64,000 nucleotides of DNA from Xanthomonas hydrangeae (GTDB lineage Bacteria; Pseudomonadota; Gammaproteobacteria; Xanthomonadales; Xanthomonadaceae). Shown here piece after piece: positions 1 through 64,000 of this stretch (the first letter of the stretch is position 1; each line of letters begins with the position of its first letter). The translations under genes and the position numbers were made by a program. Where the stretch lies: positions 3,534,001 through 3,598,000 of the forward strand of contig LR990730.1 of the NCBI GenBank assembly GCA_905142475.1, given 5' to 3'. A model generated the notes under the pieces. The model ran no database searches and was not told the DNA's origin. It saw only the letters and a list, made by a program, of their open reading frames with translations.

Positions 1-677
1 TTGGTGACCACGGTCCAGCCATCGGGCAGCGTCTTATGGTGGTAGGTGCCTTCGTTGATCATCGGCTCGATGGTGAAGGTCATGCCGGGCTTGAGCACCA
101 GGCCTTCGCCGGGGCGGCCGTAATGCATCACCTGCGGCTCGTCGTGATAGACCTTGCCGATGCCGTGGCCGCAGTAATCGCGCACCACGCTGAAGCGCTC
201 GGCTTCGGCGAACTTCTGGATCGCATGGCCCAGATCGCCCAGCGTCGCACCCGGCTTGACCGCACGGATGCCGCGCCACATCGCTTCGTAGGTGGTATCG
301 ACCAGGCGCTTGGCCATCACCGACGGCGTGCCGACGTAATACATGCGGCTGGTATCGCCGTGCCAGCCGTCCTTGATGACGGTGACATCGATGTTGACGA
401 TGTCGCCTTCCTTCAGGACCTTGGCCGCGCTCGGGATGCCGTGACAGATCACGTTATTGACCGAGGTGCATACGCTCTTGGGGAAGCCGCGATAACCGAC
501 ATTGGCAGGAATGGTGCCCTGCACGTTGACGATGTGGTCGTGGCAGATGCGGTCCAGCTCGGCAGTGGTCACGCCCGGTTGCACGTACGGGGCCACGATG
601 TCGAGCACCTCGGCGGCCAGACGGCCGGCGACGCGCATCAGTTCGATTTCTTCTTTGGTTTTTAGATTGACGCTCAT
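1..677 (-). CDS. map: methionine aminopeptidase type I (3' end beyond window)
   Basis: Removes the initiator methionine from nascent cytosolic proteins using a dinuclear metal centre. Translating the minus strand from the ATG at 677 gives 225 residues that match type I MetAP throughout. The metal and catalytic residues fall at the same numbers as in E. coli Map: His79 in CHG, Asp97 in NIDVTV, Asp108 in GDTS, His171 in CGHGIG and Glu204 in TIEP. The last ligand (about Glu235) lies outside the window. The start MSVNLKTKEE is the usual family N-terminus, so no extension is missing. In many gammaproteobacteria map lies divergently next to rpsB; here a fimbrial operon separates them. A good promoter ends only 7 nt before the start codon. 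Confidence 0.97.
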   Translation of the reverse strand, partial: MSVNLKTKEEIELMRVAGRLAAEVLDIVAPYVQPGVTTAELDRICHDHIVNVQGTIPANVGYRGFPKSVCTSVNNVICHGIPSAAKVLKEGDIVNIDVTVIKDGWHGDTSRMYYVGTPSVMAKRLVDTTYEAMWRGIRAVKPGATLGDLGHAIQKFAEAERFSVVRDYCGHGIGKVYHDEPQVMHYGRPGEGLVLKPGMTFTIEPMINEGTYHHKTLPDGWTVVT

Positions 678-995
678 GGTCCGGATTATCGCCGATTCGG
701 GCTGAATCTGAACGACCCGCGCAGCCGATTTTTGCAAAACACGCCGTTATGGCGGAAGCGGACGGTGCAGCAGAAAACTGGCGTCACCGCGCATTCATGT
801 GTGACATAGTTCAGAAAGCGTCATAGTCTCCATTAACGGAGTCATCCGCAAGACATCCCAATTTTGCGAAAAGAACCAGATTAAACAGCTAGATAGCGCG
901 TGAATTCGGCGTTATCGTTTGGCACAGCTGATGCATTGGAGGAAGGGCGACACGTCGTCGCGTCACCAATGACCAGACCGGTCAAGGAAATGTCC
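678..995. other. divergent intergenic region map / pilin operon
   Basis: About 318 bp between map and the first pilin gene. Apart from the map promoter I see no confident promoter for the fimbrial operon. A purine-rich GGAGGAAGGG lies at about 938-947 but is too far from any in-frame start to act as its ribosome binding site. No repeats or RNA gene were recognised. Confidence 0.4.
685..712 (-). promoter_or_regulatory. putative map promoter
   Basis: On the minus strand TTCAGA (712-707) and GATAAT (690-685) are separated by 16 bp, a reasonable sigma70 pair. Only 7 nt separate the -10 box from the map ATG, so transcription would begin at or next to the start codon. No Shine-Dalgarno sequence fits in that space. 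This is inference from sequence only. Confidence 0.45.
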
Positions 996-1520
996 ATGCG
1001 TACTGTCCGTCCTGTCCTGCTGTCCCTCGGCCTGCTCTCGACCATTGGCGTTGCCACCGCAGCAGATACCACCACATTCAACGTCAAGATCGCCGTCACC
1101 AAGGCCTGCACCATCACGGCGGCGTCTGCGACGGACGTCGACTTCGGCTCGGTGTTGTCCACCTCGACCGCCAATGCCGACGCCAACGGCAGCGTGACCG
1201 CACAGTGCACCGCGCTGACCCCGTACAACATCGCCTTGAGCGCGGGCAGCAATGCCGGCACCGCCAACGACGTCACTACCCGCCGCATGAAGAACACCGA
1301 TGCGCTGGTCACCACCAACAACTTCATCGCCTACCAGCTGTACCAGGATCTGGGCCGCAGCACGGTATGGGGCAGCACCACCGGCACCAATACGCTGAGC
1401 CGCACCGCCACCGGCATCAACCAGGTCTATCCGGTCTACGGCCGCGTGACCAACCCGTCGGCCAACAATCCCGCGACCGGTACCTACCAAGACACCATCA
1501 CCGCCACGATCGTCTACTGA
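996..1520 (+). CDS. spore coat U domain pilin (CsuA/B-like major subunit)
   Basis: Predicted secreted pilin of about 174 residues, the structural subunit of a chaperone-usher pilus of the archaic Csu type. The N-terminus is a clear signal peptide (MRTVRPVLLSLGLLSTIG, cleavage near ATA-ADT). The mature part is a single spore-coat-protein-U domain, with the family's VDFG strand, the RRMKN segment followed by a YQLYQD strand, and the terminal ITATIVY strand expected to be donated during assembly. The start at 996 is preferred because AAGGAA sits 6 nt upstream; ATGs at 969 and 990 are in frame but badly spaced. It is followed at 8 nt by its chaperone, so it is the promoter-proximal gene of the operon. 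Confidence 0.85.
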   Translation: MRTVRPVLLSLGLLSTIGVATAADTTTFNVKIAVTKACTITAASATDVDFGSVLSTSTANADANGSVTAQCTALTPYNIALSAGSNAGTANDVTTRRMKNTDALVTTNNFIAYQLYQDLGRSTVWGSTTGTNTLSRTATGINQVYPVYGRVTNPSANNPATGTYQDTITATIVY

Positions 1521-1528
1521 GCGCGCGC

Positions 1529-2299
1529 ATGCCATTGCACCACCGCCTGTCGTACCGGATGCCGGCCTGGCTGGTCGCGGCCGGATTGAGCCTTACGCTG
1601 GCGCTTGGCAGCGCAGTGCCGCTGCAGCCGGCCCATGCGGCCAGCCTGCAGCTGGCGCCGACCTCGCTGACGCTGAGCGCCCAGCAGTCCGCCGACGGGC
1701 TCTGGTTGAGCAACAGCGGCAGCGCGCCGGTGCAGGTGCAGACCCGCGCCTATCGCTGGACCCAGCGTGACGGCAAGGACCAGCTCGACCCGACCCAGGA
1801 ACTGCTGATCAGCCCGCCGATGCGCACGCTGGCCGCCGGCGAGCGCCAGCTGATTCGGGTGATTCGCGCCGGGCCCGCGCCGACCAGCGAGGAAGCCTGC
1901 TACCGTATCATCGTCGACGAATTGCCCAACGCCGATGCGGATCGCAAGGGCATGCAGTTCGTGTTGCGCTACTCGGTGCCGATCTTCCTGCTGCCGCCGG
2001 GCAAGACCGAATCCACCCCGACCTTGAGCACGCAGGTGATTGCCGGCAGCGACGGCAATGCGCAGATCCAGATCAGCAACACCGGCAATGGGCACGCCCA
2101 GGTCGCCGACCTGCAGCATCGGGTCGATGGCACGACCAAGACGGCATTGAACGGGCTGGTGGGTTATGTCCTGCCCGGCCAGACCATGCGCTGGTCGCTG
2201 GGGGCACCGCTGGCCCAGTTCGGCCGCGGCACCATCATCGCAAGGATCAATGGTGAGGCGGACGAACGTACCTTGTTGGCCGCGCCGGCAGCGCCGTGA
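1529..2299 (+). CDS. periplasmic fimbrial chaperone (PapD/CsuC family)
   Basis: Periplasmic two-domain immunoglobulin-like chaperone of about 256 residues that should hold pilin subunits and deliver them to the usher. The signal peptide ends near PAHA-AS. The mature protein has the N-terminal strand LQLAPTSLTLSAQQSADGLWLSN. The family's QLIRVIR strand follows, and then the second Ig domain with the G-Y-V-L-P-G-Q turn. An ATG at 1559 (MPAWLVAAGLSL) is an alternative start that would give a more compact signal peptide. It sits 8 nt after the pilin and overlaps or abuts the usher gene, consistent with one transcript. Confidence 0.88.
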   Translation: MPLHHRLSYRMPAWLVAAGLSLTLALGSAVPLQPAHAASLQLAPTSLTLSAQQSADGLWLSNSGSAPVQVQTRAYRWTQRDGKDQLDPTQELLISPPMRTLAAGERQLIRVIRAGPAPTSEEACYRIIVDELPNADADRKGMQFVLRYSVPIFLLPPGKTESTPTLSTQVIAGSDGNAQIQISNTGNGHAQVADLQHRVDGTTKTALNGLVGYVLPGQTMRWSLGAPLAQFGRGTIIARINGEADERTLLAAPAAP

Positions 2300-4667
2300 T
2301 GCGGGCCGGCTGGCGATGACGCTGCTTGCGACCGCCACCTGCCTGGCACATGCCGCCTCTGGCGATCTGGCCGACATGGCGCCGTTGCCCGATCAGGCGC
2401 CGCAGAACGTGGCGGCCCTGCCGCAGACGCTGTACCTGGATGTCAGCCTCAACCAGGCCGAGCGCGGCCTGGCGCCGTTCGAACTGGTGGACGGCCACCT
2501 GCGCGGCTCCGTCGACACGCTGCGCAAGCTGGGCTTCCTCCTGGCCGACCGCCCTGCCAGCGAGCTGGTCGATCTGGATCGCCTGCCCGATGTGGAGGTG
2601 TGCTACGACGCTGCGCTGCAACGGCTTGCGTTGCAGGTGCCGCTGGCGCAGCTGTCGCTCTCCACCACGGTACTCAAGGCCGAACAGGTCTCACCGCCCA
2701 GCGCCACTGCCTCGCCGGGCATGCTGCTCAATTACGACTTCTATGCCACGCGCAATGCCGGGGCCAGCAGCGTGTCGCTGGCCACCGAAGTGCGCGGCTT
2801 CGGCATCGGCCGCGGCATGGTCGACACCACCGCGGTGTTCCTGGCCTACGACCGCCCGCAGGACCAGCGCTGGCGCAGCGAAGCGGTGCGTCTGGACAGC
2901 GCCTGGCAGATGGATTTCCCCGACAGCGCCACCAGCCTGACGGTCGGCGACTTCTACAGCGGCTTTGTCGACTGGAGCCGCTCGATCCGCCTGGGCGGGA
3001 TACAGATCGGCCGCAATTACGCCTTGCAGCCGTACCGCGTGCTCACCCCCACACCAAGCTTCCTGGGCGAGGCGGTGGTGCCGTCGACGGTGGAGCTCTA
3101 CGTCGACGGGCTGCGCCAGTACAGCGGCCAGGTGCCGGCCGGCCCGTTCCAGCTGGCCGCGCAACCCGGCATCAGCGGCACCGGGCAGGCGCAGATCGTG
3201 GTGACCGATGCGTTCGGCCAGGTGCGCCGGTTGGACTTCGCGTTCTATGGCACGCCGCAACTGCTGGCGCGCGGCATTTCCGAATGGTCGGCCGGCATCG
3301 GCCATCTGCGCCAGGACTACGGCGTGCGCTCGTTTTCCTACGAGTCGCGCACGGTCGCCAGCGCCACGCTGCGCAAGGGCCTGCGCGATGACTTCACCAT
3401 CGAAGCGCATACCGAGGCCGGCGGCGGCGTGGTCAACGCCGGTGCCGGCGGCGTGTGGCTGCTCGGCGCAGGCGGCGTGGTCAACGCGGCCTACGCGCAT
3501 AGCCGGATGGATGCGCTGCGCGGCGGGCAGTACGTGCTGGGGTATGCCTGGAACAACCGTCGTTTCAACTTCACCGCCGGCACCCAGCGCACCCACGGCG
3601 ACTATCGCGACCTGGGCGCGCTGCAGGGCGCGTTGCCGGCGCGCATCAGCGACCGCGCGGTGTTCGGCGTCAACGTCAATCCGATCGGCTCGCTCGGCAC
3701 CAGCTACGTGCGGCTGAGCTATCCGCAAGGCGACACCTCGCGCTATGCCAGCGTGTTCTGGTCGCGCAGTTTCGGGCGCAAATGGGCCGCCAATCTGTCC
3801 GGCAATCAGAACCTGGACGTGCGCAGCGATCGCAGCCTGTATCTGTCGCTATCGACCACCTTCGGCGAGCTGCGTCAGGCCAGCGCCTCGATGCAGCGCA
3901 ACGGCAACCGCACCGGATTTGTGGCCGATGTCAGCCAGCCGTTGCCGGGCGACGGCGACCTGGGCGGCATCGGCTGGCGCCTGCAGGGGCGTGCCGGCGA
4001 CGATGCCAGCGGCGGCCTGGCCGAACTTGGCTGGTTGAACCGGGTCGGCCGCTACAACCTCGGCGCGGCCAATCAGGATGGCGACAACTTCGGCTATGCC
4101 AGCGCCAGCGGCAGCCTGGTGTGGATGAACGGGCGCGGCTTTGCAGCGCGCGATATCCAGGACGCCTTTGCGGTGGTGTCCACCGACGGCCAGGCCGGCA
4201 TTCCGGTGCGGCTGGAAAATCGCCTGATCGGCGTCACCGATGCGCGCGGCACGCTGCTGGTCACCCCGCTGCAATCGTGGCAGCGCAACCAGTTGTCGAT
4301 CGACACCTTGAACCTGCCGGCAGACCTGCGCGTGGACCGCGTCGATACCGCAGTGACGCCGCGCCAGCAATCCGGCGTCGCGGTGCGCTTCGGCATCACC
4401 CGCGTGCGCGCGGCGATCATCGTATTGCACGACGCACAAGGCGCCCCGCTGCCGGTGGGCAGCGTGGTGCAGCGCGAGGGCGATGCCGAACGCGTGGTGG
4501 TGGGCTACGACGGCGAAACCTATCTGGACAATCTGCAGAGCGACAATCGCCTGCTGGTCGACTTGCCGCAGGGCCGCTGCAGCGCGCAGTTCACCTATCC
4601 GGCCAACCCGAGCGGCATTCCGCGGGTGGGACCACTGCAATGCGTCACCGAGCAGAAAACGCCATGA
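2250..4667 (+). CDS. outer membrane usher (FimD/CsuD family)
   Basis: Outer-membrane assembly platform for the pilus, about 805 residues. After an N-terminal export signal it shows the usher order: an N-terminal chaperone-binding domain (LYLDVSLNQ), a long beta-barrel, a plug/middle segment (VELYVDGLRQYSGQVPAGPF) and C-terminal domains. The start is uncertain. ATG 2250 has AAGGA 3 nt upstream and gives a basic n-region (RRQRR) before the hydrophobic core, but it overlaps the chaperone by 50 nt. ATG 2316 (MTLLATATCLAHAA) gives a minimal signal peptide 16 nt after the chaperone stop. The stop overlaps the next start in an ATGA. Confidence 0.92.
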   Translation: MVRRTNVPCWPRRQRRDAGRLAMTLLATATCLAHAASGDLADMAPLPDQAPQNVAALPQTLYLDVSLNQAERGLAPFELVDGHLRGSVDTLRKLGFLLADRPASELVDLDRLPDVEVCYDAALQRLALQVPLAQLSLSTTVLKAEQVSPPSATASPGMLLNYDFYATRNAGASSVSLATEVRGFGIGRGMVDTTAVFLAYDRPQDQRWRSEAVRLDSAWQMDFPDSATSLTVGDFYSGFVDWSRSIRLGGIQIGRNYALQPYRVLTPTPSFLGEAVVPSTVELYVDGLRQYSGQVPAGPFQLAAQPGISGTGQAQIVVTDAFGQVRRLDFAFYGTPQLLARGISEWSAGIGHLRQDYGVRSFSYESRTVASATLRKGLRDDFTIEAHTEAGGGVVNAGAGGVWLLGAGGVVNAAYAHSRMDALRGGQYVLGYAWNNRRFNFTAGTQRTHGDYRDLGALQGALPARISDRAVFGVNVNPIGSLGTSYVRLSYPQGDTSRYASVFWSRSFGRKWAANLSGNQNLDVRSDRSLYLSLSTTFGELRQASASMQRNGNRTGFVADVSQPLPGDGDLGGIGWRLQGRAGDDASGGLAELGWLNRVGRYNLGAANQDGDNFGYASASGSLVWMNGRGFAARDIQDAFAVVSTDGQAGIPVRLENRLIGVTDARGTLLVTPLQSWQRNQLSIDTLNLPADLRVDRVDTAVTPRQQSGVAVRFGITRVRAAIIVLHDAQGAPLPVGSVVQREGDAERVVVGYDGETYLDNLQSDNRLLVDLPQGRCSAQFTYPANPSGIPRVGPLQCVTEQKTP

Positions 4668-5698
4668 ACCTGCACGGCCTCTGGCGCCTGATGGTTGCAC
4701 TGGCTATCGCGATGTTATGGCTGGCACCAAGCCAGCGCGCGCAGGCCGACACCACGTGTACCGTCACGCTGGGCACGCCGTTGGCGTTCGGCAATGTGGC
4801 AGCCAATGGCACCACCGATGCAGTGGCAACGCTCAACGTCTCCTGCGCAACCGCCGCGCTCAGCGTCCTGGGCTACGCACAAGTGAGCCTCTGCCTGGAC
4901 CTGGGGCCGGGCAGCGCCAGCAGCGGGCTGTATGCGCCACGCCGCATGCTCAACTCCACCAGCGACAGCCTGGACTTCCAGATCTACAGCGACGCAACAC
5001 GCACCCAGATCTGGGGCGCCACCGGATCCACAACGCCCTCGCCGCGCACCTTGACGCTGTCCTACGGCGTCCCGGTGATCACCGGTGGCTCGCAGACGGC
5101 CACCATCACGCTGTATGGGCGCATTCCGGCCAACCAGATCCTGTCGGTCGGCAACCACACCAGCAGTTTCGGCGGCGCCGACACCGTGCTGCGCTACGCC
5201 TACAACGAGAGCATCATCGGCGTCCCATCGCTTCCGGGCAGTTGCATGGCCGGCGGCAGCGGCGCCAAGACCGCCAGCAACGCCTTCCCGTTCACCGCCT
5301 CGGCCAACGTGTCGGCACGCTGCAATACCTACGTCACCACCGACCTGGATTTCGGCAGCATTGCCGGCACCATCAGTACCGCCATCGACCGCAGCTCCAC
5401 CATCAGCCTGACCTGCACCAACCGCACCGCCTGGAACATCGGTCTGGGCGACGGCATCAACGCCACGGGCAGTCTCCGACGCATGCGGCATTCCAGCAGC
5501 GCCAATTACATCGCCTATGAGCTCTACAGAGACGTCGGCCGCGGCAGCCGTTGGGGGACCAGCATCGGCGTCGATACGCTCAGCGGCACCGGCAACGGCG
5601 TGGCCCAGACGGTGACCGTTTACGGCCGCGCGCCCGCACCGCAACTCCCCATCGCAGGCGACTACAACGACACGGTGACCGTCTCCATCACTTATTGA
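4664..5698 (+). CDS. tandem spore coat U domain protein (CsuE-like tip adhesin)
   Basis: Secreted protein of 344 residues with signal peptide (cleavage near AQA-DT) and two consecutive spore-coat-U domains. The first covers roughly residues 25-175 (starts TCTVTLGTPLAFG). The second runs from about 195 to the end (TDLDFGSIAG, RRMRHSS, YELYRDVGRG, VTVSITY). Two-domain members of this family cap Csu-type pili and bind surfaces, so a tip role is the best inference. The gene overlaps the usher stop by 4 nt (ATGA), implying translational coupling. The second domain is close to the major pilin at 996, and the first is more divergent. Confidence 0.82.
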   Translation: MNLHGLWRLMVALAIAMLWLAPSQRAQADTTCTVTLGTPLAFGNVAANGTTDAVATLNVSCATAALSVLGYAQVSLCLDLGPGSASSGLYAPRRMLNSTSDSLDFQIYSDATRTQIWGATGSTTPSPRTLTLSYGVPVITGGSQTATITLYGRIPANQILSVGNHTSSFGGADTVLRYAYNESIIGVPSLPGSCMAGGSGAKTASNAFPFTASANVSARCNTYVTTDLDFGSIAGTISTAIDRSSTISLTCTNRTAWNIGLGDGINATGSLRRMRHSSSANYIAYELYRDVGRGSRWGTSIGVDTLSGTGNGVAQTVTVYGRAPAPQLPIAGDYNDTVTVSITY

Positions 5699-5746
5699 CA
5701 GTTAATCAAGTTCGCATCCGGAGCGTCGCTATTTGTTACGTCTCCA

Positions 5747-6073
5747 ATGCAAACGATTGCCTTCATGATGCCGGTCACCCTCCTGAAGCGCCTGATGCTG
5801 CTTGCTCTGTTCTGCAGCGCGTCTGTGGCCAATGCTGCGGCCAGCCGCGGCCCGGAAAATTCCACCCTGCACATCGGCCTGCGCCTGCTCAGCGGTTGCG
5901 AGCTGCGCACCACGCCGCCGCGTGCCAGTTGTTCCAGGGGCACGCCGATGGCGATCGCCCGGCCGGCCCCGGCCGCCGAAACACCGGCCATCGCCAGCAC
6001 CGGCCAGGACGCCAGCGCATTGGCAGGCCCGGCGCCGGCCACCGCCGCACGCATCACCACGATCGCGTTCTGA
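5747..6073 (+). CDS. small secreted protein resembling a shrunken pilin
   Basis: A 108-residue protein with a signal peptide (LKRLMLLALFCSASVANA). It does not match a full family, but its pieces resemble the ends of a spore-coat-U pilin: a first strand LHIGLRLLSGCEL with a cysteine where pilins have one, a second cysteine 12 residues on, a Pro/Ala-rich middle, and a terminal ARITTIAF like the last strand of the neighbours. The centre of the fold is missing. It could be a decayed pilin or a minimal subunit. In-frame ATGs at 5765 and 5768 are alternative starts, and no start has a strong ribosome binding site. The second chaperone starts 2 nt after its stop. Confidence 0.55.
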   Translation: MQTIAFMMPVTLLKRLMLLALFCSASVANAAASRGPENSTLHIGLRLLSGCELRTTPPRASCSRGTPMAIARPAPAAETPAIASTGQDASALAGPAPATAARITTIAF

Positions 6074-6075
6074 CC

Positions 6076-6783
6076 ATGGCCACGCGACGCTCCCTTCAGT
6101 GCTGGATCGCAGTTGCGCTGGCCTGCGTCGCAATCGACGGCGCCGCCGTCGCTGCCGAGATCGCCATCGCACCGACCACTGCGCATATCCCGGCCGACGG
6201 CGATCAGGCCACGGTCTGGCTCTACAACCAGGCCGCGCTGCCATGGCGCGCCGAAGCCAAGCTCTACCGCTGGCGGCAGGATGGCGAGCGCGAAGTGCTC
6301 GAGCCCGCCACAGGCGCCACGGTCAGCCCGAATCATTTCGAGATCCCGTCGCAAGGGCGCCAGCTGTTGCGGGTGATCCGGCTCGGCCCCAGCCCGGTGC
6401 AGACCGAAGACAGCTATCGACTGGTGGTGACCCAACACGCCACCGGCGACGAAACCGAGTTGCTGCGTTACTCCACCCCGGTATTCGCCCTGCCCAGCCA
6501 GCCCGCCGCGCCAAATCCGGTGCTGCGGACCACCCTGTCCGGCCACGGCGGCGGACGCGCACTGAGCGTGCACAATGCCGGGCTCAGCCATGCACGGTTG
6601 GCCGATCTGGCCTACATCGATGCCGGCGGCACCCGCCGCAGCATCCGCGATGATCTGGCCGGTTATGTGTTGCCAGGCCAAACCCGCCACTGGGCACTGC
6701 CGGCCAACCTGCCCACCGGCAGCGGCCGCTTCGTGGCGCGCATCAACAGCGACATCGAGACCACGCTGACGCTTGAGCCGTGA
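6076..6783 (+). CDS. second periplasmic fimbrial chaperone
   Basis: PapD-like chaperone of 235 residues. Signal peptide, then the N-terminal domain (EIAIAPTTAHIPADGDQATVWLYN), a QLLRVIR strand matching that of the first chaperone, and the same G-Y-V-L-P-G-Q turn in the C-terminal domain. The two chaperones are clearly related but diverged. It may be dedicated to a different subunit, for example the small protein 2 nt upstream or the tandem-domain pilin. It is the last gene of the operon; an 8-bp inverted repeat lies 45 nt downstream. Confidence 0.86.
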   Translation: MATRRSLQCWIAVALACVAIDGAAVAAEIAIAPTTAHIPADGDQATVWLYNQAALPWRAEAKLYRWRQDGEREVLEPATGATVSPNHFEIPSQGRQLLRVIRLGPSPVQTEDSYRLVVTQHATGDETELLRYSTPVFALPSQPAAPNPVLRTTLSGHGGGRALSVHNAGLSHARLADLAYIDAGGTRRSIRDDLAGYVLPGQTRHWALPANLPTGSGRFVARINSDIETTLTLEP

Positions 6784-6828
6784 ATCGGGAAAAGGGAATC
6801 GGGACCGTGTAGGGTGACTGACGAAACC

Positions 6829-6854
6829 GCTCAGTTGTTTGGATCGAACTGAGC
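6829..6854 (+). terminator. inverted repeat after the fimbrial operon
   Basis: GCTCAGTT (6829-6836) and AACTGAGC (6847-6854) form a perfect 8-bp stem with a 10-nt loop. There is no uridine tract after it, so intrinsic termination is doubtful. Confidence 0.3.
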
Positions 6855-6932
6855 TGATCAGGCCGCACCGCATCTGACCGCCGCGCCGCATTCACTGCTC
6901 GCAACCATGCACACCAGCCATCTCCACTGGTC

Positions 6933-7032
6933 CTTGCCCGCCCACCGTCGCGGGACCTTACGCGGCATGGATGCCGCGTAAGAGCCTACATGGACGTACT
7001 TGCGGCGTGTCCCGCGATGGTGGGCGGGCAAG
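6933..7032 (+). repeat. nested palindromic element, type I
   Basis: About 100 bp. The outer arms are CTTGCCCGCCCACCGTCGCG... at the left and the near-perfect complement ending GGTGGGCGGGCAAG at the right (23 of 24 paired). Inside is a 12-bp stem ending in ATGCCGCGTAAG, then the constant core AGCCTACATGGACGTACTTG. The left flank carries the conserved tag CACCAGCCATCTCCACTGGT seen, with changes, beside other type I copies. It lies between the fimbrial operon and the rpsB promoter. Confidence 0.85.
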
Positions 7033-7154
7033 GGCCCCGCAGCCAATCAACAGACCAGCTGCTCTGCCCCCGAAGCATCCACACCTCCAATGAACCTCTC
7101 AAAGCGCCCAAGCTGTTGAGCTTCAGCGCAGCTGGACGTCCCCAATCCGACCAA

Positions 7155-7183
7155 TTGCGCAGACGCGCCCTGCCGGCTATACT
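7155..7183 (+). promoter_or_regulatory. rpsB-tsf promoter
   Basis: TTGCGC (7155-7160), 17 bp, TATACT (7178-7183). This is the best sigma70 promoter in the window, as expected for a ribosomal-protein operon. Transcription from about 7190 would leave a leader of about 240 nt before rpsB. Confidence 0.75.
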
Positions 7184-7262
7184 CCGCCGGCTGTTTTGCG
7201 TCTTTACGCATTGCGTCGTCCACGTCGGACGTCACCGACGAATTCACACCTGCCGCCGCCAT

Positions 7263-7428
7263 CCGTGCCGGGGTGCCCCGCGAGGGGTTCGACACGGAGG
7301 CGACAGGGAAGCCCAACCCCGGAATCATGTGCGTTTTGATGCGAGTCCCTCGCAACAGCCCGCACATCCATGTGCGGACTTTTCAACAACAGCCGCGCAC
7401 GGCGATTCCGCTACCAGGAGTTATTTCA
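7263..7428 (+). promoter_or_regulatory. structured rpsB leader (candidate S2 autoregulatory RNA)
   Basis: The 5' untranslated region holds several pairing elements. CCGTG (7263-7267) pairs with CACGG (7293-7297). GGGGTT (7284-7289), inside that loop, can pair with AACCCC (7315-7320), which would make a pseudoknot. A hairpin CCGCACA/TGTGCGG at 7361-7378 precedes the AGGAG ribosome binding site. S2 controls rpsB-tsf through its leader in other gammaproteobacteria; that this leader does so is inference. Confidence 0.5.
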
Positions 7429-8268
7429 ATGCCCCAAGTCACCATGCGTCAGATGCTGGAAGCCGGCGTCCATTTCGGTCACCAGACCCGTTATTGGAAC
7501 CCCAAGATGGCGCCGTACATCTTCGGCGCGCGCGGCAAGATCCACATCATCAACCTCGAGAAGACCGTTCCGCTCTTCAACGACGCGATGAACTTCCTCT
7601 CCTCGATCGCGCAGAAGCGCGGCACCATCCTGTTCCTGGGCACCAAGCGCAGCGCGCGCGAGTCCATCAAGGAAGAAGCCGAGCGTTGCAACATGCCGTT
7701 CATGACCCAGCGCTGGTTGGGCGGCACGCTGACCAACTTCCGCACCGTCAAGCAGTCGGTTGCGCGCCTGAAGGAACTGGAAGCGGCCGAGACCGATGGC
7801 ACCTTCGAGAAGCTGGTCAAGCACGAAGTGCTGGGCCTGCGTCGCGAGCGCGAGAAGCTGGACGCCTCGCTGGGCGGCATCAAGGAAATGAACCGCCTGC
7901 CCGACGCGATCTTCGTGATCGACATCGGCCATGAAGACATCGCCATCAAGGAAGCCAAGAAGCTCGGCATCCCGGTGATCGCGGTGGTCGATACCAACTA
8001 CGACCCGGCCCTGGTCGACTACGCCATCCCGGGTAACGACGACGCCATCCGTGCCGTGCAGCTGTATGCACGCGCCGCTGCCGACGCCGTGCTGGAAGGC
8101 AAGGCTGCTGCTCCGAACTCCGCCTCCGTGCGCGAAGAAGAGTTCTCGGCCGAATCCGCCGACGAAGGCAAGGGTCGTCGCGCCCCGGCCAAGAAAGCCG
8201 AGAAGACCGAAAAGAAGGCTGACGCTCCGGCCGATGCCGCAGCTCCGGCTGCTCCTGCTGCCGAGTAA
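7429..8268 (+). CDS. rpsB: 30S ribosomal protein S2
   Basis: Small-subunit ribosomal protein S2, 279 residues. It begins [20 protein letters not shown] and carries the family signatures [22 protein letters not shown] and the [11 protein letters not shown] motif. The C-terminal tail from about residue 230 is an Ala/Lys/Glu-rich extension ([15 protein letters not shown]), longer than in E. coli S2 and typical of this lineage. AGGAG 9 nt upstream fixes the start. It is first in the operon with tsf, behind a strong promoter and structured leader. Confidence 0.98.
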
Positions 8269-8280
8269 TCGGCCTGCAAT

Positions 8281-8334
8281 GCGGCCGCACCATGCTGTGC
8301 GGCCGCAGCCCCGACGGGACCATGGCGTCCCGTC
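8281..8334 (+). promoter_or_regulatory. two perfect hairpins in the rpsB-tsf intergenic region
   Basis: GCGGCCGCAC (8281-8290) pairs with GTGCGGCCGC (8297-8306) over a 6-nt loop. GACGGGAC (8313-8320) pairs with GTCCCGTC (8327-8334), again over a 6-nt loop. Neither is followed by a T-tract. They may be an attenuating or processing element that sets S2 to EF-Ts ratios. Confidence 0.55.
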
Positions 8335-8438
8335 GCCCGGGCCACTGAAGACATCTACGGGGGCGGCCAGCACATTGCGCCGTCTCCTCATTGGCGGAAC
8401 ATCTCCGCCGCATGCATTCGTCCAAACGAGGTAATTCC

Positions 8439-9317
8439 ATGGAAATCACTGCTTCCCTGGTCAAGGAACTGCGCGAGCGCACTGGCGCCGGCATGATGGA
8501 GTGCAAGAAGGCACTCGTCGAAAACGCCGGTGACATCGACGCCGCCGCCGAATGGCTGCGCAAGTCGGGTCTGGCCAAGGCCGACAAGAAGGCCGACCGT
8601 GTTGCCGCCGAAGGCCGCATCGCGACCGCCCAGGCCGGCGGCAAGGCCGTGCTGGTCGAAATCAATTCCGAAACCGACTTCGTCGCCAAGGATGAGAACT
8701 TCCTGGCCTTCACCGAGACCGTGGCCACCGCTGCGTTGAACTCGGACGCAGCCGATGCCGAAGCACTGAAGAGCGTCAAGCTCGACAGCGGCGAGACCAT
8801 CGAAGAGCGCCGCGCTGCGGTCATCGCCAAGGTCGGCGAGAACCTGCAGGTGCGCCGCCTGGTGCGCATCGACAGCGCCAACAACGTCGCAGCCTACGTG
8901 CACGGCGGCCGCATCGGCGTGCTGGTCGAGCTGAAGGGTGGTGACATCGAGCTGGCACGCGGCATCGCCATGCACATCGCCGCGATGAACCCGCCGCACG
9001 TCAAGGCCGCCGACGTTCCGGCCGAGTTCGTTGCCAAGGAAAAGGAAATCGAACTGGCCAAGATGTCCGAGAAGGACAAGTCCAAGCCGGCCGAGATCCT
9101 GGAAAAGATCATCAGCGGCAAGATCAGCAAGATCATCAACGAAGTGACGCTGTACGGGCAGCCCTACGTGCTGAACACCGATCAGACCGTCGAGCAGGCC
9201 GTCAAGGCGGCCGGTGCAGAGGTGATCGGCTTCCAGCGCCTGGCCGTTGGCGAAGGCATCGAGAAGGTGGTGGAAGACTACGCCGCCGAAGTGATGAAGC
9301 AGGCCGGCCTGGCCTGA
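8439..9317 (+). CDS. tsf: elongation factor Ts
   Basis: Guanine-nucleotide exchange factor for EF-Tu, 292 residues, full length. The N-terminal UBA-like domain carries the signature [16 protein letters not shown], followed by the EF-Tu-contacting [13 protein letters not shown] segment, two core subdomains, and a coiled-coil region before the C-terminal module. GAGGTAA 6 nt upstream supports the start. It is second in the rpsB operon, separated by 170 bp containing two perfect hairpins, and is followed by a strong bidirectional terminator. Confidence 0.98.
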
Positions 9318-9333
9318 TCTTCGCCACACGCAA

Positions 9334-9365
9334 AAAAAGCCGCGGCATGCCGCGGCTTTTTTTTG
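9334..9365 (+). terminator. intrinsic terminator of rpsB-tsf
   Basis: AAGCCGCGGCATGCCGCGGCTT is a self-complementary stem, flanked by an A-run on the left and eight T residues on the right, so it could terminate from both directions. It lies 16 nt after the tsf stop. Confidence 0.9.
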
Positions 9366-9597
9366 CCTGAACCCTGATGCGCATCCGCACTGACGCTCAA
9401 AGCTGAAGCGCACGCATACACCGCACCGACAACCGACCTCGACTCTACAGATGTTGTGACGGTGGCCGCTAAATCTGAATGCCGACAAGGCTCTCAGCGT
9501 CCAGAACGCGCACATCGCAGCGCAGCGATGGCAAGGCTTGGCGTGCCCCACTCAACGAACGCAGCTGTATGCTTGCGCTCACTGTCGGCGATGAATC

Positions 9598-11121
9598 ATG
9601 CAACCAGACCTCCAAGCCGCCCTGCACTACTGCCGCAATCTGCCATCGCCGCCCGGCGTCGCGCTGCGCATCATTGAACTTGCGCAAGACCCCGATGTGG
9701 ACATGACCGCGACGACCAATGTCATCGGCATGGACATGGCGTTGAGCGCACGCATGCTGCGCGTTGCCAATTCGCCGCTGTACGCCAGCCGCCGCCGCAT
9801 CGACAACCTCGGCCAGGCGCTGACCATGCTCGGCCTCAACGCCACCTTGAGCCTGGCACTTGGGTTTTCGATGGTGCACGGCGTGCGCAGCACCTTCACC
9901 GCGCATCCGCTGCACGATCGTATCTGGCGGCGTGCCGGCTTGTGCGCACTGGCCAGCCGCATCCTCGGGCAGGCCTACGGCATCCGCAAACCCGAAGAAT
10001 TGATGCTGGCCGGCCTGCTGCAGGACATCGGCAAGCTGGCCCTGCTGCAAGGCGCACCCGCGCTGTATGCGCCGCTGCTGGAACAGGCACCGGACAACAC
10101 CGCGTTGCTGGAAGCCGAGCGCGAACACCTGGGCGCAACCCATGCCGAGGTCGGCGCCTGGCTTGCGCATCAATGGCAATTGCCGCCATATCTGCAGAAC
10201 GCGATCGCGCAAAGCGAACAGGAGCCAGCCAGCCTGGAACCGTTTATGGCCTGTGTCGCGCTGTCCGGGCGGCTGGCCGATATCTGGCTGTCGGCCAGCG
10301 CAGTCACCGCCACCGAACACGCGCAACAGCAGGCCCAGCAGGTGCTGGAACTGGACGCCGAACGCTTCGAAAAAGTGATCGAGCGCATCGCCGAATCGCT
10401 GCCCGAACTGGAAGCCCTGTTCGACATCCGCGTGCCGCAGCCCGAGCACATCCAGATGATCTTCGAGCAGGCCCGCGAGTTGGCGATGCTGCGCAGCCTG
10501 CGCGAGTTGCAGGATGTGGCCGAAGCGCGCCGGCATGCCGACGAATCGGAAAACCGCATGCGTCATCTGGCCGAACAGGCCAGCCGCGACGCACTCACCG
10601 GCGTGTTCAATCGGCACCAGCTCGGCACTGCGCTCGAGCACGAATTCGAGCTTGCATCGCGCCAGAGCTGGCCGCTGTCGATCGCCTTCATCGACCTGGA
10701 CGACTTCAAGCGCGTCAACGATTCGCATGGGCATCTGATCGGCGACGAGGTGCTGCGCAATTTTGCGCAGACACTGCAGCGGATGGTGCGCACCAGCGAC
10801 CTGGTCGCACGCTATGGCGGCGAAGAATTTCTGGTGATCCTGCCCAACACCACAGCCGAAGCGGCGTTGATGGTGATCGAGCGCATCCTGGTCGAAACCG
10901 CACGCACGCCGATGGCGCAATTGCAGAGCGGCCCGCTGCACATCACCTTCTCCGCAGGGCTGGCCACGCATGGCGGCGGCGGCCGCCAGTTCGAAAGCAT
11001 CGAGCATTTATTGCAGGCTGCCGACAGCACGCTGTATCGCTCCAAGCATCGCGGCCGCAACCGTGTCACCGCCTACGATGCGACCGATGTACCAGCCCCG
11101 CAGCCGCCGCGCGCGCACTGA
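9598..11121 (+). CDS. HDOD-GGDEF protein (putative diguanylate cyclase)
   Basis: Cytosolic protein of 507 residues with no membrane segment. Residues about 10-205 form an HDOD domain (start LPSPPGVALRIIELAQDPDV, GLLQDIGKLAL near 140). A helical linker covers about 250-325. A GGDEF domain starts at DALTGVFNRHQLG near residue 331. The active-site loop is GGEEF at about 407-411, a competent form. RTSD sits exactly five residues before it, matching the RxxD product-inhibition site, so it probably makes c-di-GMP and is feedback-inhibited. HDOD domains are regulatory output or signalling modules, and the ligand is unknown. It is monocistronic between the tsf terminator and pyrH. Confidence 0.9.
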   Translation: MQPDLQAALHYCRNLPSPPGVALRIIELAQDPDVDMTATTNVIGMDMALSARMLRVANSPLYASRRRIDNLGQALTMLGLNATLSLALGFSMVHGVRSTFTAHPLHDRIWRRAGLCALASRILGQAYGIRKPEELMLAGLLQDIGKLALLQGAPALYAPLLEQAPDNTALLEAEREHLGATHAEVGAWLAHQWQLPPYLQNAIAQSEQEPASLEPFMACVALSGRLADIWLSASAVTATEHAQQQAQQVLELDAERFEKVIERIAESLPELEALFDIRVPQPEHIQMIFEQARELAMLRSLRELQDVAEARRHADESENRMRHLAEQASRDALTGVFNRHQLGTALEHEFELASRQSWPLSIAFIDLDDFKRVNDSHGHLIGDEVLRNFAQTLQRMVRTSDLVARYGGEEFLVILPNTTAEAALMVIERILVETARTPMAQLQSGPLHITFSAGLATHGGGGRQFESIEHLLQAADSTLYRSKHRGRNRVTAYDATDVPAPQPPRAH

Positions 11122-11229
11122 GCAACGCATCACGTCACGCCCCGACAAGCGAATTTTTACCACGCCCGGTGACAGGCTTCCGCTAGACTTGCCGGCGTTT
11201 GCCGATCCCCCCACACCGAGGTTTCCCCC

Positions 11230-11952
11230 ATGTCTGCACTCCCCTATCGCCGCATTCTTCTCAAACTTTCCGGGGAGGCGCTGATGGGAGACGGGGATTA
11301 CGGCATCGACCCCAAAGTCATCAACCGCCTCGCCCATGAGGTGATCGAAGCGCAGCAGGCCGGCGCGCAGGTCGCGCTGGTGATCGGCGGCGGCAACATC
11401 TTCCGCGGCGCCGGTCTGGCCGCCAGCGGCATGGACCGCGTCACCGGCGACCACATGGGCATGCTGGCCACCGTGATCAACGCACTGGCGATGCAGGACG
11501 CGCTGGAGAAGCTCGGCGCCAAGGTGCGCGTGATGAGCGCGATCAAGATCAACGACGTGTGCGAAGACTTCATCCGCCGGCGCGCGATCCGTCATCTGGA
11601 AAAGGGCCGCATCGCCATCTTCGCCGCCGGCACCGGCAACCCGTTCTTCACCACCGACTCGGGTGCGGCGCTGCGCGCGATCGAGATCGGCGCCGACCTG
11701 CTGCTCAAGGCAACCAAGGTCGACGGCGTCTACGACAAGGATCCGAAGAAGCACACCGATGCGGTGCGTTACGACACCCTGACCTACGACCAGGTCATCC
11801 TGCAGGGCCTGGAAGTGATGGACACCGCCGCCTTCGCCCTGGCACGCGACAGCGACCTGCCGCTGCGCATCTTCGGCATGAGCGAGCCCGGCGTGCTGCT
11901 GCGCATCCTGCACGGCGAGCAGATCGGCACCTTGGTTCAGGGCCGCAGCTGA
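11230..11952 (+). CDS. pyrH: uridylate kinase
   Basis: Converts UMP to UDP with ATP, feeding UTP/CTP synthesis; bacterial amino-acid-kinase fold, hexameric. 240 residues, full length. Visible features are the phosphate-binding [13 protein letters not shown], the glycine-rich [10 protein letters not shown], the UMP-site region [11 protein letters not shown] and [16 protein letters not shown], and the GVYDKDPKK motif. It opens the conserved pyrH-frr-uppS-cdsA-dxr-rseP-bamA series. A 196-bp gap with a heptad repeat and a -10 box follows, so frr may also have its own promoter. Confidence 0.98.
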
Positions 11953-11962
11953 GGCTGGGATG

Positions 11963-11985
11963 GGGGAACCGGGATTCGGGATTCG
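11963..11985 (+). repeat. single GGGATTC heptad repeat arm
   Basis: Two and a half GGGATTC units ending in GATTCGCAAAGGC, the tail found next to other arms at 34916 and 52826. No inverted partner is visible nearby, unlike most other copies. It lies between pyrH and frr. Confidence 0.7.
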
Positions 11986-12111
11986 CAAAGGCGCGCTGCC
12001 GGGGAATGCGCTGACACCCGACCGATAGCGCCGCCGGGCTGAAGCGGCGCCGCAAGTGAACCGGCTGCGCAGGACCCTGCCAGCCGGCAAGTCTCAAAAC
12101 GCAGTCCCGGC

Positions 12112-12117
12112 TATAAT
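12112..12117 (+). promoter_or_regulatory. -10 box upstream of frr
   Basis: A perfect TATAAT 31 nt before the frr ATG. No convincing -35 hexamer is visible 16-18 bp upstream (AAGTCT at 17 bp), so its strength is unclear. Confidence 0.4.
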
Positions 12118-12148
12118 CCCCGGATTCAGCTCCACACGGATTCCGGCG

Positions 12149-12706
12149 ATGCTCAACCAGATCAAACAAGACGCGCTCACGCGCATGACCAAGAGCATCG
12201 ATGCTCTGCGCCATTCCCTGACCACCGTGCGTACCGGCCGCGCCTCTCCGGCGCTGCTGGACAACATCAAGGTCAAGGCATACGGCACCGACACCCCGTT
12301 GAATCAGGTTGCCAGCATCAGCGTCTCCGAAGGCCGCTCGCTGGTCATCAGCCTGTTCGACAAGGGCATGATCAAGGACGTGGAAAAAGCGATCTATGCC
12401 TCGGATCTGGGCCTGACCCCGACCGTGGTCGGCACCGTGATCCGTCTGAACCTGCCGCCGCTGACCGAGGAGCGCCGCAAGGAGCTCAGCAAGTCCGTGC
12501 ATGGCGAAGGCGAAGACAGCAAGGTGGCCATCCGCAACATCCGTCGCGATGCCAACCAGCAGGTCAAGGATCTGCTCAAGGACAAGGCAGTCACCGAAGA
12601 CGAGGCGCGCAGTGCCGAAGACGATATCCAGAAGCTCACCGACAAGGCCATCAAGGACGTGGATGAGGTCGTCAAGAGCAAGGAACAGGAACTGATGACG
12701 GTCTGA
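12149..12706 (+). CDS. frr: ribosome recycling factor
   Basis: Splits post-termination ribosomes together with EF-G. 185 residues, the usual length. The tRNA-shaped protein is evident from its first helix ([26 protein letters not shown]), the small beta domain with [15 protein letters not shown], and the [15 protein letters not shown] helix near the C-terminus. It lies between pyrH and uppS as in most proteobacteria; uppS begins 2 nt after its stop, which suggests one transcript. Confidence 0.98.
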
Positions 12707-12708
12707 TC

Positions 12709-13485
12709 GTGGCATCGCCTGCCATGCATCCAGAACCCTCCGCTGCCGCCGTGCCGCGCCACATCGCCATCATCATGGATGGCAATGGGCGTTGGGCGCA
12801 GCGTCGGCGTCGTCCGCGCATGATCGGCCATCGCGCAGGCGCGCGCGCGGTCAATCGCACCATCGATTTCTGCCTGGAAAAAGGCGTCTGCGCGCTGACC
12901 CTGTTCGCGTTTTCCAGTGAAAACTGGGGCCGCCCGCAGGAGGAAGTCGATGCCTTGATGAAGCTGTTCCTGCATGCGCTCGATCGCGAGGTCGACGAAC
13001 TGCAGCGGCGTGGCGTGCAAGTGCGCTTCATCGGCGACCGCAGCCGCTTTGCCGCGCCGCTGCGCGAGCGCATGGCCGGCGCCGAACGCATCACCGCCGC
13101 CAACTCGCGGTTGGTGCTGAGCATCGCTGCCAGCTACGGCGGCCGCCAGGACATCGCGCTGGCCGCACGTGCACTGGCCGAAGAGGTGGCTGCCGGCCGC
13201 CTGCAGCCGCAGCAGATCGACGAAGCCCTGCTGGCCAGCCGGATCGCATTGGCCGACCTGCCGGCGCCGGATCTGTTCATCCGCACCGGTGGCGACACCC
13301 GCATCAGCAATTTCCTGTTGTGGCAGCTGGCCTACACCGAACTGTGGTTCACCGAAACCCTGTGGCCGGAGTTCGATGCCGCGGTGCTGCAGCAGGCACT
13401 GGACGACTATGCCGGGCGCGAACGTCGCTTCGGCCTGACCAGCGCCCAGATTGCCGACAAGGCGACAGAGGCCTCCTCCGCATGA
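12709..13485 (+). CDS. uppS: undecaprenyl diphosphate synthase (cis-prenyltransferase)
   Basis: Extends farnesyl diphosphate with eight isopentenyl units to make the C55 carrier lipid for peptidoglycan and O-antigen. 258 residues from GTG 12709; ATG 12724 is a possible alternative five codons later. The catalytic motif [13 protein letters not shown] (Asp24) and the [13 protein letters not shown] and [19 protein letters not shown] signatures are intact. The stop overlaps cdsA by ATGA, so the two lipid-precursor genes are coupled. Confidence 0.97.
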
Positions 13486-14309
13486 CCAGGACCCGCGTGA
13501 TTGCCGCGTTGATCATGGCGCCGCTCGCCATCTGCGCGATCGTGCTGCTGCCGACCCAATGGCTGGCAGCGCTGGCGGCGATCCTGTTCCTGACCGGCCT
13601 GTGGGAGTGGCTCAAGCTGTCCGGCATCGACGACAGCCTGCCGCGCACCGTGCTGCTGATGCTCAATCTGCTGCTAATGGTGCTGATGGTGTGGGCGTCG
13701 GCCGGCTCCATGGTGCTGTTCCAGATTGCCGCGTTGGTGGGCGTGGCCTGGTGGCTGCTGGCCTTGCTCTGGCTGCGCTTTTTCACCTTTGGCGCCGACC
13801 ACGGCAACGGCCAGGCGCGTGCGCTCAAACTGGCCGCCGGCACGCTGGCGGTGCTGCCGGCCTGGGCCGCGCTGGTGCTGCTGCATGCCAATCCGGACAA
13901 GGGCAATCTGTGGTTGCTGACCGCGCTGACCATGGTGTGGGCGGCCGATTCGGGCGCGTATTTCGCCGGTCGCGCGTTCGGCAGGCACAAGCTGGCGCCG
14001 CGCGTCAGCCCGAACAAGACCATCGAAGGCCTGCTCGGCGGCATGCTTGCCGGCATCGTGGTCGCCTGCACATTCGGCTGGCTGGCCGGTCTGACCCTGG
14101 CACATGTGCCACAGCTGATGCTGGTCTCTGCCATTGCGGTGCTGGCCTCGGTGCTGGGCGACCTGTTCGAGAGCCTGCTCAAGCGCCACGCCGGCGCCAA
14201 GGATTCGGGCGCGGTGATTCCGGGCCACGGCGGCGTGCTGGATCGCATCGATGGCGTGCTCGCCGCCCTGCCGGTGTTCGCACTCGGCAAGGAAATTCTC
14301 GGATTCTAG
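13482..14309 (+). CDS. cdsA: phosphatidate cytidylyltransferase
   Basis: Inner-membrane enzyme making CDP-diacylglycerol from phosphatidate and CTP, the branch point of phospholipid synthesis. 275 residues with about eight hydrophobic segments. The C-terminal family signature is present: [24 protein letters not shown], then [18 protein letters not shown] with the invariant acidic residues and the closing [12 protein letters not shown]. It overlaps uppS by 4 nt and is followed 2 nt later by dxr. Confidence 0.97.
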
Positions 14310-14311
14310 GC

Positions 14312-15502
14312 ATGGCTGGCTCCTCTCTCCGTCAGGTCGCCGTGTTCGGCGCCACCGGCTCGATCGGTGCGTCGGCATTGGACGTGATCGCCCGTCACCC
14401 CGAGCGGCTGCGCGCCAGCGTGCTGTCGGCCGGTAACAAGGTCGAGGCATTGCTGGCGCTATGCGCCGCGCATCGGCCCGCGCATGCGGTGATTGCCGAC
14501 CACTCCCTGTACCCGGCGCTGCGCGATGGCTTGCGTGCGGCAGGCCTGGCCACGCAGGCACATGCCGGTAGCGAAGCACTGGATGCACTGGCCGGCAGCG
14601 ATGCCTGCGACACCGTGGTGGCCGCCATCGTGGGCGCCGCCGGCCTGCCTTCGACCCTGGCTGCCGCGCGCGCCGGCAAGCGCCTGCTGCTGGCCAACAA
14701 GGAATCGCTGGTGCTGGCCGGCGAGCTGCTGACCCGCACCGCGGCGGCGGCGGGCGCGGAGATCATCCCGATCGACAGCGAACACAGCGCCATCTTCCAG
14801 TGCCTGCGCTCCTGCGACGCCAGCCGTGGCGTGCGGCGGGTGATCCTGACCGCCTCCGGCGGCCCGTTCCGTGGCTGGGAGCGCGCCGCACTTGGCGCGG
14901 TCACCCCCGCGCAAGCGGTCGCGCATCCCAAATGGTCGATGGGCCCGAAGATTTCGGTGGATTCGGCCACGCTGATGAACAAGGGCCTGGAAGTGATCGA
15001 AGCGCACCATCTGTTCGGCCTGCCCGGCGCGCAGATCGATGTGCTGGTGCACCCGCAAAGCCTGGTGCATTCGCTGGTCGAATTCGTCGACGGCTCCACC
15101 CTGGCCCAGCTTGGCCTGCCGGACATGCGCACCACCCTGGCGGTCGGCCTGGCATGGCCGGAGCGGGTGGAATCGGGCGTTGCCGGGCTGGACCTGCTGA
15201 CCCAGGGGCGACTGGATTTCGAAGCGCCGGACACCGCCGCATTTCCGTGTCTGCGGCTGGCCTGGGAGGCACTGGAGGCCGGCGGAACCGCGCCAGCGAT
15301 CCTGAATGCGGCCAACGAAGTGGCTGTTTCAGCCTTTCTTCAGGGCAAAGTGGGTTTCCTAGCGATCCCAGCGTTGGTCGAACACACACTGACAACGCTC
15401 CCACGGCACAATGCCGACACCCTCGACACCCTTCTTTCTGCCGATACCCAAGCACGGCAGATCACTGAACGCGCCCTCGCCCATCATTCCTTTCATGCCT
15501 GA
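14312..15502 (+). CDS. dxr: 1-deoxy-D-xylulose 5-phosphate reductoisomerase
   Basis: Second step of the methylerythritol phosphate pathway: NADPH-dependent rearrangement of DXP to MEP, supplying isoprenoid units to uppS next door. 396 residues. The Rossmann nucleotide site is [15 protein letters not shown] near the N-terminus. LLANKESLV and the metal/substrate region [10 protein letters not shown] follow. The flexible loop ([21 protein letters not shown]) and an intact C-terminal domain complete it. The order frr-uppS-cdsA-dxr differs from E. coli frr-dxr-uppS-cdsA. Confidence 0.97.
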
Positions 15503-15528
15503 TCGATCCACGCAGCCGAGTTGCATCC

Positions 15529-16884
15529 ATGGGTGATTTCATCGGTTCGGTCTGGTGGATGATCGTCAGCCTGGGCGTGTTGGTGACGTTTCACGAATTC
15601 GGGCACTTCTGGGTTGCGCGCCGCTGCGGCGTCAAGGTGCTGCGGTTTTCGGTGGGTTTCGGCAAGCCGTTGTGGATGCGCCGCGACCGCCACGGTACCG
15701 AGTTCGCGATCACCGCGATTCCGCTGGGCGGCTACGTCAAGATGCTCGACGAGCGCGAAGGCGAGGTGCATCCGGCCGAGCAGGATCAGGCCTTCAATCG
15801 CAAGACGGTGTGGCAACGCATCGCCATTGTCGCCGCCGGTCCGATCGCCAACCTGTTGTTGTGCATGGCAATGCTGTGGGCGATGTTCGTGGTCGGCAAG
15901 CAGGATTATTCGGCCACCGTCGGCCGTGCCGATGGCCTGGCCGCCGAAGCCGGATTGACGCCTGGCGAGCGCATCGTGCGGATCGACGACCGCAACGTGA
16001 GCAGCTGGAGCGATGCCAGCATGCAGCTCACCACCGCAGCGATGGACAGGCGCGATATCCGCGTGCTGAGCGCCGCCGAGGGCGCCGGCAACAGCGAGCA
16101 CACCCTGCGCCTGTCGCAGCTGCCGGCCGGTTTCGACGAGCGCCGCGTGGCCGCGCTGGCCGGCATCGGCTGGCAATTCATGCTGCAGCCGCCGGTGGTG
16201 GGTCAGGTGGTCGCCGGCTCTGCGGCCGAGGGCGTGCTCAAGCCAGGCGACCGCATCGTGGCCATCGATGGCCAGCCGATCCGCTCGGCCGACGAGATTC
16301 CTGCCCAGCTGCAGACGCTGGGCGCGCTGGGCGCGCAGGGCGGGAACGGCATGATCGAGGTCGCACGCGGCGAAGACCGGCTGGCGCTGGAAATTGCCCC
16401 GCGCAAGTCCCCGCAAGGACAGTGGATGCTGGGCGTAGGGTTTGCCCCCGCACCTGCCCCGGCCTACGACAGCCGCCAGCAGTACGGCCTGTTCGCCGCC
16501 GTCCCTGCCGCCATCCGCGAAACCGGCAAGATGACCGCCGATTCGCTGGGCATGATGAAGCGCATGCTGACCGGCCAGGCCTCGGTGAAAAACATCTCCG
16601 GCCCGGTCACCATTGCGCGCGCCGCCAATGCCTCGGCCGAACGCGGGCTCGACTGGTTCCTGTATTTCCTGGGATTGCTGTCGCTCAGCCTGGCGATCAT
16701 CAACCTGATGCCCATCCCGATCTTGGACGGTGGGCATCTGCTGTATTACCTTATCGAGTTGATCAAGGGCAGCCCGATCAGCGAACGGTCCATGATTGCC
16801 GGGCAATATGTCGGCCTGGCGCTCCTGGCAGGGCTGATGGGACTGGCGTTCTACAACGACATCCTCGGCCTGCTTCCACGATGA
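15529..16884 (+). CDS. rseP: site-2 intramembrane zinc metalloprotease RseP
   Basis: Cleaves anti-sigma factors and remnant signal peptides inside the inner membrane. 451 residues. The zinc site HEFGH is at residues 22-26 in the first membrane helix. Two PDZ-like domains occupy the periplasmic middle (about 120-310). The last helices carry the LDGGHLL motif that supplies the third zinc ligand (near residue 400). It sits 26 nt after dxr and just before bamA, the standard envelope-stress neighbourhood. The RskA-like anti-sigma at 58336 is a possible client, which is speculation. Confidence 0.96.
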   Translation: MGDFIGSVWWMIVSLGVLVTFHEFGHFWVARRCGVKVLRFSVGFGKPLWMRRDRHGTEFAITAIPLGGYVKMLDEREGEVHPAEQDQAFNRKTVWQRIAIVAAGPIANLLLCMAMLWAMFVVGKQDYSATVGRADGLAAEAGLTPGERIVRIDDRNVSSWSDASMQLTTAAMDRRDIRVLSAAEGAGNSEHTLRLSQLPAGFDERRVAALAGIGWQFMLQPPVVGQVVAGSAAEGVLKPGDRIVAIDGQPIRSADEIPAQLQTLGALGAQGGNGMIEVARGEDRLALEIAPRKSPQGQWMLGVGFAPAPAPAYDSRQQYGLFAAVPAAIRETGKMTADSLGMMKRMLTGQASVKNISGPVTIARAANASAERGLDWFLYFLGLLSLSLAIINLMPIPILDGGHLLYYLIELIKGSPISERSMIAGQYVGLALLAGLMGLAFYNDILGLLPR

Positions 16885-16967
16885 AACCGCTCCACCCTTT
16901 CCGCCTGTTGTCGTCGTCATACGTCGGCATCCAGCAACACCCGAAATCGACTCCAACCGGATGTGAC

Positions 16968-19334
16968 ATGACGCGTCTTCCCACTCGCCGCCTGCTTGCC
17001 CTCGCTCTTGCCGCCGGCCTCAGCCTGCCAGCCCTCGCCCTGGCGGCCGAGCCGTTCGTTGCCAGCGACATCCGCGTCGACGGCCTGCAGCGCATTGCCT
17101 CCGGCACCGTGTTCACCTATCTGCCGGTGAATCGCGGCGACACCGTGGACGATGGCAAGGTTGCCGACTCGATCCGTGCGCTGTACCGCACCGGCTTCTT
17201 CGAAGACGTGCAGCTGGATCGCCAGGGCAACATCCTGGTGATCACGGTCAAGGAGCGCCCGGCGATCAACAAGCTCACCGTGACCGGCAACAAGGACATC
17301 AAGTCCGAGGAACTGCTCAAGGGCCTGGGTGACATCGGCCTGACCGAGGGCGGCACCTTCGACCGCCTGAGCCTGGACCGCGTGACCCAGGAGCTGACCC
17401 GCCAGTACAACAACCGCGGCAAGTACAACGTGGAGATCACCCCGACGGTGAGCCCGCTGGATCGCAACCGCGTGGACGTGGCCATCGCGATCAAGGAAGG
17501 CAAGGCGGCCAAGATCCGCCACGTCAACCTGATCGGCACCGAGAAGTTCGCCAACGAGGACATCCTGGAAAACTGGGAATCCAAGGAGCACAACTGGGCC
17601 TCGTGGTATCGCCGCGACGACCAGTACTCCAAGGAAAAGATGTCCGGCGACCTGGAGAAGCTCAACTCCTGGTACCTGGACCGCGGCTACGTGGACTTCA
17701 GCATCGACTCCACCCAGGTGTCGATCAGCCCCGACAAGCGCGACATGTTCGTCAGCGCCGGCGTCACCGAGGGCGAGCAGTACAAGATTTCCGAGATCAA
17801 GGTCACCGGCGACACCGTGTTGCCGCAGGCCGACATCGAGCGCCTGGTCATTCCCAAGGCCGGCGACATCTTTTCGCGCGCGTTGCTGGAATACACCTCC
17901 GATGCGATCACCAACACGCTGAGCAACGTCGGTTACGCGTTTGCCAAGGTCAACCCGATTCCGACGCCGAACCGCGAGGACCGCACCGTTGCGGTGAACC
18001 TGCAGGTGGTGCCGGGCCCGCGCGTGACCGTGCGCCGCATCCTGTACAAGGGCAACAGCCGCACCTCCGACGAAGTGTTGCGCCGCGAGATGCGCCAGTT
18101 CGAAAACACCTGGTACTCGCAGGCGGCGATCGACCGTTCCAAGATCCGTCTGCAGCGCCTGGGCTATTTCGAGAGCGTGGACGTGGAAACGCCGGCTGTG
18201 CCGGGTAGCAACGACCAGGTCGACGTCGTCTACAACGTCAAGGAAACCACCTCCGGCAGCTTCGTGTTCGGCCTGGGTTACTCGCAGAGCTTCGGCGTGA
18301 CCACCTCGGTGCAGTTGTCGCAGAACAACTTCCTGGGCGGCGGTAACCGCGTGGCGGTGGAAGCTTCGCGCAGCACCTTCCAGCAGCGTTACGCGTTCTC
18401 CTACACCAACCCGTTCTTTACCGACGACGGCGTGTCGCTGGGCTACAACCTGTCCTGGCGCGCACTCGACTACTCGGACTTCAACACCGCGCAGTTCAAC
18501 AGCAAGAATGGTTCGGCGCAGGTGGTGTTCGGCGTGCCGATCACCGAGAACGACACCGTCTCGGCAATGGTCGGCATCGACAGCAATCAGATCACCACCT
18601 TCCCGGGCACGACGCCGCGGGCGATCATCGATTACATCGATGCGGTCGGTACACGCACCTTCCATGCCTGGCGCACCGAGCTGGGCTGGGCACGCGACAC
18701 CCGCAACGACTTCTTCATGCCAACCCGCGGCATGTACCAGCGCGTCGGCCTGGAAACCACCCTGCCCGGCTCCACGGTCGAGTACTACAAGCTCAATTAC
18801 CAGATCTCCAACTACTGGCCGATCATTCCGGCGATCGTGTTGAACACGCGCTTCGAACTGGGCTATGGCGACAGCTACGGCAACGACAGCACGCGTGTGG
18901 TGACCGATGGCAATGGCGTGTCACGCACCATCACCGCCACCGGCCTGCCGTTCTACGAGAACTTCTACGCCGGCGGCACCAATTCGGTGCGCGGCTTCGA
19001 AGACAACACCCTGGGCCCGCGTTCGGAAGCCATCAACGGCTTCAATCGCGGCCAGCCGCTGGGTGGCTCGTTCAAGACCGTGGGCTCGGTGGAAATGTAT
19101 TTCCCGAAGCTGTTCGACAGCCCGTCGGCGCGCGTGTCGGCATTCTTCGACTTCGGTAACGTGTACAGCGGCGTGGACAACTTCAAGGCCAACGAACTGC
19201 GCGCGTCCACCGGCGTGGCGTTGCTGTGGCGCGCCCCGGTCGGCCCCATCTCGATCAGCTATGCGTTCCCGTTGAAGAAGGAAGACAACGACGAAATCGA
19301 ACGTCTGCAGTTCACCTTCGGCGGCCAGTTCTAA
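16968..19334 (+). CDS. bamA: outer membrane protein assembly factor BamA
   Basis: Central outer-membrane component of the BAM complex that folds beta-barrel proteins, including the usher and porin seen in this window. 788 residues. After a signal peptide (LLALALAAGLSLPALALA), five POTRA domains run to about 425 (first: FVASDIRVDGLQRIASG), followed by the 16-strand barrel. It ends in Phe (LQFTFGGQF), the barrel signature residue, and contains the loop-6 V-R-G-F motif in NSVRGFEDNTLG. An in-frame ATG at 16881 overlapping the rseP stop is less likely because it hides the signal peptide. A strong terminator follows 10 nt after the stop. Confidence 0.97.
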   Translation: MTRLPTRRLLALALAAGLSLPALALAAEPFVASDIRVDGLQRIASGTVFTYLPVNRGDTVDDGKVADSIRALYRTGFFEDVQLDRQGNILVITVKERPAINKLTVTGNKDIKSEELLKGLGDIGLTEGGTFDRLSLDRVTQELTRQYNNRGKYNVEITPTVSPLDRNRVDVAIAIKEGKAAKIRHVNLIGTEKFANEDILENWESKEHNWASWYRRDDQYSKEKMSGDLEKLNSWYLDRGYVDFSIDSTQVSISPDKRDMFVSAGVTEGEQYKISEIKVTGDTVLPQADIERLVIPKAGDIFSRALLEYTSDAITNTLSNVGYAFAKVNPIPTPNREDRTVAVNLQVVPGPRVTVRRILYKGNSRTSDEVLRREMRQFENTWYSQAAIDRSKIRLQRLGYFESVDVETPAVPGSNDQVDVVYNVKETTSGSFVFGLGYSQSFGVTTSVQLSQNNFLGGGNRVAVEASRSTFQQRYAFSYTNPFFTDDGVSLGYNLSWRALDYSDFNTAQFNSKNGSAQVVFGVPITENDTVSAMVGIDSNQITTFPGTTPRAIIDYIDAVGTRTFHAWRTELGWARDTRNDFFMPTRGMYQRVGLETTLPGSTVEYYKLNYQISNYWPIIPAIVLNTRFELGYGDSYGNDSTRVVTDGNGVSRTITATGLPFYENFYAGGTNSVRGFEDNTLGPRSEAINGFNRGQPLGGSFKTVGSVEMYFPKLFDSPSARVSAFFDFGNVYSGVDNFKANELRASTGVALLWRAPVGPISISYAFPLKKEDNDEIERLQFTFGGQF

Positions 19335-19344
19335 GAGCTGCAGG

Positions 19345-19388
19345 CAAAACAATGGCGGCCCGAACTTCGGGCCGCCATTGTTTGTTTG
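19345..19388 (+). terminator. bamA terminator, bidirectional
   Basis: A long near-perfect stem with GGCGGCCCGAA on the left arm and TTCGGGCCGCC on the right, extended by AACAATGG/CCATTGTT and followed by TTTG repeats. It closes the pyrH-bamA series and can also serve the convergent small gene at 19415-19606. Confidence 0.85.
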
Positions 19389-19414
19389 AACTGCTTCCTG
19401 TCTGAAACCCGGAC

Positions 19415-19606
19415 TTAGAAGTAGGTGTTCCAGACGTTGCCCAGGCAGGTGGCGGTGGCGCCCCAGTCGGACGAGTCCACGCACTGGACCTGCTGGTCCC
19501 AGAAGCCCTGAGCGTTGGCGCGCTGTTCTGCGAAGTCGTCGGCCGAGGCACTGGCAACCGCGCCCAGCAGGATCACGCTTCCGAAAATGGAGAGGACAGT
19601 TTTCAT
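19415..19606 (-). CDS. small secreted protein of unknown function
   Basis: 63 residues, convergent with bamA and divergent from lpxD. It starts MKTVLSIFGSVILLGAVASA, a textbook signal peptide (cleavage near ASA-DD), and leaves a mature peptide of about 41 residues rich in Gln, Asn and Trp. Two cysteines flank VDSSDWGATAT and may form a disulphide. AGGA lies 6 nt before the start, which supports translation. I do not recognise the family. It occupies the position where E. coli and many relatives carry skp, but it has no similarity to Skp. Confidence 0.7.
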   Translation of the reverse strand: MKTVLSIFGSVILLGAVASASADDFAEQRANAQGFWDQQVQCVDSSDWGATATCLGNVWNTYF

Positions 19607-19733
19607 ATGCTTTTCCTGGGTTCGCCGCACAGTTGCGGCCCAGCCAGAGATACGCCCGACTGTTTGGCAAACGTTTGGCAACGTTTTTTTTCCGTAAAAC
19701 CAGCCACTTACTGTTTACGCGAGGTTCACCCTG

Positions 19734-20747
19734 ATGCGCTTGACCGCCAGTGCGATTGCCGAACAATTTGGGTTGACCGTCGTTGGCGACGGCACCACCG
19801 AAGTCACCGGTGTCGCCACCCTGGCGCATGCCGGCGCGGGGCAGCTGAGCTTCCTGTCCAACCCACGCTATCGGCCGCAGCTGGCTGATACCCAGGCAGC
19901 CATCGTTGTCCTGCGTGCCGACGATGCGCAAGCCGCGCGCGGCACTGCGTTGGTCGCCAAGGATCCCTATACCGCGTTCGCCAAGATCGCCGCCTTGTTC
20001 GATGTGGCGCCGGTGCGCGAACCGGGCATCCATCCCTTGGCGGTGATCGACCCCACCGCACAGGTCTCGCCGAGCGCGCATGTCGGCCCGTTCGTCAGCA
20101 TCGGCGCGCGCAGCCGCGTGGGCGATGGCTGCGTGATCGGCACCGGCAGCATCATCGGCGAAGACTGCGTGGTGGACGATGGCAGCGAACTGATCGCCCG
20201 CGTCACCCTGGTGACCCGCGTGCGCCTGGGCAGGCGGGTGCGCATTCACCCCGGCGCGGTGATCGGCGCCGACGGTTTCGGCCTGGCGATGGATGCCGGC
20301 CACTGGATCAAGGTGCCGCAACTGGGCGGTGTGGCGATCGGCGACGATTGCGAGATCGGCGCCAACACCTGCATCGACCGCGGCGCGCTGGAAGACACCG
20401 TGCTGGAAGAAGACGTGCGCGTGGATAACCTGGTACAGATTGCGCACAACTGCCATATCGGTGCGCATAGCGCGATCGCCGGCTGCACCGGCATTGCCGG
20501 CAGCGCCAAGATCGGCCGTTACTGTCTGCTCGGCGGCCACGTCGGCGTGGTCGGGCATCTGGAGATCTGCGACAAGGTCGTGATCACCGGCAAATCGGTG
20601 GTGCGCAATTCCATCCATGCGCCGGGCGAGTATTCGTCCGGCACCCCTCTCACCGACAATCGCACGTGGCGCAAGAATGCCGCGCGCTTCAAACAACTCG
20701 ATGTGCTGGCAAGGCGCATTCTGGCTGTGGGCAAGGAGAAAGAATGA
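19734..20747 (+). CDS. lpxD: UDP-3-O-(3-hydroxyacyl)glucosamine N-acyltransferase
   Basis: Third step of lipid A synthesis: transfers a 3-hydroxyacyl chain from ACP to the amino group of UDP-3-O-acylglucosamine. 337 residues. The N-terminal uridine-binding domain (SFLSNPRYRPQL) is followed by a left-handed beta-helix of hexapeptide repeats from about residue 100 to 300, including the catalytic His in the VQIAHNCHIG coil, and a C-terminal helical tail. fabZ overlaps its stop by 4 nt. No skp lies upstream. Confidence 0.97.
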   Translation: MRLTASAIAEQFGLTVVGDGTTEVTGVATLAHAGAGQLSFLSNPRYRPQLADTQAAIVVLRADDAQAARGTALVAKDPYTAFAKIAALFDVAPVREPGIHPLAVIDPTAQVSPSAHVGPFVSIGARSRVGDGCVIGTGSIIGEDCVVDDGSELIARVTLVTRVRLGRRVRIHPGAVIGADGFGLAMDAGHWIKVPQLGGVAIGDDCEIGANTCIDRGALEDTVLEEDVRVDNLVQIAHNCHIGAHSAIAGCTGIAGSAKIGRYCLLGGHVGVVGHLEICDKVVITGKSVVRNSIHAPGEYSSGTPLTDNRTWRKNAARFKQLDVLARRILAVGKEKE

Positions 20748-21202
20748 GTCACCCCACGTATGAGCTGCCGATCGACGTCAGTCAGATCCAGACGCTGCTC
20801 CCGCACCGCTACCCGTTTCTGCTGGTCGACCGGGTCCTCGAACTCGATCTGGAAACCAAGTGGATCGTGGCGCAGAAGAACGTCACCATCAACGAACCGT
20901 TCTTCCAGGGCCACTTCCCGAACCGTCCGGTGATGCCGGGCGTGCTGATCATCGAGGCACTGGCGCAGGTCGGTGGCGTGATGACCCAACTCGGCTTGGG
21001 CCGCGATGCGCTGTCGCAATTGTTCTACATGGTCAAGGTCGACAACGCCCGCTTCAACAAGCAGGTGATCCCGGGCGATGTGTTGATCATGGAGGTGAAG
21101 ATGAAGCGCCTGATCCGTAACGTGGGATGCTTCTACGGCGAGGCCAAGGTCGATGGCGAAGTGGTGGCCAGTGCCGAGGTGATGTGCGCCGGCGCCAGGT
21201 AA
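20744..21202 (+). CDS. fabZ: 3-hydroxyacyl-ACP dehydratase FabZ
   Basis: Dehydrates 3-hydroxyacyl-ACP in fatty-acid elongation and competes with LpxA/LpxD for the same substrate. 152 residues, hot-dog fold. The catalytic His57 ([12 protein letters not shown]) and Glu71 (IIEALAQ) are present, as is the [12 protein letters not shown]-terminal signature. GGAGAAAG precedes the start, which overlaps lpxD by ATGA. The co-operonic location with lpxD and lpxA balances phospholipid and lipid A production. Confidence 0.98.
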
Positions 21203-21227
21203 TAACCCGCTTTCGGAGTAAGACACG

Positions 21228-22019
21228 ATGCGTGATTCGACACCTTTGATTCATCCCACGGCGGTCATCGATCCCTCGGCAACGCTGGCAGACGACGTCC
21301 GTGTCGGCGCGTTTTCGCTGATCGGCGCCGATGTGGAGATCGGCGCGGGCACCGAGGTCGGGCCGCATTGCTCGATCCATGGCCCGACCCGGATCGGCCG
21401 CAATAACCGCTTCATCGGCCACGCGGCGATCGGCGGCGAGCCGCAGGACAAGAAGTACGCCGGCGAGCGCACCGAACTGGTGATCGGGCACGGCAATGTG
21501 ATCCGCGAATTCGTCACCATCAATCGCGGTACCGGCGGCGGTGGCGGCATCACCGTGGTCGGCGACGACAACTGGATGCTGGCCTACACGCACGTGGCGC
21601 ACGACTGCCATGTGGGCAACCACTGCGTGTTTTCCAACAACACCACGCTGGCCGGCCACGTGACCGTGGGCGACTACGTGATCATCAGCGGCTTTGCCGG
21701 CGCGCATCAGTTCTGCCGGATCGGCGCGCACGCCTTCCTGGGCATGGGCGCGCTGACCAATGGCGACGTACCGCCGTTCACCATGGTCGGCAGCGAATCG
21801 CTGGGCCGCCCACGCGGCATCAACAGCGAAGGGCTCAAGCGCCGCGGCTTCGATGCCGAGCGCATCACCGCGATCAAGCGCGCCTACCGCACGCTGTACG
21901 TCGCCGGCCTGCCGCTGAGCGAGGCCAAACTGCAGCTGGCCGAACAGGCCAAGAGCAGCGAGGACGTGCGCGGGTTGCTCGAGTTCATCGAGGCGGCGGA
22001 AAGGCCGTTGTTGCGATGA
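21228..22019 (+). CDS. lpxA: UDP-N-acetylglucosamine acyltransferase
   Basis: First committed enzyme of lipid A synthesis; moves a 3-hydroxyacyl chain to the 3-OH of UDP-GlcNAc. 263 residues. A hexapeptide-repeat beta-helix fills residues 1-190. The catalytic histidine lies in [11 protein letters not shown], with NNTTLAGHV and [12 protein letters not shown] on later coils. A helical C-terminal domain follows. The stop codon overlaps the lpxB start by 4 nt. Confidence 0.98.
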
Positions 22020-23335
22020 CGGGAATCGGGAATCGGGAGTCGGGAATCGATGCAGGCGCGCACGACGACGCGTCTGTCGTCGGCCACCCGACGGCACTGC
22101 CGATTCCCCATTCCCCACTCCCGATTCCCAGCGCGCGCGAGCGCGCTCCGCGCATCGCGCTGATTGCCGGCGAAGCTTCCGGCGACATCCTGGGTGCCGG
22201 GTTGATCGATGAATTGCGCCGCCGTTATCCGACTGCCGAATTCGTCGGCATCGGTGGCGATGCGATGCGTGGCGCCGGCTGCCAGACCTGGTTCGATGCC
22301 AGCGAGCTGGCGGTGATGGGCCTGACCGAAGTGCTGCAGCATCTGCCGCGGCTGTTGAAGCTGCGCCGCGCCTTCCGCGAGCGCGTGCTGGCCTGGAAGC
22401 CGGATGTGTTCATCGGCATCGACGCGCCCGACTTCAATCTTTCGGTCGAGCGCTGGCTCAAGCAGCGTGGCGTGCGCACCGTGCATTACGTCAGTCCCTC
22501 GGTGTGGGCATGGCGCGAGAAGCGCGCGGAAAAGATCGGTGCCAGCGCCGACCTGGTGCTGTGCCTGTTTCCGATGGAGCCGCCGATCTACGCCCGGCAC
22601 GGCATCGATGCGCGGTTTGTCGGCCACCCGATGGCCGACGATATCGCCTACCAGGCCGATCGCGCGGCCGCGCGCGCCAAGTTGGGCCTGTCTGCCTCCA
22701 GCACCGTGCTGGCGGTGTTGCCAGGTAGCCGGCATGGCGAAATCAGCAAGCTCGGCGATACGTTTTTCCAGGCCGCCTGGCTGGTGTCCGAACATCTGCC
22801 CAACCTGCATGTGCTGGTACCGGCAGCCAACCCTGGCTGCAAGCAATTGCTGGCCGAACAGCTGTCGCACTCGTCGCTGCCGGTGCTGCGTTCGCACCTG
22901 CTCGACGGCCAGGCGCGCACCGCGATGCTGGCTGCCGACGTGGTGTTGCTGGCCTCCGGCACCGCCACGCTGGAGGCGATGCTGGTCAAGCGCCCGATGG
23001 TGGTCGGCTACAAGGTCGCCCCGCTCACTTACCGCATCGTCAAGACGCTGGGCCTGCTCAAGGTCAACCGCTATGCGCTGCCCAACATCCTTGCCAACGA
23101 CGATCTGGCGCCCGAGCTGATGCAGGACGAGTGCACCCCGGAGCGCCTGTGCGTGGCCCTGCTGGACTGGTTCAAGCACCCGGAGAAAGTCGCCGCGCTG
23201 CAGCCGCGGTATCTGGCCCTGCACGCGGAGCTGCGCCGCGACGCATCGGCACGCGCGGCCGATGCGGTGGCTGGGCTGCTGATGCAGCCGGAATCGGGAA
23301 TCGGGAATCGGGAATCGGCAGGAGCCGGGTCGTGA
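22016..23335 (+). CDS. lpxB: lipid A disaccharide synthase
   Basis: Peripheral membrane GT-B glycosyltransferase joining UDP-2,3-diacylglucosamine to lipid X. 439 residues. The family proper starts at about residue 44 ([19 protein letters not shown]) and continues intact through [21 protein letters not shown] and the [13 protein letters not shown] motif. About 40 extra N-terminal residues (beginning TGIGNRESG, later [11 protein letters not shown]) are encoded by an inverted pair of heptad repeats. No other start codon lies between them and the core, so this stretch must be translated. The C-terminus (ESGIGNRES) is again repeat-encoded. The start is coupled to lpxA by ATGA. Confidence 0.96.
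22021..22129. repeat. inverted heptad-repeat pair inside lpxB 5' end
   Basis: Left arm 22021-22049 (GGGAATC units) and right arm 22101-22129 (GATTCCC units) are 29 nt each, complementary with about five mismatches, and separated by 51 nt. The pair starts 2 nt after the lpxB start codon, is in frame, and supplies the first 38 codons. Confidence 0.85.
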
Positions 23336-23421
23336 AGCGCTTAACTTCCCACGGTGCCGTTCTCGTTCCGACGGCGCAGGACGCGCTCTTTCACGATTCC
23401 CTAGTCCCGATTCCCGATTCG
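23290..23421. repeat. inverted heptad-repeat pair spanning lpxB end and rnhB start
   Basis: Left arm 23290-23318 encodes the last residues of LpxB. Right arm 23394-23421 encodes part of the RnhB N-terminus (LVPIPDSR). The lpxB stop and rnhB start lie in the 75-nt loop between the arms. Confidence 0.85.
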
Positions 23422-24060
23422 CGTTTGATTGCCGGTGTCGACGAAGCGGGCCGCGGCCCGCTTGCCGGGCCGGTGGCGGTGGCGGCGGTGGTGTTCGACC
23501 CGAGCAAGCCGCGCATCAACGGGCTGGACGATTCCAAGCAGCTGAGCGCGCAGCGGCGCGAGCAGTTGTACGCGCGCATCGTCGAGCGGGCGCTGGCCTG
23601 GTCGGTGGTCTTGATCGACAGCGAAGAGATCGACCGCATCAACATCTACCAGGCGACCATGCTGGGCATGCGCCGCGCGGTGGAAGGGGTGGCGCATGTG
23701 GCCGGATTCGCGCGTATCGACGGCAACCGCGTGCCCAAAGGGCTGCCCTGCCCGGCCGAGGCCTTGATCGGTGGCGATGCGCTCGACCGCGCCATCATGG
23801 CCGCCTCGATCGTGGCCAAGGTCACCCGCGACCGTTTGATGCATGAGTTGCACGCGCAGCATCCGGAATACCGCTTCGACCAGCACAAGGGCTACGCCAC
23901 GCCGGTGCATCTGGCCGCGCTGCAGACCCACGGGCCCTGCCCGCAGCATCGCCGCAGTTTCGCACCGGTGCGGCGTGCGCTGGGGATCGAGACCGCCGCC
24001 CCGTCGAACTGGGACGTGCCCTGCGTGGCCCCTGCCGATGGCCTGCTGCTGGCCGACTGA
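23332..24060 (+). CDS. rnhB: ribonuclease HII
   Basis: Removes RNA from RNA-DNA hybrids, including single ribonucleotides in DNA. 242 residues from GTG 23332, which overlaps the lpxB stop (GTGA). The catalytic core begins at about residue 32 ([15 protein letters not shown], the first two acidic residues). It continues with DDSKQLS, the Asp of RIDGNRVP and [11 protein letters not shown]. The 31-residue N-terminal extension contains a heptad-repeat-encoded stretch and is not needed by the fold. The C-terminus ([11 protein letters not shown]) is also extended. The order lpxB-rnhB-dnaE is standard. Confidence 0.95.
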
Positions 24061-24355
24061 CCGAGCGCAGTCCAGGGGATCCAGGAGACCTGGCCCGATA
24101 TCGGTGCCATCCATCCGCGCGCATGCGGGCCGGTTGGGCACTGGCTTCGAACAGCGCGCGTTGCACTCGCGCAGCCCCGCACGCCCCCCGATCCGCGCAA
24201 TCGCCATCGCTGCCCTCCATGCAGCTAGCCAAACCCTGAATCGGCTGCACCGGCCAGCCCCCGTGGCGTCTGGCCGCAGCCCTGCGCCGGTGCTGTCAAG
24301 CCTTGTTCGACCCGACCGCGCTCGCTACCCTGACCACGCATTATTCCGGTCTCGC

Positions 24356-27300
24356 ATGTCCACTTCCCGCTTCGTCCATCTGCACGTCCACACCGAGTTC
24401 TCGCTGGCGGATTCCACCATCCGCGTGCCCGAGAAACCGGATCAGGCTGACCCGAAAAAGGCCAAGCAGGCCAACCTGCTGAGCCGCGCGGTCGAGCTCG
24501 ACATGCCGGCGCTGGCAGTCACCGACCTCAACAACCTGTTCGCGCTGGTCAAGTTCTACAAGGCCGCCGAAGGCGTCGGCATCAAGCCGATCGCCGGCGC
24601 CGACGTGATGATCGCCACCCCGGACATGACGCCCTGGCGCATGACCCTGCTGTGCCGCGACCGCGAAGGCTACCTGAGCCTGTCTCGGCTGCTCACCCGC
24701 GCCTGGATGGAAGGCCACCGCCCCGAAGGCGGCGTGGCCATCCACCCCGAATGGCTGCAGAGCGGCCACGCCAACCTGTTCGCCCTGGCCGGCCGCGACA
24801 GCCTGGCCGGCCGCCTGTTTTCAGAGGGCCGCGCCGACCTGGCCGAGCAGCAACTGGCCGACTGGCAACGCGTGTTCGGCGATGGCCTGCATCTGGAGCT
24901 CACCCGCACCGGGCGCGAGGGCGAAGAACGCTTCAACCAGTTCGCGCTGCATGCGGCCGGCGTGCGCGGCCTGCCGGTGGTGGCCAGCAACGATGTGCGC
25001 TTCCTGTACGCCAGCGACTTCAATGCGCACGAGGCGCGGGTGTGCATTTCCTCCGGCCGCGTGCTCGACGATCCCAAACGCCCGCGCGAGTACAGCGACC
25101 AGCAGTACCTGAAGTCCGGCGACGAAATGGCCGCGCTGTTCGCCGATGTGCCCGACGCGATCGACAACACGCTGGCGCTGGCGCAGCGCTGCAACATCGA
25201 GATGCGCCTGGGTACCTACTTCCTGCCCGCCTACCCGGTGCCGGAAGACGAGACGCTGGACAGCTGGATCCGCAGCCAGTCGCGCGATGGCCTGGCCGCG
25301 CGCCTGGAAAAGAATCCGATCGCGCCCGGCAAGACCCGCCAGGACTATGTCGACCGGCTGGAATTCGAGCTGGACACCATCATCAAGATGGGCTTCCCCG
25401 GCTACTTCCTGATCGTGGCCGACTTCATCCAGTGGGGCAAGAACCAGGGCATTCCGATCGGCCCGGGCCGCGGTTCCGGTGCCGGCTCGCTGGTGGCGTG
25501 GGCACTGCAGATCACCGACCTGGATCCGCTGCCGTACAACCTGCTGTTCGAGCGCTTCCTCAACCCCGAACGCGTGTCGATGCCCGACTTCGACATCGAC
25601 TTTTGCATGGATCGCCGCGACGAGGTGATCGACTACGTGGCGCGCAAGTACGGGCGCGAACGGGTCAGCCAGATCATCACCTACGGCACCATGGCGGCCA
25701 AGGCGGTGGTGCGCGACGCCGGGCGCGTGCTCGGCTTCAGCTATGGTCTGGTCGACAGCGTCGCCAAGCTGATCCCCAACATCCTGGGCATCACGCTCAA
25801 GGATGCGATGGGCGAAGGCAAGGACTCGGAGATGGCCTCGCCGGACCTGATCCAGCGCTATCAGGTCGAGGACGACGTGCGCGACCTGATGGATCTGGCC
25901 CGTCAGCTCGAGGACCTCACCCGCAACGCCGGCAAGCACGCCGGCGGCGTGGTGATCGCGCCCGAGCCGCTCTCCGAGTTCTGCCCGCTGTTCGCCGAAC
26001 ACGACCAGGATGGACGCGGCAAGAACCAGGTCACCCAATTCGACAAGGACGACGTCGAAGCGGTCGGCCTGGTCAAGTTCGACTTCCTCGGCCTGCGCAC
26101 GCTGACCATCATCGACTGGGCGGTCAAGGCGATCAACGTGCGCCACGCACGCGCCGGCATCGACCCGGTCGACATCAGCGCCATTCCGCTCGACGATGCC
26201 CCCACCTACAAGGGCGTGTTCGCCTCGGGCAATACCGGCGCGGTGTTCCAGTTCGAATCGTCGGGCATGCGCCGCCTGCTCAAGGACGCGCGCCCGGACC
26301 GTTTCGAAGACCTGATCGCGCTGGTGTCGCTGTACCGCCCCGGCCCGATGGACCTGATCCCGGACTTCAACGCGCGTAAGCACGGCCAGCAGGAGATCAT
26401 CTACCCGGATCCGCGTACCGAAGTCATCCTCAAGGACACCTACGGCATCATGGTGTACCAGGAGCAGGTGATGCAGATGGCGCAGATCGTCGGCGATTAT
26501 TCGCTGGGCGGCGCCGACCTGCTGCGCCGCGCGATGGGCAAGAAGGTGCCGGCCGAAATGGCCAAGCACCGCGAGATCTTTCGCGAAGGCGCGGCCAAGG
26601 GCGGGGTGAGCGCGGCCAAGGCCGACGAAATCTTCGACCTGATGGAGAAGTTCGCCGGCTACGGCTTCAACAAGTCGCACGCCGCCGCCTACGCGCTGGT
26701 CAGCTACCAGACCGCATGGCTGAAACGGCATTACCCGGCCGAATTCATGGCCGCGACGCTGTCCTCGGACATGGACAACACCGACAAGGTGGTGGGCTTT
26801 CTCGACGAGGTGCGCAATCTCGGCCTGACCGTCAAGCCGCCGCGCGTCAACGAGTCGGCCTACATGTTCGAGGCCGCCAGCCCGGACACCATCCAGTACG
26901 GCCTGGGCGCGATCAAGGGCGTCGGCCAGGGCGCCTGCGAGGCGATCGTCGAAGAACGTCAGCGCGGCGGCCCCTACACCACCCTGCTGGATTTCTGCAC
27001 GCGCGTAGGCACCGCCAAGCTCAACCGGCGCACGCTGGAAGCGATGATCAACGCCGGCGCGATGGACGGGCTGGGCAAGAACCGCGCCTCGCTGATGCTG
27101 CAGCTGCCGGAAGTGGTCAAGGCCACCGAGCAGTTGGCGCGCGAACGCGCCTCGGGCCAGAACTCGCTGTTCGGCGGGCCGGACCCGAGCGCGCCGGCGC
27201 TGCGTCTGGACCTGCCCGAAAGCAAGGAATGGCCGCTGGGCCAGTTGCTCACCGGCGAGCGCGAAACACTGGGCTTCTATCTCAGCGGTCACCCGTTCGA

Positions 27301-27946
27301 CCCGCACCGCGACGAAGTGCGCGAGCTGGTTGGCTGCGACCTGGGCGCGCTGGAGAAGATCCTCGCCTCGCAACAACGCGGCGGCGGCGGTGGTGGTGGC
27401 GATGGCGAAAAGCGCGCCTGGCGCCCGGAAGTCAGCGCGATCCTGGCCGGCCAGGTGATCGGTGTGCGGCGCAAGGGCGACAGCCAGGTGTTCGTGCAGC
27501 TCGAAGACGGCCGTGGCCGGGTCGAATGCAGCGCGTTCTCCGATGCGATGGCCGAGTTCGGGCATCTGCTCACCCGCGACCGCATCCTGATCGTCAAGGG
27601 CGGCCTGCGCGAAGACGAATTCAACGGCGGCTACAGCCTGCGCATCCGCCAATGCTGGGATTACGAACAGATCTGCGCCGACCACGCACAGCGCCTGTCG
27701 CTGCGCCTGGACCTGCGCGAGAAACAAGCCTGGAAGCGTATCGACGCGCTGCTGGCCAAGCACCGCCCCGGCAAGACCCCCCTGCGCCTGGACCTGCTGC
27801 TGCGCGCCCCGACCGGCGGCGTGGCCGGCATGCTCGACCTAAACGGCAGCCACTCGGTGCGGATCGACCAGCAGCTGATGGACAGCCTGCGCGCCGACCC
27901 CGCGGTGCGGACCTTGAAGATCAAGTACAGCCCTCCGTGGGCTTGA
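24356..27946 (+). CDS. dnaE: DNA polymerase III alpha subunit
   Basis: Catalytic subunit of the replicative polymerase, 1196 residues. The PHP domain starts at [12 protein letters not shown] near the N-terminus. The palm has the PDFDIDFC motif with catalytic Asp411 and Asp413, and [13 protein letters not shown] precedes it. The fingers and beta-clamp/tandem helix-hairpin-helix region ([17 protein letters not shown]) and an OB fold near 1030-1110 follow. A seven-glycine run lies at about 1009-1015, between the helix-hairpin-helix and OB regions. The upstream 295 bp (24061-24355) show no feature I can name. A 35-bp inverted repeat follows the stop. Confidence 0.98.
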
Positions 27947-27948
27947 GG

Positions 27949-28048
27949 GGCGGGGATTGGGCATTCGGGATTCGGGATTGGCAACAGCAACCCGAACGCA
28001 GCAGCGCCGCTTTTGCCAATCCCGAATCCCGACTCCCGAATCCCCGCC
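27949..28048. repeat. long inverted heptad-repeat pair between dnaE and accA
   Basis: 35-nt arms (27949-27983 and 28014-28048), both bounded by GGCGGGGATT and complementary with only a few mismatches, separated by 30 nt. As RNA this is a long stem that begins 2 nt after the dnaE stop and could act as a terminator or stability element. There is no T-tract. Confidence 0.8.
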
Positions 28049-28121
28049 ACCGAACGGCCCCGTACGGGCCGAAGGCAGCGCTTCAGCTACACTCCCCGCC
28101 TTACGTCGACGACACCACTGC

Positions 28122-29081
28122 ATGAATCCTAACTACCTCGACTTCGAGCAACCCATCGCCGATCTGGAAGCAAAGATCCAGGAACTGCGCAAGGCCAGCA
28201 CCGGTCCTGCAGTCAACGTGGACACCGAGGTGCGTGCGCTGCGCGACAAGCTGCGCGTGCGTACCGCACAGATCTTCCGCGACCTGTCGGCCTGGCAGGT
28301 CTCGCAGCTGGCGCGCCACCCGCAGCGCCCGTACACGCTGGACTACATCAACACCATCTGCGACGAATTCCAGGAACTGGCCGGCGACCGTGCCTATGCC
28401 GACGACAAGGCGATCGTCGGTGGCCTGGGCCGCATCGACGGCCGCGCGGTGGTGATCATCGGCCACCAGAAGGGCCGCGACACCAAGAGCAAGGTCGCCC
28501 GCAATTTCGGCATGCCGCGCCCGGAGGGCTACCGCAAGGCGCTGCGCCTGATGAAGCTGGCCGAGCGTTTCCGCCTGCCGCTGCTGACCTTTATCGACAC
28601 CCCGGGCGCCTACCCGGGCATCGGCGCCGAGGAGCGCGGCCAGTCCGAAGCGATCGCGCGCAACCTGCTGGAGATGGCCGAGCTGAAGATCCCGGTGATC
28701 TGCACCGTGATCGGCGAAGGCGGCTCCGGCGGCGCGCTGGCGATCGGCGTGGGCGACCGCACCTTGATGCTGGAATACGGCACCTATTCGGTGATTTCGC
28801 CAGAAGGCTGCGCCTCGATCCTGTGGAAGGACGCGGCCAAGGCCAAGGACGCTGCCGAGCAGCTCGGCCTCACCGCCAAGCGCCTGAAGGGCCTGGGCCT
28901 GGTCGACAAGGTGATCCGCGAACCCACCGGTGGCGCGCACCGCAATCCCGAGCAGATGGGCAAGCGCCTGAAAGCGGTGCTGCTCAACGAGCTGGACGCG
29001 CTGGAAAAGATCCCGGTCGACGCCCTGCTGCAGCAGCGTTACGAGCGCCTGCGCAGCTACGGCGCTTACGAAGGCAATTGA
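28122..29081 (+). CDS. accA: acetyl-CoA carboxylase carboxyltransferase alpha subunit
   Basis: With AccD transfers carboxyl from biotin to acetyl-CoA, making malonyl-CoA for fatty acids. 319 residues, full length. Family features seen are [15 protein letters not shown] at the start, GRPE-like [12 protein letters not shown], the oxyanion region [23 protein letters not shown], and [15 protein letters not shown]. It lies downstream of dnaE as in E. coli, separated by 175 bp with an inverted repeat. Confidence 0.98.
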
Positions 29082-29154
29082 TCGGCGACGGACTCACGAT
29101 GGCGCAGAGCGCGCCATCGCACCGCCAGGCACGCATGAAAAGGATGTCCGCACA

Positions 29155-29910
29155 ATGAGCCCACTGCTGCTTTTATCGCTGGTGTTACAGGCCGCCTGCT
29201 GCGTGCACGTGGTCCGCAGCGGCCGCCCGCTGTACTGGATCTTCATCCTGCTGGTGCTGCCTTTTCTGGCCACGCTGGTCTACATCGTGGTGGCGGTGAT
29301 TCCGGATCTGCGCAACGACCCGACCGCGCGCCGCGGTTTGCGCAAGGTGCGTCAGCGCATCGATCCGCAACGCGAACAACGCGACGCCTCGCGGCAACTG
29401 GATGTGGCCGACACTCCGGAAAACCGCCGTCGGCTCGCGCAGACGCTGCTGGAACAAGGCGACTACACGCGTGCGGCAGAGCTCTACCAGGGCGCGCTGC
29501 GTGGCATCTACCGCGACGATCCAGACTTGATGCTGGGCCTGGCCAAGGCGCAGTACGGGCTGGGCCAGGCGGCGGAAACACGCAAGACCCTGGACGCATT
29601 GATCGCCGCCAATCCCAACTACCGTTCGCACGACGGGCATCTGCTGTATGCACGCGCCGTCGAAGACAGCGGCAGCATCGACGAGGCGCTGCACGAGTAC
29701 GAGACGCTCGCGCAAGGCTATCCGGACGAAGAAGCACGCGTGCGCTATGCGCAATTGCTGCTGCGCGCTGCGCGCCAGCAGGAGGCCAAGGCCATCTTCG
29801 AGCAGGTGCTACGCCACGCGGCCGCCTCGCCCAAGCATTACCAGCGCGAACAACGCGCCTGGATCGACATCGCACGCAAAGGTCTGAGCGAGCTGGGCGT
29901 CGACGCGTAA
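29155..29910 (+). CDS. membrane-anchored tetratricopeptide-like protein
   Basis: 251 residues. The N-terminal 45 residues contain two hydrophobic helices around RSGRPLYWIFILLVLPFLA, which resembles the PLDc_N membrane module. A charged linker follows, and from about residue 85 there are TPR-like helical pairs (LAQTLLEQGDYTRAAELYQGAL, LMLGLAKAQYGLGQ, YARAVEDSGSIDEALHEYETL). The repeats probably face the cytoplasm and bind a protein partner. No enzyme motif is visible. It sits 73 nt after accA; the function is unknown and any link to AccA is only positional. Confidence 0.7.
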   Translation: MSPLLLLSLVLQAACCVHVVRSGRPLYWIFILLVLPFLATLVYIVVAVIPDLRNDPTARRGLRKVRQRIDPQREQRDASRQLDVADTPENRRRLAQTLLEQGDYTRAAELYQGALRGIYRDDPDLMLGLAKAQYGLGQAAETRKTLDALIAANPNYRSHDGHLLYARAVEDSGSIDEALHEYETLAQGYPDEEARVRYAQLLLRAARQQEAKAIFEQVLRHAAASPKHYQREQRAWIDIARKGLSELGVDA

Positions 29911-29979
29911 TTGCTAGCTGACCCAATCACCCTGCGTCGGCCAGCGCCTCGGCACACGCCGTCTGTTCGTCGACAGCGC

Positions 29980-30426
29980 TCAAAACGGCTTGGCGAGCAC
30001 CAGCCAGATCACGCCGACCAACAAGAACACCGGCACTTCGTTGAACAACCGCAGTGCGCGGCCGCTGGGCACGGTGCGGCCCTGGTCCACGCCCTTCAAC
30101 CAGCGCCCGGACACGATGTAGTGCGCCAGAATCAGCGCCACTGCAAAGAGTTTCGCGTGCATCCAGCCACCAGCCACCATCGTCGGGAAGTCAGGAATCA
30201 CCCGATAGCCTTGCCACAGCACCGCGCCCAGCACCAGCGCCAGACCCAGCATGCTGTGGCCGAACCTATAGAGGCGACGCCCCATCAGCACCAGGCGTGC
30301 GCGCACCGCGCTGTCGTTACCGGCTTCGGCGATATTGACCAGAATGCGTGGCAGGTAGAACACCGCGGCCATCCAGGCGATGACAAACAACAGGTGAAAG
30401 GTCTTGATCCACAGATACAGGGTCAT
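29980..30426 (-). CDS. hemJ: protoporphyrinogen IX oxidase HemJ
   Basis: Membrane enzyme for the oxidation of protoporphyrinogen IX late in haem synthesis; used by many bacteria lacking HemG/HemY. 148 residues, four predicted helices. Family residues are visible: an N-terminal WIKTFHLLFVIAWMAAVFYLP with the conserved His, GGWMHAKL with the second His, and the closing RLFNEVPVFLLVGVIWLV. It is single, convergent with the TPR gene upstream and divergent from the methyltransferase gene. Confidence 0.9.
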   Translation of the reverse strand: MTLYLWIKTFHLLFVIAWMAAVFYLPRILVNIAEAGNDSAVRARLVLMGRRLYRFGHSMLGLALVLGAVLWQGYRVIPDFPTMVAGGWMHAKLFAVALILAHYIVSGRWLKGVDQGRTVPSGRALRLFNEVPVFLLVGVIWLVLAKPF

Positions 30427-30499
30427 GTGCTGGCTTCGCTGGCTGGCGTAGGATGGCCCGCATTTTCACCTATCCGCTCGCGCGAAAGCACATCCGTCC

Positions 30500-31102
30500 A
30501 TGCATCAAGCCGACGACAAACAGTACGACGCCCACTATTTCAGCCGCTGGTATCGCGATGCGGGCCTAGCCGACCCGGCGCGCCTGCGACGCAAGGTCGC
30601 ACTCGCGGTGAGCCAGGCCGAGTACTACCTGGAGCGCCCGATCCGCAGCGTGCTGGACATCGGCTGTGGCGAGGCCGCGTGGCGCGCACCGTTGCTGGCG
30701 CTGCGGCCAAAGCTCAGTTATCTGGGTTTCGACAGCAGCGCCTATGCGGTGCAGCGCTACGGGCGTAGCCGGCAGATCCACCCTGCCCGCTTCGGCGATT
30801 TCGCCTGGCTGCGCCCGTGCGCACCGGTGGATCTGCTGATCTGCTCGGACGTGCTGCATTACGTGCCGACGCGTGAGTTCAACCAGGGCCTGCCCGGACT
30901 GGCCGAGATGTGCGCAGGCGTGGCGTTTCTGGAGACGTTTGCGCAGGAGGATGCCTTCGAAGGCGATCACGATGGTTTTCAGCCGCGGCCGGCGCGCTGG
31001 TATCGGCGCCGCTTCGCCAGCGCGGGCTTTGCGGCGCTGGGGTCGCATTGCTGGTTGTCGCCGCAGTTGGGTGGGGAGGCGTCGGCGTTGGAGCGCGGTT
31101 GA
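30500..31102 (+). CDS. class I SAM-dependent methyltransferase
   Basis: Cytosolic protein of 200 residues. Motif I VLDIGCGEA is at residues 51-59, the acidic end of strand 2 is in YLGFDSSAYAV, and motif IV-like DLLICSDVLHYVP follows. It starts KQYDAHYFSRWYRDAG, a common opening in small class I methyltransferases. The substrate is unknown. It is divergent from hemJ with a 73-bp gap and followed by a 277-bp intergenic stretch. Confidence 0.8.
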   Translation: MHQADDKQYDAHYFSRWYRDAGLADPARLRRKVALAVSQAEYYLERPIRSVLDIGCGEAAWRAPLLALRPKLSYLGFDSSAYAVQRYGRSRQIHPARFGDFAWLRPCAPVDLLICSDVLHYVPTREFNQGLPGLAEMCAGVAFLETFAQEDAFEGDHDGFQPRPARWYRRRFASAGFAALGSHCWLSPQLGGEASALERG

Positions 31103-31148
31103 GCAGTCCGTTGGCTGCTTGAATGACTTACCGCGTGTGGCTTTGCCC

Positions 31149-31187
31149 CCGTACCCTCACCCCAACCCCTCTCCCGCAGGAGAGGGG
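31149..31187 (+). repeat. intergenic hairpin repeat (CCCGTACCCTCA family)
   Basis: CCCCGTACCCTCACCCCAAC followed by CCCCTCTCC/GGAGAGGGG (31166-31187, 4-nt loop). The same leader recurs at 55213-55225 with different hairpins. The stem has no T-run, so a terminator role after the methyltransferase gene is possible but unproven. The rest of 31103-31379 shows nothing I can name. Confidence 0.6.
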
Positions 31188-31379
31188 CTTCGATAGTCCT
31201 ACTACTAACGCGATCTTCGTTAGCGCTAGGCCGTTCGGAAGATCACGAATGGCGGCAGATGAAGCTGCTTACGCTTGCCATATCTCCCATGACAACCTCT
31301 ACCGTCCGCAGCCCCATTAAGGTGCAAATGCGCCAAAGCGGGTATGCTGCGTGGCAGCAAAGCCGCACGGATGGGTGGA

Positions 31380-32687
31380 ATGCTTTATCAACTGCACGAG
31401 CTAACCCGCAATCTGCTAGCCCCCTGGGTGCATCAGGCCCAGGCGAACGCCAAGATGTTCTCCGACCCCGACAGTCTGTGGGCCTCGCTCCCGGGCGCCG
31501 AACGCATGGCGGCCAGCAATGAGCTGTTCCACCGCCTCGGCAAGGAATACGAAAAGCCCGCCTGGGCGCTCGACGATGTCGAGGTCGATGGCCACTCGCT
31601 GCCCATCATCGAACGCGAAGTCCTGAGCAAGCCGTTCTGCCGCCTGCTGCGCTTCAAGCGTTTCAGCGACCATGTCGAGCTGATCGGCACGATGAAGCAG
31701 CAGCCTGCCGTGCTGGTGGTGGCGCCGTTGTCCGGCCACCACGCCACCCTGCTGCGCGATACCGTGCGTACCCTGCTGCGCAACCACAAGGTCTACGTGA
31801 CCGACTGGGTCGACGCGCGCATGGTGCCGCTGGAAGCCGGCGCGTTCCGGCTCGAGGACTACATCAGCTACATCCAGGAATTCATCCGCCACATCGGCGC
31901 CGACCGCCTGCATGTGGTGAGCGTGTGCCAGCCCACCGTGCCGGTGCTCGCGGCGGTATCGCTGATGGCCACCAACGACGAGCCCACGCCGCGCTCGCTG
32001 GTGATGATGGGCGGGCCGATCGACGCACGCCGCAGCCCCACCCAGGTCAACAACCTGGCCACCGACAACGGCATCGAGTGGTTCCAGAACAACCTGATCC
32101 ACACCGTGCCGTTCCCCTATCCGGGGCATGGCCGCCAGGTGTATCCGGGCTTCCTGCAGCACGCCGGTTTCCTGTCGATGAATCCCAACCGGCACGTGAT
32201 GTCGCATTGGGATTTCTACACCGATCTGGTCAAGGGCGACCTGCAGGATGCGCAGGCGCACCGGCAGTTCTACGACGAATACAACGCCGTGCTCGACATG
32301 CCGGCCGAGTATTACCTGGACACGATTCGCGTTGTGTTCCAGGACTTCTTGCTGCCGCAGGGCAAGTGGAAAGTGGACGGTCAGCTGGTGAAGCCATCGG
32401 CGATCCGCAACACTGCGCTGCTCAGCATCGAGGGCGAACTGGACGATATCGCCGGCCTCGGTCAGACCGAAGCGGTTCACGATCTGTGCACCGGCATCGA
32501 TGCTGCGCATCGCCGTCATCTGGTGGTGGAAGGCGCCGGCCATTACGGCATCTTCAGCGGCCGTCGCTGGCGCGAAGTGGTGTATCCGCAGGTGCGCGAA
32601 TTCATCGGCCGCTACGACGCAGACCCGGTCGGCAGCCGCGATCCGGCCACCGTCACCCCGATCCGCAAGCGCGGCAAACGCGCTTGA
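31380..32687 (+). CDS. phaZ: intracellular polyhydroxybutyrate depolymerase
   Basis: Cytosolic hydrolase mobilising intracellular PHB granules. 435 residues from ATG 31380 (MLYQLHE, the family's usual start); ATGs at 31344 and 31371 are in frame but give unusual N-termini. The lipase-like nucleophile is a cysteine, Cys183 in VSVCQPTVP, with Asp355 (GELDD) and His388 (GAGHYG). These are the numbers I recall for the Ralstonia PhaZ1 triad, which supports this start. No PHA synthase or phasin gene is nearby. A strong terminator follows. Confidence 0.88.
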   Translation: MLYQLHELTRNLLAPWVHQAQANAKMFSDPDSLWASLPGAERMAASNELFHRLGKEYEKPAWALDDVEVDGHSLPIIEREVLSKPFCRLLRFKRFSDHVELIGTMKQQPAVLVVAPLSGHHATLLRDTVRTLLRNHKVYVTDWVDARMVPLEAGAFRLEDYISYIQEFIRHIGADRLHVVSVCQPTVPVLAAVSLMATNDEPTPRSLVMMGGPIDARRSPTQVNNLATDNGIEWFQNNLIHTVPFPYPGHGRQVYPGFLQHAGFLSMNPNRHVMSHWDFYTDLVKGDLQDAQAHRQFYDEYNAVLDMPAEYYLDTIRVVFQDFLLPQGKWKVDGQLVKPSAIRNTALLSIEGELDDIAGLGQTEAVHDLCTGIDAAHRRHLVVEGAGHYGIFSGRRWREVVYPQVREFIGRYDADPVGSRDPATVTPIRKRGKRA

Positions 32688-32694
32688 TCAGGTG

Positions 32695-32736
32695 AAAAAA
32701 AGCGCCTTGATCGATCTCGATCGAGGCGCTTTTTTT
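32695..32736 (+). terminator. phaZ terminator, bidirectional
   Basis: Seven A residues, a stem with arms AGCGCCTTGATCGAT and its near complement ending AGGCGCT, then seven T residues. It marks the start of the first repeat island. Confidence 0.9.
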
Positions 32737-32795
32737 ATGGGCAGATTCTTGGCTCATGCGAAGACAGAGTACTGCGTGGTCGCGCGGTCGCGTGC

Positions 32796-32898
32796 GCGGT
32801 GCCCTAGCCGCCCGCGGGACACGCCGCAAGTACGTCCATGTAGCCTCGGTGGCGGCATCCATGCCGCCACACGGTCCCGCAATCGGCGAGGACACCGC
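32796..32898 (+). repeat. nested palindromic element, type II
   Basis: Outer arms GCGGTGCCCTAGCCG... and ...CGGCGAGGACACCGC. The constant core ACACGCCGCAAGTACGTCCA lies next to the left arm. The inner 10-bp stem is GTGGCGGCAT/ATGCCGCCAC. It is followed by the ACCAGAAAG tag and a Phe/Leu-like spacer leading toward the solo arm at 33040. Same orientation as the copy at 33096. Confidence 0.85.
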
Positions 32899-33039
32899 AC
32901 CAGAAAGTGAGCCGGTTACTTTGCTGAAAGCCTGCCTGTTGATCTCTTTGCGTTGCGAAGCTGATCGGACGCGCAGTTATCCAGACAGCGCATGTCATGC
33001 CTTGCTTGCAACCATGCATACCGACCATCTTGATTGGCC

Positions 33040-33064
33040 CTTGCCCGCTCACCGTCGCGGGACC
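33040..33064 (+). repeat. solo type I outer arm
   Basis: CTTGCCCGCTCACCGTCGCG and GGACC, the left arm of a type I element with one base change. It is preceded by the type I flank tag (ATGCATACCGACCATCTTGA) and then breaks off. It looks like a truncated type I copy paired with the type II copy at 32796. Confidence 0.75.
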
Positions 33065-33095
33065 TGATGTAGTCACAAGCTAGTTAGTCGAGTGC

Positions 33096-33198
33096 GCGGT
33101 GCCCTCGCCGCTCGCGGGACACGCCGCAAGTACGTCCGTGTAGGCTCGGTGGCGGCATCCATGCCGCCACACGGTCCCGCAATCGGCGAGGGCACCGC
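33096..33198 (+). repeat. nested palindromic element, type II (composite with next)
   Basis: Same structure as 32796, with arms GCGGTGCCCTCGCCG and CGGCGAGGGCACCGC fully complementary over the outer 15 bp. The constant core and inner GTGGCGGCAT hairpin are intact. It is joined by a 60-bp spacer (ACCAGAAAG ... TTGTTGAAAGCC ... CACCGACCATCT) to the type I copy at 33259. Confidence 0.88.
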
Positions 33199-33258
33199 AC
33201 CAGAAAGATTGCTGGTCGCTTTGTTGAAAGCCATGCACACCGACCATCTCGACTGGTC

Positions 33259-33358
33259 CTTGCCCGCCCACCGTCGCGGGACCTTACGCGGCATGGATGC
33301 CGCGTAAGAGCCTACATGGACGTACTTGCGGCGTGTCCCGCGATGGTGGGCGGGCAAG
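33259..33358 (+). repeat. nested palindromic element, type I (composite with previous)
   Basis: Nearly identical to the 6933 copy, with the same arms and the inner TTACGCGGCAT/ATGCCGCGTAA stem. Together with the type II copy before it, this is a 263-bp composite. The rest of 32739-33535 has no gene. Short open frames across the palindromes encode repeat-derived peptides only. Confidence 0.88.
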
Positions 33359-33535
33359 GGCCCTCCAGCAAACCCACAGGTCACCGCTCTGCAACTGATC
33401 TATCTGCACTGTCCAATCACTTCCACGACAACCGGCATTCAAAGTCGTAGCGTCTTTCAGGTTATGCACTCCAGACCACGCGGTACTGCAGCGATCGCAC
33501 CCGCGTGTCGCACAACTCCCAATCACGCAATGCAC

Positions 33536-34447
33536 TCAACTTTCGCCACTTTTGACCAGCAAGTGCTTGGCGAACATCCCATGCAGCTTGCCGAAGGCGC
33601 GTGCCAGATGCAGCGTGACGAACAGCAGCAGCACGCCGACGACGAACAACGGCAGCGCCAGCAAGGGGCTGGTGACATCCACGCCATCCCAGGTCAGCAC
33701 CGCCGTGTTGTCGAACAACAGCGCCAACGGTGAAGCGGCCAACCCCAGCGACAGCGACAACAATGTGGTGAACACGCTGAAGTAAATGATGCCCAGCGGC
33801 AGCATCAGCAGGAAGTACAGCATCGTGCTCCAGGTGCGCGCATCGGTGAACATCGCACCGATGCGTTGCAGCCAACTGCCCTGCAGCCCGGGATGCGCAG
33901 GGCGACGCGGCATGCGCACGCCGAGCAGCGTCTCCACCACGCGGCCTTCCACCAGCGACAGCACACGCACCGACCCGAAAAACAGCACCAGCAGCGGCAC
34001 ACCGATGATCAGGATCAACAGGCCCGCCGACAGACTCGCGCCGGTCACCACCCAGGTGAAATAGAACACGCCGGTGACCAGAGACAGCAGCATGTAGAAC
34101 AATGCGCCGTACGTGCGCGGGTCGGCCGCGACGCCGAAGAACCTGCCCACCCAGGAACTGCGTTTGGGCGGCAGCGGCGGACGCAGTGCGCGCGTCACCG
34201 TCACTTCGGTCTCGCGATAGATCTCGGCCACTTCATCCGGCGCGCCGTAGCTACCGGCCACCGCCGCGATCACTTCCGCCTCGCTCTTGTCAGCGTGCTC
34301 GGCCAGTTCAGCGCGCAGGTATTCCTCGGCGTCGTAGAGTGCGTCCTGAATCATCGCCGGGTCCGCGCCGGCCAGGGCCTGGCGCAACTGGGTCAGGTAA
34401 TCGGGAATGGTGGTCGGCAACGGACGTGTCTGCGCAATGGTCGTCAT
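33536..34447 (-). CDS. membrane sensor protein with HAAS-like N-terminus
   Basis: 303 residues. The first 90 residues form a soluble helical module (IPDYLTQLRQAL, MIQDALYDAEEYLRAEL, YGAPDEVAEIYRETEV) of the HAAS/DUF1700 kind often encoded beside PadR regulators. The rest has about six membrane helices in two pairs, separated by a cytoplasmic loop with VVETLLGVRMPRRP, similar to the putative-sensor family. It is translationally coupled to the PadR gene (ATGA overlap), so it probably acts with that regulator. The signal and output are unknown. Confidence 0.75.
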   Translation of the reverse strand: MTTIAQTRPLPTTIPDYLTQLRQALAGADPAMIQDALYDAEEYLRAELAEHADKSEAEVIAAVAGSYGAPDEVAEIYRETEVTVTRALRPPLPPKRSSWVGRFFGVAADPRTYGALFYMLLSLVTGVFYFTWVVTGASLSAGLLILIIGVPLLVLFFGSVRVLSLVEGRVVETLLGVRMPRRPAHPGLQGSWLQRIGAMFTDARTWSTMLYFLLMLPLGIIYFSVFTTLLSLSLGLAASPLALLFDNTAVLTWDGVDVTSPLLALPLFVVGVLLLFVTLHLARAFGKLHGMFAKHLLVKSGES

Positions 34448-34812
34448 GGGTGAGTCCCCTCCAGCACTGAATCAACGGAATCGCGGGTGGCGCGCCAGGC
34501 GGCGGTCCAGTCGCGCAGGCAATCGCGCCCGGTTTGGGTGATGCGGTAGTAGCGCCGCGGCGGACCGGACGCAGAGGGCTCGACATGGCTCTGCAGCAGC
34601 CCTGCCGCTTCCAGATTGCGCAGCACCGGATACAGCGCACTCTGCTTGCCGCTCAGCACGCCATCCAATCGCTCCAGGCGCTTGGCGATCAGGTAGCCAT
34701 ACAGCGGCTCGTCGGCCTGCGCCAGCACTGCCAGCAATGCCAACGACACGGTGCCGGCGCTCAGTTCTTTCTGAAATTTTCGTAGGTAGGCATCCGGCTC
34801 GCTCATCGCCAT
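34444..34812 (-). CDS. PadR family transcriptional regulator
   Basis: 122 residues. The winged-helix DNA-binding domain covers most of the protein (TVSLALLAVLAQADEPLYGY, IAKRLE, SALYPVLRNLEAAGLLQS, RRYYRITQTGR, the typical PadR pattern). A short C-terminal helix allows dimerisation. The gene precedes and overlaps the sensor gene by 4 nt, a pairing seen widely in which the regulator represses its own operon until a signal is sensed. An ATAC...GTAT dyad lies 20 nt upstream of the start. Confidence 0.9.
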   Translation of the reverse strand: MAMSEPDAYLRKFQKELSAGTVSLALLAVLAQADEPLYGYLIAKRLERLDGVLSGKQSALYPVLRNLEAAGLLQSHVEPSASGPPRRYYRITQTGRDCLRDWTAAWRATRDSVDSVLEGTHP

Positions 34813-34831
34813 CTCCGCTAGGTCGAAGACG

Positions 34832-34853
34832 ATACTAGTAAGAAGTTAGGTAT
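34832..34853. promoter_or_regulatory. possible PadR operator
   Basis: Imperfect dyad ATACTA ... TAGGTAT just upstream of the padR start, in an A+T-rich stretch unlike its surroundings. PadR proteins bind such short dyads over their own promoter. This is inference only. Confidence 0.3.
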
Positions 34854-34890
34854 AGCGAATGTGCTGTTAGTCATGGAGCCGGGTTATGTC

Positions 34891-35024
34891 ATTCGGGATT
34901 CGGGATTCGGGATTCGCAAAGGCATGCCGGCCGAGAATTTCGGTGTATCGACTCAAGCGAACTGAAGAAGAAGTGGCACACCAATCCCCACACCCGCTGC
35001 TGCGAATCCCCAATCCCCAATGAC
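34891..35024. repeat. inverted heptad-repeat pair between padR and the porin gene
   Basis: Left arm 34891-34916 has almost four ATTCGGG units followed by the GCAAAGGC tail. Right arm 35002-35024 has GAATCCCCAATCCCCAATGAC. The remainder of 34813-35148 is promoter-sized sequence for the divergent genes with no other feature recognised. Confidence 0.75.
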
Positions 35025-35148
35025 AAATTCCGGCTCATGTACTTAGAACCATTGGGTTACTGCCTTTACGGCATGGCTCCACTACAGTCCTTGGTCACTG
35101 AGCCGATACACCGTGCTCAGGCGACTCACTTTTAGATAGGGCGACACG

Positions 35149-36723
35149 ATGCGACTTGCGCGTTTGGCACGACCGGCCATGGCTGACACTTCCTTTGGTA
35201 CCACCCGGCGCCTCTGCCTTGCGATCGGGTTGTCGCTGCCTGGCGTGAGCGTTGCACAGGCGCAGACAGCGCCGGTCAATGCCGAGCAGACCCAGCCGGA
35301 CACCACCAAATCGCAAGCGCCTGCCGCAGCACCTGCTGTCCCTGCTGCGCCCGCTGCATCCAAGGGTTACCCGCTCGAAGCGCAGGGTTGGGGTGCCAAA
35401 CAGGGCGGCAACATGTGGCAGGTGCGCTGGGTCGAAGACTGGTCGTATCTGAAAGATCCGTCCAAGCGCAAGAGCCCGTTCGATCCGCTCAAGTACATCC
35501 CGCTCAGCGAATCCGGCGATGTCTACGTGTCGCTCAGCAACGAGCTGCGCGTACGCAGCAACACCATCACCAATCCCGGCCTGATTCCGGGCAGCCATTC
35601 GCAGCAGCAGTATCTGTTACGTGCATTCTTCGGCGCCGACTTCCATGTCGGCGAGCACTTCCGTCTGTATACGGAACTGGCGCACGGCAGTCTGGATGGG
35701 CGCAACGAAGGCGCCAAGACCGGTACCCAGGAAAACAATGCGATCCTGCAGCAGGTGTTCTTTGACGTGAAGGGCGACATCGGCGGCGCCGACACCGGTC
35801 TGCGTGTGGGCCGTCAGGTGTTCGTCGACGGCCCGACCACATTGATGGCGCTGCGCGACAACACCGATATCTTTGTGACCTTCAACGGTGTGCGCGCCTG
35901 GGCGATCGGCGAAAAGACCCGTGTGGACGTGTTCGATTTCAACTTCAATCTGGATGGCACCGAAGGATTGGGCGACGATCGCATCGACCGCTCGCGGCAT
36001 TTCCGCGGCGTGGTTGGCGGGTATCGCCTGCCGACCGCCAAGCCGATGTATCTGGAGCCGTTCTTCTACCAGTTCCGCAACGACAATCAGCTGTGGGGCC
36101 GGCAGACCGCCGAAGAAAACCGCAATTACTACGGTCTGCGTCTGTGGGGCAATGTGGGCAAGCTGCGCACTGATTCGTTCGTGACCGTGCAGCGCGGCAG
36201 CTTCGGCGGACGCGACCTGCGCGCGTACATGGCGAGCACCTCCAATGCCTGGACGTTGAGCGATAGCGGCTGGAAGCCGCGCGTGGGGTTTCATAGCGAA
36301 ATCGCCTCCGGTGGCGGCGGTACCTCCGGCACCGGCACCTTGCGCAACAACAATTTTCTCTACGGCAACACGATCTACTTCAGCTGGGCGACGTTCTTCG
36401 GCCCGGTCAACCTGGTCACCGCCGCGCCGACGCTGATCTTCTCGCCCACGCCCAAGCTCACCGTGAACCTGGAGTGGGAAACCTTGTGGCGCCAGACCAC
36501 CAGCGATGCGATCTACAACAACCAGGCGCGCGCCTATGCACGCACGCAGAGCACCGGCGAGCGCCGCATCGGCACCATGCCGCGCATCAACGCGACCTGG
36601 AACATCGACCCGAACTGGTCGGTGACCTTCCGCGCCGAACACCTGATCGCCGGCCCTGCGCTGACCAAGGCCGGTTACGGCGATTCGACCTTCGTGATGG
36701 GGTGGTTGAATTTCCGGTTCTGA
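35149..36723 (+). CDS. alginate-export family outer membrane porin
   Basis: 524 residues. After an export signal (LCLAIGLSLPGVSVAQA) and a Pro/Ala/Gln-rich linker of about 45 residues, the rest alternates like a beta-barrel: VYVSLSNELRVRSNTITNPG, LRAFFGADFHVGEHFRLYTEL, LRVGRQVF, VDVFDFNFNLDG. It closes with WLNFRF and a terminal Phe. This matches the alginate_exp/AlgE-like family (18-strand barrels), whose members also transport other acidic or aromatic solutes, so the substrate is open. It is monocistronic and lies between two inverted composite repeats. Confidence 0.75.
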   Translation: MRLARLARPAMADTSFGTTRRLCLAIGLSLPGVSVAQAQTAPVNAEQTQPDTTKSQAPAAAPAVPAAPAASKGYPLEAQGWGAKQGGNMWQVRWVEDWSYLKDPSKRKSPFDPLKYIPLSESGDVYVSLSNELRVRSNTITNPGLIPGSHSQQQYLLRAFFGADFHVGEHFRLYTELAHGSLDGRNEGAKTGTQENNAILQQVFFDVKGDIGGADTGLRVGRQVFVDGPTTLMALRDNTDIFVTFNGVRAWAIGEKTRVDVFDFNFNLDGTEGLGDDRIDRSRHFRGVVGGYRLPTAKPMYLEPFFYQFRNDNQLWGRQTAEENRNYYGLRLWGNVGKLRTDSFVTVQRGSFGGRDLRAYMASTSNAWTLSDSGWKPRVGFHSEIASGGGGTSGTGTLRNNNFLYGNTIYFSWATFFGPVNLVTAAPTLIFSPTPKLTVNLEWETLWRQTTSDAIYNNQARAYARTQSTGERRIGTMPRINATWNIDPNWSVTFRAEHLIAGPALTKAGYGDSTFVMGWLNFRF

Positions 36724-36816
36724 GCAAGCGGTATGCTCCGATCGTTGTTCTGCACTGATCTGCGCACTAGGATCGGACGCGATGAATGTGTTGGTTGCAT
36801 AGCGGCTGATCTGTGG

Positions 36817-36849
36817 CTTGGCTGCGGCTTGGCTGCGGCTTGGCTGCAG
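36817..36849 (+). repeat. three tandem 11-bp units
   Basis: CTTGGCTGCGG, CTTGGCTGCGG and CTTGGCTGCAG in direct tandem immediately before a type I element. The third copy carries one change. A single related unit (CTTGGCGGCAG) stands at the same place before the 37262 element, so the array is a local expansion of the element's flank. Confidence 0.7.
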
Positions 36850-36853
36850 GGCC

Positions 36854-36953
36854 CTTGCCCGCCCACCATCGCGGGACACGCCGCAAGTACATCCGTGTAG
36901 GCTCTTACGCGGCATCCATGCCGCGTAAGGTCCCGCGACGGTGGGCGGGCAAG
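36854..36953 (-). repeat. nested palindromic element, type I, inverted
   Basis: Type I arms and inner stem as at 33259 but in opposite orientation: the core ACACGCCGCAAGTACATCCG precedes the inner hairpin. One arm position is an A-C mismatch. The right flank carries the complement of the CACCGACCATCT tag, leading to the type II copy at 37010. Confidence 0.88.
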
Positions 36954-37009
36954 GACCAGTGGAGATGGTCGGTGTGCAGGTTTTCAACAAAACAGCCGAC
37001 TCACTTTCT

Positions 37010-37115
37010 GGTGCGGTGTCCTCACCGCTTGCGGGACCGTGTGGCGGCATGGATGCCGCCACCGAGCCTACATGGACGTACTTGCGGCGTGTCCCGCGAG
37101 CGGTGAGGGCACCGC
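37010..37115 (-). repeat. nested palindromic element, type II, inverted
   Basis: Arms GCGGTGTCCTCACCG and CGGTGAGGGCACCGC, inner GTGGCGGCAT/ATGCCGCCAC hairpin, core in reverse. It forms with 36854-36953 a composite that is the inverted equivalent of 33096-33358. Relative to the 33096 copy, both arms have a G-C pair replaced by A-T. Confidence 0.88.
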
Positions 37116-37261
37116 GCGCTCGACTAACCAGGCTTTTGACCTACGCATTTGACTGCACCTACGACGACGCACCGAATCGAAAGATTGATTGGCTTTGAGT
37201 AGTTGGACAGTGCGGGGAGATCGCTTGTAGAGCCGACGATCTTCGGCTTGGCGGCAGGGCC

Positions 37262-37361
37262 CTTGCCCGCCTACCGTCGCGGGACACGCCGCAAGTACGT
37301 CCGTGTAGGCTCTTACGCGGCATCCATGCCGCGTAAGGTCCCGCGACGGTAGGCGGGCAAG
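37262..37361 (-). repeat. nested palindromic element, type I, inverted
   Basis: Fully paired arms. It carries CCTACCG on the left and CGGTAGG on the right where other copies have CCCACCG and GGTGGG, a paired double change that keeps the stem. The inner hairpin and core are as in the other type I copies. Confidence 0.88.
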
Positions 37362-37499
37362 GACCAGTCAAGATGGTCGGTCTGCATGGTGCAAGCAATG
37401 CATGACGTTCGTTGCTTAGATAACGGCGTGTAAGATCATCTTCTCAATGCAGTCAGCGCAATGGGCAGGCTTTCAACAAAGCAACCTATAAACTTTCTG

Positions 37500-37605
37500 G
37501 TGCGGTGTCCTCACCGCTTGCGGGACCGTGTGGCGGCATGGATGCCGCCACCGAGCCTACATGGACGTACTTGCGGCGTGTCCCGCGAGCGGTGAGGGCA
37601 CCGCG
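37500..37605 (-). repeat. nested palindromic element, type II, inverted
   Basis: Essentially identical to the 37010 copy over 100 bp, including the GGTGCGGTGTCC entry and the exit CCGCGCGCTCGAC. With 37262-37361 it forms a third composite whose internal spacer is longer (138 bp). It ends 39 bp before the next gene. No gene lies within 36724-37644. Confidence 0.88.
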
Positions 37606-37644
37606 CGCTCGACCGACTCGGTTTTTGACTGCATCTAAACGCCA

Positions 37645-39012
37645 CTAACTCCGTTTGATCGATATTGCCGCCGGCTCAGGCGGCCGCTTGCTGCCGGCCA
37701 GCGGCCACTGATCTTCCACCACATTCTCCTCGGGCCTGGCGTATTGACGCAGCTGCACGCTCCGGCCATCGGCACCGGGCTGGAGTGGTCGCGCTTGTCC
37801 GCGCAGCGCTGGCGGCAAGCCGGCAAGGCGCTGCTCAAGTATCTGCGCATCGCTGGAATGATCCCGTAACCACAGCACTGCCGACAGCGCGCGCAATGCA
37901 GCCGCGGTGTCCTGGAGCTTGTGCTGATAATGCGCATAGTCAGGGCGTGCCACACCCGCCAACAGACACCCAACCGCATTGGCAATACACCCCATCGACA
38001 TAGTGTCCGGTACTGGAATCATTGCCTGCGGCACCGCTCGATCCTGCGCCAGCAAGGTCCGCACCGGCGCGCTACACGCCCAGGTGTAGGTCGGCGCCAT
38101 CAGCGCACGGGTACGCTCGTGGTCGAGCAGACGCAGCGAAAACCGCTCGTCCCAGGACAGGTCGGTTGCCGGGTCCTTGCGAACCTCTGTCTCGAGCATC
38201 GACAGCACCATCTGCGATTCACCGCGCAATGCGTTGCACAGCGAGACCTCATCGACCGCAAGCGGCGCGAATGCAGCGAGGCATTGCGCGGGCAATGGAT
38301 GCTGCGCCGGCAGCTCGGCCAGCATTTCAGCAAACAGATGCGCATTGGTACGCAGCATCGCCGCGCCAACCATCGGCATGATGAGGTTGTCGCCGCTGCG
38401 CAGCAGTACCCGCGCAACCCGTGCATCGGCGCAGACGCCCGCCAGCGCCTGCTCGGTGCGTCCTTGGACGAAGTCCAGCGCGTTGCCGGTCATCGACAGC
38501 TTGAACTGCGGCAGTATCGGTAGCGGGGCGGTGGCGCTGGGCGGGAACGGGCTGCGGTAATCTGCATAGCCGGCAAGATCGCGCAACTTGATCAACTGCG
38601 GCCTCTGTGCGGCTAGCGCGTCGGCATAGGCTTGCGGCCGTTGACGGATTCGATCCAGGCACCCGTCGTAGCGCGTACACAGTTCCGGGGCCGACGCAGG
38701 CCAATCCGGCCGGCGTGGATAGCGTGTGGCGGCGCTTTGCAACGGCATGCCGGCAGGCAGGCGTTCGAACCGCTGCACATCCTGCGCAAGCAGCGCCTCG
38801 CGCTGTGCATCCGGCACCGCGTACGGCAACGACCATAGCGCGACAAACATGTTGCGCCCACGCAGCGGCAGCGGCGGTTGACGCAGTTGCGCCAACGCCT
38901 GGCGTTGTGCCTCAGGAATCGGCCAGCGCGCGGAGATCGCGTACAGGGCAACCAGTAGGGCAACCAGAATGCAGAGCCCCAGCAGGGCCGACTTGAGGAA
39001 TCTGGCGAGCAT
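37645..39012 (-). CDS. membrane-anchored protein of unknown function
   Basis: 455 residues. ATG 39012 gives MLARFLKSALLGLCILVALL, a signal-anchor helix, so the bulk is probably periplasmic. The body is helical and includes an LPAGMPLQ-RYPRRPDWP segment, a Cys pair in CTRYDGCLDR, and NVFV-like strands such as RNMFVALWSLPYAV. No catalytic motif or known domain is recognised. The frame is long and uninterrupted, with family-like amino-acid composition rather than shadow-ORF bias. It is separated from its neighbour on the other strand by 155 bp, and its 3' end lies next to the repeat island. Confidence 0.65.
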   Translation of the reverse strand: MLARFLKSALLGLCILVALLVALYAISARWPIPEAQRQALAQLRQPPLPLRGRNMFVALWSLPYAVPDAQREALLAQDVQRFERLPAGMPLQSAATRYPRRPDWPASAPELCTRYDGCLDRIRQRPQAYADALAAQRPQLIKLRDLAGYADYRSPFPPSATAPLPILPQFKLSMTGNALDFVQGRTEQALAGVCADARVARVLLRSGDNLIMPMVGAAMLRTNAHLFAEMLAELPAQHPLPAQCLAAFAPLAVDEVSLCNALRGESQMVLSMLETEVRKDPATDLSWDERFSLRLLDHERTRALMAPTYTWACSAPVRTLLAQDRAVPQAMIPVPDTMSMGCIANAVGCLLAGVARPDYAHYQHKLQDTAAALRALSAVLWLRDHSSDAQILEQRLAGLPPALRGQARPLQPGADGRSVQLRQYARPEENVVEDQWPLAGSKRPPEPAAISIKRS

Positions 39013-39167
39013 GCGTTTGCAACCTTCCGTGGATGAACTGCGCCATCTTAGAGCGGCCGACACCGGCTCACGAGTGCCATAACGCATATGCGCACTTGCC
39101 GTCTCCCGGGCGAACAGGCACCGCCTCAGGTCTGCACCGGACCGGGCCGAGTGCCTACAATGCGCGG

Positions 39168-39842
39168 ATGTCCGAATCCCCCACTCCGCATCCCCGCCCT
39201 TCCCTGCAACGGGTCTTCCTGACCGGCTTGCTCACCCTGCTGCCGGTCTGGTTGACCTGGGTGGTGGTGAAGTTCGTGTTCTCACTGTTGTCGGGCATCA
39301 GTAGCCCGTGGGTGGTGCCGCTGTCCGAACGCATCGCCGCCTCGTTCCCCGATTATCTGGGCTGGATCAAGGCGCTGTGGGTGCAGAACACCATCGCGCT
39401 GATCGCCACCGTGGGCGTGATCCTGTTCGTCGGCATCCTGAGCCGGCGCGTGATCGGCCAGCGTCTGCTGCGCTGGTTCGAGGCGATCATGCGGCGCATC
39501 CCGCTGGCGAGCGTGGTGTACGACAGCGCGCGCAAATTGCTCGACATCCTGCAGACCCAGCCCGGCAGCACCCAGCGCGTGGTGCTGATCGACTTCCCGC
39601 ACCGGGACATGAAGTCGGTCGGTCTGGTCACGCGGGTGATCAAGGAACAGGGCACCGGCCGCGAGCTGGCAGCGGTGTACGTGCCGACCACACCCAACCC
39701 GACCTCCGGCTATCTGGAGATCGTGCCGGTGGAGCTGCTCACGCCCACCGACTGGAGCGTGGACCAGGCGATGAGCTTCATCATCTCCGGCGGCGCAGTG
39801 GCGCCCGAATCGGTTCCCTTTACCCGTACCGCGGATCGCTAA
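39168..39842 (+). CDS. DUF502 family membrane protein
   Basis: 224 residues. Two membrane helices near the N-terminus (VFLTGLLTLLPVWLTWVVVKF and LWVQNTIALIATVGVILFVG) precede a soluble domain with the family's RIPLASVVYDSARKLLD, VVLIDFPHRDMKSVGLVT, VYVPTTPNPTSGY and AMSFIISGGA motifs, all intact. DUF502 proteins are widespread in bacteria and plants without a defined reaction. It is followed at 4 nt by the queuosine-precursor transporter, so the two are likely co-transcribed. Confidence 0.88.
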   Translation: MSESPTPHPRPSLQRVFLTGLLTLLPVWLTWVVVKFVFSLLSGISSPWVVPLSERIAASFPDYLGWIKALWVQNTIALIATVGVILFVGILSRRVIGQRLLRWFEAIMRRIPLASVVYDSARKLLDILQTQPGSTQRVVLIDFPHRDMKSVGLVTRVIKEQGTGRELAAVYVPTTPNPTSGYLEIVPVELLTPTDWSVDQAMSFIISGGAVAPESVPFTRTADR

Positions 39843-39846
39843 AGCC

Positions 39847-40623
39847 ATGACACAGGTGCGCACCCTCGACGATCGTGCGGTTCGCCTGTTCATTGCGCTC
39901 GCCGCATTCTTCTGCGTCAACGCGGCATTGGCCGAGCTCATCGGGGTCAAGATCTTCGCGCTGGAGGACACCCTCGGCATCGCGCCGTTGAACTGGAACC
40001 TGTTCGGCCAGACCGGCTCGCTCAGCTTCACCGCCGGCACCTTGCTGTGGCCAGTGGTGTTCATCATGACCGACACCATCAACGAGTTCTTCGGCAGCCG
40101 CGGGGTGCGTTTCATCTCGTGGGTGGCGGTGGCGCTGATCGGCTACGGCTTCGTGTTCGCGTTCGCCGCCATCGCATTGGCGCCGGCGGCTTGGTGGGTC
40201 ACGGCGGCGCAGAGCCAGGGCGTGCCCGACTACCAGGCCGCCTTTGCAGCGGTGTTCGGCCAGGGGCTGTGGACGATCGGCGGCTCGCTGGTGGCCTTCC
40301 TGTTCGGCCAGTTGATCGATGTGTCGGTGTTCCATCGCATCCGCCGCGCCACCGGCGAAAAGCACGTGTGGCTGCGCGCCACCGGCTCCACGGCGGTGTC
40401 GCAGTTGGTGGACAGCTTCGTGGTGATCTACATCGCCTTCGTGCTCGGCCCGCAGCATTGGTCTACCGACCAGTTCCTGGCGGTGAGCACGCTCAACTAC
40501 GTCTACAAAATGGGCTTTGCGATCGCATTGATCCCGCTGCTGTATCTGGCGCGCCGCGCCATCGGCGCATACCTGGGCGCCGAGCGCGCCGAGCAACTGC
40601 GCGAAGAAGCCGCCGCCGGCTGA
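39847..40623 (+). CDS. yhhQ: queuosine precursor transporter (YhhQ/VUT family)
   Basis: 258 residues, six or seven membrane helices. It shows the family marks IMTDTINEFFGSRGVR near residue 75-90, the GQLIDVSVFH motif and the terminal YVYKMGFAIALIPLLYL. In E. coli YhhQ imports preQ0/preQ1 for queuosine modification of tRNA. No preQ1 riboswitch is possible here because only 4 nt separate it from the preceding gene. Queuosine-pathway enzymes are not in the window. Confidence 0.85.
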   Translation: MTQVRTLDDRAVRLFIALAAFFCVNAALAELIGVKIFALEDTLGIAPLNWNLFGQTGSLSFTAGTLLWPVVFIMTDTINEFFGSRGVRFISWVAVALIGYGFVFAFAAIALAPAAWWVTAAQSQGVPDYQAAFAAVFGQGLWTIGGSLVAFLFGQLIDVSVFHRIRRATGEKHVWLRATGSTAVSQLVDSFVVIYIAFVLGPQHWSTDQFLAVSTLNYVYKMGFAIALIPLLYLARRAIGAYLGAERAEQLREEAAAG

Positions 40624-40844
40624 CAACGCAAAAACCTGCCGGCCGCAGCGCTGCCAGGCGAGGACCGGCGCCCGTGGCGGTGGCTTCCACTCGGCCTCAT
40701 CGATCATGCATGTCGCCGGGCTGACGATCGCTCGCTGCGTTTACCGATCATGCAACGCCCGCAGCGACCGCCCATCGAAATTTTGTTCAATCCGTCGCCG
40801 CGCTCGCTGGCCATGCTGTTGCGCCCCGCTATGGATTCCGTGCC

Positions 40845-41447
40845 ATGGACCATCTTGTCGCAATGGCCAGCTTCGCGCTGGTGTGCTCGATTTCGCCCGG
40901 GCCGGTCAACCTGGTGGCGCTGAGCACCGGCGCCAGCGCCGGCGCGCGTGCCGGGCACGGCCATGTGATCGGCGCCACCGTCGGCTTCGTCGCGCTGCTG
41001 TTGCTGGTGGGCATGGGACTGCAGCAGGTGCTGCTGCGCTGGCCGCTGCTCGGCCGTGCATTGCATCTGGCCGGGGTGGCGTTTCTGCTCTACATGGCCT
41101 GGCGCCTGCTGCGCGACGATGGCGTCATCCAGACCGCCGGGGCGCGCCCGGCGGCCTCGTTCTGGACCGGTGCGGCGATGCAATGGCTCAACCCCAAGGC
41201 CTGGTTGGCGGCGACCTCCGGCGTTGCCCTGTATGCGACGGCAGGCACCACGCAACTGGCGGGTTTTGCGGCGTTGTATGCGCTGATCTGCTATCCCTCG
41301 CTGGGGTGCTGGTTGCTGGCCGGCGCCGTGCTGCGGCGGCATGTGCAGGTGCCAAGGCAGCTGCGGCGGTTGAACCGGGTGCTGGCCGCGCTGCTGGTGC
41401 TGAGCGCGGTCTATCTGTTGCTGGAATGGGGCACGGCATTGCGGTAA
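40845..41447 (+). CDS. LysE family amino acid exporter
   Basis: 200 residues with about six membrane helices. It has the LysE/RhtB signature SPGPVNLVALSTGASAG close to the N-terminus and the mid-protein QWLNPKAWL motif. The family exports amino acids or homoserine lactone-like compounds; the substrate here is not known. Its 3' end overlaps an AraC regulator on the opposite strand by 37 nt, suggesting joint control. The 221-bp upstream gap contains a direct repeat of CGATCATGCA at 40701 and 40745 but no other feature. Confidence 0.88.
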   Translation: MDHLVAMASFALVCSISPGPVNLVALSTGASAGARAGHGHVIGATVGFVALLLLVGMGLQQVLLRWPLLGRALHLAGVAFLLYMAWRLLRDDGVIQTAGARPAASFWTGAAMQWLNPKAWLAATSGVALYATAGTTQLAGFAALYALICYPSLGCWLLAGAVLRRHVQVPRQLRRLNRVLAALLVLSAVYLLLEWGTALR

Positions 41448-42283
41448 CGCCCTGGCGTCACCGCCCAGGCACGTTTGAAGCTGCGCTGCAGATGCGCCTG
41501 GTCGGCGTAGCCATGCGCGTAGGCGACCTCGGCAATGTCACCTCCGCGCCGCAAGGCCTCGCGCGCGCGCTGGAAACGGCAATCCAGCAGATACGCATGC
41601 GGAGTCAGCCCGTGCGCTTGACGGAAGCCGCGAATCAAGCGCGGTGCCGGCATCCCGGCCAGCGTGCACAGCTCGCGTAGCGAAACCGCACGCGCATGGT
41701 GGGTCTGCAGATACTCGGCCACCCGCTGCATCGGCCCGGTATCGACCGCGAGCGCACGACTGATCGGCTCCACATGCAGATGCAGCCGCGCCACGAACGC
41801 GATCAACGCACTCTCGCGTGCCAGCGCATCGGCGTTGCCATCGGTCAATACGGCATGCATGCGCTCGAAGGCGGTATAGGCTGCCGGGGTCTGGCACAGC
41901 GGCGCTGCCAACATGTGCACATCCGCATTGGCGGCCAGGCCGAGTGCGCGTTGTTGTTCGCGCAGCCACGCCACGTCCAGATACAGCATGCGGAACGACC
42001 AGTCCTGCTGCTGATCCGGATTGCAGGCATGCACATCGCCAGGGTTGATCAGGGTCAGCGACCGCGCGCCCACCTGCGCTTGCATGCGTCCATTGCGATA
42101 GCGCGCCAGCCCGCGATCGATCGCGCCCACCGACCATTGCTCATGCGTATGCGCGGCATAACACAGGCTGCGGCTGTTGATCACCTGGCGCAGTTCGACG
42201 AAGGGCAACGCCGGATCGCGCCAGAAGCCCTGCCCACCCTGCACGGGCAGCTGCGTCCCGCATGTCGATTCATTCCTTGGCAT
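41411..42283 (-). CDS. AraC family transcriptional regulator
   Basis: 290 residues. An N-terminal cupin-like sensor domain (QVINSRSLCYAAHTHEQWSVG, LINPGDVHACNP) is followed by two helix-turn-helix motifs in the last 100 residues (SLRELCTLAGMPAPRLIRGF; DIAEVAYAHGYADQAHLQR then the FKRAWAVTPGRYR end). The start MPRNEST is chosen because upstream codons give an unrelated composition. Members of this subgroup sit next to LysE exporters and respond to the exported amino acid, which fits the convergent LysE gene. Confidence 0.9.
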   Translation of the reverse strand: MPRNESTCGTQLPVQGGQGFWRDPALPFVELRQVINSRSLCYAAHTHEQWSVGAIDRGLARYRNGRMQAQVGARSLTLINPGDVHACNPDQQQDWSFRMLYLDVAWLREQQRALGLAANADVHMLAAPLCQTPAAYTAFERMHAVLTDGNADALARESALIAFVARLHLHVEPISRALAVDTGPMQRVAEYLQTHHARAVSLRELCTLAGMPAPRLIRGFRQAHGLTPHAYLLDCRFQRAREALRRGGDIAEVAYAHGYADQAHLQRSFKRAWAVTPGRYRNAVPHSSNR

Positions 42284-42434
42284 ATGCGCAAGCCTATCGC
42301 ACTGCAACATGCCTGCGTGCTGCAGGCGTGCGCAGCGGGCTTCATGAATTCCAGGCGCGCCCCGTGTGCCGCATGGGTGGCCGGAACGGTGCGGATCGGG
42401 CAAGCTCCCCGCTCGCTTGTTCCCGGAGCCGGTA

Positions 42435-44375
42435 ATGCCCCTCAGCTTTTCCCGCCTGCTGTCCCTGGCCCTGGCCGCCGTGCTGAGCCTGTCAGTGGCA
42501 GCGCCCGCCGATGCGGCCAAGAAGAAAACCGGCAAGGCACAGACCACGCAAACCCGCGCCAAGGCGAGCAAGGGCAAGAAGACCGCCAAGCCGGCGGCCA
42601 AGACCACCAAGGCCACCAAGGGTGGCAAAGCCGCCAAGCCCAGGCCGCGTGCCGTGGCCGCACCGGTGGTGCTGACCAAGGCGCAGCAGCTCAATTTGCT
42701 CTACGACCAGTACTGGGATGCCTCGCTCAAGCTCAACCCGCTGCAGGCCACCTTCCAGGGCGAGACCCGCTACAACGACCAGTTGCCCAACTTCCTGTCG
42801 CCGGCGTTCCGGCAGCAGTCGCATGACTTCACCGTGCTGTGGCTGGGCAAGGCCGAGGCGCTGGGGCCGGACGGGCTGAGCGGGCAGGACCTGCTGAGCT
42901 ACCAGATCTTCGTGCGCGATGCGCGCAGCGCACTGGCGGCCGAGCAGTTCCCCAGCTGGATGCTGCCGATCAACCAGTTCTACAACATCGCCAGCATCGC
43001 GGTGGTGCTGGGCTCGGGCACCGGTGCGCAGCCGTTCAAGACGGTCAAGGACTACGACAACTGGTCGCGGCGCGCGGTGGGCATCCCGGAGCTGTTCGAC
43101 CAGGCCATCACCAACATGCGCGCCGGCATGCAGGCCGGCGTGGTGCAGCCGAAGGTATTGATGCAGAAGGTGCTGCCGCAGCTGGACGCGATCATCGCGC
43201 GCAATGCCGAAGACAGCCTGTTCTGGGGCCCGGTGCGCAACCTGCCGGCAGACATGCCCGAGGCCGACAAGCAGCGCATCACCGCCGAGTACAAGCGGCT
43301 GATCGAAGTGCGGATCATGCCGGCGTATCGGGCACTGCGCGGCTTCATCGCCACCGAGTACCTGCCGGCCTGCCGCGACACCGACGGCCTGACCGCGCTG
43401 CCCAATGGCGCGGCCTGGTACGCCTACGACGTGCGCCAGAGCACCACCTCCGAGCTGACCCCGGAGCAGATCCATCAGGTCGGGCTGGACGAGGTGGCGC
43501 GCCTGCAGGGCGAGATCGCCGCGCTGGCCAAGCAGGTCAAGTTCCGCGGCAACCTGCCCAAGTTCTACAAGTTCATGCAGACCGACAGGCGCTTCGCGTT
43601 CCGTAGCGACACCGAATTGCTGGGTTATTACCGTGGGCTGCAGGGCCGCGTACAGCTGGCGGTGCCGCGCCTGTTCAATGTCCAGGGCATGCCTGCGCTG
43701 GAAGTGCGTGTGGTGGAAGCGCAGCGCGCGCAAGCGGCCGCCAGTGGCTCGTACATGCGCCCCAACGGCGACGGCAGCACGCCGGGCATCTTCTACGTCA
43801 ACACCTCCGACCTGCCCTCGCGCAAGACCTGGGAGGCCGAGAGCCTGTATCTGCACGAGGCCATTCCCGGCCACCATTTCCAGCTCGGGCTGCAGCAGCA
43901 GCTGACCGATCTGCCCAAGTTCCGCCGCCTGGGCGGCGAGACGGCGTATATCGAAGGCTGGGGCCTGTACGCCGAGTCGCTGGGGCGCGAGCTGGGGCTG
44001 TATCAGGATCCGTACAACACCTACGGCTATCTGCAGAACGCGCTATGGCGCTCGATTCGTCTGGTGGCCGACACCGGCCTGCACAGCAAGGGCTGGAGCC
44101 GCACCCAGGCGATCGATTACATGCTGGACAACTCGGGCATGAGCCGCACCGATGCCGAAGCCGAGGTGGACCGCTACATGGCCATCCCCGGCCAGGCGCT
44201 GGCCTACAAGGTCGGCGAGATGAAGATCGCGCAGCTGCGCGAACAGGCGCAGCGCGAATTGGGCCCACGCTTCGACGTGCGCGCCTTCCACACCGAAGTG
44301 CTCAAGGACGGCTCGGTGCCGCTGGAGATCCTGCAGGACAAGATCCAGCGCTGGATCGCCACGCAAAAAGGCTGA
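42435..44375 (+). CDS. DUF885 family secreted metallopeptidase-like protein
   Basis: 646 residues. Signal peptide (LLSLALAAVLSLSVAAPADA) followed by a 45-residue Lys/Thr/Ala-rich basic linker. The DUF885 domain starts near LLYDQYWDASLKLNP and ends at the terminus. A zinc-type motif HEAIPGHHFQ is present, with a distant Glu in GGETAYIEGWGLYAE, the thermolysin-like arrangement of the family. A periplasmic or envelope peptidase is likely; the substrate is unknown. It ends 6 nt from the convergent mmuM. Confidence 0.82.
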   Translation: MPLSFSRLLSLALAAVLSLSVAAPADAAKKKTGKAQTTQTRAKASKGKKTAKPAAKTTKATKGGKAAKPRPRAVAAPVVLTKAQQLNLLYDQYWDASLKLNPLQATFQGETRYNDQLPNFLSPAFRQQSHDFTVLWLGKAEALGPDGLSGQDLLSYQIFVRDARSALAAEQFPSWMLPINQFYNIASIAVVLGSGTGAQPFKTVKDYDNWSRRAVGIPELFDQAITNMRAGMQAGVVQPKVLMQKVLPQLDAIIARNAEDSLFWGPVRNLPADMPEADKQRITAEYKRLIEVRIMPAYRALRGFIATEYLPACRDTDGLTALPNGAAWYAYDVRQSTTSELTPEQIHQVGLDEVARLQGEIAALAKQVKFRGNLPKFYKFMQTDRRFAFRSDTELLGYYRGLQGRVQLAVPRLFNVQGMPALEVRVVEAQRAQAAASGSYMRPNGDGSTPGIFYVNTSDLPSRKTWEAESLYLHEAIPGHHFQLGLQQQLTDLPKFRRLGGETAYIEGWGLYAESLGRELGLYQDPYNTYGYLQNALWRSIRLVADTGLHSKGWSRTQAIDYMLDNSGMSRTDAEAEVDRYMAIPGQALAYKVGEMKIAQLREQAQRELGPRFDVRAFHTEVLKDGSVPLEILQDKIQRWIATQKG

Positions 44376-44381
44376 GGCCGC

Positions 44382-45344
44382 TCAGTCCGCCGCGCGCGCA
44401 GCCGCCAACGCGGCGATGTCGCGCGGCGTGGTGCGACAGCAACCGCCGATCAACCGCGCGCCGGCCGCCAGCCACTGCGCGTGCTGGTCGGCCAAGCTGC
44501 ATGCCGTCGTGCTGCCTGCGTGCCAGCGCTTGTCGCCGGCATCGTAGTGCTCGCCCGAATTGGGATACACCACCAGCGGCAGCGCTGTCAGTGCAGAGAG
44601 GGTCTGCAATGCGGCGGTGACGTGTTCCAGCGCGATGCAGTTGATGCCCACTGCGATCACCTGCTTGCAGACATCCAGCGCCGGGATGACCTGTGCCAAC
44701 GGCGTGCCATCGCTCAGATGTGCAGCATCGCGCAAGGTGAAGGAAAACCATGCATGCAGCTGTGGAAATTCTTCCAGCAGCAGGCGCAGCGCGATGATCT
44801 CGTTGGCCGACGGCAGCGTCTCGCAAGCCAGCACATCCACGCCCGCCTCGGCCAGCGCGGCGATGCGCGGGCGATGAAAGTCCATCAGTTGCGCCAGCGG
44901 CAGAGCGTAGTCGCCGCGGTATTCCGAACCATCTGCCAGATACGCGCCGTATGGCCCGACCGAACCGGCCACCCATAGCGGCGCGTCCTGTGGATGGGCA
45001 AGCAGATGATCGGTGCGCGCCTGCGCGGCCAAGGCCACGCTGCGTGCGATCAGCGCTTGCGACTGCGCCAGGTCCAGCCCGCGCGCGGCAAAGCCCAACG
45101 GCGTGGCCTGGTAGCTGGCGGTGATGGCGCACTGCGCACCGGCGGCGAAGTAGTCGCGATGCACCTGATAGATCAGCTCCGGCTGCTCCATCAGCACGCG
45201 CGCCGACCACAGCGCATCGTTGAGATCGCAGCCGCGTTGTTCCAGTTCGGTAGCGAGCGCGCCATCGAGCAGCACATAGCCGTCGTGCTGCAGGGCCTGG
45301 CTGAAAGGTGCGTCGGCACGCGGCCGGCGGGGAAGATTCGTCAT
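44382..45344 (-). CDS. mmuM: homocysteine S-methyltransferase
   Basis: Makes methionine from homocysteine using S-methylmethionine (or SAM) as methyl donor. 320 residues. The zinc-binding cysteines are intact: Cys236 in GINC and Cys302-Cys303 in GGCCRTTP. Other family motifs are [19 protein letters not shown] at the N-terminus and [17 protein letters not shown]. The gene overlaps the permease upstream by 4 nt (ATGA), the mmuP-mmuM arrangement of E. coli. Methylmethionine is abundant in plants, which fits a plant-associated host. Confidence 0.93.
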
Positions 45345-46738
45345 GCGTGCTGTCTCCGGATCGCAAGCCATTGCGTGAGTGCATAGGCGCCGTAGCACAG
45401 CGCCACAAACGGGATGCCGCACCACAGCGCGATGCGTTGCTGCGGATCGAATGCCAGCCCGATACAGGCCAGCAGACACAGCGAAAACCCCAGGATCGGC
45501 GTCCACGGATACCACGGCGCGCGATACGCCAGGCTTTCCAGCGCGATGCCGTCGCGCAGCAGCTGGCGGCGAAAGAAATAGTGGGAGGCGCAGATGCTCA
45601 GCCACACCACCACGACCGCAAAGCCTGACACCGCCGAGATCGCCACGAACACCGTGTCGGCCGCGTACACGCCGGTGAGCAGCGCCAACAGCCCACCGAG
45701 CATGCTCAACGCCAATGCCGGCAACGGGATGCCGCGCCGGGTCAGGCGCGCCAGCTGCGCCGGCAGCGTGCCTTCGTTGGCCAGCGACCACAGCATGCGC
45801 GCGGCTGCGTACAGGCCGGAATTGGCCGCCGACAGGATCGCGGTGAGGATCACTGCATTCAAGATGTCGGCCGCATACGGAATGCCCAGCAATTCAAACG
45901 CGCGCACGAATGGGCTGGTCTCCACTGCTGCCTGCTCGGCCGGTAACAGTGCGGCCAGCACCAGCACGGTGCCGACGAACAACACCACCAACCGGACCAG
46001 CGTGGTGCGGATCGCCAGCGGAATCGCGCGCGCCGGCTGCGCAGTTTCGCCGGCGGCAACGCCGATCAATTCGGTGCCGGAAAAGGTGAAATTCACCGCC
46101 ACCATCGTCATCAGAATCGGCAAGGTGCCCTGCGCAAACCAGCCATCGGCGCGCAGGTGGCGCAGCCCCGGCGCGGACGAGCCATCGGCTAACGGCAACA
46201 CGCCGATCACTGCCGCACCGCCGAGCACGATGAACACCAAAATGGTGATCACCTTGATCAAGGAAAACCAGAACTCGCCTTCGGCAAACCAACGCGCGGA
46301 CACCGTGTTCAAGCTGAAGATCAGTGCGCAGAACAACAGACACCACGGCCATGCCGGGCTGTGCGGAAACCAGTACTGCATGCAGAACGCAGCAGCGGTC
46401 AGGCTCGATCCCAACGCCACCGTCCAGGTCAGCCAATACAACCACGCCACCACGTAGCCGGTGGCCGGCCCGAGATAGCGCGCGGCATACACGTGAAAGG
46501 CACCGGTCTGCGGCATCGCAACCGCCAGCTCGCCCAGGCATTGCATCACCAGATACACCACCAATGCGCCGATCAGATACGCGATCACCGTGCCCAACGC
46601 ACCGGTGCTGGCGATGATGTAACCGGTGTTGAAGAACAACCCGGTGCCGATCACACCGCCCAGCGACAGCATCACCAGATGGCGCACCTGCATGCTGCGC
46701 TGGAACTGCGGTGCGGCGTTGGAGGGGGGTTCGGGCAT
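45341..46738 (-). CDS. mmuP: S-methylmethionine permease (amino acid permease family)
   Basis: 465 residues, about 12 membrane helices, APC superfamily. N-terminal marks [20 protein letters not shown] and [14 protein letters not shown], then the helix-8 region [18 protein letters not shown] and a later helix pair. The specific substrate is inferred from coupling to mmuM. A start at 46738 follows a GGAGGGGGG tract (minus strand reads less clearly as a ribosome binding site). It is divergent from the VOC protein gene across 413 bp. Confidence 0.85.
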
Positions 46739-47151
46739 CGGCAGGACGGGGCGGTGGCACAGCATCCTGCCATGCGCGCGCAGGCGAGCACAGCCACGCG
46801 TTGGCCAGCCGTGACGCGGCACCAACAATCCGCGATGCCGTGCGGTGCGTCTTGCCTCGATGCGCGCAAGCGCGCGTCGCGCTCGACATGGTCTGGTCTG
46901 GCCTGGTCTGCACGACACGCTCCGGGCACCCGGGCGGTATCCTCGCCACTGCTCATCCGGACTGCTGACATGCCACACGACTTGCACACACGCACCTACG
47001 CGCAGACGCAGCGCTGGAGTGCATCCTCGCTGCCTGCACGTATCGCAGATGCCATCAATGTCGCTATCGCCGTCGCTGCATGTGGTGCAGCCGTCCTGGC
47101 AGCTGGCGACGCGGGGCAGTGCCAGCTGCCCCATCGCGTGCGAGGCGCAGC
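46739..47151. other. 413-bp divergent intergenic region
   Basis: Lies between mmuP (minus) and the VOC gene (plus). I see a tandem of TGGTC pentamers at 46889-46908 (GGTCTGGTCTGG) and no recognisable riboswitch. A 61-codon frame starting at 46970 and running into the VOC gene has no clear start signal and is not called. No convincing promoter pair was found. Confidence 0.4.
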
Positions 47152-47541
47152 ATGATGCTCGCCGGCATCCACCACGTGGCGATCATCGCCGGCGACTATG
47201 CGCGCTCCAAGCAGTTCTATTGCGACGTCCTGGGTCTGCGCGTGCTCGCTGAGCATTACCGCCAGCCGCGCGATTCCTGGAAGCTGGATCTGGCGCTGCC
47301 CGACGGCGGCCAGATCGAGCTGTTTTCGTTTCCCGACGCACCGCTGCGCCCCAGCCGCCCGGAAGCGCGCGGGCTGCGTCATCTTGCCTTGCGGGTCGAA
47401 GCGCTGGACGCGGCCGTCGCGCATCTCAACGCGCACGGCGTGGTCACCGAAGACATCCGCATCGACGAATACACCGGCCGCCGCTTCACCTTCTTCGCCG
47501 ATCCGGACGACTTGCCGCTGGAGCTCTACGAAGTCGGTTGA
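47152..47541 (+). CDS. VOC family protein (YaeR-like, glyoxalase fold)
   Basis: 129 residues, single vicinal-oxygen-chelate domain. Clear marks: [28 protein letters not shown] at the start, [23 protein letters not shown] in the middle and [15 protein letters not shown] at the end. His6, Glu56-like and Glu125 positions would form the metal site. YaeR-type proteins have no settled reaction. A single ATG doublet at 47152/47155 marks the start. It is apparently monocistronic. Confidence 0.85.
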
Positions 47542-47750
47542 GCGCAGCAGACCCCGCAGGTTCGGTCACATCTGCCACGGAGGCACGTCGAAGCGTCAGA
47601 GCGATCAACAAACCTGCTGCGCGGCCGCCAGGCGGGCGCTCGGTATGTTTTGTTGGCCGCTGGTAGTCGATGGTCGCTGTGACTTTCGGCGGATGCGGCG
47701 ATGCGGTAACACCATGAAGATCGAACCACACCAGGACACAGGGAGCGTAC

Positions 47751-48644
47751 ATGCTGCAGATCCGTGCATTGTCCAAGACCTACGCCAATGGCGTGCATGC
47801 GCTGCAAGGCGTCACCCTCGACATTCCTCGCGGCATGTTCGGATTGCTTGGACCTAACGGCGCGGGCAAGTCGTCGTTGATGCGTACGCTGGCCACGCTG
47901 CAGGAGCCCGATTCGGGTAGCGTGACGCTGACCAGCGCCGACGGAAGCAGCATCGACGTGCTCACCGACAAGGACGCCTTACGCCGCCGGCTGGGCTATC
48001 TGCCGCAGGATTTCGGCGTGTACCCGAAGGTCAGCGCGCTGGACATGCTCGATCACTTCGCCGTGCTCAAGGGGCTCACCGATCGCGGCCAACGCAAGGA
48101 GGTGGTCGAGCGGCTGTTGCAGCAGGTCAATCTGTGGGATGCGCGCAAGCGCAAGCTCGGCACCTATTCCGGTGGCATGCGCCAACGCTTCGGCATTGCG
48201 CAGGCGCTGCTGGGCAATCCACAGCTGGTCATCGTCGACGAGCCAACCGCCGGGCTGGATCCGGAAGAGCGCAATCGTTTTCTCAATCTGCTGGCCGAAA
48301 TCGGCGAGAACGTGGTGGTGATCCTGTCCACCCATATCGTCGAAGACGTCACCGACCTGTGCCCGACAATGGCCATCATGAACAAGGGCCAGGTATTGCT
48401 GACCGGGCGGCCCGCCGATGCGATCGACATGCTGCAGCAGCAGGTCTGGCGCAAACAGGTCGCCAAGCAGGCGCTGCCCGATTACGAAGCACGCTTCACC
48501 GTGCTGTCCACGCGCCTGATTGCCGGGCACCCGGTGATCCACGTGTTCAGTGCCGACTGCCCGGAACCGGGTTTCGAACAGGTCGCTCCCGATCTCGAGG
48601 ATGTCTATTTCCAGCGCCTGCGCAAGCAAGCGCTGGCTGCCTGA
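47751..48644 (+). CDS. ABC transporter ATP-binding protein
   Basis: 297 residues. Walker A is GPNGAGKSS at 34-42, the signature YSGGMRQRFG near 139, Walker B LVIVDEPTAGLD near 160, and the switch His in ILSTHIVEDV. A C-terminal region of about 80 residues is family-specific. It is followed 12 nt later by the permease-peptidase fusion and should power it. Upstream, 209 bp contain no recognised element. Confidence 0.95.
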   Translation: MLQIRALSKTYANGVHALQGVTLDIPRGMFGLLGPNGAGKSSLMRTLATLQEPDSGSVTLTSADGSSIDVLTDKDALRRRLGYLPQDFGVYPKVSALDMLDHFAVLKGLTDRGQRKEVVERLLQQVNLWDARKRKLGTYSGGMRQRFGIAQALLGNPQLVIVDEPTAGLDPEERNRFLNLLAEIGENVVVILSTHIVEDVTDLCPTMAIMNKGQVLLTGRPADAIDMLQQQVWRKQVAKQALPDYEARFTVLSTRLIAGHPVIHVFSADCPEPGFEQVAPDLEDVYFQRLRKQALAA

Positions 48645-48656
48645 CGGAGCGCTGCG

Positions 48657-51600
48657 ATGATCCTGGCGTTCCTGCGCTTCGAGCTGCGCGAACAACTGCG
48701 CTCGCCCTTCCTGTGGCTGCTGGCTGCGCTGTACGCGCTGCTGGCGTTTGCCGCACTGTCCAGCGACGCGGTGCAGATCGGTGGCGGCATCGGCAACGTG
48801 CTGCGCAATGCGCCGACCGTGATCGCCACGCTGCTGGGACTTTTCAGCCTGCTGGGCCTGCTGGTGATCACCCTGTTCGTCTGCAATGCCTTGCTGCGCG
48901 ACTTCGACCTGGGCACGGCCGAGCTGGTGTTTTCCACATCGGTGCGGCGGCGCGACTATCTGCTCGGCCGTATCGGCGCGGCGCTGATCGCCGGCATGGT
49001 GATGTACGTGGTGATCGCGCTGGGCATGTTCGCGGCGCAATTCATGCCCTGGATCGATCAGGCACGGCTCGGCCCGGTCGCAGTGCTGCCCTATCTGTGG
49101 TCGTTGCTGGTGCTGGTGCTGCCCAATCTGCTGTTCACCACCGCGCTGCTGTCGGTGCTGGCGGTGACCACGCGCAGCATCCTGTGGGTCTATATCGGCG
49201 TGATCGTGTTCTTCGTGCTGTATGGCGTGAGCCGTGCGCTGATGGCCGACCTGGACAATGTGTGGATCGCCACGCTGTCCGACCCGCTCGGCATCCGCGC
49301 GTTGTCGCAGACGCTGCGCTACTGGTCGGTGGACCAGCGCAATCATCAGTTGCCGCCACTGACCGGCTATCTGCTCGCCAATCGCGCGGTGTGGTTGGGC
49401 ATGAGCGGTGTGCTGTTCGCCGCCACCTTCGCGCTGTTCCGCACCGAGCGCAGCGGCACGCGTCGGCGCCGTGGCGCTGGCGCGATTGCACCTGCCGATA
49501 CGGCGCCCACCAGCACACGCGTCACCACCACGCGCCTGACGGTCACACCGAGCTTCGGCGCGGCCACCGCCTGGAAGCAGCTGCTGCGGCAGATCCGCTT
49601 CGACACGTTGGGCGTGCTGCGCAGTGCGCCGTTCGTGGTGCTGCTGATGCTGGGCCTGGCCAACTTTATTCCGACCGCCTTGTTCAATTCGCGCAATTAC
49701 GGCACCGCCGTGCTGCCGGTGACCTCGTTGATGCTGGAGGCGCTGCAGAACAGCTACAGCTTTCTGCTGATCATCGTGGTGCTGTTCTATGCCGGCGAGC
49801 TGGTGTGGAAAGAGCGCAGCAACCGCATCGACGGCATCACCGACGCGATGCCGGTCCCGGATTGGGTGCCGTTGCTCGGCAAATTCGTCGCTTTGCTGGC
49901 GGTGATCGCCAGCTTCCAGCTCGCCGGTGCGCTGACCTCGATCGCGCTGCAGCTGGGCCGTGGCTACACCAGCATCGAACCGCTGCTGTATCTCAAGACC
50001 CTGGCACTGGGCTCGGTGCTGTACGTGCTGATGGGCGGCATGGCCTTGGCGCTGCAGGTGCTGAGCAACAACAAGTTCGCCGGCTATGCGCTGCTGATGC
50101 TGGTGTTGATCGGGCAGTCGGTGCTGTCGATGCTCGACTACACCCAGAACCTCTACACCTTCGGTGGCTGGCCCAACGCACCGTATTCGGACATGAACGG
50201 CTACGGGCACTTCCTGCCAGGGCAATTGTGGTTCCAGGGCTATTGGGGCGTGTTCCTGCTGGCCTTGCTGTTGCTGTCCTCGGCATTCTGGCCACGCGGC
50301 GTGGGCCACGGGTTGCGACAGCGTGTGCGGCTGGCGTTGCGGCGCCTGCGCAGCCCGACCGGTGCGGCATTGGCGGCCACCCTGCTCGGCTTCGCGGCGG
50401 TCGGCGGCTGGCTGTACTGGAACACCAACGTCTACAACAGCTTCCTGTCGCCGGAACAGCAGCTGGACCTGCAGGCGCGCTACGAGCGCGATTACCGCAA
50501 GTACAAGGATCTGCCGCAGCCGCGCATCGTCGCGATCGACAACCATGTCGACCTGCATCCGGAAACCCAGTCGGTCGTCATCGATGCCACCTGGACGGTG
50601 CGCAACACCCACCCCACGCCGATCAGCGAGGTGCACATCGGCATGCAAGGCCGCACTGGCGACCGCAGCCTGGTGAAGGTGGATCTAGGCGGGCAGACCC
50701 TGACCACGCACGACATCCCGGCCGGCTATCGCATCTATCGACTACAGCGGCCGCTGCAACCCGGCCAAGAGCGCGTGTTCCGTTTCCGTGTGGACCAGCA
50801 TCCACATGGGCTCACCGCCGAACAGGCGCAAACCGAACTGGTCGCCAACGGCAGCTTTTTCAACACCACCTTGCTGCCCTGGTTCGGCTACAACACGCAG
50901 ACCGAGATCACCGACCGCAACGACCGCCGCAAGCGCGGCCTGGGCGAACCCACGCGCATGCCCAAGCTCGAAGACCAGGCCGCGCGCGCCAACACCTACG
51001 TCACCGACGATGCCGACTGGCTCGATTTTGCCAGCACCGTCTGCACCGCGCCGGATCAGATCGCCCTGGCGCCGGGCTATCTGCAACAGGAATTCCAACG
51101 CGATGGCAGGCGCTGCTTCCGCTACGTGATGGACCGCCCGATGCTCAACTTCTACGCCTACCTGTCGGCACGCTGGCAAGTGCGCAAGGCGCGCTACAAG
51201 AACATCCCGATCGAGATCTATTACGACCCCAAGCACCCGTACAACGTGCAGCGCATGATCGAGGGCGTGCAGAAATCGCTGGCCTATTACGAAGCCAACT
51301 TCAGCCCGTATCAGCACCATCAGGTGCGCATCATCGAGTTCCCCGGCTACGCGCGATTTGCGCAGTCGTTCGCCAACACCATTCCCTACTCCGAATCGAT
51401 CGGCTTCATTGCCGATCTGCGCGACAAGAACGATATCGACTACGTGTTCTATGTCACCGCGCATGAAGTGGCGCATCAATGGTGGGCGCATCAGGTGATC
51501 GGCGCGAACGTGCAAGGCGCCACCATGCTGTCGGAATCGCTGGCGCAGTATTCGGCGTTGATGGTGATGGAACGCGAGTACGGACGCGCCCACATGCGCC

Positions 51601-52247
51601 GCTTTCTCAAGTACGAACTGGACCGCTATCTGGAAGGCCGTGGCGGCGAAACCATCGAGGAATTGCCGTTGTACCGCGTGGAAAATCAGCAATACATCCA
51701 CTACCGCAAGGGCTCGCTGGCGTTTTACCGGCTGCGCGAAGAGATCGGTGAGCAGGCGCTCAACCGCGCGTTGCAGCGCTTCCTGGCCGCCAAGGCTTTC
51801 GAACAACCGCCTTACACCACCTCGGCCGAGCTGCTGCAGACAATTCGGGCCGAGGCACGCCCGGACCAGCAGGGGCTGATCACCGACCTGTTCGAAAAGA
51901 TCACCTTCTACGACAACCGCGTGGTGAGCGCGCAGGCACGCAAACGCCCCGATGGGCGCTATGCGGTCACCGTGCAGACGCATGCGGCCAAGTTGCAGGC
52001 CGACGGCAAGGGCAAGGAGCACGCGGTGCCGTTGGACGACTGGATTGAAGTGGCGATCTACGGGAAGGCCGCTGGCAAGAACGCGCAGGCACCGGTGCTG
52101 TATCTGCAGCGTCAGCACATCACCAGCGCCGCGCCGAGTTTCACGCTCACGGTCGACAGCCTGCCTGCCGAAGCCGGCTTCGACCCCGACAACAAACTGA
52201 TCGACCGCGTGCCGGCGGACAACCGCAAGCAGGTGACGCTGCAATAG
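48657..52247 (+). CDS. ABC permease fused to M1-type aminopeptidase
   Basis: 1196 residues. Residues 1-about 600 form an ABC-2 permease with two blocks of six helices (LFSLLGLLVITLFVCNALLRDFD, ILWVYIGVIVFFVLYG; second block from about 310). From about 600 to the end is a gluzincin peptidase: HEVAHQWW at 936-943 gives two zinc His and the general-base Glu, with a further acidic residue 20 positions downstream (SESLAQY). The M1 substrate motif GAMEN is not seen; PYSESIGF stands in its place. The peptidase is predicted to face the periplasm. Transport and proteolysis of the same peptide is a likely but unproven role. Confidence 0.9.
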   Translation: MILAFLRFELREQLRSPFLWLLAALYALLAFAALSSDAVQIGGGIGNVLRNAPTVIATLLGLFSLLGLLVITLFVCNALLRDFDLGTAELVFSTSVRRRDYLLGRIGAALIAGMVMYVVIALGMFAAQFMPWIDQARLGPVAVLPYLWSLLVLVLPNLLFTTALLSVLAVTTRSILWVYIGVIVFFVLYGVSRALMADLDNVWIATLSDPLGIRALSQTLRYWSVDQRNHQLPPLTGYLLANRAVWLGMSGVLFAATFALFRTERSGTRRRRGAGAIAPADTAPTSTRVTTTRLTVTPSFGAATAWKQLLRQIRFDTLGVLRSAPFVVLLMLGLANFIPTALFNSRNYGTAVLPVTSLMLEALQNSYSFLLIIVVLFYAGELVWKERSNRIDGITDAMPVPDWVPLLGKFVALLAVIASFQLAGALTSIALQLGRGYTSIEPLLYLKTLALGSVLYVLMGGMALALQVLSNNKFAGYALLMLVLIGQSVLSMLDYTQNLYTFGGWPNAPYSDMNGYGHFLPGQLWFQGYWGVFLLALLLLSSAFWPRGVGHGLRQRVRLALRRLRSPTGAALAATLLGFAAVGGWLYWNTNVYNSFLSPEQQLDLQARYERDYRKYKDLPQPRIVAIDNHVDLHPETQSVVIDATWTVRNTHPTPISEVHIGMQGRTGDRSLVKVDLGGQTLTTHDIPAGYRIYRLQRPLQPGQERVFRFRVDQHPHGLTAEQAQTELVANGSFFNTTLLPWFGYNTQTEITDRNDRRKRGLGEPTRMPKLEDQAARANTYVTDDADWLDFASTVCTAPDQIALAPGYLQQEFQRDGRRCFRYVMDRPMLNFYAYLSARWQVRKARYKNIPIEIYYDPKHPYNVQRMIEGVQKSLAYYEANFSPYQHHQVRIIEFPGYARFAQSFANTIPYSESIGFIADLRDKNDIDYVFYVTAHEVAHQWWAHQVIGANVQGATMLSESLAQYSALMVMEREYGRAHMRRFLKYELDRYLEGRGGETIEELPLYRVENQQYIHYRKGSLAFYRLREEIGEQALNRALQRFLAAKAFEQPPYTTSAELLQTIRAEARPDQQGLITDLFEKITFYDNRVVSAQARKRPDGRYAVTVQTHAAKLQADGKGKEHAVPLDDWIEVAIYGKAAGKNAQAPVLYLQRQHITSAAPSFTLTVDSLPAEAGFDPDNKLIDRVPADNRKQVTLQ

Positions 52248-52352
52248 CCGAATGAACGCATGCCGCAGCGCGTCTTTCCGCCACCATACTCCACGGTATA
52301 CATTGCGATCAGGCCGCCGACGGCGGCCACAGCAATCCCTGGGAGGGGACAC

Positions 52353-52802
52353 ATGCGCAAGACCTTCAAGACCCTGATGCTGGCCCTGCCGCTGGCTGCG
52401 GCCTCGCTGCTGGCCCAGGCCGCCGATTCGCCGGTGGGCCGCTGGAAGACCATCGACGACGAGACCGGCAAGCCCAAGTCGGTGGTGCAGATCGAACAAA
52501 CCGGCAACGGCACGCTGAGCGGCAAGGTGGTGGACATCCTGCAATCGGACAAGGGCCCGAACCCGCTCTGCGACAAATGCGATGGCGCCCAGAAAGGCAA
52601 GCCGATCAAGGGCATGACCATCCTGTGGGGCCTCAAGCCCGACGGCACTGCGGTGTGGAGCGGCGGCTCGGTGCTCGACCCGGCCAAGGGCAAGACCTAC
52701 AAGGCCAAGGTCACCCTGACCGACGGCGGCAAGAAGCTGCAGATGCGCGGCTATGTGGGTATCGAGGCGTTGGGTCGCACTCAGACCTGGATCCGTGAAT
52801 AG
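52353..52802 (+). CDS. secreted DUF2147 protein
   Basis: 149 residues. Signal peptide MRKTFKTLMLALPLAAASLL with cleavage near AQA-AD, then a DUF2147 beta-barrel domain: PVGRWKTIDDETGKPKSVVQI, GKVVDIL, CDKCDGAQKGKPIKGMTILWG, and the end RGYVGIEALGRTQTWIR. The CxxC (CDKC) is conserved in the family. The fold is lipocalin-like, the ligand is unknown. GGGAGGGG 6 nt upstream is a strong ribosome binding site. A terminator with a TTCG tetraloop follows. Confidence 0.88.
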   Translation: MRKTFKTLMLALPLAAASLLAQAADSPVGRWKTIDDETGKPKSVVQIEQTGNGTLSGKVVDILQSDKGPNPLCDKCDGAQKGKPIKGMTILWGLKPDGTAVWSGGSVLDPAKGKTYKAKVTLTDGGKKLQMRGYVGIEALGRTQTWIRE

Positions 52803-52805
52803 CTG

Positions 52806-53003
52806 GATTGGGGATTGGGGATTCGCAAGAGCGGGCGTCCTTCGGGGCGCCTTTTTTGTGCGTCGGCGCTTTTTTGGGGGCTTGTTCTATTGGGCGGGAT
52901 CATCGGCTACTGGTGCCGTAGCGATGGCTGACGCCGCGCGTCTGGACAGGCAGGCGGCCTGATCCTGCTTTGACGAATCCCCAATCTCCCAGCCCCAATC
53001 CCG
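52806..53003. repeat. inverted heptad-repeat pair flanking the DUF2147 terminator
   Basis: Left arm 52806-52826 (GATTGGG units ending GATTCGC), right arm 52974-53003 (GAATCCCCAAT...CCCCAATCCC), enclosing a terminator and about 120 bp with no gene. Same arrangement as the pairs at 27949 and 34891. Confidence 0.75.
52834..52857 (+). terminator. intrinsic terminator with TTCG loop
   Basis: GGCGTCC / GGGCGCC (one G-U pair) with a TTCG tetraloop and six T residues, 32 nt after the DUF2147 stop. Confidence 0.85.
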
Positions 53004-53050
53004 GCTCACGACTAATGCGATAATCGCCCGTCCCCCGCATCACACCTGCC

Positions 53051-55141
53051 ATGACCCGCACCGCACTCGTCACCACCGCCCTGCCCTACGCCAACGGGCC
53101 GCTGCATCTTGGCCATCTGGTCGGCTATATCCAGGCCGACATCTGGGTGCGCGCGCGCCGCCTGCGCGGCGACAAGACCTGGTTCGTCTGCGCCGACGAC
53201 ACCCATGGCACGCCGATCATGCTTGCCGCCGAAAAGGCCGGGGTGACCCCGGAAGCCTTCATCGCCAGCATCCAGGCCAGCCATGAGCGCGATTTCGCCG
53301 CGTTCGGAGTGACCTTCGATCATTACGATTCGACCAATTCGCCGGTCAATCGCGAGCTCACCGAAGCCTTCTACACCAGGCTCGAGGCCGCCGGTCACAT
53401 CAGCCGTCGCTCGGTGGCACAGTTCTACGACCCGGCCAAGGGCATGTTCCTGCCGGATCGCTACATCAAGGGCATCTGCCCCAACTGCGGCAGCGCCGAT
53501 CAGTACGGCGACAACTGCGAGGTCTGCGGCGCCACCTATGCGCCGACCGAGCTGAAGGAGCCCAAGTCGGTGATCTCCGGCGCCACCCCGGAGCTGCGCG
53601 ATTCGGAGCATTTCTTCTTCGAAGTGGGCCATTTCGACGGTTTCTTGCGTGAGTGGCTGGCTGGCGATGTGGCGCTGCCCGGTGTCAAGGCCAAACTCAA
53701 GGAATGGCTGGACACCGAAGGCGGCCTGCGCGCCTGGGACATCTCGCGCGATGCGCCGTACTTCGGCTTCCAGATTCCCGGCCAGCCGGGCAAATATTTC
53801 TACGTGTGGCTGGACGCGCCGATCGGCTACCTGTGCAGCTTCAAGACCCTGTGCGCGCAGATGGGCGAGGAGTTCGAAGCGCATCTGGTCGCCGGCACGC
53901 AGACCGAGCTGCATCACTTCATCGGCAAGGACATCGTCAATTTCCACGGCCTGTTCTGGCCGGCCGTGCTGCACGGCACCGGCCATCGCGCGCCGACCCG
54001 GCTGCACGTCAACGGCTATCTCACCGTGGACGGCGCCAAGATGTCCAAGTCGCGCGGCACCTTCGTGATGGCACGGACCTTCCTGGACGTGGGCCTGGAA
54101 CCGGAGGCGCTGCGCTACTACTTCGCGGCCAAGTCCTCCGGCGGCGTGGATGATCTGGATCTGAACCTGGGCGATTTCATCGCGCGGGTGAATGCGGATC
54201 TGGTCGGCAAGTTCGTCAACCTGGCCAGCCGCTGCGCCGGTTTCATCGGCAAGCGCTTCGACGGCAAGCTGGCCGACGCGCTGCCCGATCCGGCGCAGTA
54301 CGACCGCTTCGTCGCCGCGTTGGGGCCGATCCGCGAGGCCTACGAGCGCAACGATGCGGCCAGCGCGATCCGCCAGACCATGGCGTTGGCAGACGAGGCC
54401 AACAAGTACATCGACGACACCAAGCCATGGGTGATCGCCAAGCAGGAAGGTGCCGATGCGCAACTGCAATCGGTGTGCACGCAGGGTTTGAACCTGTTCC
54501 GCATTCTGGTCGCCGCACTCAAGCCGATCCTGCCGCGCACCTGCGCCGAGGCCGAGGCTTTCCTGTCGGCACCGATGACCAGCTGGGACGACGTCGCACG
54601 CCCGCTGACCGCACACGTGATCCAGCCCTACACCGCCCTGTTCACCCGTATCGACCCCAAACTGATCGACGCCATGACCGACGCTTCAAAAGACACACTA
54701 GCCGCATCTGCAGCAGCACCCGCCGCAACCACCGCCAAACCCGCGCCGTCCAAGGCCGAGGCAAAGCCGGCAGCGCCTGCGAATCCCCAATCCCCAATCC
54801 CCACTCCCAGCCTCATCGGCATCGACGATTTCGCCAAGCTCGATCTGCGCATCGGCAAGGTGCTGGTGTGCGAGTTCGTGGAAGGCTCGGACAAGCTGCT
54901 GCGCTTCGAACTGGACGCCGGCGAGCTGGGCAAGCGCCAGATCTTCTCGGGCATCCGCGCCAGCTACGGCGAACCGGAAACGCTGGTCGGCCGCAGCGTG
55001 GTGTTCATCGCCAACCTGGCGCCGCGCAAGATGCGCTTTGGCATCAGCGAAGGCATGATTTTGTCGGCCGGCTTCGATGGCGGCGCTTTGGCGTTGCTGG
55101 ATGCAGATGGTGGCGCGCAGCCGGGGATGCCGGTTCGGTGA
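53051..55141 (+). CDS. metG: methionyl-tRNA synthetase
   Basis: Charges tRNA-Met and initiator tRNA. 696 residues. The class I catalytic core has the HIGH-like PLHLGHLVGYIQADIW near residue 17 and KMSKSRGT around 331. The zinc knuckle CPNCGSADQYGDNCEVCG carries four Cys at about 144-160. The anticodon-binding helix domain runs to about 540. An Ala/Pro/Lys linker follows, containing the repeat-encoded NPQSPIPTPS near 579-588. The C-terminal tRNA-binding/dimerisation domain (FAKLDLRIGKVLVCEFVEGS ... GARKMRF-type end) closes it. All catalytic motifs are intact, so the linker insertion is tolerated. Confidence 0.98.
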   Translation: MTRTALVTTALPYANGPLHLGHLVGYIQADIWVRARRLRGDKTWFVCADDTHGTPIMLAAEKAGVTPEAFIASIQASHERDFAAFGVTFDHYDSTNSPVNRELTEAFYTRLEAAGHISRRSVAQFYDPAKGMFLPDRYIKGICPNCGSADQYGDNCEVCGATYAPTELKEPKSVISGATPELRDSEHFFFEVGHFDGFLREWLAGDVALPGVKAKLKEWLDTEGGLRAWDISRDAPYFGFQIPGQPGKYFYVWLDAPIGYLCSFKTLCAQMGEEFEAHLVAGTQTELHHFIGKDIVNFHGLFWPAVLHGTGHRAPTRLHVNGYLTVDGAKMSKSRGTFVMARTFLDVGLEPEALRYYFAAKSSGGVDDLDLNLGDFIARVNADLVGKFVNLASRCAGFIGKRFDGKLADALPDPAQYDRFVAALGPIREAYERNDAASAIRQTMALADEANKYIDDTKPWVIAKQEGADAQLQSVCTQGLNLFRILVAALKPILPRTCAEAEAFLSAPMTSWDDVARPLTAHVIQPYTALFTRIDPKLIDAMTDASKDTLAASAAAPAATTAKPAPSKAEAKPAAPANPQSPIPTPSLIGIDDFAKLDLRIGKVLVCEFVEGSDKLLRFELDAGELGKRQIFSGIRASYGEPETLVGRSVVFIANLAPRKMRFGISEGMILSAGFDGGALALLDADGGAQPGMPVR
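54780..54810. repeat. heptad repeat inside metG linker
   Basis: GAATCCCCAATCCCCAATCC and the following bases run in frame through the metG linker and encode NPQSPIPTPS, joining the catalytic body to the C-terminal tRNA-binding domain. It is the inverse of the arm at 55144. Confidence 0.8.
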
Positions 55142-55143
55142 AG

Positions 55144-55167
55144 CGGGATTCGGGATTCGGGATTCGT
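55144..55167. repeat. heptad repeat arm after metG
   Basis: Three GGGATTC units ending GATTCGTAAAAGCC, starting 3 nt after the metG stop. It has two possible partners: 54780-54810 within metG and 55294-55336 before the HAD gene. Confidence 0.75.
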
Positions 55168-55205
55168 AAAAGCCAGACCTGATCGTTGAGTTGGACCTGA
55201 CACGA

Positions 55206-55263
55206 GTGCTTCGCCCGTACCCTCATCCGCCCCTGCGGGGCACCTTCTCCCGGTGGGAGAAGG
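55206..55263 (+). repeat. intergenic hairpin repeat (CCCGTACCCTCA family)
   Basis: GCCCGTACCCTCATCCGC leader, then GCCCC/GGGGC (55229-55241) and CCTTCTCCC/GGGAGAAGG (55243-55263). The second copy of the element at 31149. It lies in the metG to HAD gap; it may act as a stem for processing or weak termination. Confidence 0.6.
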
Positions 55264-55293
55264 AAAAACACTGCGCCTTCAACCAATCTCTAA

Positions 55294-55336
55294 TCGCAAA
55301 TCCCCAATCCCGCCTCCCATTTCCACTCCCAGCCCC
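55294..55336. repeat. heptad repeat arm abutting the HAD start codon
   Basis: TCCCCAATCCCGCCTCCCAT and TTCCACTCCCAGCCCC end directly at the ATG at 55337. No purine-rich ribosome binding site lies between the repeat and the start codon. Confidence 0.65.
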
Positions 55337-55927
55337 ATGCAACTCGCCCTGTTCGACTTCGATCACACCATCACTGCCTGCGACACCTATGCGCGCTTCC
55401 TGCGCAAGGTGGCAACGCCGGCGCAGCTGGCGGCGGCGAAGTGGCAGCTGGGTCCGTGGGTGTTGGGCTATCGGGTCGGGTTGATCTCCGCGCAGGCCTT
55501 GCGCGCACGCGTCACGCGCCTGGTCTTCAGCACTCGTTCGCTGGAAGAAATGACCATGCACGGGGCGGCGTATGCACGCAACGATCTGCCCGGCATGTTG
55601 CGCACGAACATGATGCAGCGCATCGACTGGCACCAGGCGCAGGGGCATGAAGTCGTGCTGGTGTCCGGTTCGCTGGACCTATATCTGCAACCGTGGTGTG
55701 CGCAGCATGACCTGTCGTTGATCTGCAATCGGCTGGAACACCACGCCGGCGTGCTGAGCGGACGCTACGCCGATGCCGATTGCGGCCCGCACAAGGCCAC
55801 GCAGATCCGCCTGCGCTACGACCTGTCGCAGTACGAGTGCGTGCATGCCTATGGCGATAGCCGCGAAGACACGCCGATGCTGGCACTGGCGCAGCAGCGC
55901 TGGTATCGCGGCAATCTGTTGCACTGA
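55337..55927 (+). CDS. HAD-IB family phosphatase (SerB-like)
   Basis: 196 residues. Motif I is [10 protein letters not shown] with nucleophile Asp7 and Asp9, motif II is [15 protein letters not shown], and motif III/IV is [13 protein letters not shown] with the two Asp. The cap is short and helical, as in phosphoserine phosphatase relatives; the substrate is unknown. Its start codon is preceded directly by a heptad repeat and lacks a Shine-Dalgarno sequence, so expression may be low or coupled. rnfB starts 1 nt after its stop. Confidence 0.87.
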
Positions 55928-55928
55928 C

Positions 55929-56360
55929 ATGCCCATTGCAACGCCCGCCCCCACACCTGATCTGGTCGAACGCCTCGACCGCCTGCTGCCGCAGACCCAA
56001 TGCGGCCAGTGCGGTTACGACGGCTGTCGCCCATATGCGCAAGCGATGGCCGATGGGCACGCCGACGTCGATCATTGCCCGCCCGGTGGCGACGCAGGTG
56101 CCCGCGCGCTGGCGCACGCACTGCAGGTTCCTGCACGCCCGTACGACCGCACCCGTGGCATCCACACTCCGCCGCAAGTGGCGTGGATCGTGGAGGCCGA
56201 CTGCATCGGCTGCACCAAATGCATCCAGGCCTGCCCGGTGGATGCCATCGTCGGCGGCGCCAAACACATGCACACGGTGATCGCGCCGCTGTGCACCGGC
56301 TGCGAGCTCTGCCTGCCAGCCTGCCCGGTGGATTGCATCGAGCTGCGCACAATCGGCTAG
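55929..56360 (+). CDS. rnfB: RnfB-like iron-sulphur protein, soluble and orphan
   Basis: 143 residues. The N-terminal 4Fe-4S domain has Cys25, 28, 33 and 50 ([14 protein letters not shown]). Two ferredoxin clusters follow: Cys92-95-98-102 ([12 protein letters not shown]) and Cys122-125-128-132 ([12 protein letters not shown]). It lacks the N-terminal membrane helix of typical RnfB subunits and has no rnfACDGE neighbours. It could serve as an electron carrier rather than a Rnf complex subunit. Family membership is firm; the name rnfB is by similarity. It starts immediately after the HAD gene (1-nt gap). Confidence 0.88.
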
Positions 56361-56393
56361 ACGGCTCGCAAAAGGCCTTCAATTCCTACCTTC

Positions 56394-56412
56394 CGTCAGG
56401 AACGTCCTGACG
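56394..56412. terminator. perfect hairpin after rnfB
   Basis: CGTCAGGA (56394-56401), 3-nt loop, TCCTGACG (56405-56412). There is no T-tract, so it may be a weak terminator or a stop for transcription read-through between operons. Confidence 0.4.
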
Positions 56413-56477
56413 CATCCGGCGCATCCGTGCTGCGGACGCGCTCGTATTGGTGTGTACTCCCATCGAGGAATCCGCCG

Positions 56478-57263
56478 ATGCGCCCATTCGCCGCCCTTGC
56501 CACGTTAGCCGCACGCTGCCGGCCGATCCCGCCGTTGTTGTTGCTGGTGCTGGGCTGTTCGCCGCTCAGCGCCGCAGCCGTCACCCGTGTGGACGGCGAT
56601 GCCTTCGACGGCGACAGCGGCGCGCTGCGTTACCGCGAGTCGCACTGGCTGCTCGACGACGGCGGCCGGGTGGTGCTGTACCGCTGCACGGACGGGCGCC
56701 CGTTCGCGCGCAAACTGGTCGATGGCGGCGGCCCCTCGCCCAACTTCAGCCTGCTCGATGGACGCGACGGCTACCGCGAAGGCGTGCGCCAACGCGATGG
56801 CGTGCGCGAGATGTTCCAGCAGGAACCCGGCAAGGCCGAACGCCGCGCCGCGCTGCCCGCCAGCGAAGGCGCGCGCGTGATCGATGCCGGTTTCGATGCC
56901 TATCTGCGCACCCAATGGGACGCACTCGCCAGCGCACCGCAGCGCGTCGACTTCGTGCTGCCGAGTCTGCAGCGCCAGCTGGCCTTCAAGGTCGAACGGA
57001 TCGGCGACAGCGCCGGCCAGCGTCGCTATCGGCTCAGCCTGGATGCCTGGTACGGCGCAGCGGTGCCGTCACTGGAGGTGCGTTACTCGATCGCCGACAA
57101 GCGTCTGCTCGAATTCCGCGGCGTCGGTAACCTGCGCGACGAGCGCGGCCGCTATCCGCACGTGCGCATCGTTTTCCCGGACACCGCTGCGCGTGCCGCC
57201 AGTGCGGACGAGTTGCGCCAGGCACGCGAGCAGCCGCTGGCCAAGCGCTGCAGCGCCCCGTGA
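56478..57263 (+). CDS. secreted protein of unknown function
   Basis: 261 residues from ATG 56478, which has GAGGAA 8 nt upstream. The N-terminus (PIPPLLLLVLGCSPLSAAA) is a signal peptide that may end in a lipobox-like LGCS, so the protein could be a lipoprotein or periplasmic. The mature part starts VTRVDGDAFDGDSGALRYRESH. It continues with a strand-rich region with the family-like LDDGGRVVLYRCTDGRPFARK. I do not recognise a characterised family. It precedes the DUF4345 gene by 85 nt. Confidence 0.65.
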   Translation: MRPFAALATLAARCRPIPPLLLLVLGCSPLSAAAVTRVDGDAFDGDSGALRYRESHWLLDDGGRVVLYRCTDGRPFARKLVDGGGPSPNFSLLDGRDGYREGVRQRDGVREMFQQEPGKAERRAALPASEGARVIDAGFDAYLRTQWDALASAPQRVDFVLPSLQRQLAFKVERIGDSAGQRRYRLSLDAWYGAAVPSLEVRYSIADKRLLEFRGVGNLRDERGRYPHVRIVFPDTAARAASADELRQAREQPLAKRCSAP

Positions 57264-57348
57264 ACCAGACACGCGCCATCTTCACGTTCGACCACGCGCC
57301 GTTGCGTAAAACGGCCCGGGCACCCATTCCCCACGCAGGAACATCCTC

Positions 57349-57717
57349 ATGGCCAAGGTCTATCTCTGGATCAACGCAGTGCTCTACGTCGTCCTGGCGA
57401 TCTGGTGCACGCTCTCGCCGGCCAAGACCGCAAACGCAGTCGGTTACACCCAGCTCTCGCCGGCCGGGCAGTCGGAATACCTGGTCATCTACGGCGGCCT
57501 GCAGTTGGGCATGGCGTTTTTGTTCGGTTACTTCGCCTGGATCGATCAACCGCGCACCGGGCTGCTGGTGGCACTCGCCTTCTACGTCCCGATCGTGCTG
57601 TTCCGCACTGTCGCGCTCTCGCGGCTGTGGCCGGTCTCTGCACCGACGGTTGCGCTGGCAGGCGTGGAAATCCTGTTGCTGCTCGCCGCTGTGCTGCTGT
57701 GGTTCCGGCACAAGTGA
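57349..57717 (+). CDS. small membrane protein, DUF4345-like
   Basis: 122 residues with four hydrophobic helices (VYLWINAVLYVVLAIWCTL, LVIYGGLQLGMAFLFGYFAW, LVALAFYVPIVLFRTVALSR, TVALAGVEILLLLAAVLLWF). The spacing and the YGGLQLG motif in helix 2 fit DUF4345 proteins, whose role is unknown. It sits just upstream of the sigma factor gene with a 58-nt gap but no evident coupling. Confidence 0.7.
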   Translation: MAKVYLWINAVLYVVLAIWCTLSPAKTANAVGYTQLSPAGQSEYLVIYGGLQLGMAFLFGYFAWIDQPRTGLLVALAFYVPIVLFRTVALSRLWPVSAPTVALAGVEILLLLAAVLLWFRHK

Positions 57718-57775
57718 AAGACACGCTGTAGCCAGTCCGGTAGGATCGGCGCCACCTTACTCAACGCCCGACCGC

Positions 57776-58339
57776 ATGAGTGCCATTCCTGGCCACGACG
57801 ACGATGAAACCGGACGCCTGCTCACCGCAACTGCGGGCGGCGACCGGCATGCTTTCGAAGCGCTGTATCGGCAGACCTCGGCCAAGCTGTTCGGGGTGTG
57901 CTTGCGCATGATTCCGCAACGCGCCGAAGCCGAAGAAGTGCTGCAGGACGTGTTCACGCTGATCTGGCACAAGGCCGGGCAGTTCGATCCGGCGCGTGCA
58001 CGCGGGCTGACGTGGCTGGCGATGATTGCGCGCAACAAGGCGATCGACCATCTGCGCGCCAACGCACCGCAGCGCCGCAACGTGAACCTGGACGATGCCG
58101 GCGACCTGCGTGCCAGCGATGCCTCACCGCTGGAGCGCACCGAGCGCGCCAGCACGCGCCACCGCATCGACCACTGTCTGGCCGAACTCGAACCGCCACG
58201 CAGCGAATTGATCCGCACCGCGTTCTTCGATGGCATCACCTACGAAGAACTGGCGGCGCGCACCGACACGCCGATCGGCACGGTCAAGAGCTGGATCCGC
58301 CGTGGCCTGGCCAAACTCAAGGCATGTCTGGAACGATGA
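57776..58339 (+). CDS. ECF-type RNA polymerase sigma factor
   Basis: 187 residues. Region 2 (FEALYRQTSAKLFGVCLRMI, AEEVLQDVFTLIWHKAGQFD, LTWLAMIARNKAIDHLRAN) and region 4 (YEELAARTDTPIGTVKSWIRRGLAKLKACL) are intact, with a variable linker. It belongs with SigK-like extracytoplasmic sigma factors because its overlapping neighbour is an RskA-like anti-sigma. The 4-nt ATGA overlap ties its level to the inhibitor. It likely activates genes such as the lipid-modifying cluster downstream. Confidence 0.93.
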   Translation: MSAIPGHDDDETGRLLTATAGGDRHAFEALYRQTSAKLFGVCLRMIPQRAEAEEVLQDVFTLIWHKAGQFDPARARGLTWLAMIARNKAIDHLRANAPQRRNVNLDDAGDLRASDASPLERTERASTRHRIDHCLAELEPPRSELIRTAFFDGITYEELAARTDTPIGTVKSWIRRGLAKLKACLER

Positions 58340-59175
58340 GCACGCCATTCCCCATCGACCAGGAACCGCCGCGCGACGTGCTTGCCGGCGAATACGTGCT
58401 GGGCCTGCTGAGCGCCGACGAGCGCCTGGCGGCCGAACAACGCATCGCCACCGACAGCCAGTTCGACCAGGCGGTTCTGCAATGGCAGCAGCATCTGATG
58501 CCGCTGCTGGACGAAATCGCGGCGGTGACCCCGTCCGATCAACTCTGGACGCGCATCCGCCAGACGTTGGGCTTTGACACGCCATTGCGCGCAGTACCCG
58601 CAGCACCGATCACCACCACCACAACGCCGGCAGCACCGCTGTGGAACAGCGTGCGCTTCTGGCGCTGGGCCAGTGCCGGTGGCCTGGCCACTGCTGCGGT
58701 GTGCGTGCTGGCCTTGTTGAACGTGAACACGCCGCCCGCACCGGTGCAGCCGCCAGCCACTGGCCCGGTGGTACAGGCACCGCCGGTCACGACTCCAGCA
58801 ACCCCGGCCACCCCGCCTGCCACCGGCATCGCGATGACTGCCACGCTGGCGACCGAAGACGGCCGGCCGGGCTACGTGGCCTTGATGGATGCCGACAAGC
58901 ACACCATCACGGTGACGCCGCTGGATCGCACCGCCACCGCCGACAAGGTGCCCGAACTGTGGTTGATCACCGCAGACGGCAAGCCGCATTCGATGGGCAC
59001 GTTCGATGATCAACGCGCACGCCGCGCGCAGATCCCCGATCAGCTGATGCCCATGCTCAGCAACGAGGCTCTGTTGGCCGTCACCCTGGAACCACTGGGC
59101 GGTGCGCCAGGTGGCATCCCCACCGGTACCGTGGTGGCCAAGGGCGGCATCAGCACGCTGGCAATGGCGCCCTGA
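58336..59175 (+). CDS. RskA-like anti-sigma factor
   Basis: 279 residues. The cytosolic sigma-binding domain covers about 1-90 (DVLAGEYVLGLLSADERLAAEQRI, then LMPLLDEIAAVTPSDQLWTRIRQTLG). It has no zinc-binding HxxxCxxC motif, as in the RskA class. One membrane helix lies at about 112-132 (WASAGGLATAAVCVLALL). A Pro/Thr-rich spacer follows, and then the periplasmic RskA domain (VALMDADKHTITVTPLDRTA, VPELWLITADGKPHSMG). Release is expected by intramembrane cleavage. A 13-bp hairpin follows the stop. Confidence 0.92.
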   Translation: MSTPFPIDQEPPRDVLAGEYVLGLLSADERLAAEQRIATDSQFDQAVLQWQQHLMPLLDEIAAVTPSDQLWTRIRQTLGFDTPLRAVPAAPITTTTTPAAPLWNSVRFWRWASAGGLATAAVCVLALLNVNTPPAPVQPPATGPVVQAPPVTTPATPATPPATGIAMTATLATEDGRPGYVALMDADKHTITVTPLDRTATADKVPELWLITADGKPHSMGTFDDQRARRAQIPDQLMPMLSNEALLAVTLEPLGGAPGGIPTGTVVAKGGISTLAMAP

Positions 59176-59186
59176 CCCGGCGGTGA

Positions 59187-59215
59187 GCTTGCCTGCGAGG
59201 CTCTCGCAGGCAAGC
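59187..59215 (+). terminator. hairpin after the anti-sigma gene
   Basis: GCTTGCCTGCGAG (59187-59199) pairs perfectly with CTCGCAGGCAAGC (59203-59215) over a 3-nt loop. The following GCGTTTC has only a short T-tract. It may partly separate the sigma operon from the lipid genes. Confidence 0.55.
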
Positions 59216-59398
59216 GCGTTTCACGAACGACCTCATGCACGCCAGCGATACGGCGCGGGGTCAATTGTGTGCGCGATTGCGCGAATTATCGGTGTCATCA
59301 GACGAACCTTACACACGCATGCGACGATCATGCGCGCTGGTGCATCTGTTTGCCGGCAGCGTTCGTAAAGGGTCACGACCAACGACGGAGAACCACGC

Positions 59399-60397
59399 GT
59401 GCCGAGTACCGGAGTCGACCCCAACGCTGCAACGCCTCAGCCAACCAGCCCACATCCCCGTGGCTGGTTGGCAATGCGTATCGGCAGCCTGCGCCGCTGG
59501 GTGGATTCGCAGACCGACGAACCGCTGGACGAAGCGCGCGCAGACCGCATCGACTGGTTGCGTGCCATCCCCTTCATCGTCCTGCACCTGGCCTGCCTGT
59601 CGGTGGTCTGGGTGGGCGCTTCCCGGTTTGCGGTGGGCATGGCGGTGGCGTTGTATGCGCTGCGCATGTTCGCGCTGACCGGTTTCTATCATCGCTATTT
59701 CTCGCACCGCGCCTTCAAGACCTCGCGCGTGCTGCAGTTCGTGTTCGCCGCGATCGGCGCTACCTGTGTGCAGCGCGGGCCGCTGTGGTGGGCCGCGCAT
59801 CATCGCAATCATCATCGGCATACCGACACCGGCCGCGACCCGCATTCGCCGGCGCAACACGGCTTCTGGTGGAGCCATACCGGCTGGTTCCTGACCCCGC
59901 GCAATTTCCGCACCGATTGGGAAGTCATTCCGGATCTGCGCCGCTTTGCCGAGCTGCGCTTCCTGGACCGCTTCGACATCGTGATGCCGGTGGTGCTGGC
60001 GCTGGGCTTGTACCTGCTCGGCGACTGGCTGGCCACCGCCGCGCCCGCGCTGAACACCAATGGCGCGCAGTTGCTGGTATGGGGCTTTGTGATCTCCACG
60101 GTGGCCTTGTTCCATGCCACCTTCACCATCAACTCGCTGGCGCATCGCTTCGGCAGCCGGCGCTTCGATACCCGCGACGACAGCCGCAACAACTGGCTGC
60201 TGGCGCTGCTCACCTTTGGCGAAGGCTGGCACAACAATCACCACTTCTTCCCCGGCTCGGCGCGCCAAGGCCTGCGCTGGTGGGAGTACGACATGACCTG
60301 GTACGGCCTCACGGCGATGTCATGGGTGGGCCTGGTATGGGACCTCAAGCCGATGCCGAAACTGCTCACGCAGCGCGCCGAGCGGGTGCGCCGATGA
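59399..60397 (+). CDS. acyl-CoA desaturase (delta-9 type)
   Basis: Membrane-bound di-iron desaturase, 332 residues. Three histidine boxes are present: HRYFSH at 98-103, HHRNHH at 134-139 and HNNHH at 278-282. Four membrane segments are in the usual places. GTG 59399 is preferred because GGAG lies 9 nt upstream; ATG 59474 would drop 25 residues not belonging to the core. It should introduce double bonds into acyl chains, the substrate required by the cyclopropane synthase three genes downstream. It overlaps the next gene by 4 nt. Confidence 0.93.
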
Positions 60398-61644
60398 GCG
60401 AGGGCAGGATTGCCGTGGTCGGCAGTGGCATCGCCGGCCTGGGCGCGGCGTGGCTGTTGTCGCGGCGCTATGAAGTCACTCTATTCGAGGCCGCCGATTA
60501 TCTCGGCGGGCATACCCACACGCACGACATCCAGCTGGAAGGCCAGCGCTACGCGGTGGACAGCGGCTTCATCGTGTTCAACCCGCAGCACTATCCGTTG
60601 CTCACGCGCATGTTCGCCGAGCTCGACGTGGCCGCGCAGCCGACCACGATGAGCTTCTCCGTGCACGATGCGCGCAGCGGGCTCGAATACAACGCCGGCA
60701 GCCTGGGGGGGTTGTTCTGCCAACGCCGCAATCTGCTCAGCCCGCGCTTCTGGGGCATGTTGTCCGACCTGCGCCGCTTCTATCGTCAGGCACCGGCGGT
60801 GCTGCACAGCGACGAGCAGTTCAGCACGCTGGGCGGGTATCTGCAGCGGCATGGTTACTCGGATGCATTTCGCGACCAGCATCTGGTGCCGATGGCCTCG
60901 GCGCTGTGGTCCTCGCCCTCGCAACGCATCCTCGAATTTCCGATGGGCCAGCTGATCGGCTTCATGGCCAATCACCACATGCTGCAACTCAGCGGGCGGC
61001 CGCAGTGGCAGGTGGTGCGTGGCGGCTCCAACAGCTATGTGCGCGCGCTGCGTCGGCGCTGGCAGGTGCTGGAGCGGCTGTCCACCCCGGTGCATGCGAT
61101 CCGGCGCGTCAACAACGGGGTGGTGCTCAGCTCGCTGCGCGGCGAAGAACATTTCAACGACGTGGTCCTGGCTTGTCACGCCGACGATGCCTTGGCATTG
61201 CTCAGCGACTCCACACCGGCCGAGCAACAGATCCTGGGCGGCATCACCTACCAGAACAACGACACCGTGCTGCATACAGATGCGCGCGTGTTGCCGCGCG
61301 ATCGCCGCGCCTGGGCGGCATGGAACGCGCATGTGCCGGCCGACCCGCAGGCGCCGTGCACGGTGAGTTACTGGATGAACGCGCTGCAATCGATCGATGC
61401 GCCGCAGCCATTCATCGTCAGTCTCAATCGCGACCACGACATCGACCCGGACAAGGTGTTGCGGCGCATGCGCTATCGCCACCCGGTGCAGAACGCGGCA
61501 GCACTCGCTGCACAGACGCGCAAGGCCGACATCCAAGGCGTGCAGCACACCTGGTTTGCCGGTGCGGCATGGGGCTTCGGCTTCCACGAAGACGGCCTGC
61601 GCAGCGGTGTGGATGTGGCGCACGGCCTGGGAGTGCCGTGGTGA
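60394..61644 (+). CDS. FAD-dependent oxidoreductase (COG2907, amine-oxidase-like)
   Basis: 416 residues. The dinucleotide motif is [13 protein letters not shown] at residues 7-19, followed by GGHTHTHD and a FAD-contacting terminal region ([18 protein letters not shown]). The COG2907 branch sits consistently with DUF1365 and cfa genes. It probably acts on unsaturated or methylated acyl chains, but the exact reaction is not settled. It overlaps the desaturase (ATGA) and ends at the start of DUF1365 (1-nt overlap, TGATG). Confidence 0.88.
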
Positions 61645-62522
61645 TGCAGCTGCTGCGCGAAGCCGGCACCGATGCGGTGCCGTTGCCCCCGACCGAGGGC
61701 AGCGGCGCCGGCAGCATGGCCGCGCCGTTGCGCAGCGCGATCTATACCGGATGGGTGCGGCACCGTCGGTTTGCGCCAAAACCGCTGGATTTTCGCTACA
61801 AGCTGTTTTTGATGTATCTGGATCTGTCCGAACTGGATCGGGTGTTTGCGCAGCGTTGGCTGTGGTCGGTGGGGCGCGCCAACCTGGCGCAGTTCCGTCG
61901 CAGCGACTATCTCGGCGACCCAACTATTCCACTGGATGAAGCGGTGCGCGATTGCGTGCAGACCCACACCGGCGAGCGCCCCGACGGCGCGATCCGCCTG
62001 CTCACGCATCTGCGCTACTTCGGCCACGTCTTCAACCCGGTCAGCTTCTACTACTGCTTCGATCGTCACGACGGCCTGCGCTGGATCGTTGCCGAGATCA
62101 CCAACACGCCCTGGCAGCAGCGCCACACCTACGTGCTGCCGGTGGCGCAGGCGCGCACCCATCGCAACGTGCATGCCTGGCGCTTCGACAAGCGCTTCCA
62201 CGTCTCGCCCTTCATGGGCATGCAGCACCAGTACGACTGGCGTTTCAGTGTGCCGGATGCGCAATTGCGCGTGCACATGGACGTGCTGGATGCGCCCGAT
62301 GCCGACGCGGCAAGCAACGACAGCGGCGCGCGCCGTTTCGACGCCACCCTGGTGCTGCAGCGCCAGCCGCTGACCGCGCGCACCCTGGCGCGCACGCTGC
62401 TGGCCTACCCCTTGATGACCGTGCAGGTGGTGGCCGCCATCCACTGGCAGGCCTTGCGCCTGTGGCTGCGCGGCAACCCTGTGCACGACACCCCCCATCC
62501 GCCTGTGCGAGAACGCCGATGA
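61644..62522 (+). CDS. DUF1365 family protein
   Basis: 292 residues. The domain starts near residue 33 (AIYTGWVRHRRFAPKPLDFRYKLF) and has the family's LLTHLRYFGHVFNPVSFYYCFD, VAEITNTPWQQRHTYVLP and FHVSPFMGM motifs. There is no signal peptide and no obvious membrane helix. A GTG at 61641 is an alternative start. The function is unknown; it co-occurs with COG2907 and cfa across proteobacteria. It overlaps cfa by 4 nt. Confidence 0.9.
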   Translation: MQLLREAGTDAVPLPPTEGSGAGSMAAPLRSAIYTGWVRHRRFAPKPLDFRYKLFLMYLDLSELDRVFAQRWLWSVGRANLAQFRRSDYLGDPTIPLDEAVRDCVQTHTGERPDGAIRLLTHLRYFGHVFNPVSFYYCFDRHDGLRWIVAEITNTPWQQRHTYVLPVAQARTHRNVHAWRFDKRFHVSPFMGMQHQYDWRFSVPDAQLRVHMDVLDAPDADAASNDSGARRFDATLVLQRQPLTARTLARTLLAYPLMTVQVVAAIHWQALRLWLRGNPVHDTPHPPVRERR

Positions 62523-63814
62523 ACGCCACGTCCCTGCCCGACACCACTGCCCCGCGCGCGGCTTCCTGGACGGATCGCCTGTTGCGCAAACGCCTGCTGG
62601 CAACGCTCGGCGACCTGCGCGATGGGCAATTGCAGCTGCACGAGGCCGATGGCATCACCACCCTCGGCAATGCCGGCGGCGCGGATGCCTTGCAACTGCA
62701 ATTGCGCGTCACCGATCCGGGCTTCTATCGGCAGGCCGCGCTCAATGGCAGCGTCGGTGCCGGCGAGTCGTACATGGATGGGCAATGGCAGTGCGACGAC
62801 CTGGTCGGCCTGATGCGCCTGCTGTTGCGCAATCGCGACCGACTGGATGCGATGGAGACCGGCACCGCACGTCTGGGTGGATGGGCGATGCGCAGCCTGC
62901 ACAGCTTTGCGCGCAATACCCGCAGCGGCAGCCGGCGCAATATCGCCGCGCATTACGACCTGGGCAACCCGTTATTCAGTCTGTTTCTCGATGAAAACCT
63001 GATGTATTCCTCGGCGATCTTCGTCGATGGCGAAGAGGCGCAAGGCGAAGCGGCACTGGAGCGCGCCGCCACGCGCAAGCTCGAACGCATCTGCCAGAAA
63101 CTGCGGCTCGGCCCGCAGCACCATGTGGTGGAAATCGGCACCGGCTGGGGTGGCTTTGCCCTGCATGCCGCACGCGAGCACGGCTGCCGCGTCACCACCA
63201 CCACCATCTCGCGCGAACAGTTCGATCTGGCAACCCAACGCATCGCTGCAGCCGGTTTGAGCGATCGTGTGACGGTGTTGCTGCGCGACTATCGCGACCT
63301 GGACGGGCACTATGATCGGGTGGTGTCGATCGAGATGATCGAGGCGATCGGCCATCAGTATCTGGATACCTATTTCGCCAAGGTCGGCAGCTTGCTTGCC
63401 GACGATGGCGAGGCGCTGATCCAGGCCATCACCATCGAAGACCATCGCTATGCGCAGGCATTGCACTCGGTGGACTTCATCAAGCGGCATATCTTTCCCG
63501 GCAGCTTCATTCCCTCGGTGGCGGCGATGACCGGTGCCATCGCGCGCGCCAGCGATCTGCGCCTGTTCAATCTCGAAGACATCGGGCCTAGCTATGCGTT
63601 GACGCTGCGCGCCTGGCGGCAGCGCTTCATGGCGCAGCTGCCGCAGGTGCGCGCGCTGGGATACGACGAGCGCTTCATTCGCATGTGGGAGTTCTATCTG
63701 GCCTATTGCGAAGCCGGTTTTCTGGAGCGTTCGATCGGCGATGTGCATCTGTGGCTGAGCAAGCCGGGCGCGCGTCCGCCGCAGTTCGTGCCTGGCCTGC
63801 CTGCCGACGCATGA
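62519..63814 (+). CDS. cfa: cyclopropane-fatty-acyl-phospholipid synthase family methyltransferase
   Basis: 431 residues. The N-terminal domain (to about 130) with the GYM-like ESYMDGQW motif precedes the SAM-binding core: IAAHYDLGNPLFSLFLDENLMYSSA and VVEIGTGWGGFALHA. The conserved EMIEAIGHQYLDTYF and FIKRHIFPGSFIPS motifs of CFA synthases follow. It should add a methyl from SAM across double bonds of membrane phospholipids. Relatives in the COG2907 cluster may make methylated or furan fatty acids instead, so product assignment is open. It overlaps the next gene by 4 nt. Confidence 0.92.
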   Translation: MNATSLPDTTAPRAASWTDRLLRKRLLATLGDLRDGQLQLHEADGITTLGNAGGADALQLQLRVTDPGFYRQAALNGSVGAGESYMDGQWQCDDLVGLMRLLLRNRDRLDAMETGTARLGGWAMRSLHSFARNTRSGSRRNIAAHYDLGNPLFSLFLDENLMYSSAIFVDGEEAQGEAALERAATRKLERICQKLRLGPQHHVVEIGTGWGGFALHAAREHGCRVTTTTISREQFDLATQRIAAAGLSDRVTVLLRDYRDLDGHYDRVVSIEMIEAIGHQYLDTYFAKVGSLLADDGEALIQAITIEDHRYAQALHSVDFIKRHIFPGSFIPSVAAMTGAIARASDLRLFNLEDIGPSYALTLRAWRQRFMAQLPQVRALGYDERFIRMWEFYLAYCEAGFLERSIGDVHLWLSKPGARPPQFVPGLPADA

Positions 63815-64000
63815 AGCAGCTCGGCAACTATCTCGGCTTGCAGGTGCTATGGGTGGTGGCGGTCAGCGCCGCCGCGCAGGCGCGCATCTGGCCGACACTG
63901 CTGGTGTTGGCGGTATTTGCGCTGTATCAGCTGTGGCCATCGCGGCGCGCGCCGGGCGATCTGCAATTGTTGATCGCCGCGTTGTCGCTGGGCTTGCTGC
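63811..64000 (+). CDS. DUF2878 family membrane protein (3' end beyond window)
   Basis: First 63 residues only (MKQLGNYLGLQVLWVVAVS...). Hydrophobic segments with short polar turns match DUF2878, which often follows cfa in this operon type. It starts inside the cfa stop (ATGA). The function is unknown, and the rest of the gene and operon lie outside the window. Confidence 0.7.
   Translation, partial: MKQLGNYLGLQVLWVVAVSAAAQARIWPTLLVLAVFALYQLWPSRRAPGDLQLLIAALSLGLL

Follow-up and report, generated by a model that had tools for sequence, protein, structure and literature searches.

The Yersinia repeat YPAL/RU-2 (168 bp) is described in a review (PMC2229807) as intergenic, with filled and empty sites, and as possibly affecting the stability of upstream transcripts; it is reported with target-site duplications of 3–26 bp. 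REP/BIME sequences associated with RAYT are, according to PMC3733652, high-copy intergenic palindromes, often opposite-orientation dimers, found mostly 3' of genes and targeted by insertion sequences. Two Rfam families are also relevant: RF01731 TwoAYGGAY, for which CsrA binding was predicted earlier (PMC4333381), and RF02770 Ysr224 (Yersinia sRNA 224), which a review places among the most prevalent sRNAs (PMC9029176). The elements analyzed here share features with each of these, and are considered likely to be a Xanthomonas-type branch of a gammaproteobacteria-wide class of YPAL/RU-2-type miniature non-autonomous insertions, with a three-way junction folded on one strand, spread in trans and possibly acting as CsrA decoys.

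The window comprised the whole 64,000-nucleotide stretch of Xanthomonas hydrangeae DNA analyzed, in which GGCATCCATGCC occurred 8 times against an expectation of 0.04. Copies were located with a covariance model, R1, built from 39 training copies (36 from other genera), and are given with the strand whose loops read GGA. Eight copies were found, each spanning model positions 1–109, and seven of them were clustered; this upheld the original prediction of a palindromic element family with an eighth copy near 6.9 kb and, from arm and lower-stem sequence, of a cluster in which type II accounts for four copies and type I for three. The single copy at 6928..7036 (+ strand, 109.2 bits) is type I. The cluster opens with a type II copy at 32793..32902 (− strand, 80.2 bits), followed by a facing pair with a type II left partner at 33093..33202 (−, 94.0 bits) and a type I right partner at 33254..33362 (+, 109.2 bits). 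Two further facing pairs, with type I on the left and type II on the right, consist of 36850..36958 (−, 105.8 bits) with 37009..37118 (+, 96.9 bits), and of 37258..37366 (−, 110.2 bits) with 37498..37607 (+, 96.9 bits). The type I copies of these pairs are 408 bp apart, the spacing of repeat D2, and the type II copies 489 bp apart, the spacing of repeat D1. The predicted truncated arm was also located, as type I sequence at ~33036..33065 (+) that has no hairpins and gives no R1 match.

On one strand, the ~110-nt unit is predicted to form a three-way junction. Its long arms (P1) can vary in sequence provided that they stay paired; P2 is a conserved hairpin carrying a 5-nt bulge, and the P3 hairpin is variable. 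In the 33254..33362 copy, the P3 apex (33290..33301, + strand) reads GGC-ATGGAT-GCC with an ANGGAY loop, recognized from the sequence and from conservation of the P3 loop, and P2 (33310..33332, +) reads GCC-TAC-ATGGAC-GTA-(5-nt bulge)-GGC, assigned from the family consensus and P2 covariation. This P2 segment had been taken for a constant unpaired core, a description that did not hold, as the core contains a hairpin whose stem covaries. The consensus fold was established by comparison across 115 copies: pairing cells stood at 93.0%, against 57.4% when shuffled and at most 44.9% when slid, and the covariation score was 0.722, against 0.164 and at most 0.119, respectively. Double changes were present at 38 of 44 consensus pairs among gammaproteobacterial copies. 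The minimum-energy fold of the single Xanthomonas copy at 33254..33362 (−88.3 kcal/mol, z −11.5) contains P1 and P3 and not P2, the bases of which pair elsewhere.

P1 pairs read on the GGA strand included 186 G.U and 50 A.C, and by source group (n=35) 26 favored G.U, 1 favored A.C and 8 were tied. These comparisons identify the GGA strand as the one that tolerates wobble pairs. On the core strand, A.C/G.T counts were 112/16 in 46 Xanthomonas-type copies, 185/85 in 109 other copies and 53/22 in 26 Methylotuvimicrobium-like copies.

Membership of the YPAL/RU-2 class was established by alignment of the core, CGAGCNTACANGGAYGTATTYACNGCGT, which has 23 fixed, 2 Y and 3 free positions and was drawn up after both sequences had been seen. 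RU-2 letters from Table 1b of PMC2759123 matched it at 28/28 positions (the best of 20000 shuffles matched 22); the comparison concerns one published Yersinia copy. This copy also has a P3 hairpin with an AAGGAT loop, and its predicted fold contains P1, P3 and the P2 apex hairpin as here, whereas the P2 base pairs otherwise. The elements thus share core and fold with YPAL/RU-2, together with site polymorphism and a location downstream of genes, and to this extent the repeat had already been catalogued, in the form of a relative. The YPAL/RU-2 unit compared is longer and its arms are imperfect, whereas the window units have arms of 25–28 bp with 92–96% complementarity; the window units differ further in having two main arm lineages, facing type I and type II pairs, and tandem arrays. 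A literature search by sequence letters gave no relevant paper among the matches listed. The YPAL-like class was already known, and its range here is wider than we found described.

Both Rfam families matched copies, TwoAYGGAY on one strand and Ysr224 on the other, and most of these scores lay under the respective cut-offs. The TwoAYGGAY model, like the element, has a same-strand pair of hairpins with ANGGAY loops, but its second hairpin is longer and lacks the 5-nt bulge. The whole model aligned to copies in Porticoccus at 40.2 bits and in G246 at up to 55 bits; Xanthomonas copies fell under the gathering cut-off of 43 bits, the best in the genome to which the window belongs (the own genome) reaching 38.8 bits, and another search listed only two own-genome matches, at 36.3 and 33.1 bits. 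Four fetched G246 loci are R1 copies; of the loci scoring above the cut-off in G042 and G052, the seven retrieved do not represent this element. The Ysr224 consensus contains the P2 and P3 core in complement, but is catalogued as an sRNA, on the opposite strand. Subthreshold Ysr224 matches were found in 21 of 25 genomes, and 10/10 fetched loci coincided with R1 copies; the cut-off of 70 bits was reached in 0/25 genomes (top score 51.3 bits), and the own genome had no match at E 0.01.

R1 matched all 28 same-genus genomes, from 1 to at least 83 times each, including some in which a strict pattern used first had implied absence; types I and II are two arm lineages out of many in the class. The own genome contained 290 apical motifs and 114 R1 matches, 80 of which form 40 facing pairs. 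When copies were typed by a simple string rule, which failed to assign 5 of them, 36 of the 40 joined type I to type II, so that copies are mostly organized as facing type I and type II pairs. By setting, 104 own-genome copies divided into 59 convergent, 41 tandem and 2 divergent, plus 2 chance 12-mers, and Xanthomonas copies favor spaces downstream of genes. Candidates L293 and L294, nominally inside genes, proved to be chance coding matches at which R1 has no match, and the same was true of the 12-mer at L306. In other genera, 73 clusters were divided into 35 tandem, 26 convergent and 12 divergent, divergent spaces being only weakly avoided, and single copies in two Rheinheimera genomes are squeezed between convergent genes (18/20 and 16/22 bp). 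The GGA strand showed no sense bias relative to the upstream gene in Xanthomonas (19 sense vs 22 antisense) or, for single tandem copies, outside it (9 sense vs 15 antisense).

The earlier description of apparently non-autonomous elements was borne out: they are dispersed and non-coding, and show presence/absence polymorphism at both sites compared. Among 29 relatives in which the 6.9-kb locus was fetched, 24 were empty, with both flanks and no element, 3 were occupied (G016, G007 and G030) and 2 were interrupted (G025 and G020). The 32.8–33.4 kb group is absent from G019, G004, G008 and G002; G020 and G016 carry copies there in different numbers. Unit ends differ from copy to copy and flanks are too diverged, and neither an exact boundary nor a target-site duplication was defined. 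Two insertion sequences have themselves entered P2. All four IS3-like copies on the fetched own-genome stretches lay in the P2 loop, with GGG on either side, and an IS110-family element lay in the P2 base in G025; identical junction letters place an IS110-family insertion in another copy in G016.

The copies would be spread by an enzyme acting in trans. No transposase was among the 25 families listed of 113 from Pfam, or among the 25 listed of 609 from NCBIfam, when 51 of the 54 called window proteins were scanned. In a search for an associated enzyme, no Pfam family occurred in more than two members among the 117 of 174 candidate neighboring ORFs scanned at the named loci. An integron-like array was considered for the four same-orientation copies at L160, where no recognizable integrase was found on reading the ORFs. 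Plasmid and phage collections gave no match to a 300-bp query.

The original prediction had suggested BIME/REP- or MITE-type elements mobilized in trans, and of that interpretation the mobile, non-autonomous part stood; a reading as GTAG-type REP/BIME elements mobilized by a RAYT (Y1 HUH) transposase was not supported. Copies are indeed numerous and paired in opposite orientation, the core contains a GTAG string, and Y1 genes are present in 10/12 element-bearing genomes; yet the core, at two or fewer mismatches, was found at 0/23 Y1 loci from the 12 genomes, within fetched stretches of up to ~1.5 kb on each side (21 of the 23 loci score over the family cut-off). Moreover, GTAG becomes GGAG or GGGG in step with its stem partner, which places it in the paired part of P2 and not in a conserved tag, and a ~110 nt unit with two hairpins is larger than a 20–40 bp single palindrome. 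Mobilization by RAYT is therefore considered highly improbable.

The P2 and P3 loops, on the same strand, both read C-ANGGAY-G and resemble the CsrA/RsmA consensus; paired hairpins with ANGGA in the loop are thus present, as in CsrA/RsmA-binding RNA. Own-genome P2 loops retained GG in 110/110 copies and A in 109/110, with N as T38 C36 G28 A8, figures partly ascertained by searches that took P2 as a pattern. P3 loops aligned to the model retained G, G and A in 108/109, 107/109 and 107/108 copies, with a variable preceding base, again partly ascertained, as the R1 training copies had been selected for a P3 loop with TCC. Of the P3 loops that a crude hairpin finder called among 110 copies located outside Xanthomonas by the P2 pattern alone, 93 contained TCC (GGA on the opposite strand). 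The P2 and P3 GGAs were 23–24 nt apart in 32/39 copies. CsrB/RsmY/RsmZ-type sponge RNAs, which come from dedicated sRNA genes, likewise expose ANGGA in hairpin loops; in contrast, the copies here are dispersed through the genome and their binding of CsrA is only predicted. Copies would be co-transcribed with neighboring genes; more speculatively, P2 and P3 would display two CsrA/RsmA hexaloops to one CsrA dimer, and the element RNA would serve as a dispersed CsrA decoy or 3'-end tether. On these loop features a decoy role is plausible, and for the CsrA step taken by itself our judgement leans slightly to the doubtful side. The absence of sense preference counts against it, because a simple 3'-UTR decoy predicts sense bias, and CsrA binding gives no account of the conserved GAGC and TTYAC-GGCGT. 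A CsrA gene did not discriminate element-bearing genomes (21/23) from others (33/37, defined only by absence of an exact core pattern), and in two genomes, G256 (98% complete) and G403 (85%), the element occurs without any CsrA match. Other points against the preferred reading are the cataloguing of Ysr224 on the opposite strand and the lack of P2 in the minimum-energy fold of the single Xanthomonas copy.

If the fold served instead at the DNA level, as a hairpin or cruciform for a recombinase during spread, the likeness of the loops to CsrA sites would be coincidental. The entry of two unrelated insertion sequences into P2 DNA, the lack of preferred orientation relative to genes and the amount of conserved sequence that bears no relation to CsrA binding are all in keeping with this; however, both loops fit C-ANGGAY-G with the variable base where CsrA tolerates variation, and the G.U bias points to folding of a single strand, even if DNA in single-stranded form could mimic it through G.T wobble. 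We hold this explanation to be possible, if somewhat unlikely. Alternatively, the long GC-rich hairpins may be maintained for protecting or ending convergent transcripts, as bidirectional terminators or mRNA 3'-end stabilizers, with loops that do not bind CsrA. The strong predominance in Xanthomonas of convergent settings over divergent ones (59 vs 2), tight fits between convergent genes such as those in Rheinheimera, and the influence on upstream transcript stability suggested for YPAL in PMC2229807 would suit such a role, which we judge rather unlikely: a mere hairpin leaves the conserved loops, 5-nt bulge and three-way junction unexplained, and the location might just mirror sites where insertion is tolerated.

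The preferred reading remains a Xanthomonas-type branch of YPAL/RU-2-type insertions, which unites separately described items: YPAL/RU-2, TwoAYGGAY, Ysr224, and abundant Xanthomonas-type and other gammaproteobacterial repeats. In its broadest form, YPAL, Ysr224, part of TwoAYGGAY and the Xanthomonas-type palindromes would be branches of a single element, its RNA trapping CsrA at two sites, giving hundreds of CsrA/RsmA decoy sites spread across gammaproteobacteria. In Xanthomonas, for which PMC3937308 states that no rsmB homologues had been identified, dispersed copies would be a main RsmA sink, with copy number tuning Csr by transposition. That full version we regard as distinctly unlikely. 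If the loops do not bind CsrA, the family would still be a clear case of a structure-selected mobile repeat without a known transposase, and an example of insertion sequences recurring in one hairpin. If they do, transposition would be a route that multiplies decoy sites of a global regulator, and species differences in copy number would allow a direct test.

A covariance model (R1), built from 39 copies of the element, 36 of them from other genera, matched eight copies in the window, where the apical motif GGCATCCATGCC occurs eight times against 0.04 expected, so the repeat family of the original prediction is real. Its subtype make-up also stands, with four type II copies, three type I copies and a truncated arm clustered at 32.8–37.6 kb and a type I copy at 6928–7036 (the 6.9-kb site). 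Over the whole X. hydrangeae genome GGCATCCATGCC was counted 290 times (154 forward, 136 reverse), and the backward-read control gave 0 and 1; three chance 12-mer matches in coding sequence lie in the sampled regions (L293, L294, L306), and R1 had no match at any of them. Across 610 kb of sequence from this genome, the window included, R1 gave 114 matches, 80 of which form 40 facing pairs with their GGA strands (the strand whose loops read GGA) directed outward; 36 of these pairs combine type I and type II under a simple string rule. Tandem spacings of 407–408 bp arise from a larger repeated unit.

The core was alignable across the 39 copies with dissimilar arms, and the consensus of this alignment, whose members were picked also for TCC in the P3 loop, is a three-way junction of variable arms (P1), a conserved hairpin (P2) and a variable hairpin (P3), with double changes at 38 of 44 pairs. 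In an alignment of 115 R1 matches from 80 named loci, which was fitted to R1 and is thereby biased toward the structure, both-side changes occur at 40 of 43 pairs, and 93.0% of pairing cells pair (57.4% in shuffles); covariation scores 0.722 there, 0.164 after shuffling and no more than 0.119 after sliding. The segment previously described as an unpaired core is the P2 hairpin, the stem of which covaries across own-genome copies (UA 105 and CG 5; AU 86 and CG 20; CG 98 and UA 12). One Xanthomonas-type copy speaks against P2, since its minimum-energy fold contains P1 and P3 and lacks P2.

Mismatches in P1 were counted on the GGA strand, giving 186 G.U and 50 A.C in an alignment fitted to a G.U-permitting model; among 35 source groups G.U was favoured in 26 and A.C in 1, with 8 ties. 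An aligner scoring both mismatches equally gave the same direction in three groups (185:85, 53:22 and 112:16), as did the own-genome copies (260 vs 11), though these are closely related. The G.U excess suggests that it is the GGA strand that folds, as RNA or single-stranded DNA. On that strand both the P2 and P3 loops read A-N-GGA-Y and are closed by C-G. In the own-genome P2 loop all 110 copies keep GG and 109 keep A; N is T in 38, C in 36, G in 28 and A in 8. The P3 loop, which was independent of the pattern used in the species-genome scan, carries TCC (GGA on the other strand) in 93 of 110 non-Xanthomonas copies under a crude hairpin finder requiring no letters; in the R1 alignment it reads A (98/108), then T54/G35/A18/C1, then G (108/109), G (107/109) and A (107/108). 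The two GGAs are 23–24 nt apart in 32 of 39 rows and 22 nt apart in one, the other six giving values for which the script probably picked the wrong GGA. Some copies in L173, L174, L048 and L216 also carry a second GGA-loop motif, made up of GCCATGGAYGGC and then a hairpin with GCAGGAGC, which is either inserted into P3 or P1 or fused to one of them; a variant is present in L139.

At the 6.9-kb site, for which loci were fetched from 29 of 34 relatives, 24 of the 29 match both flanks with no R1 match (an alignment also covered G016 and 13 of these empty loci), as expected of the mobile elements first proposed; the site is occupied in G016, G007 and G030 and interrupted in G025 and G020. The space at 32.7–33.5 kb measures ~150–195 bp in G019, G004, G008 and G002 against 866 in the window, and holds copies in different numbers in G020 and G016. 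Array sizes also differ between X. hydrangeae and G016, and one own copy lacks a counterpart there. Outside the window, at G000:C1 ~3705234, a tandem array consists of a part-unit running from the left arm up to half of P2, which shows multiplication of incomplete units as well; unit ends are not sharp. Intergenic arrays of GGGATTC-type heptamers were seen at 34880–35030, left of 6834 and in the orthologous 6.9-kb spaces, some beside the element or in its place; the title of PMC4692102 names a quadruplex-forming repeat that may be the same.

Insertion sequences were found within P2. One of them, 1422 bp long and identified through its end sequence, has four copies in the own-genome stretches that were fetched (L269:3383-4804, L275:4042-5463, L276:3989-5410 and L304:16673-18094), and every one sits in the P2 loop of a type II copy with GGG on both sides. 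The one copy scanned has the transposase domains rve, HTH_21 and HTH_Tnp_1, and we take the sequence to be IS3-like. In the G025 orthologue of the 6.9-kb copy (L402, G025:C1:3182700-3185500), the base of P2 is interrupted by an IS110-family element at GAGCCT/ACA; the same junction letters break a different, type II copy in G016, and G020 contigs stop at this junction point. With two insertion sequences recurrently inside it, P2 is a repeated DNA target, and PMC3733652 reports REPs of other genera as insertion-sequence targets likewise.

As to the kind of element, BIME/REP or MITE-type repeats had been proposed, with a REP-associated (RAYT) transposase to be looked for. No sign of a RAYT-driven REP was seen, the core being absent from all 23 Y1 transposase loci in 12 genomes over the flanks fetched (up to ~1.5 kb per side); nor did a transposase emerge near the copies, as no Pfam family recurred in more than two members among the 117 of 174 candidate neighbour ORFs covered. 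The Yersinia repeat RU-2/YPAL, as given in PMC2759123, fits the core at 28 of 28 positions (23 fixed, 2 Y, 3 free; best of 20000 shuffles, 22), and its predicted fold has P1, P3 and the hairpin at the apex of P2. According to PMC2229807, YPAL is a mobile repeat of intergenic regions whose target duplications vary and for which empty sites exist. The element is a branch of YPAL-like miniature insertions in which a structured core is conserved.

At Rfam gathering thresholds there were no matches in the window or in seven other loci. Below threshold, the TwoAYGGAY model aligned in full to the copy from Porticoccus, scoring 40.2 bits where the cut-off is 43, and also matched the own genome at three places, each of them an R1 copy. 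In G246 it exceeded the cut-off, with up to 55 bits, and all four fetched loci are R1 copies, whereas none of seven fetched loci above cut-off in G042 and G052 is one; the eight non-element matches there (L375, L376, L382, L383, L386, L387, L390 and L391, seven above the Rfam cut-off) possibly represent another two-hairpin GGA repeat. Ysr224, on the strand opposite to GGA, matched 21 of 25 genomes below threshold (X. hydrangeae had no match at E 0.01), and all ten fetched loci are R1 copies. Among the literature matches listed, which covered few subscription journals, none joined YPAL, Ysr224, TwoAYGGAY and the Xanthomonas repeats.

R1 matched all 28 genomes compared from the genus, with 1 to at least 83 matches each (no more than 83 candidates were scored, which makes high counts lower bounds, and filters were stricter here), and four of 18 others of the order (G042, 38; G052, 39; G050, 3; G049, one marginal). 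The exact core pattern is present in 19 of the 369 class genomes, with 242 occurrences in G309 alone, and the species-genome scan returned at least 120 stretches, those listed including Stenotrophomonas, Marinobacter, Rheinheimera, Methylomonas, Methylotuvimicrobium, Halopseudomonas, Luteimonas, Arenimonas, Haliea, Idiomarina and Porticoccus. L160, from a record doubtfully labelled as a Klebsiella pneumoniae MAG, has four copies inside 5 kb, all pointing the same way. By naive gene calls in 41 own-genome sources (40 regions chosen for the motif, plus the window), 104 copies, paired members not being independent, divide into 59 convergent, 41 tandem, 2 divergent and 2 inside genes (chance 12-mers). 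Of the 73 clusters in named genomes, 35 lie between tandem genes, 26 between convergent and 12 between divergent ones; 17 pairs there point outward and a single pair is of the reverse kind. The GGA strand showed no preferred sense relative to the upstream gene in either set.

The loops can be set beside the RsmA consensus in Xanthomonas, ACARGGAUG (PMC3937308), and the ANGGA exposed in hairpins of sponge RNAs, according to a review (PMC7366521). CsrA binding was earlier predicted for TwoAYGGAY (PMC4333381). In Xanthomonas, rsmB homologues had not been identified as of PMC3937308, and a later paper describes RsmU, which binds RsmA (PMC7694677). A CsrA gene is present in 21 of 23 carriers and 33 of 37 other genomes, and two carriers, G256 and G403, have no CsrA match; since the gene does not separate carriers, we only infer that the element RNA would bind CsrA. 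The conserved core may act as RNA that binds CsrA, as a structure in DNA used during spread, or in both ways.
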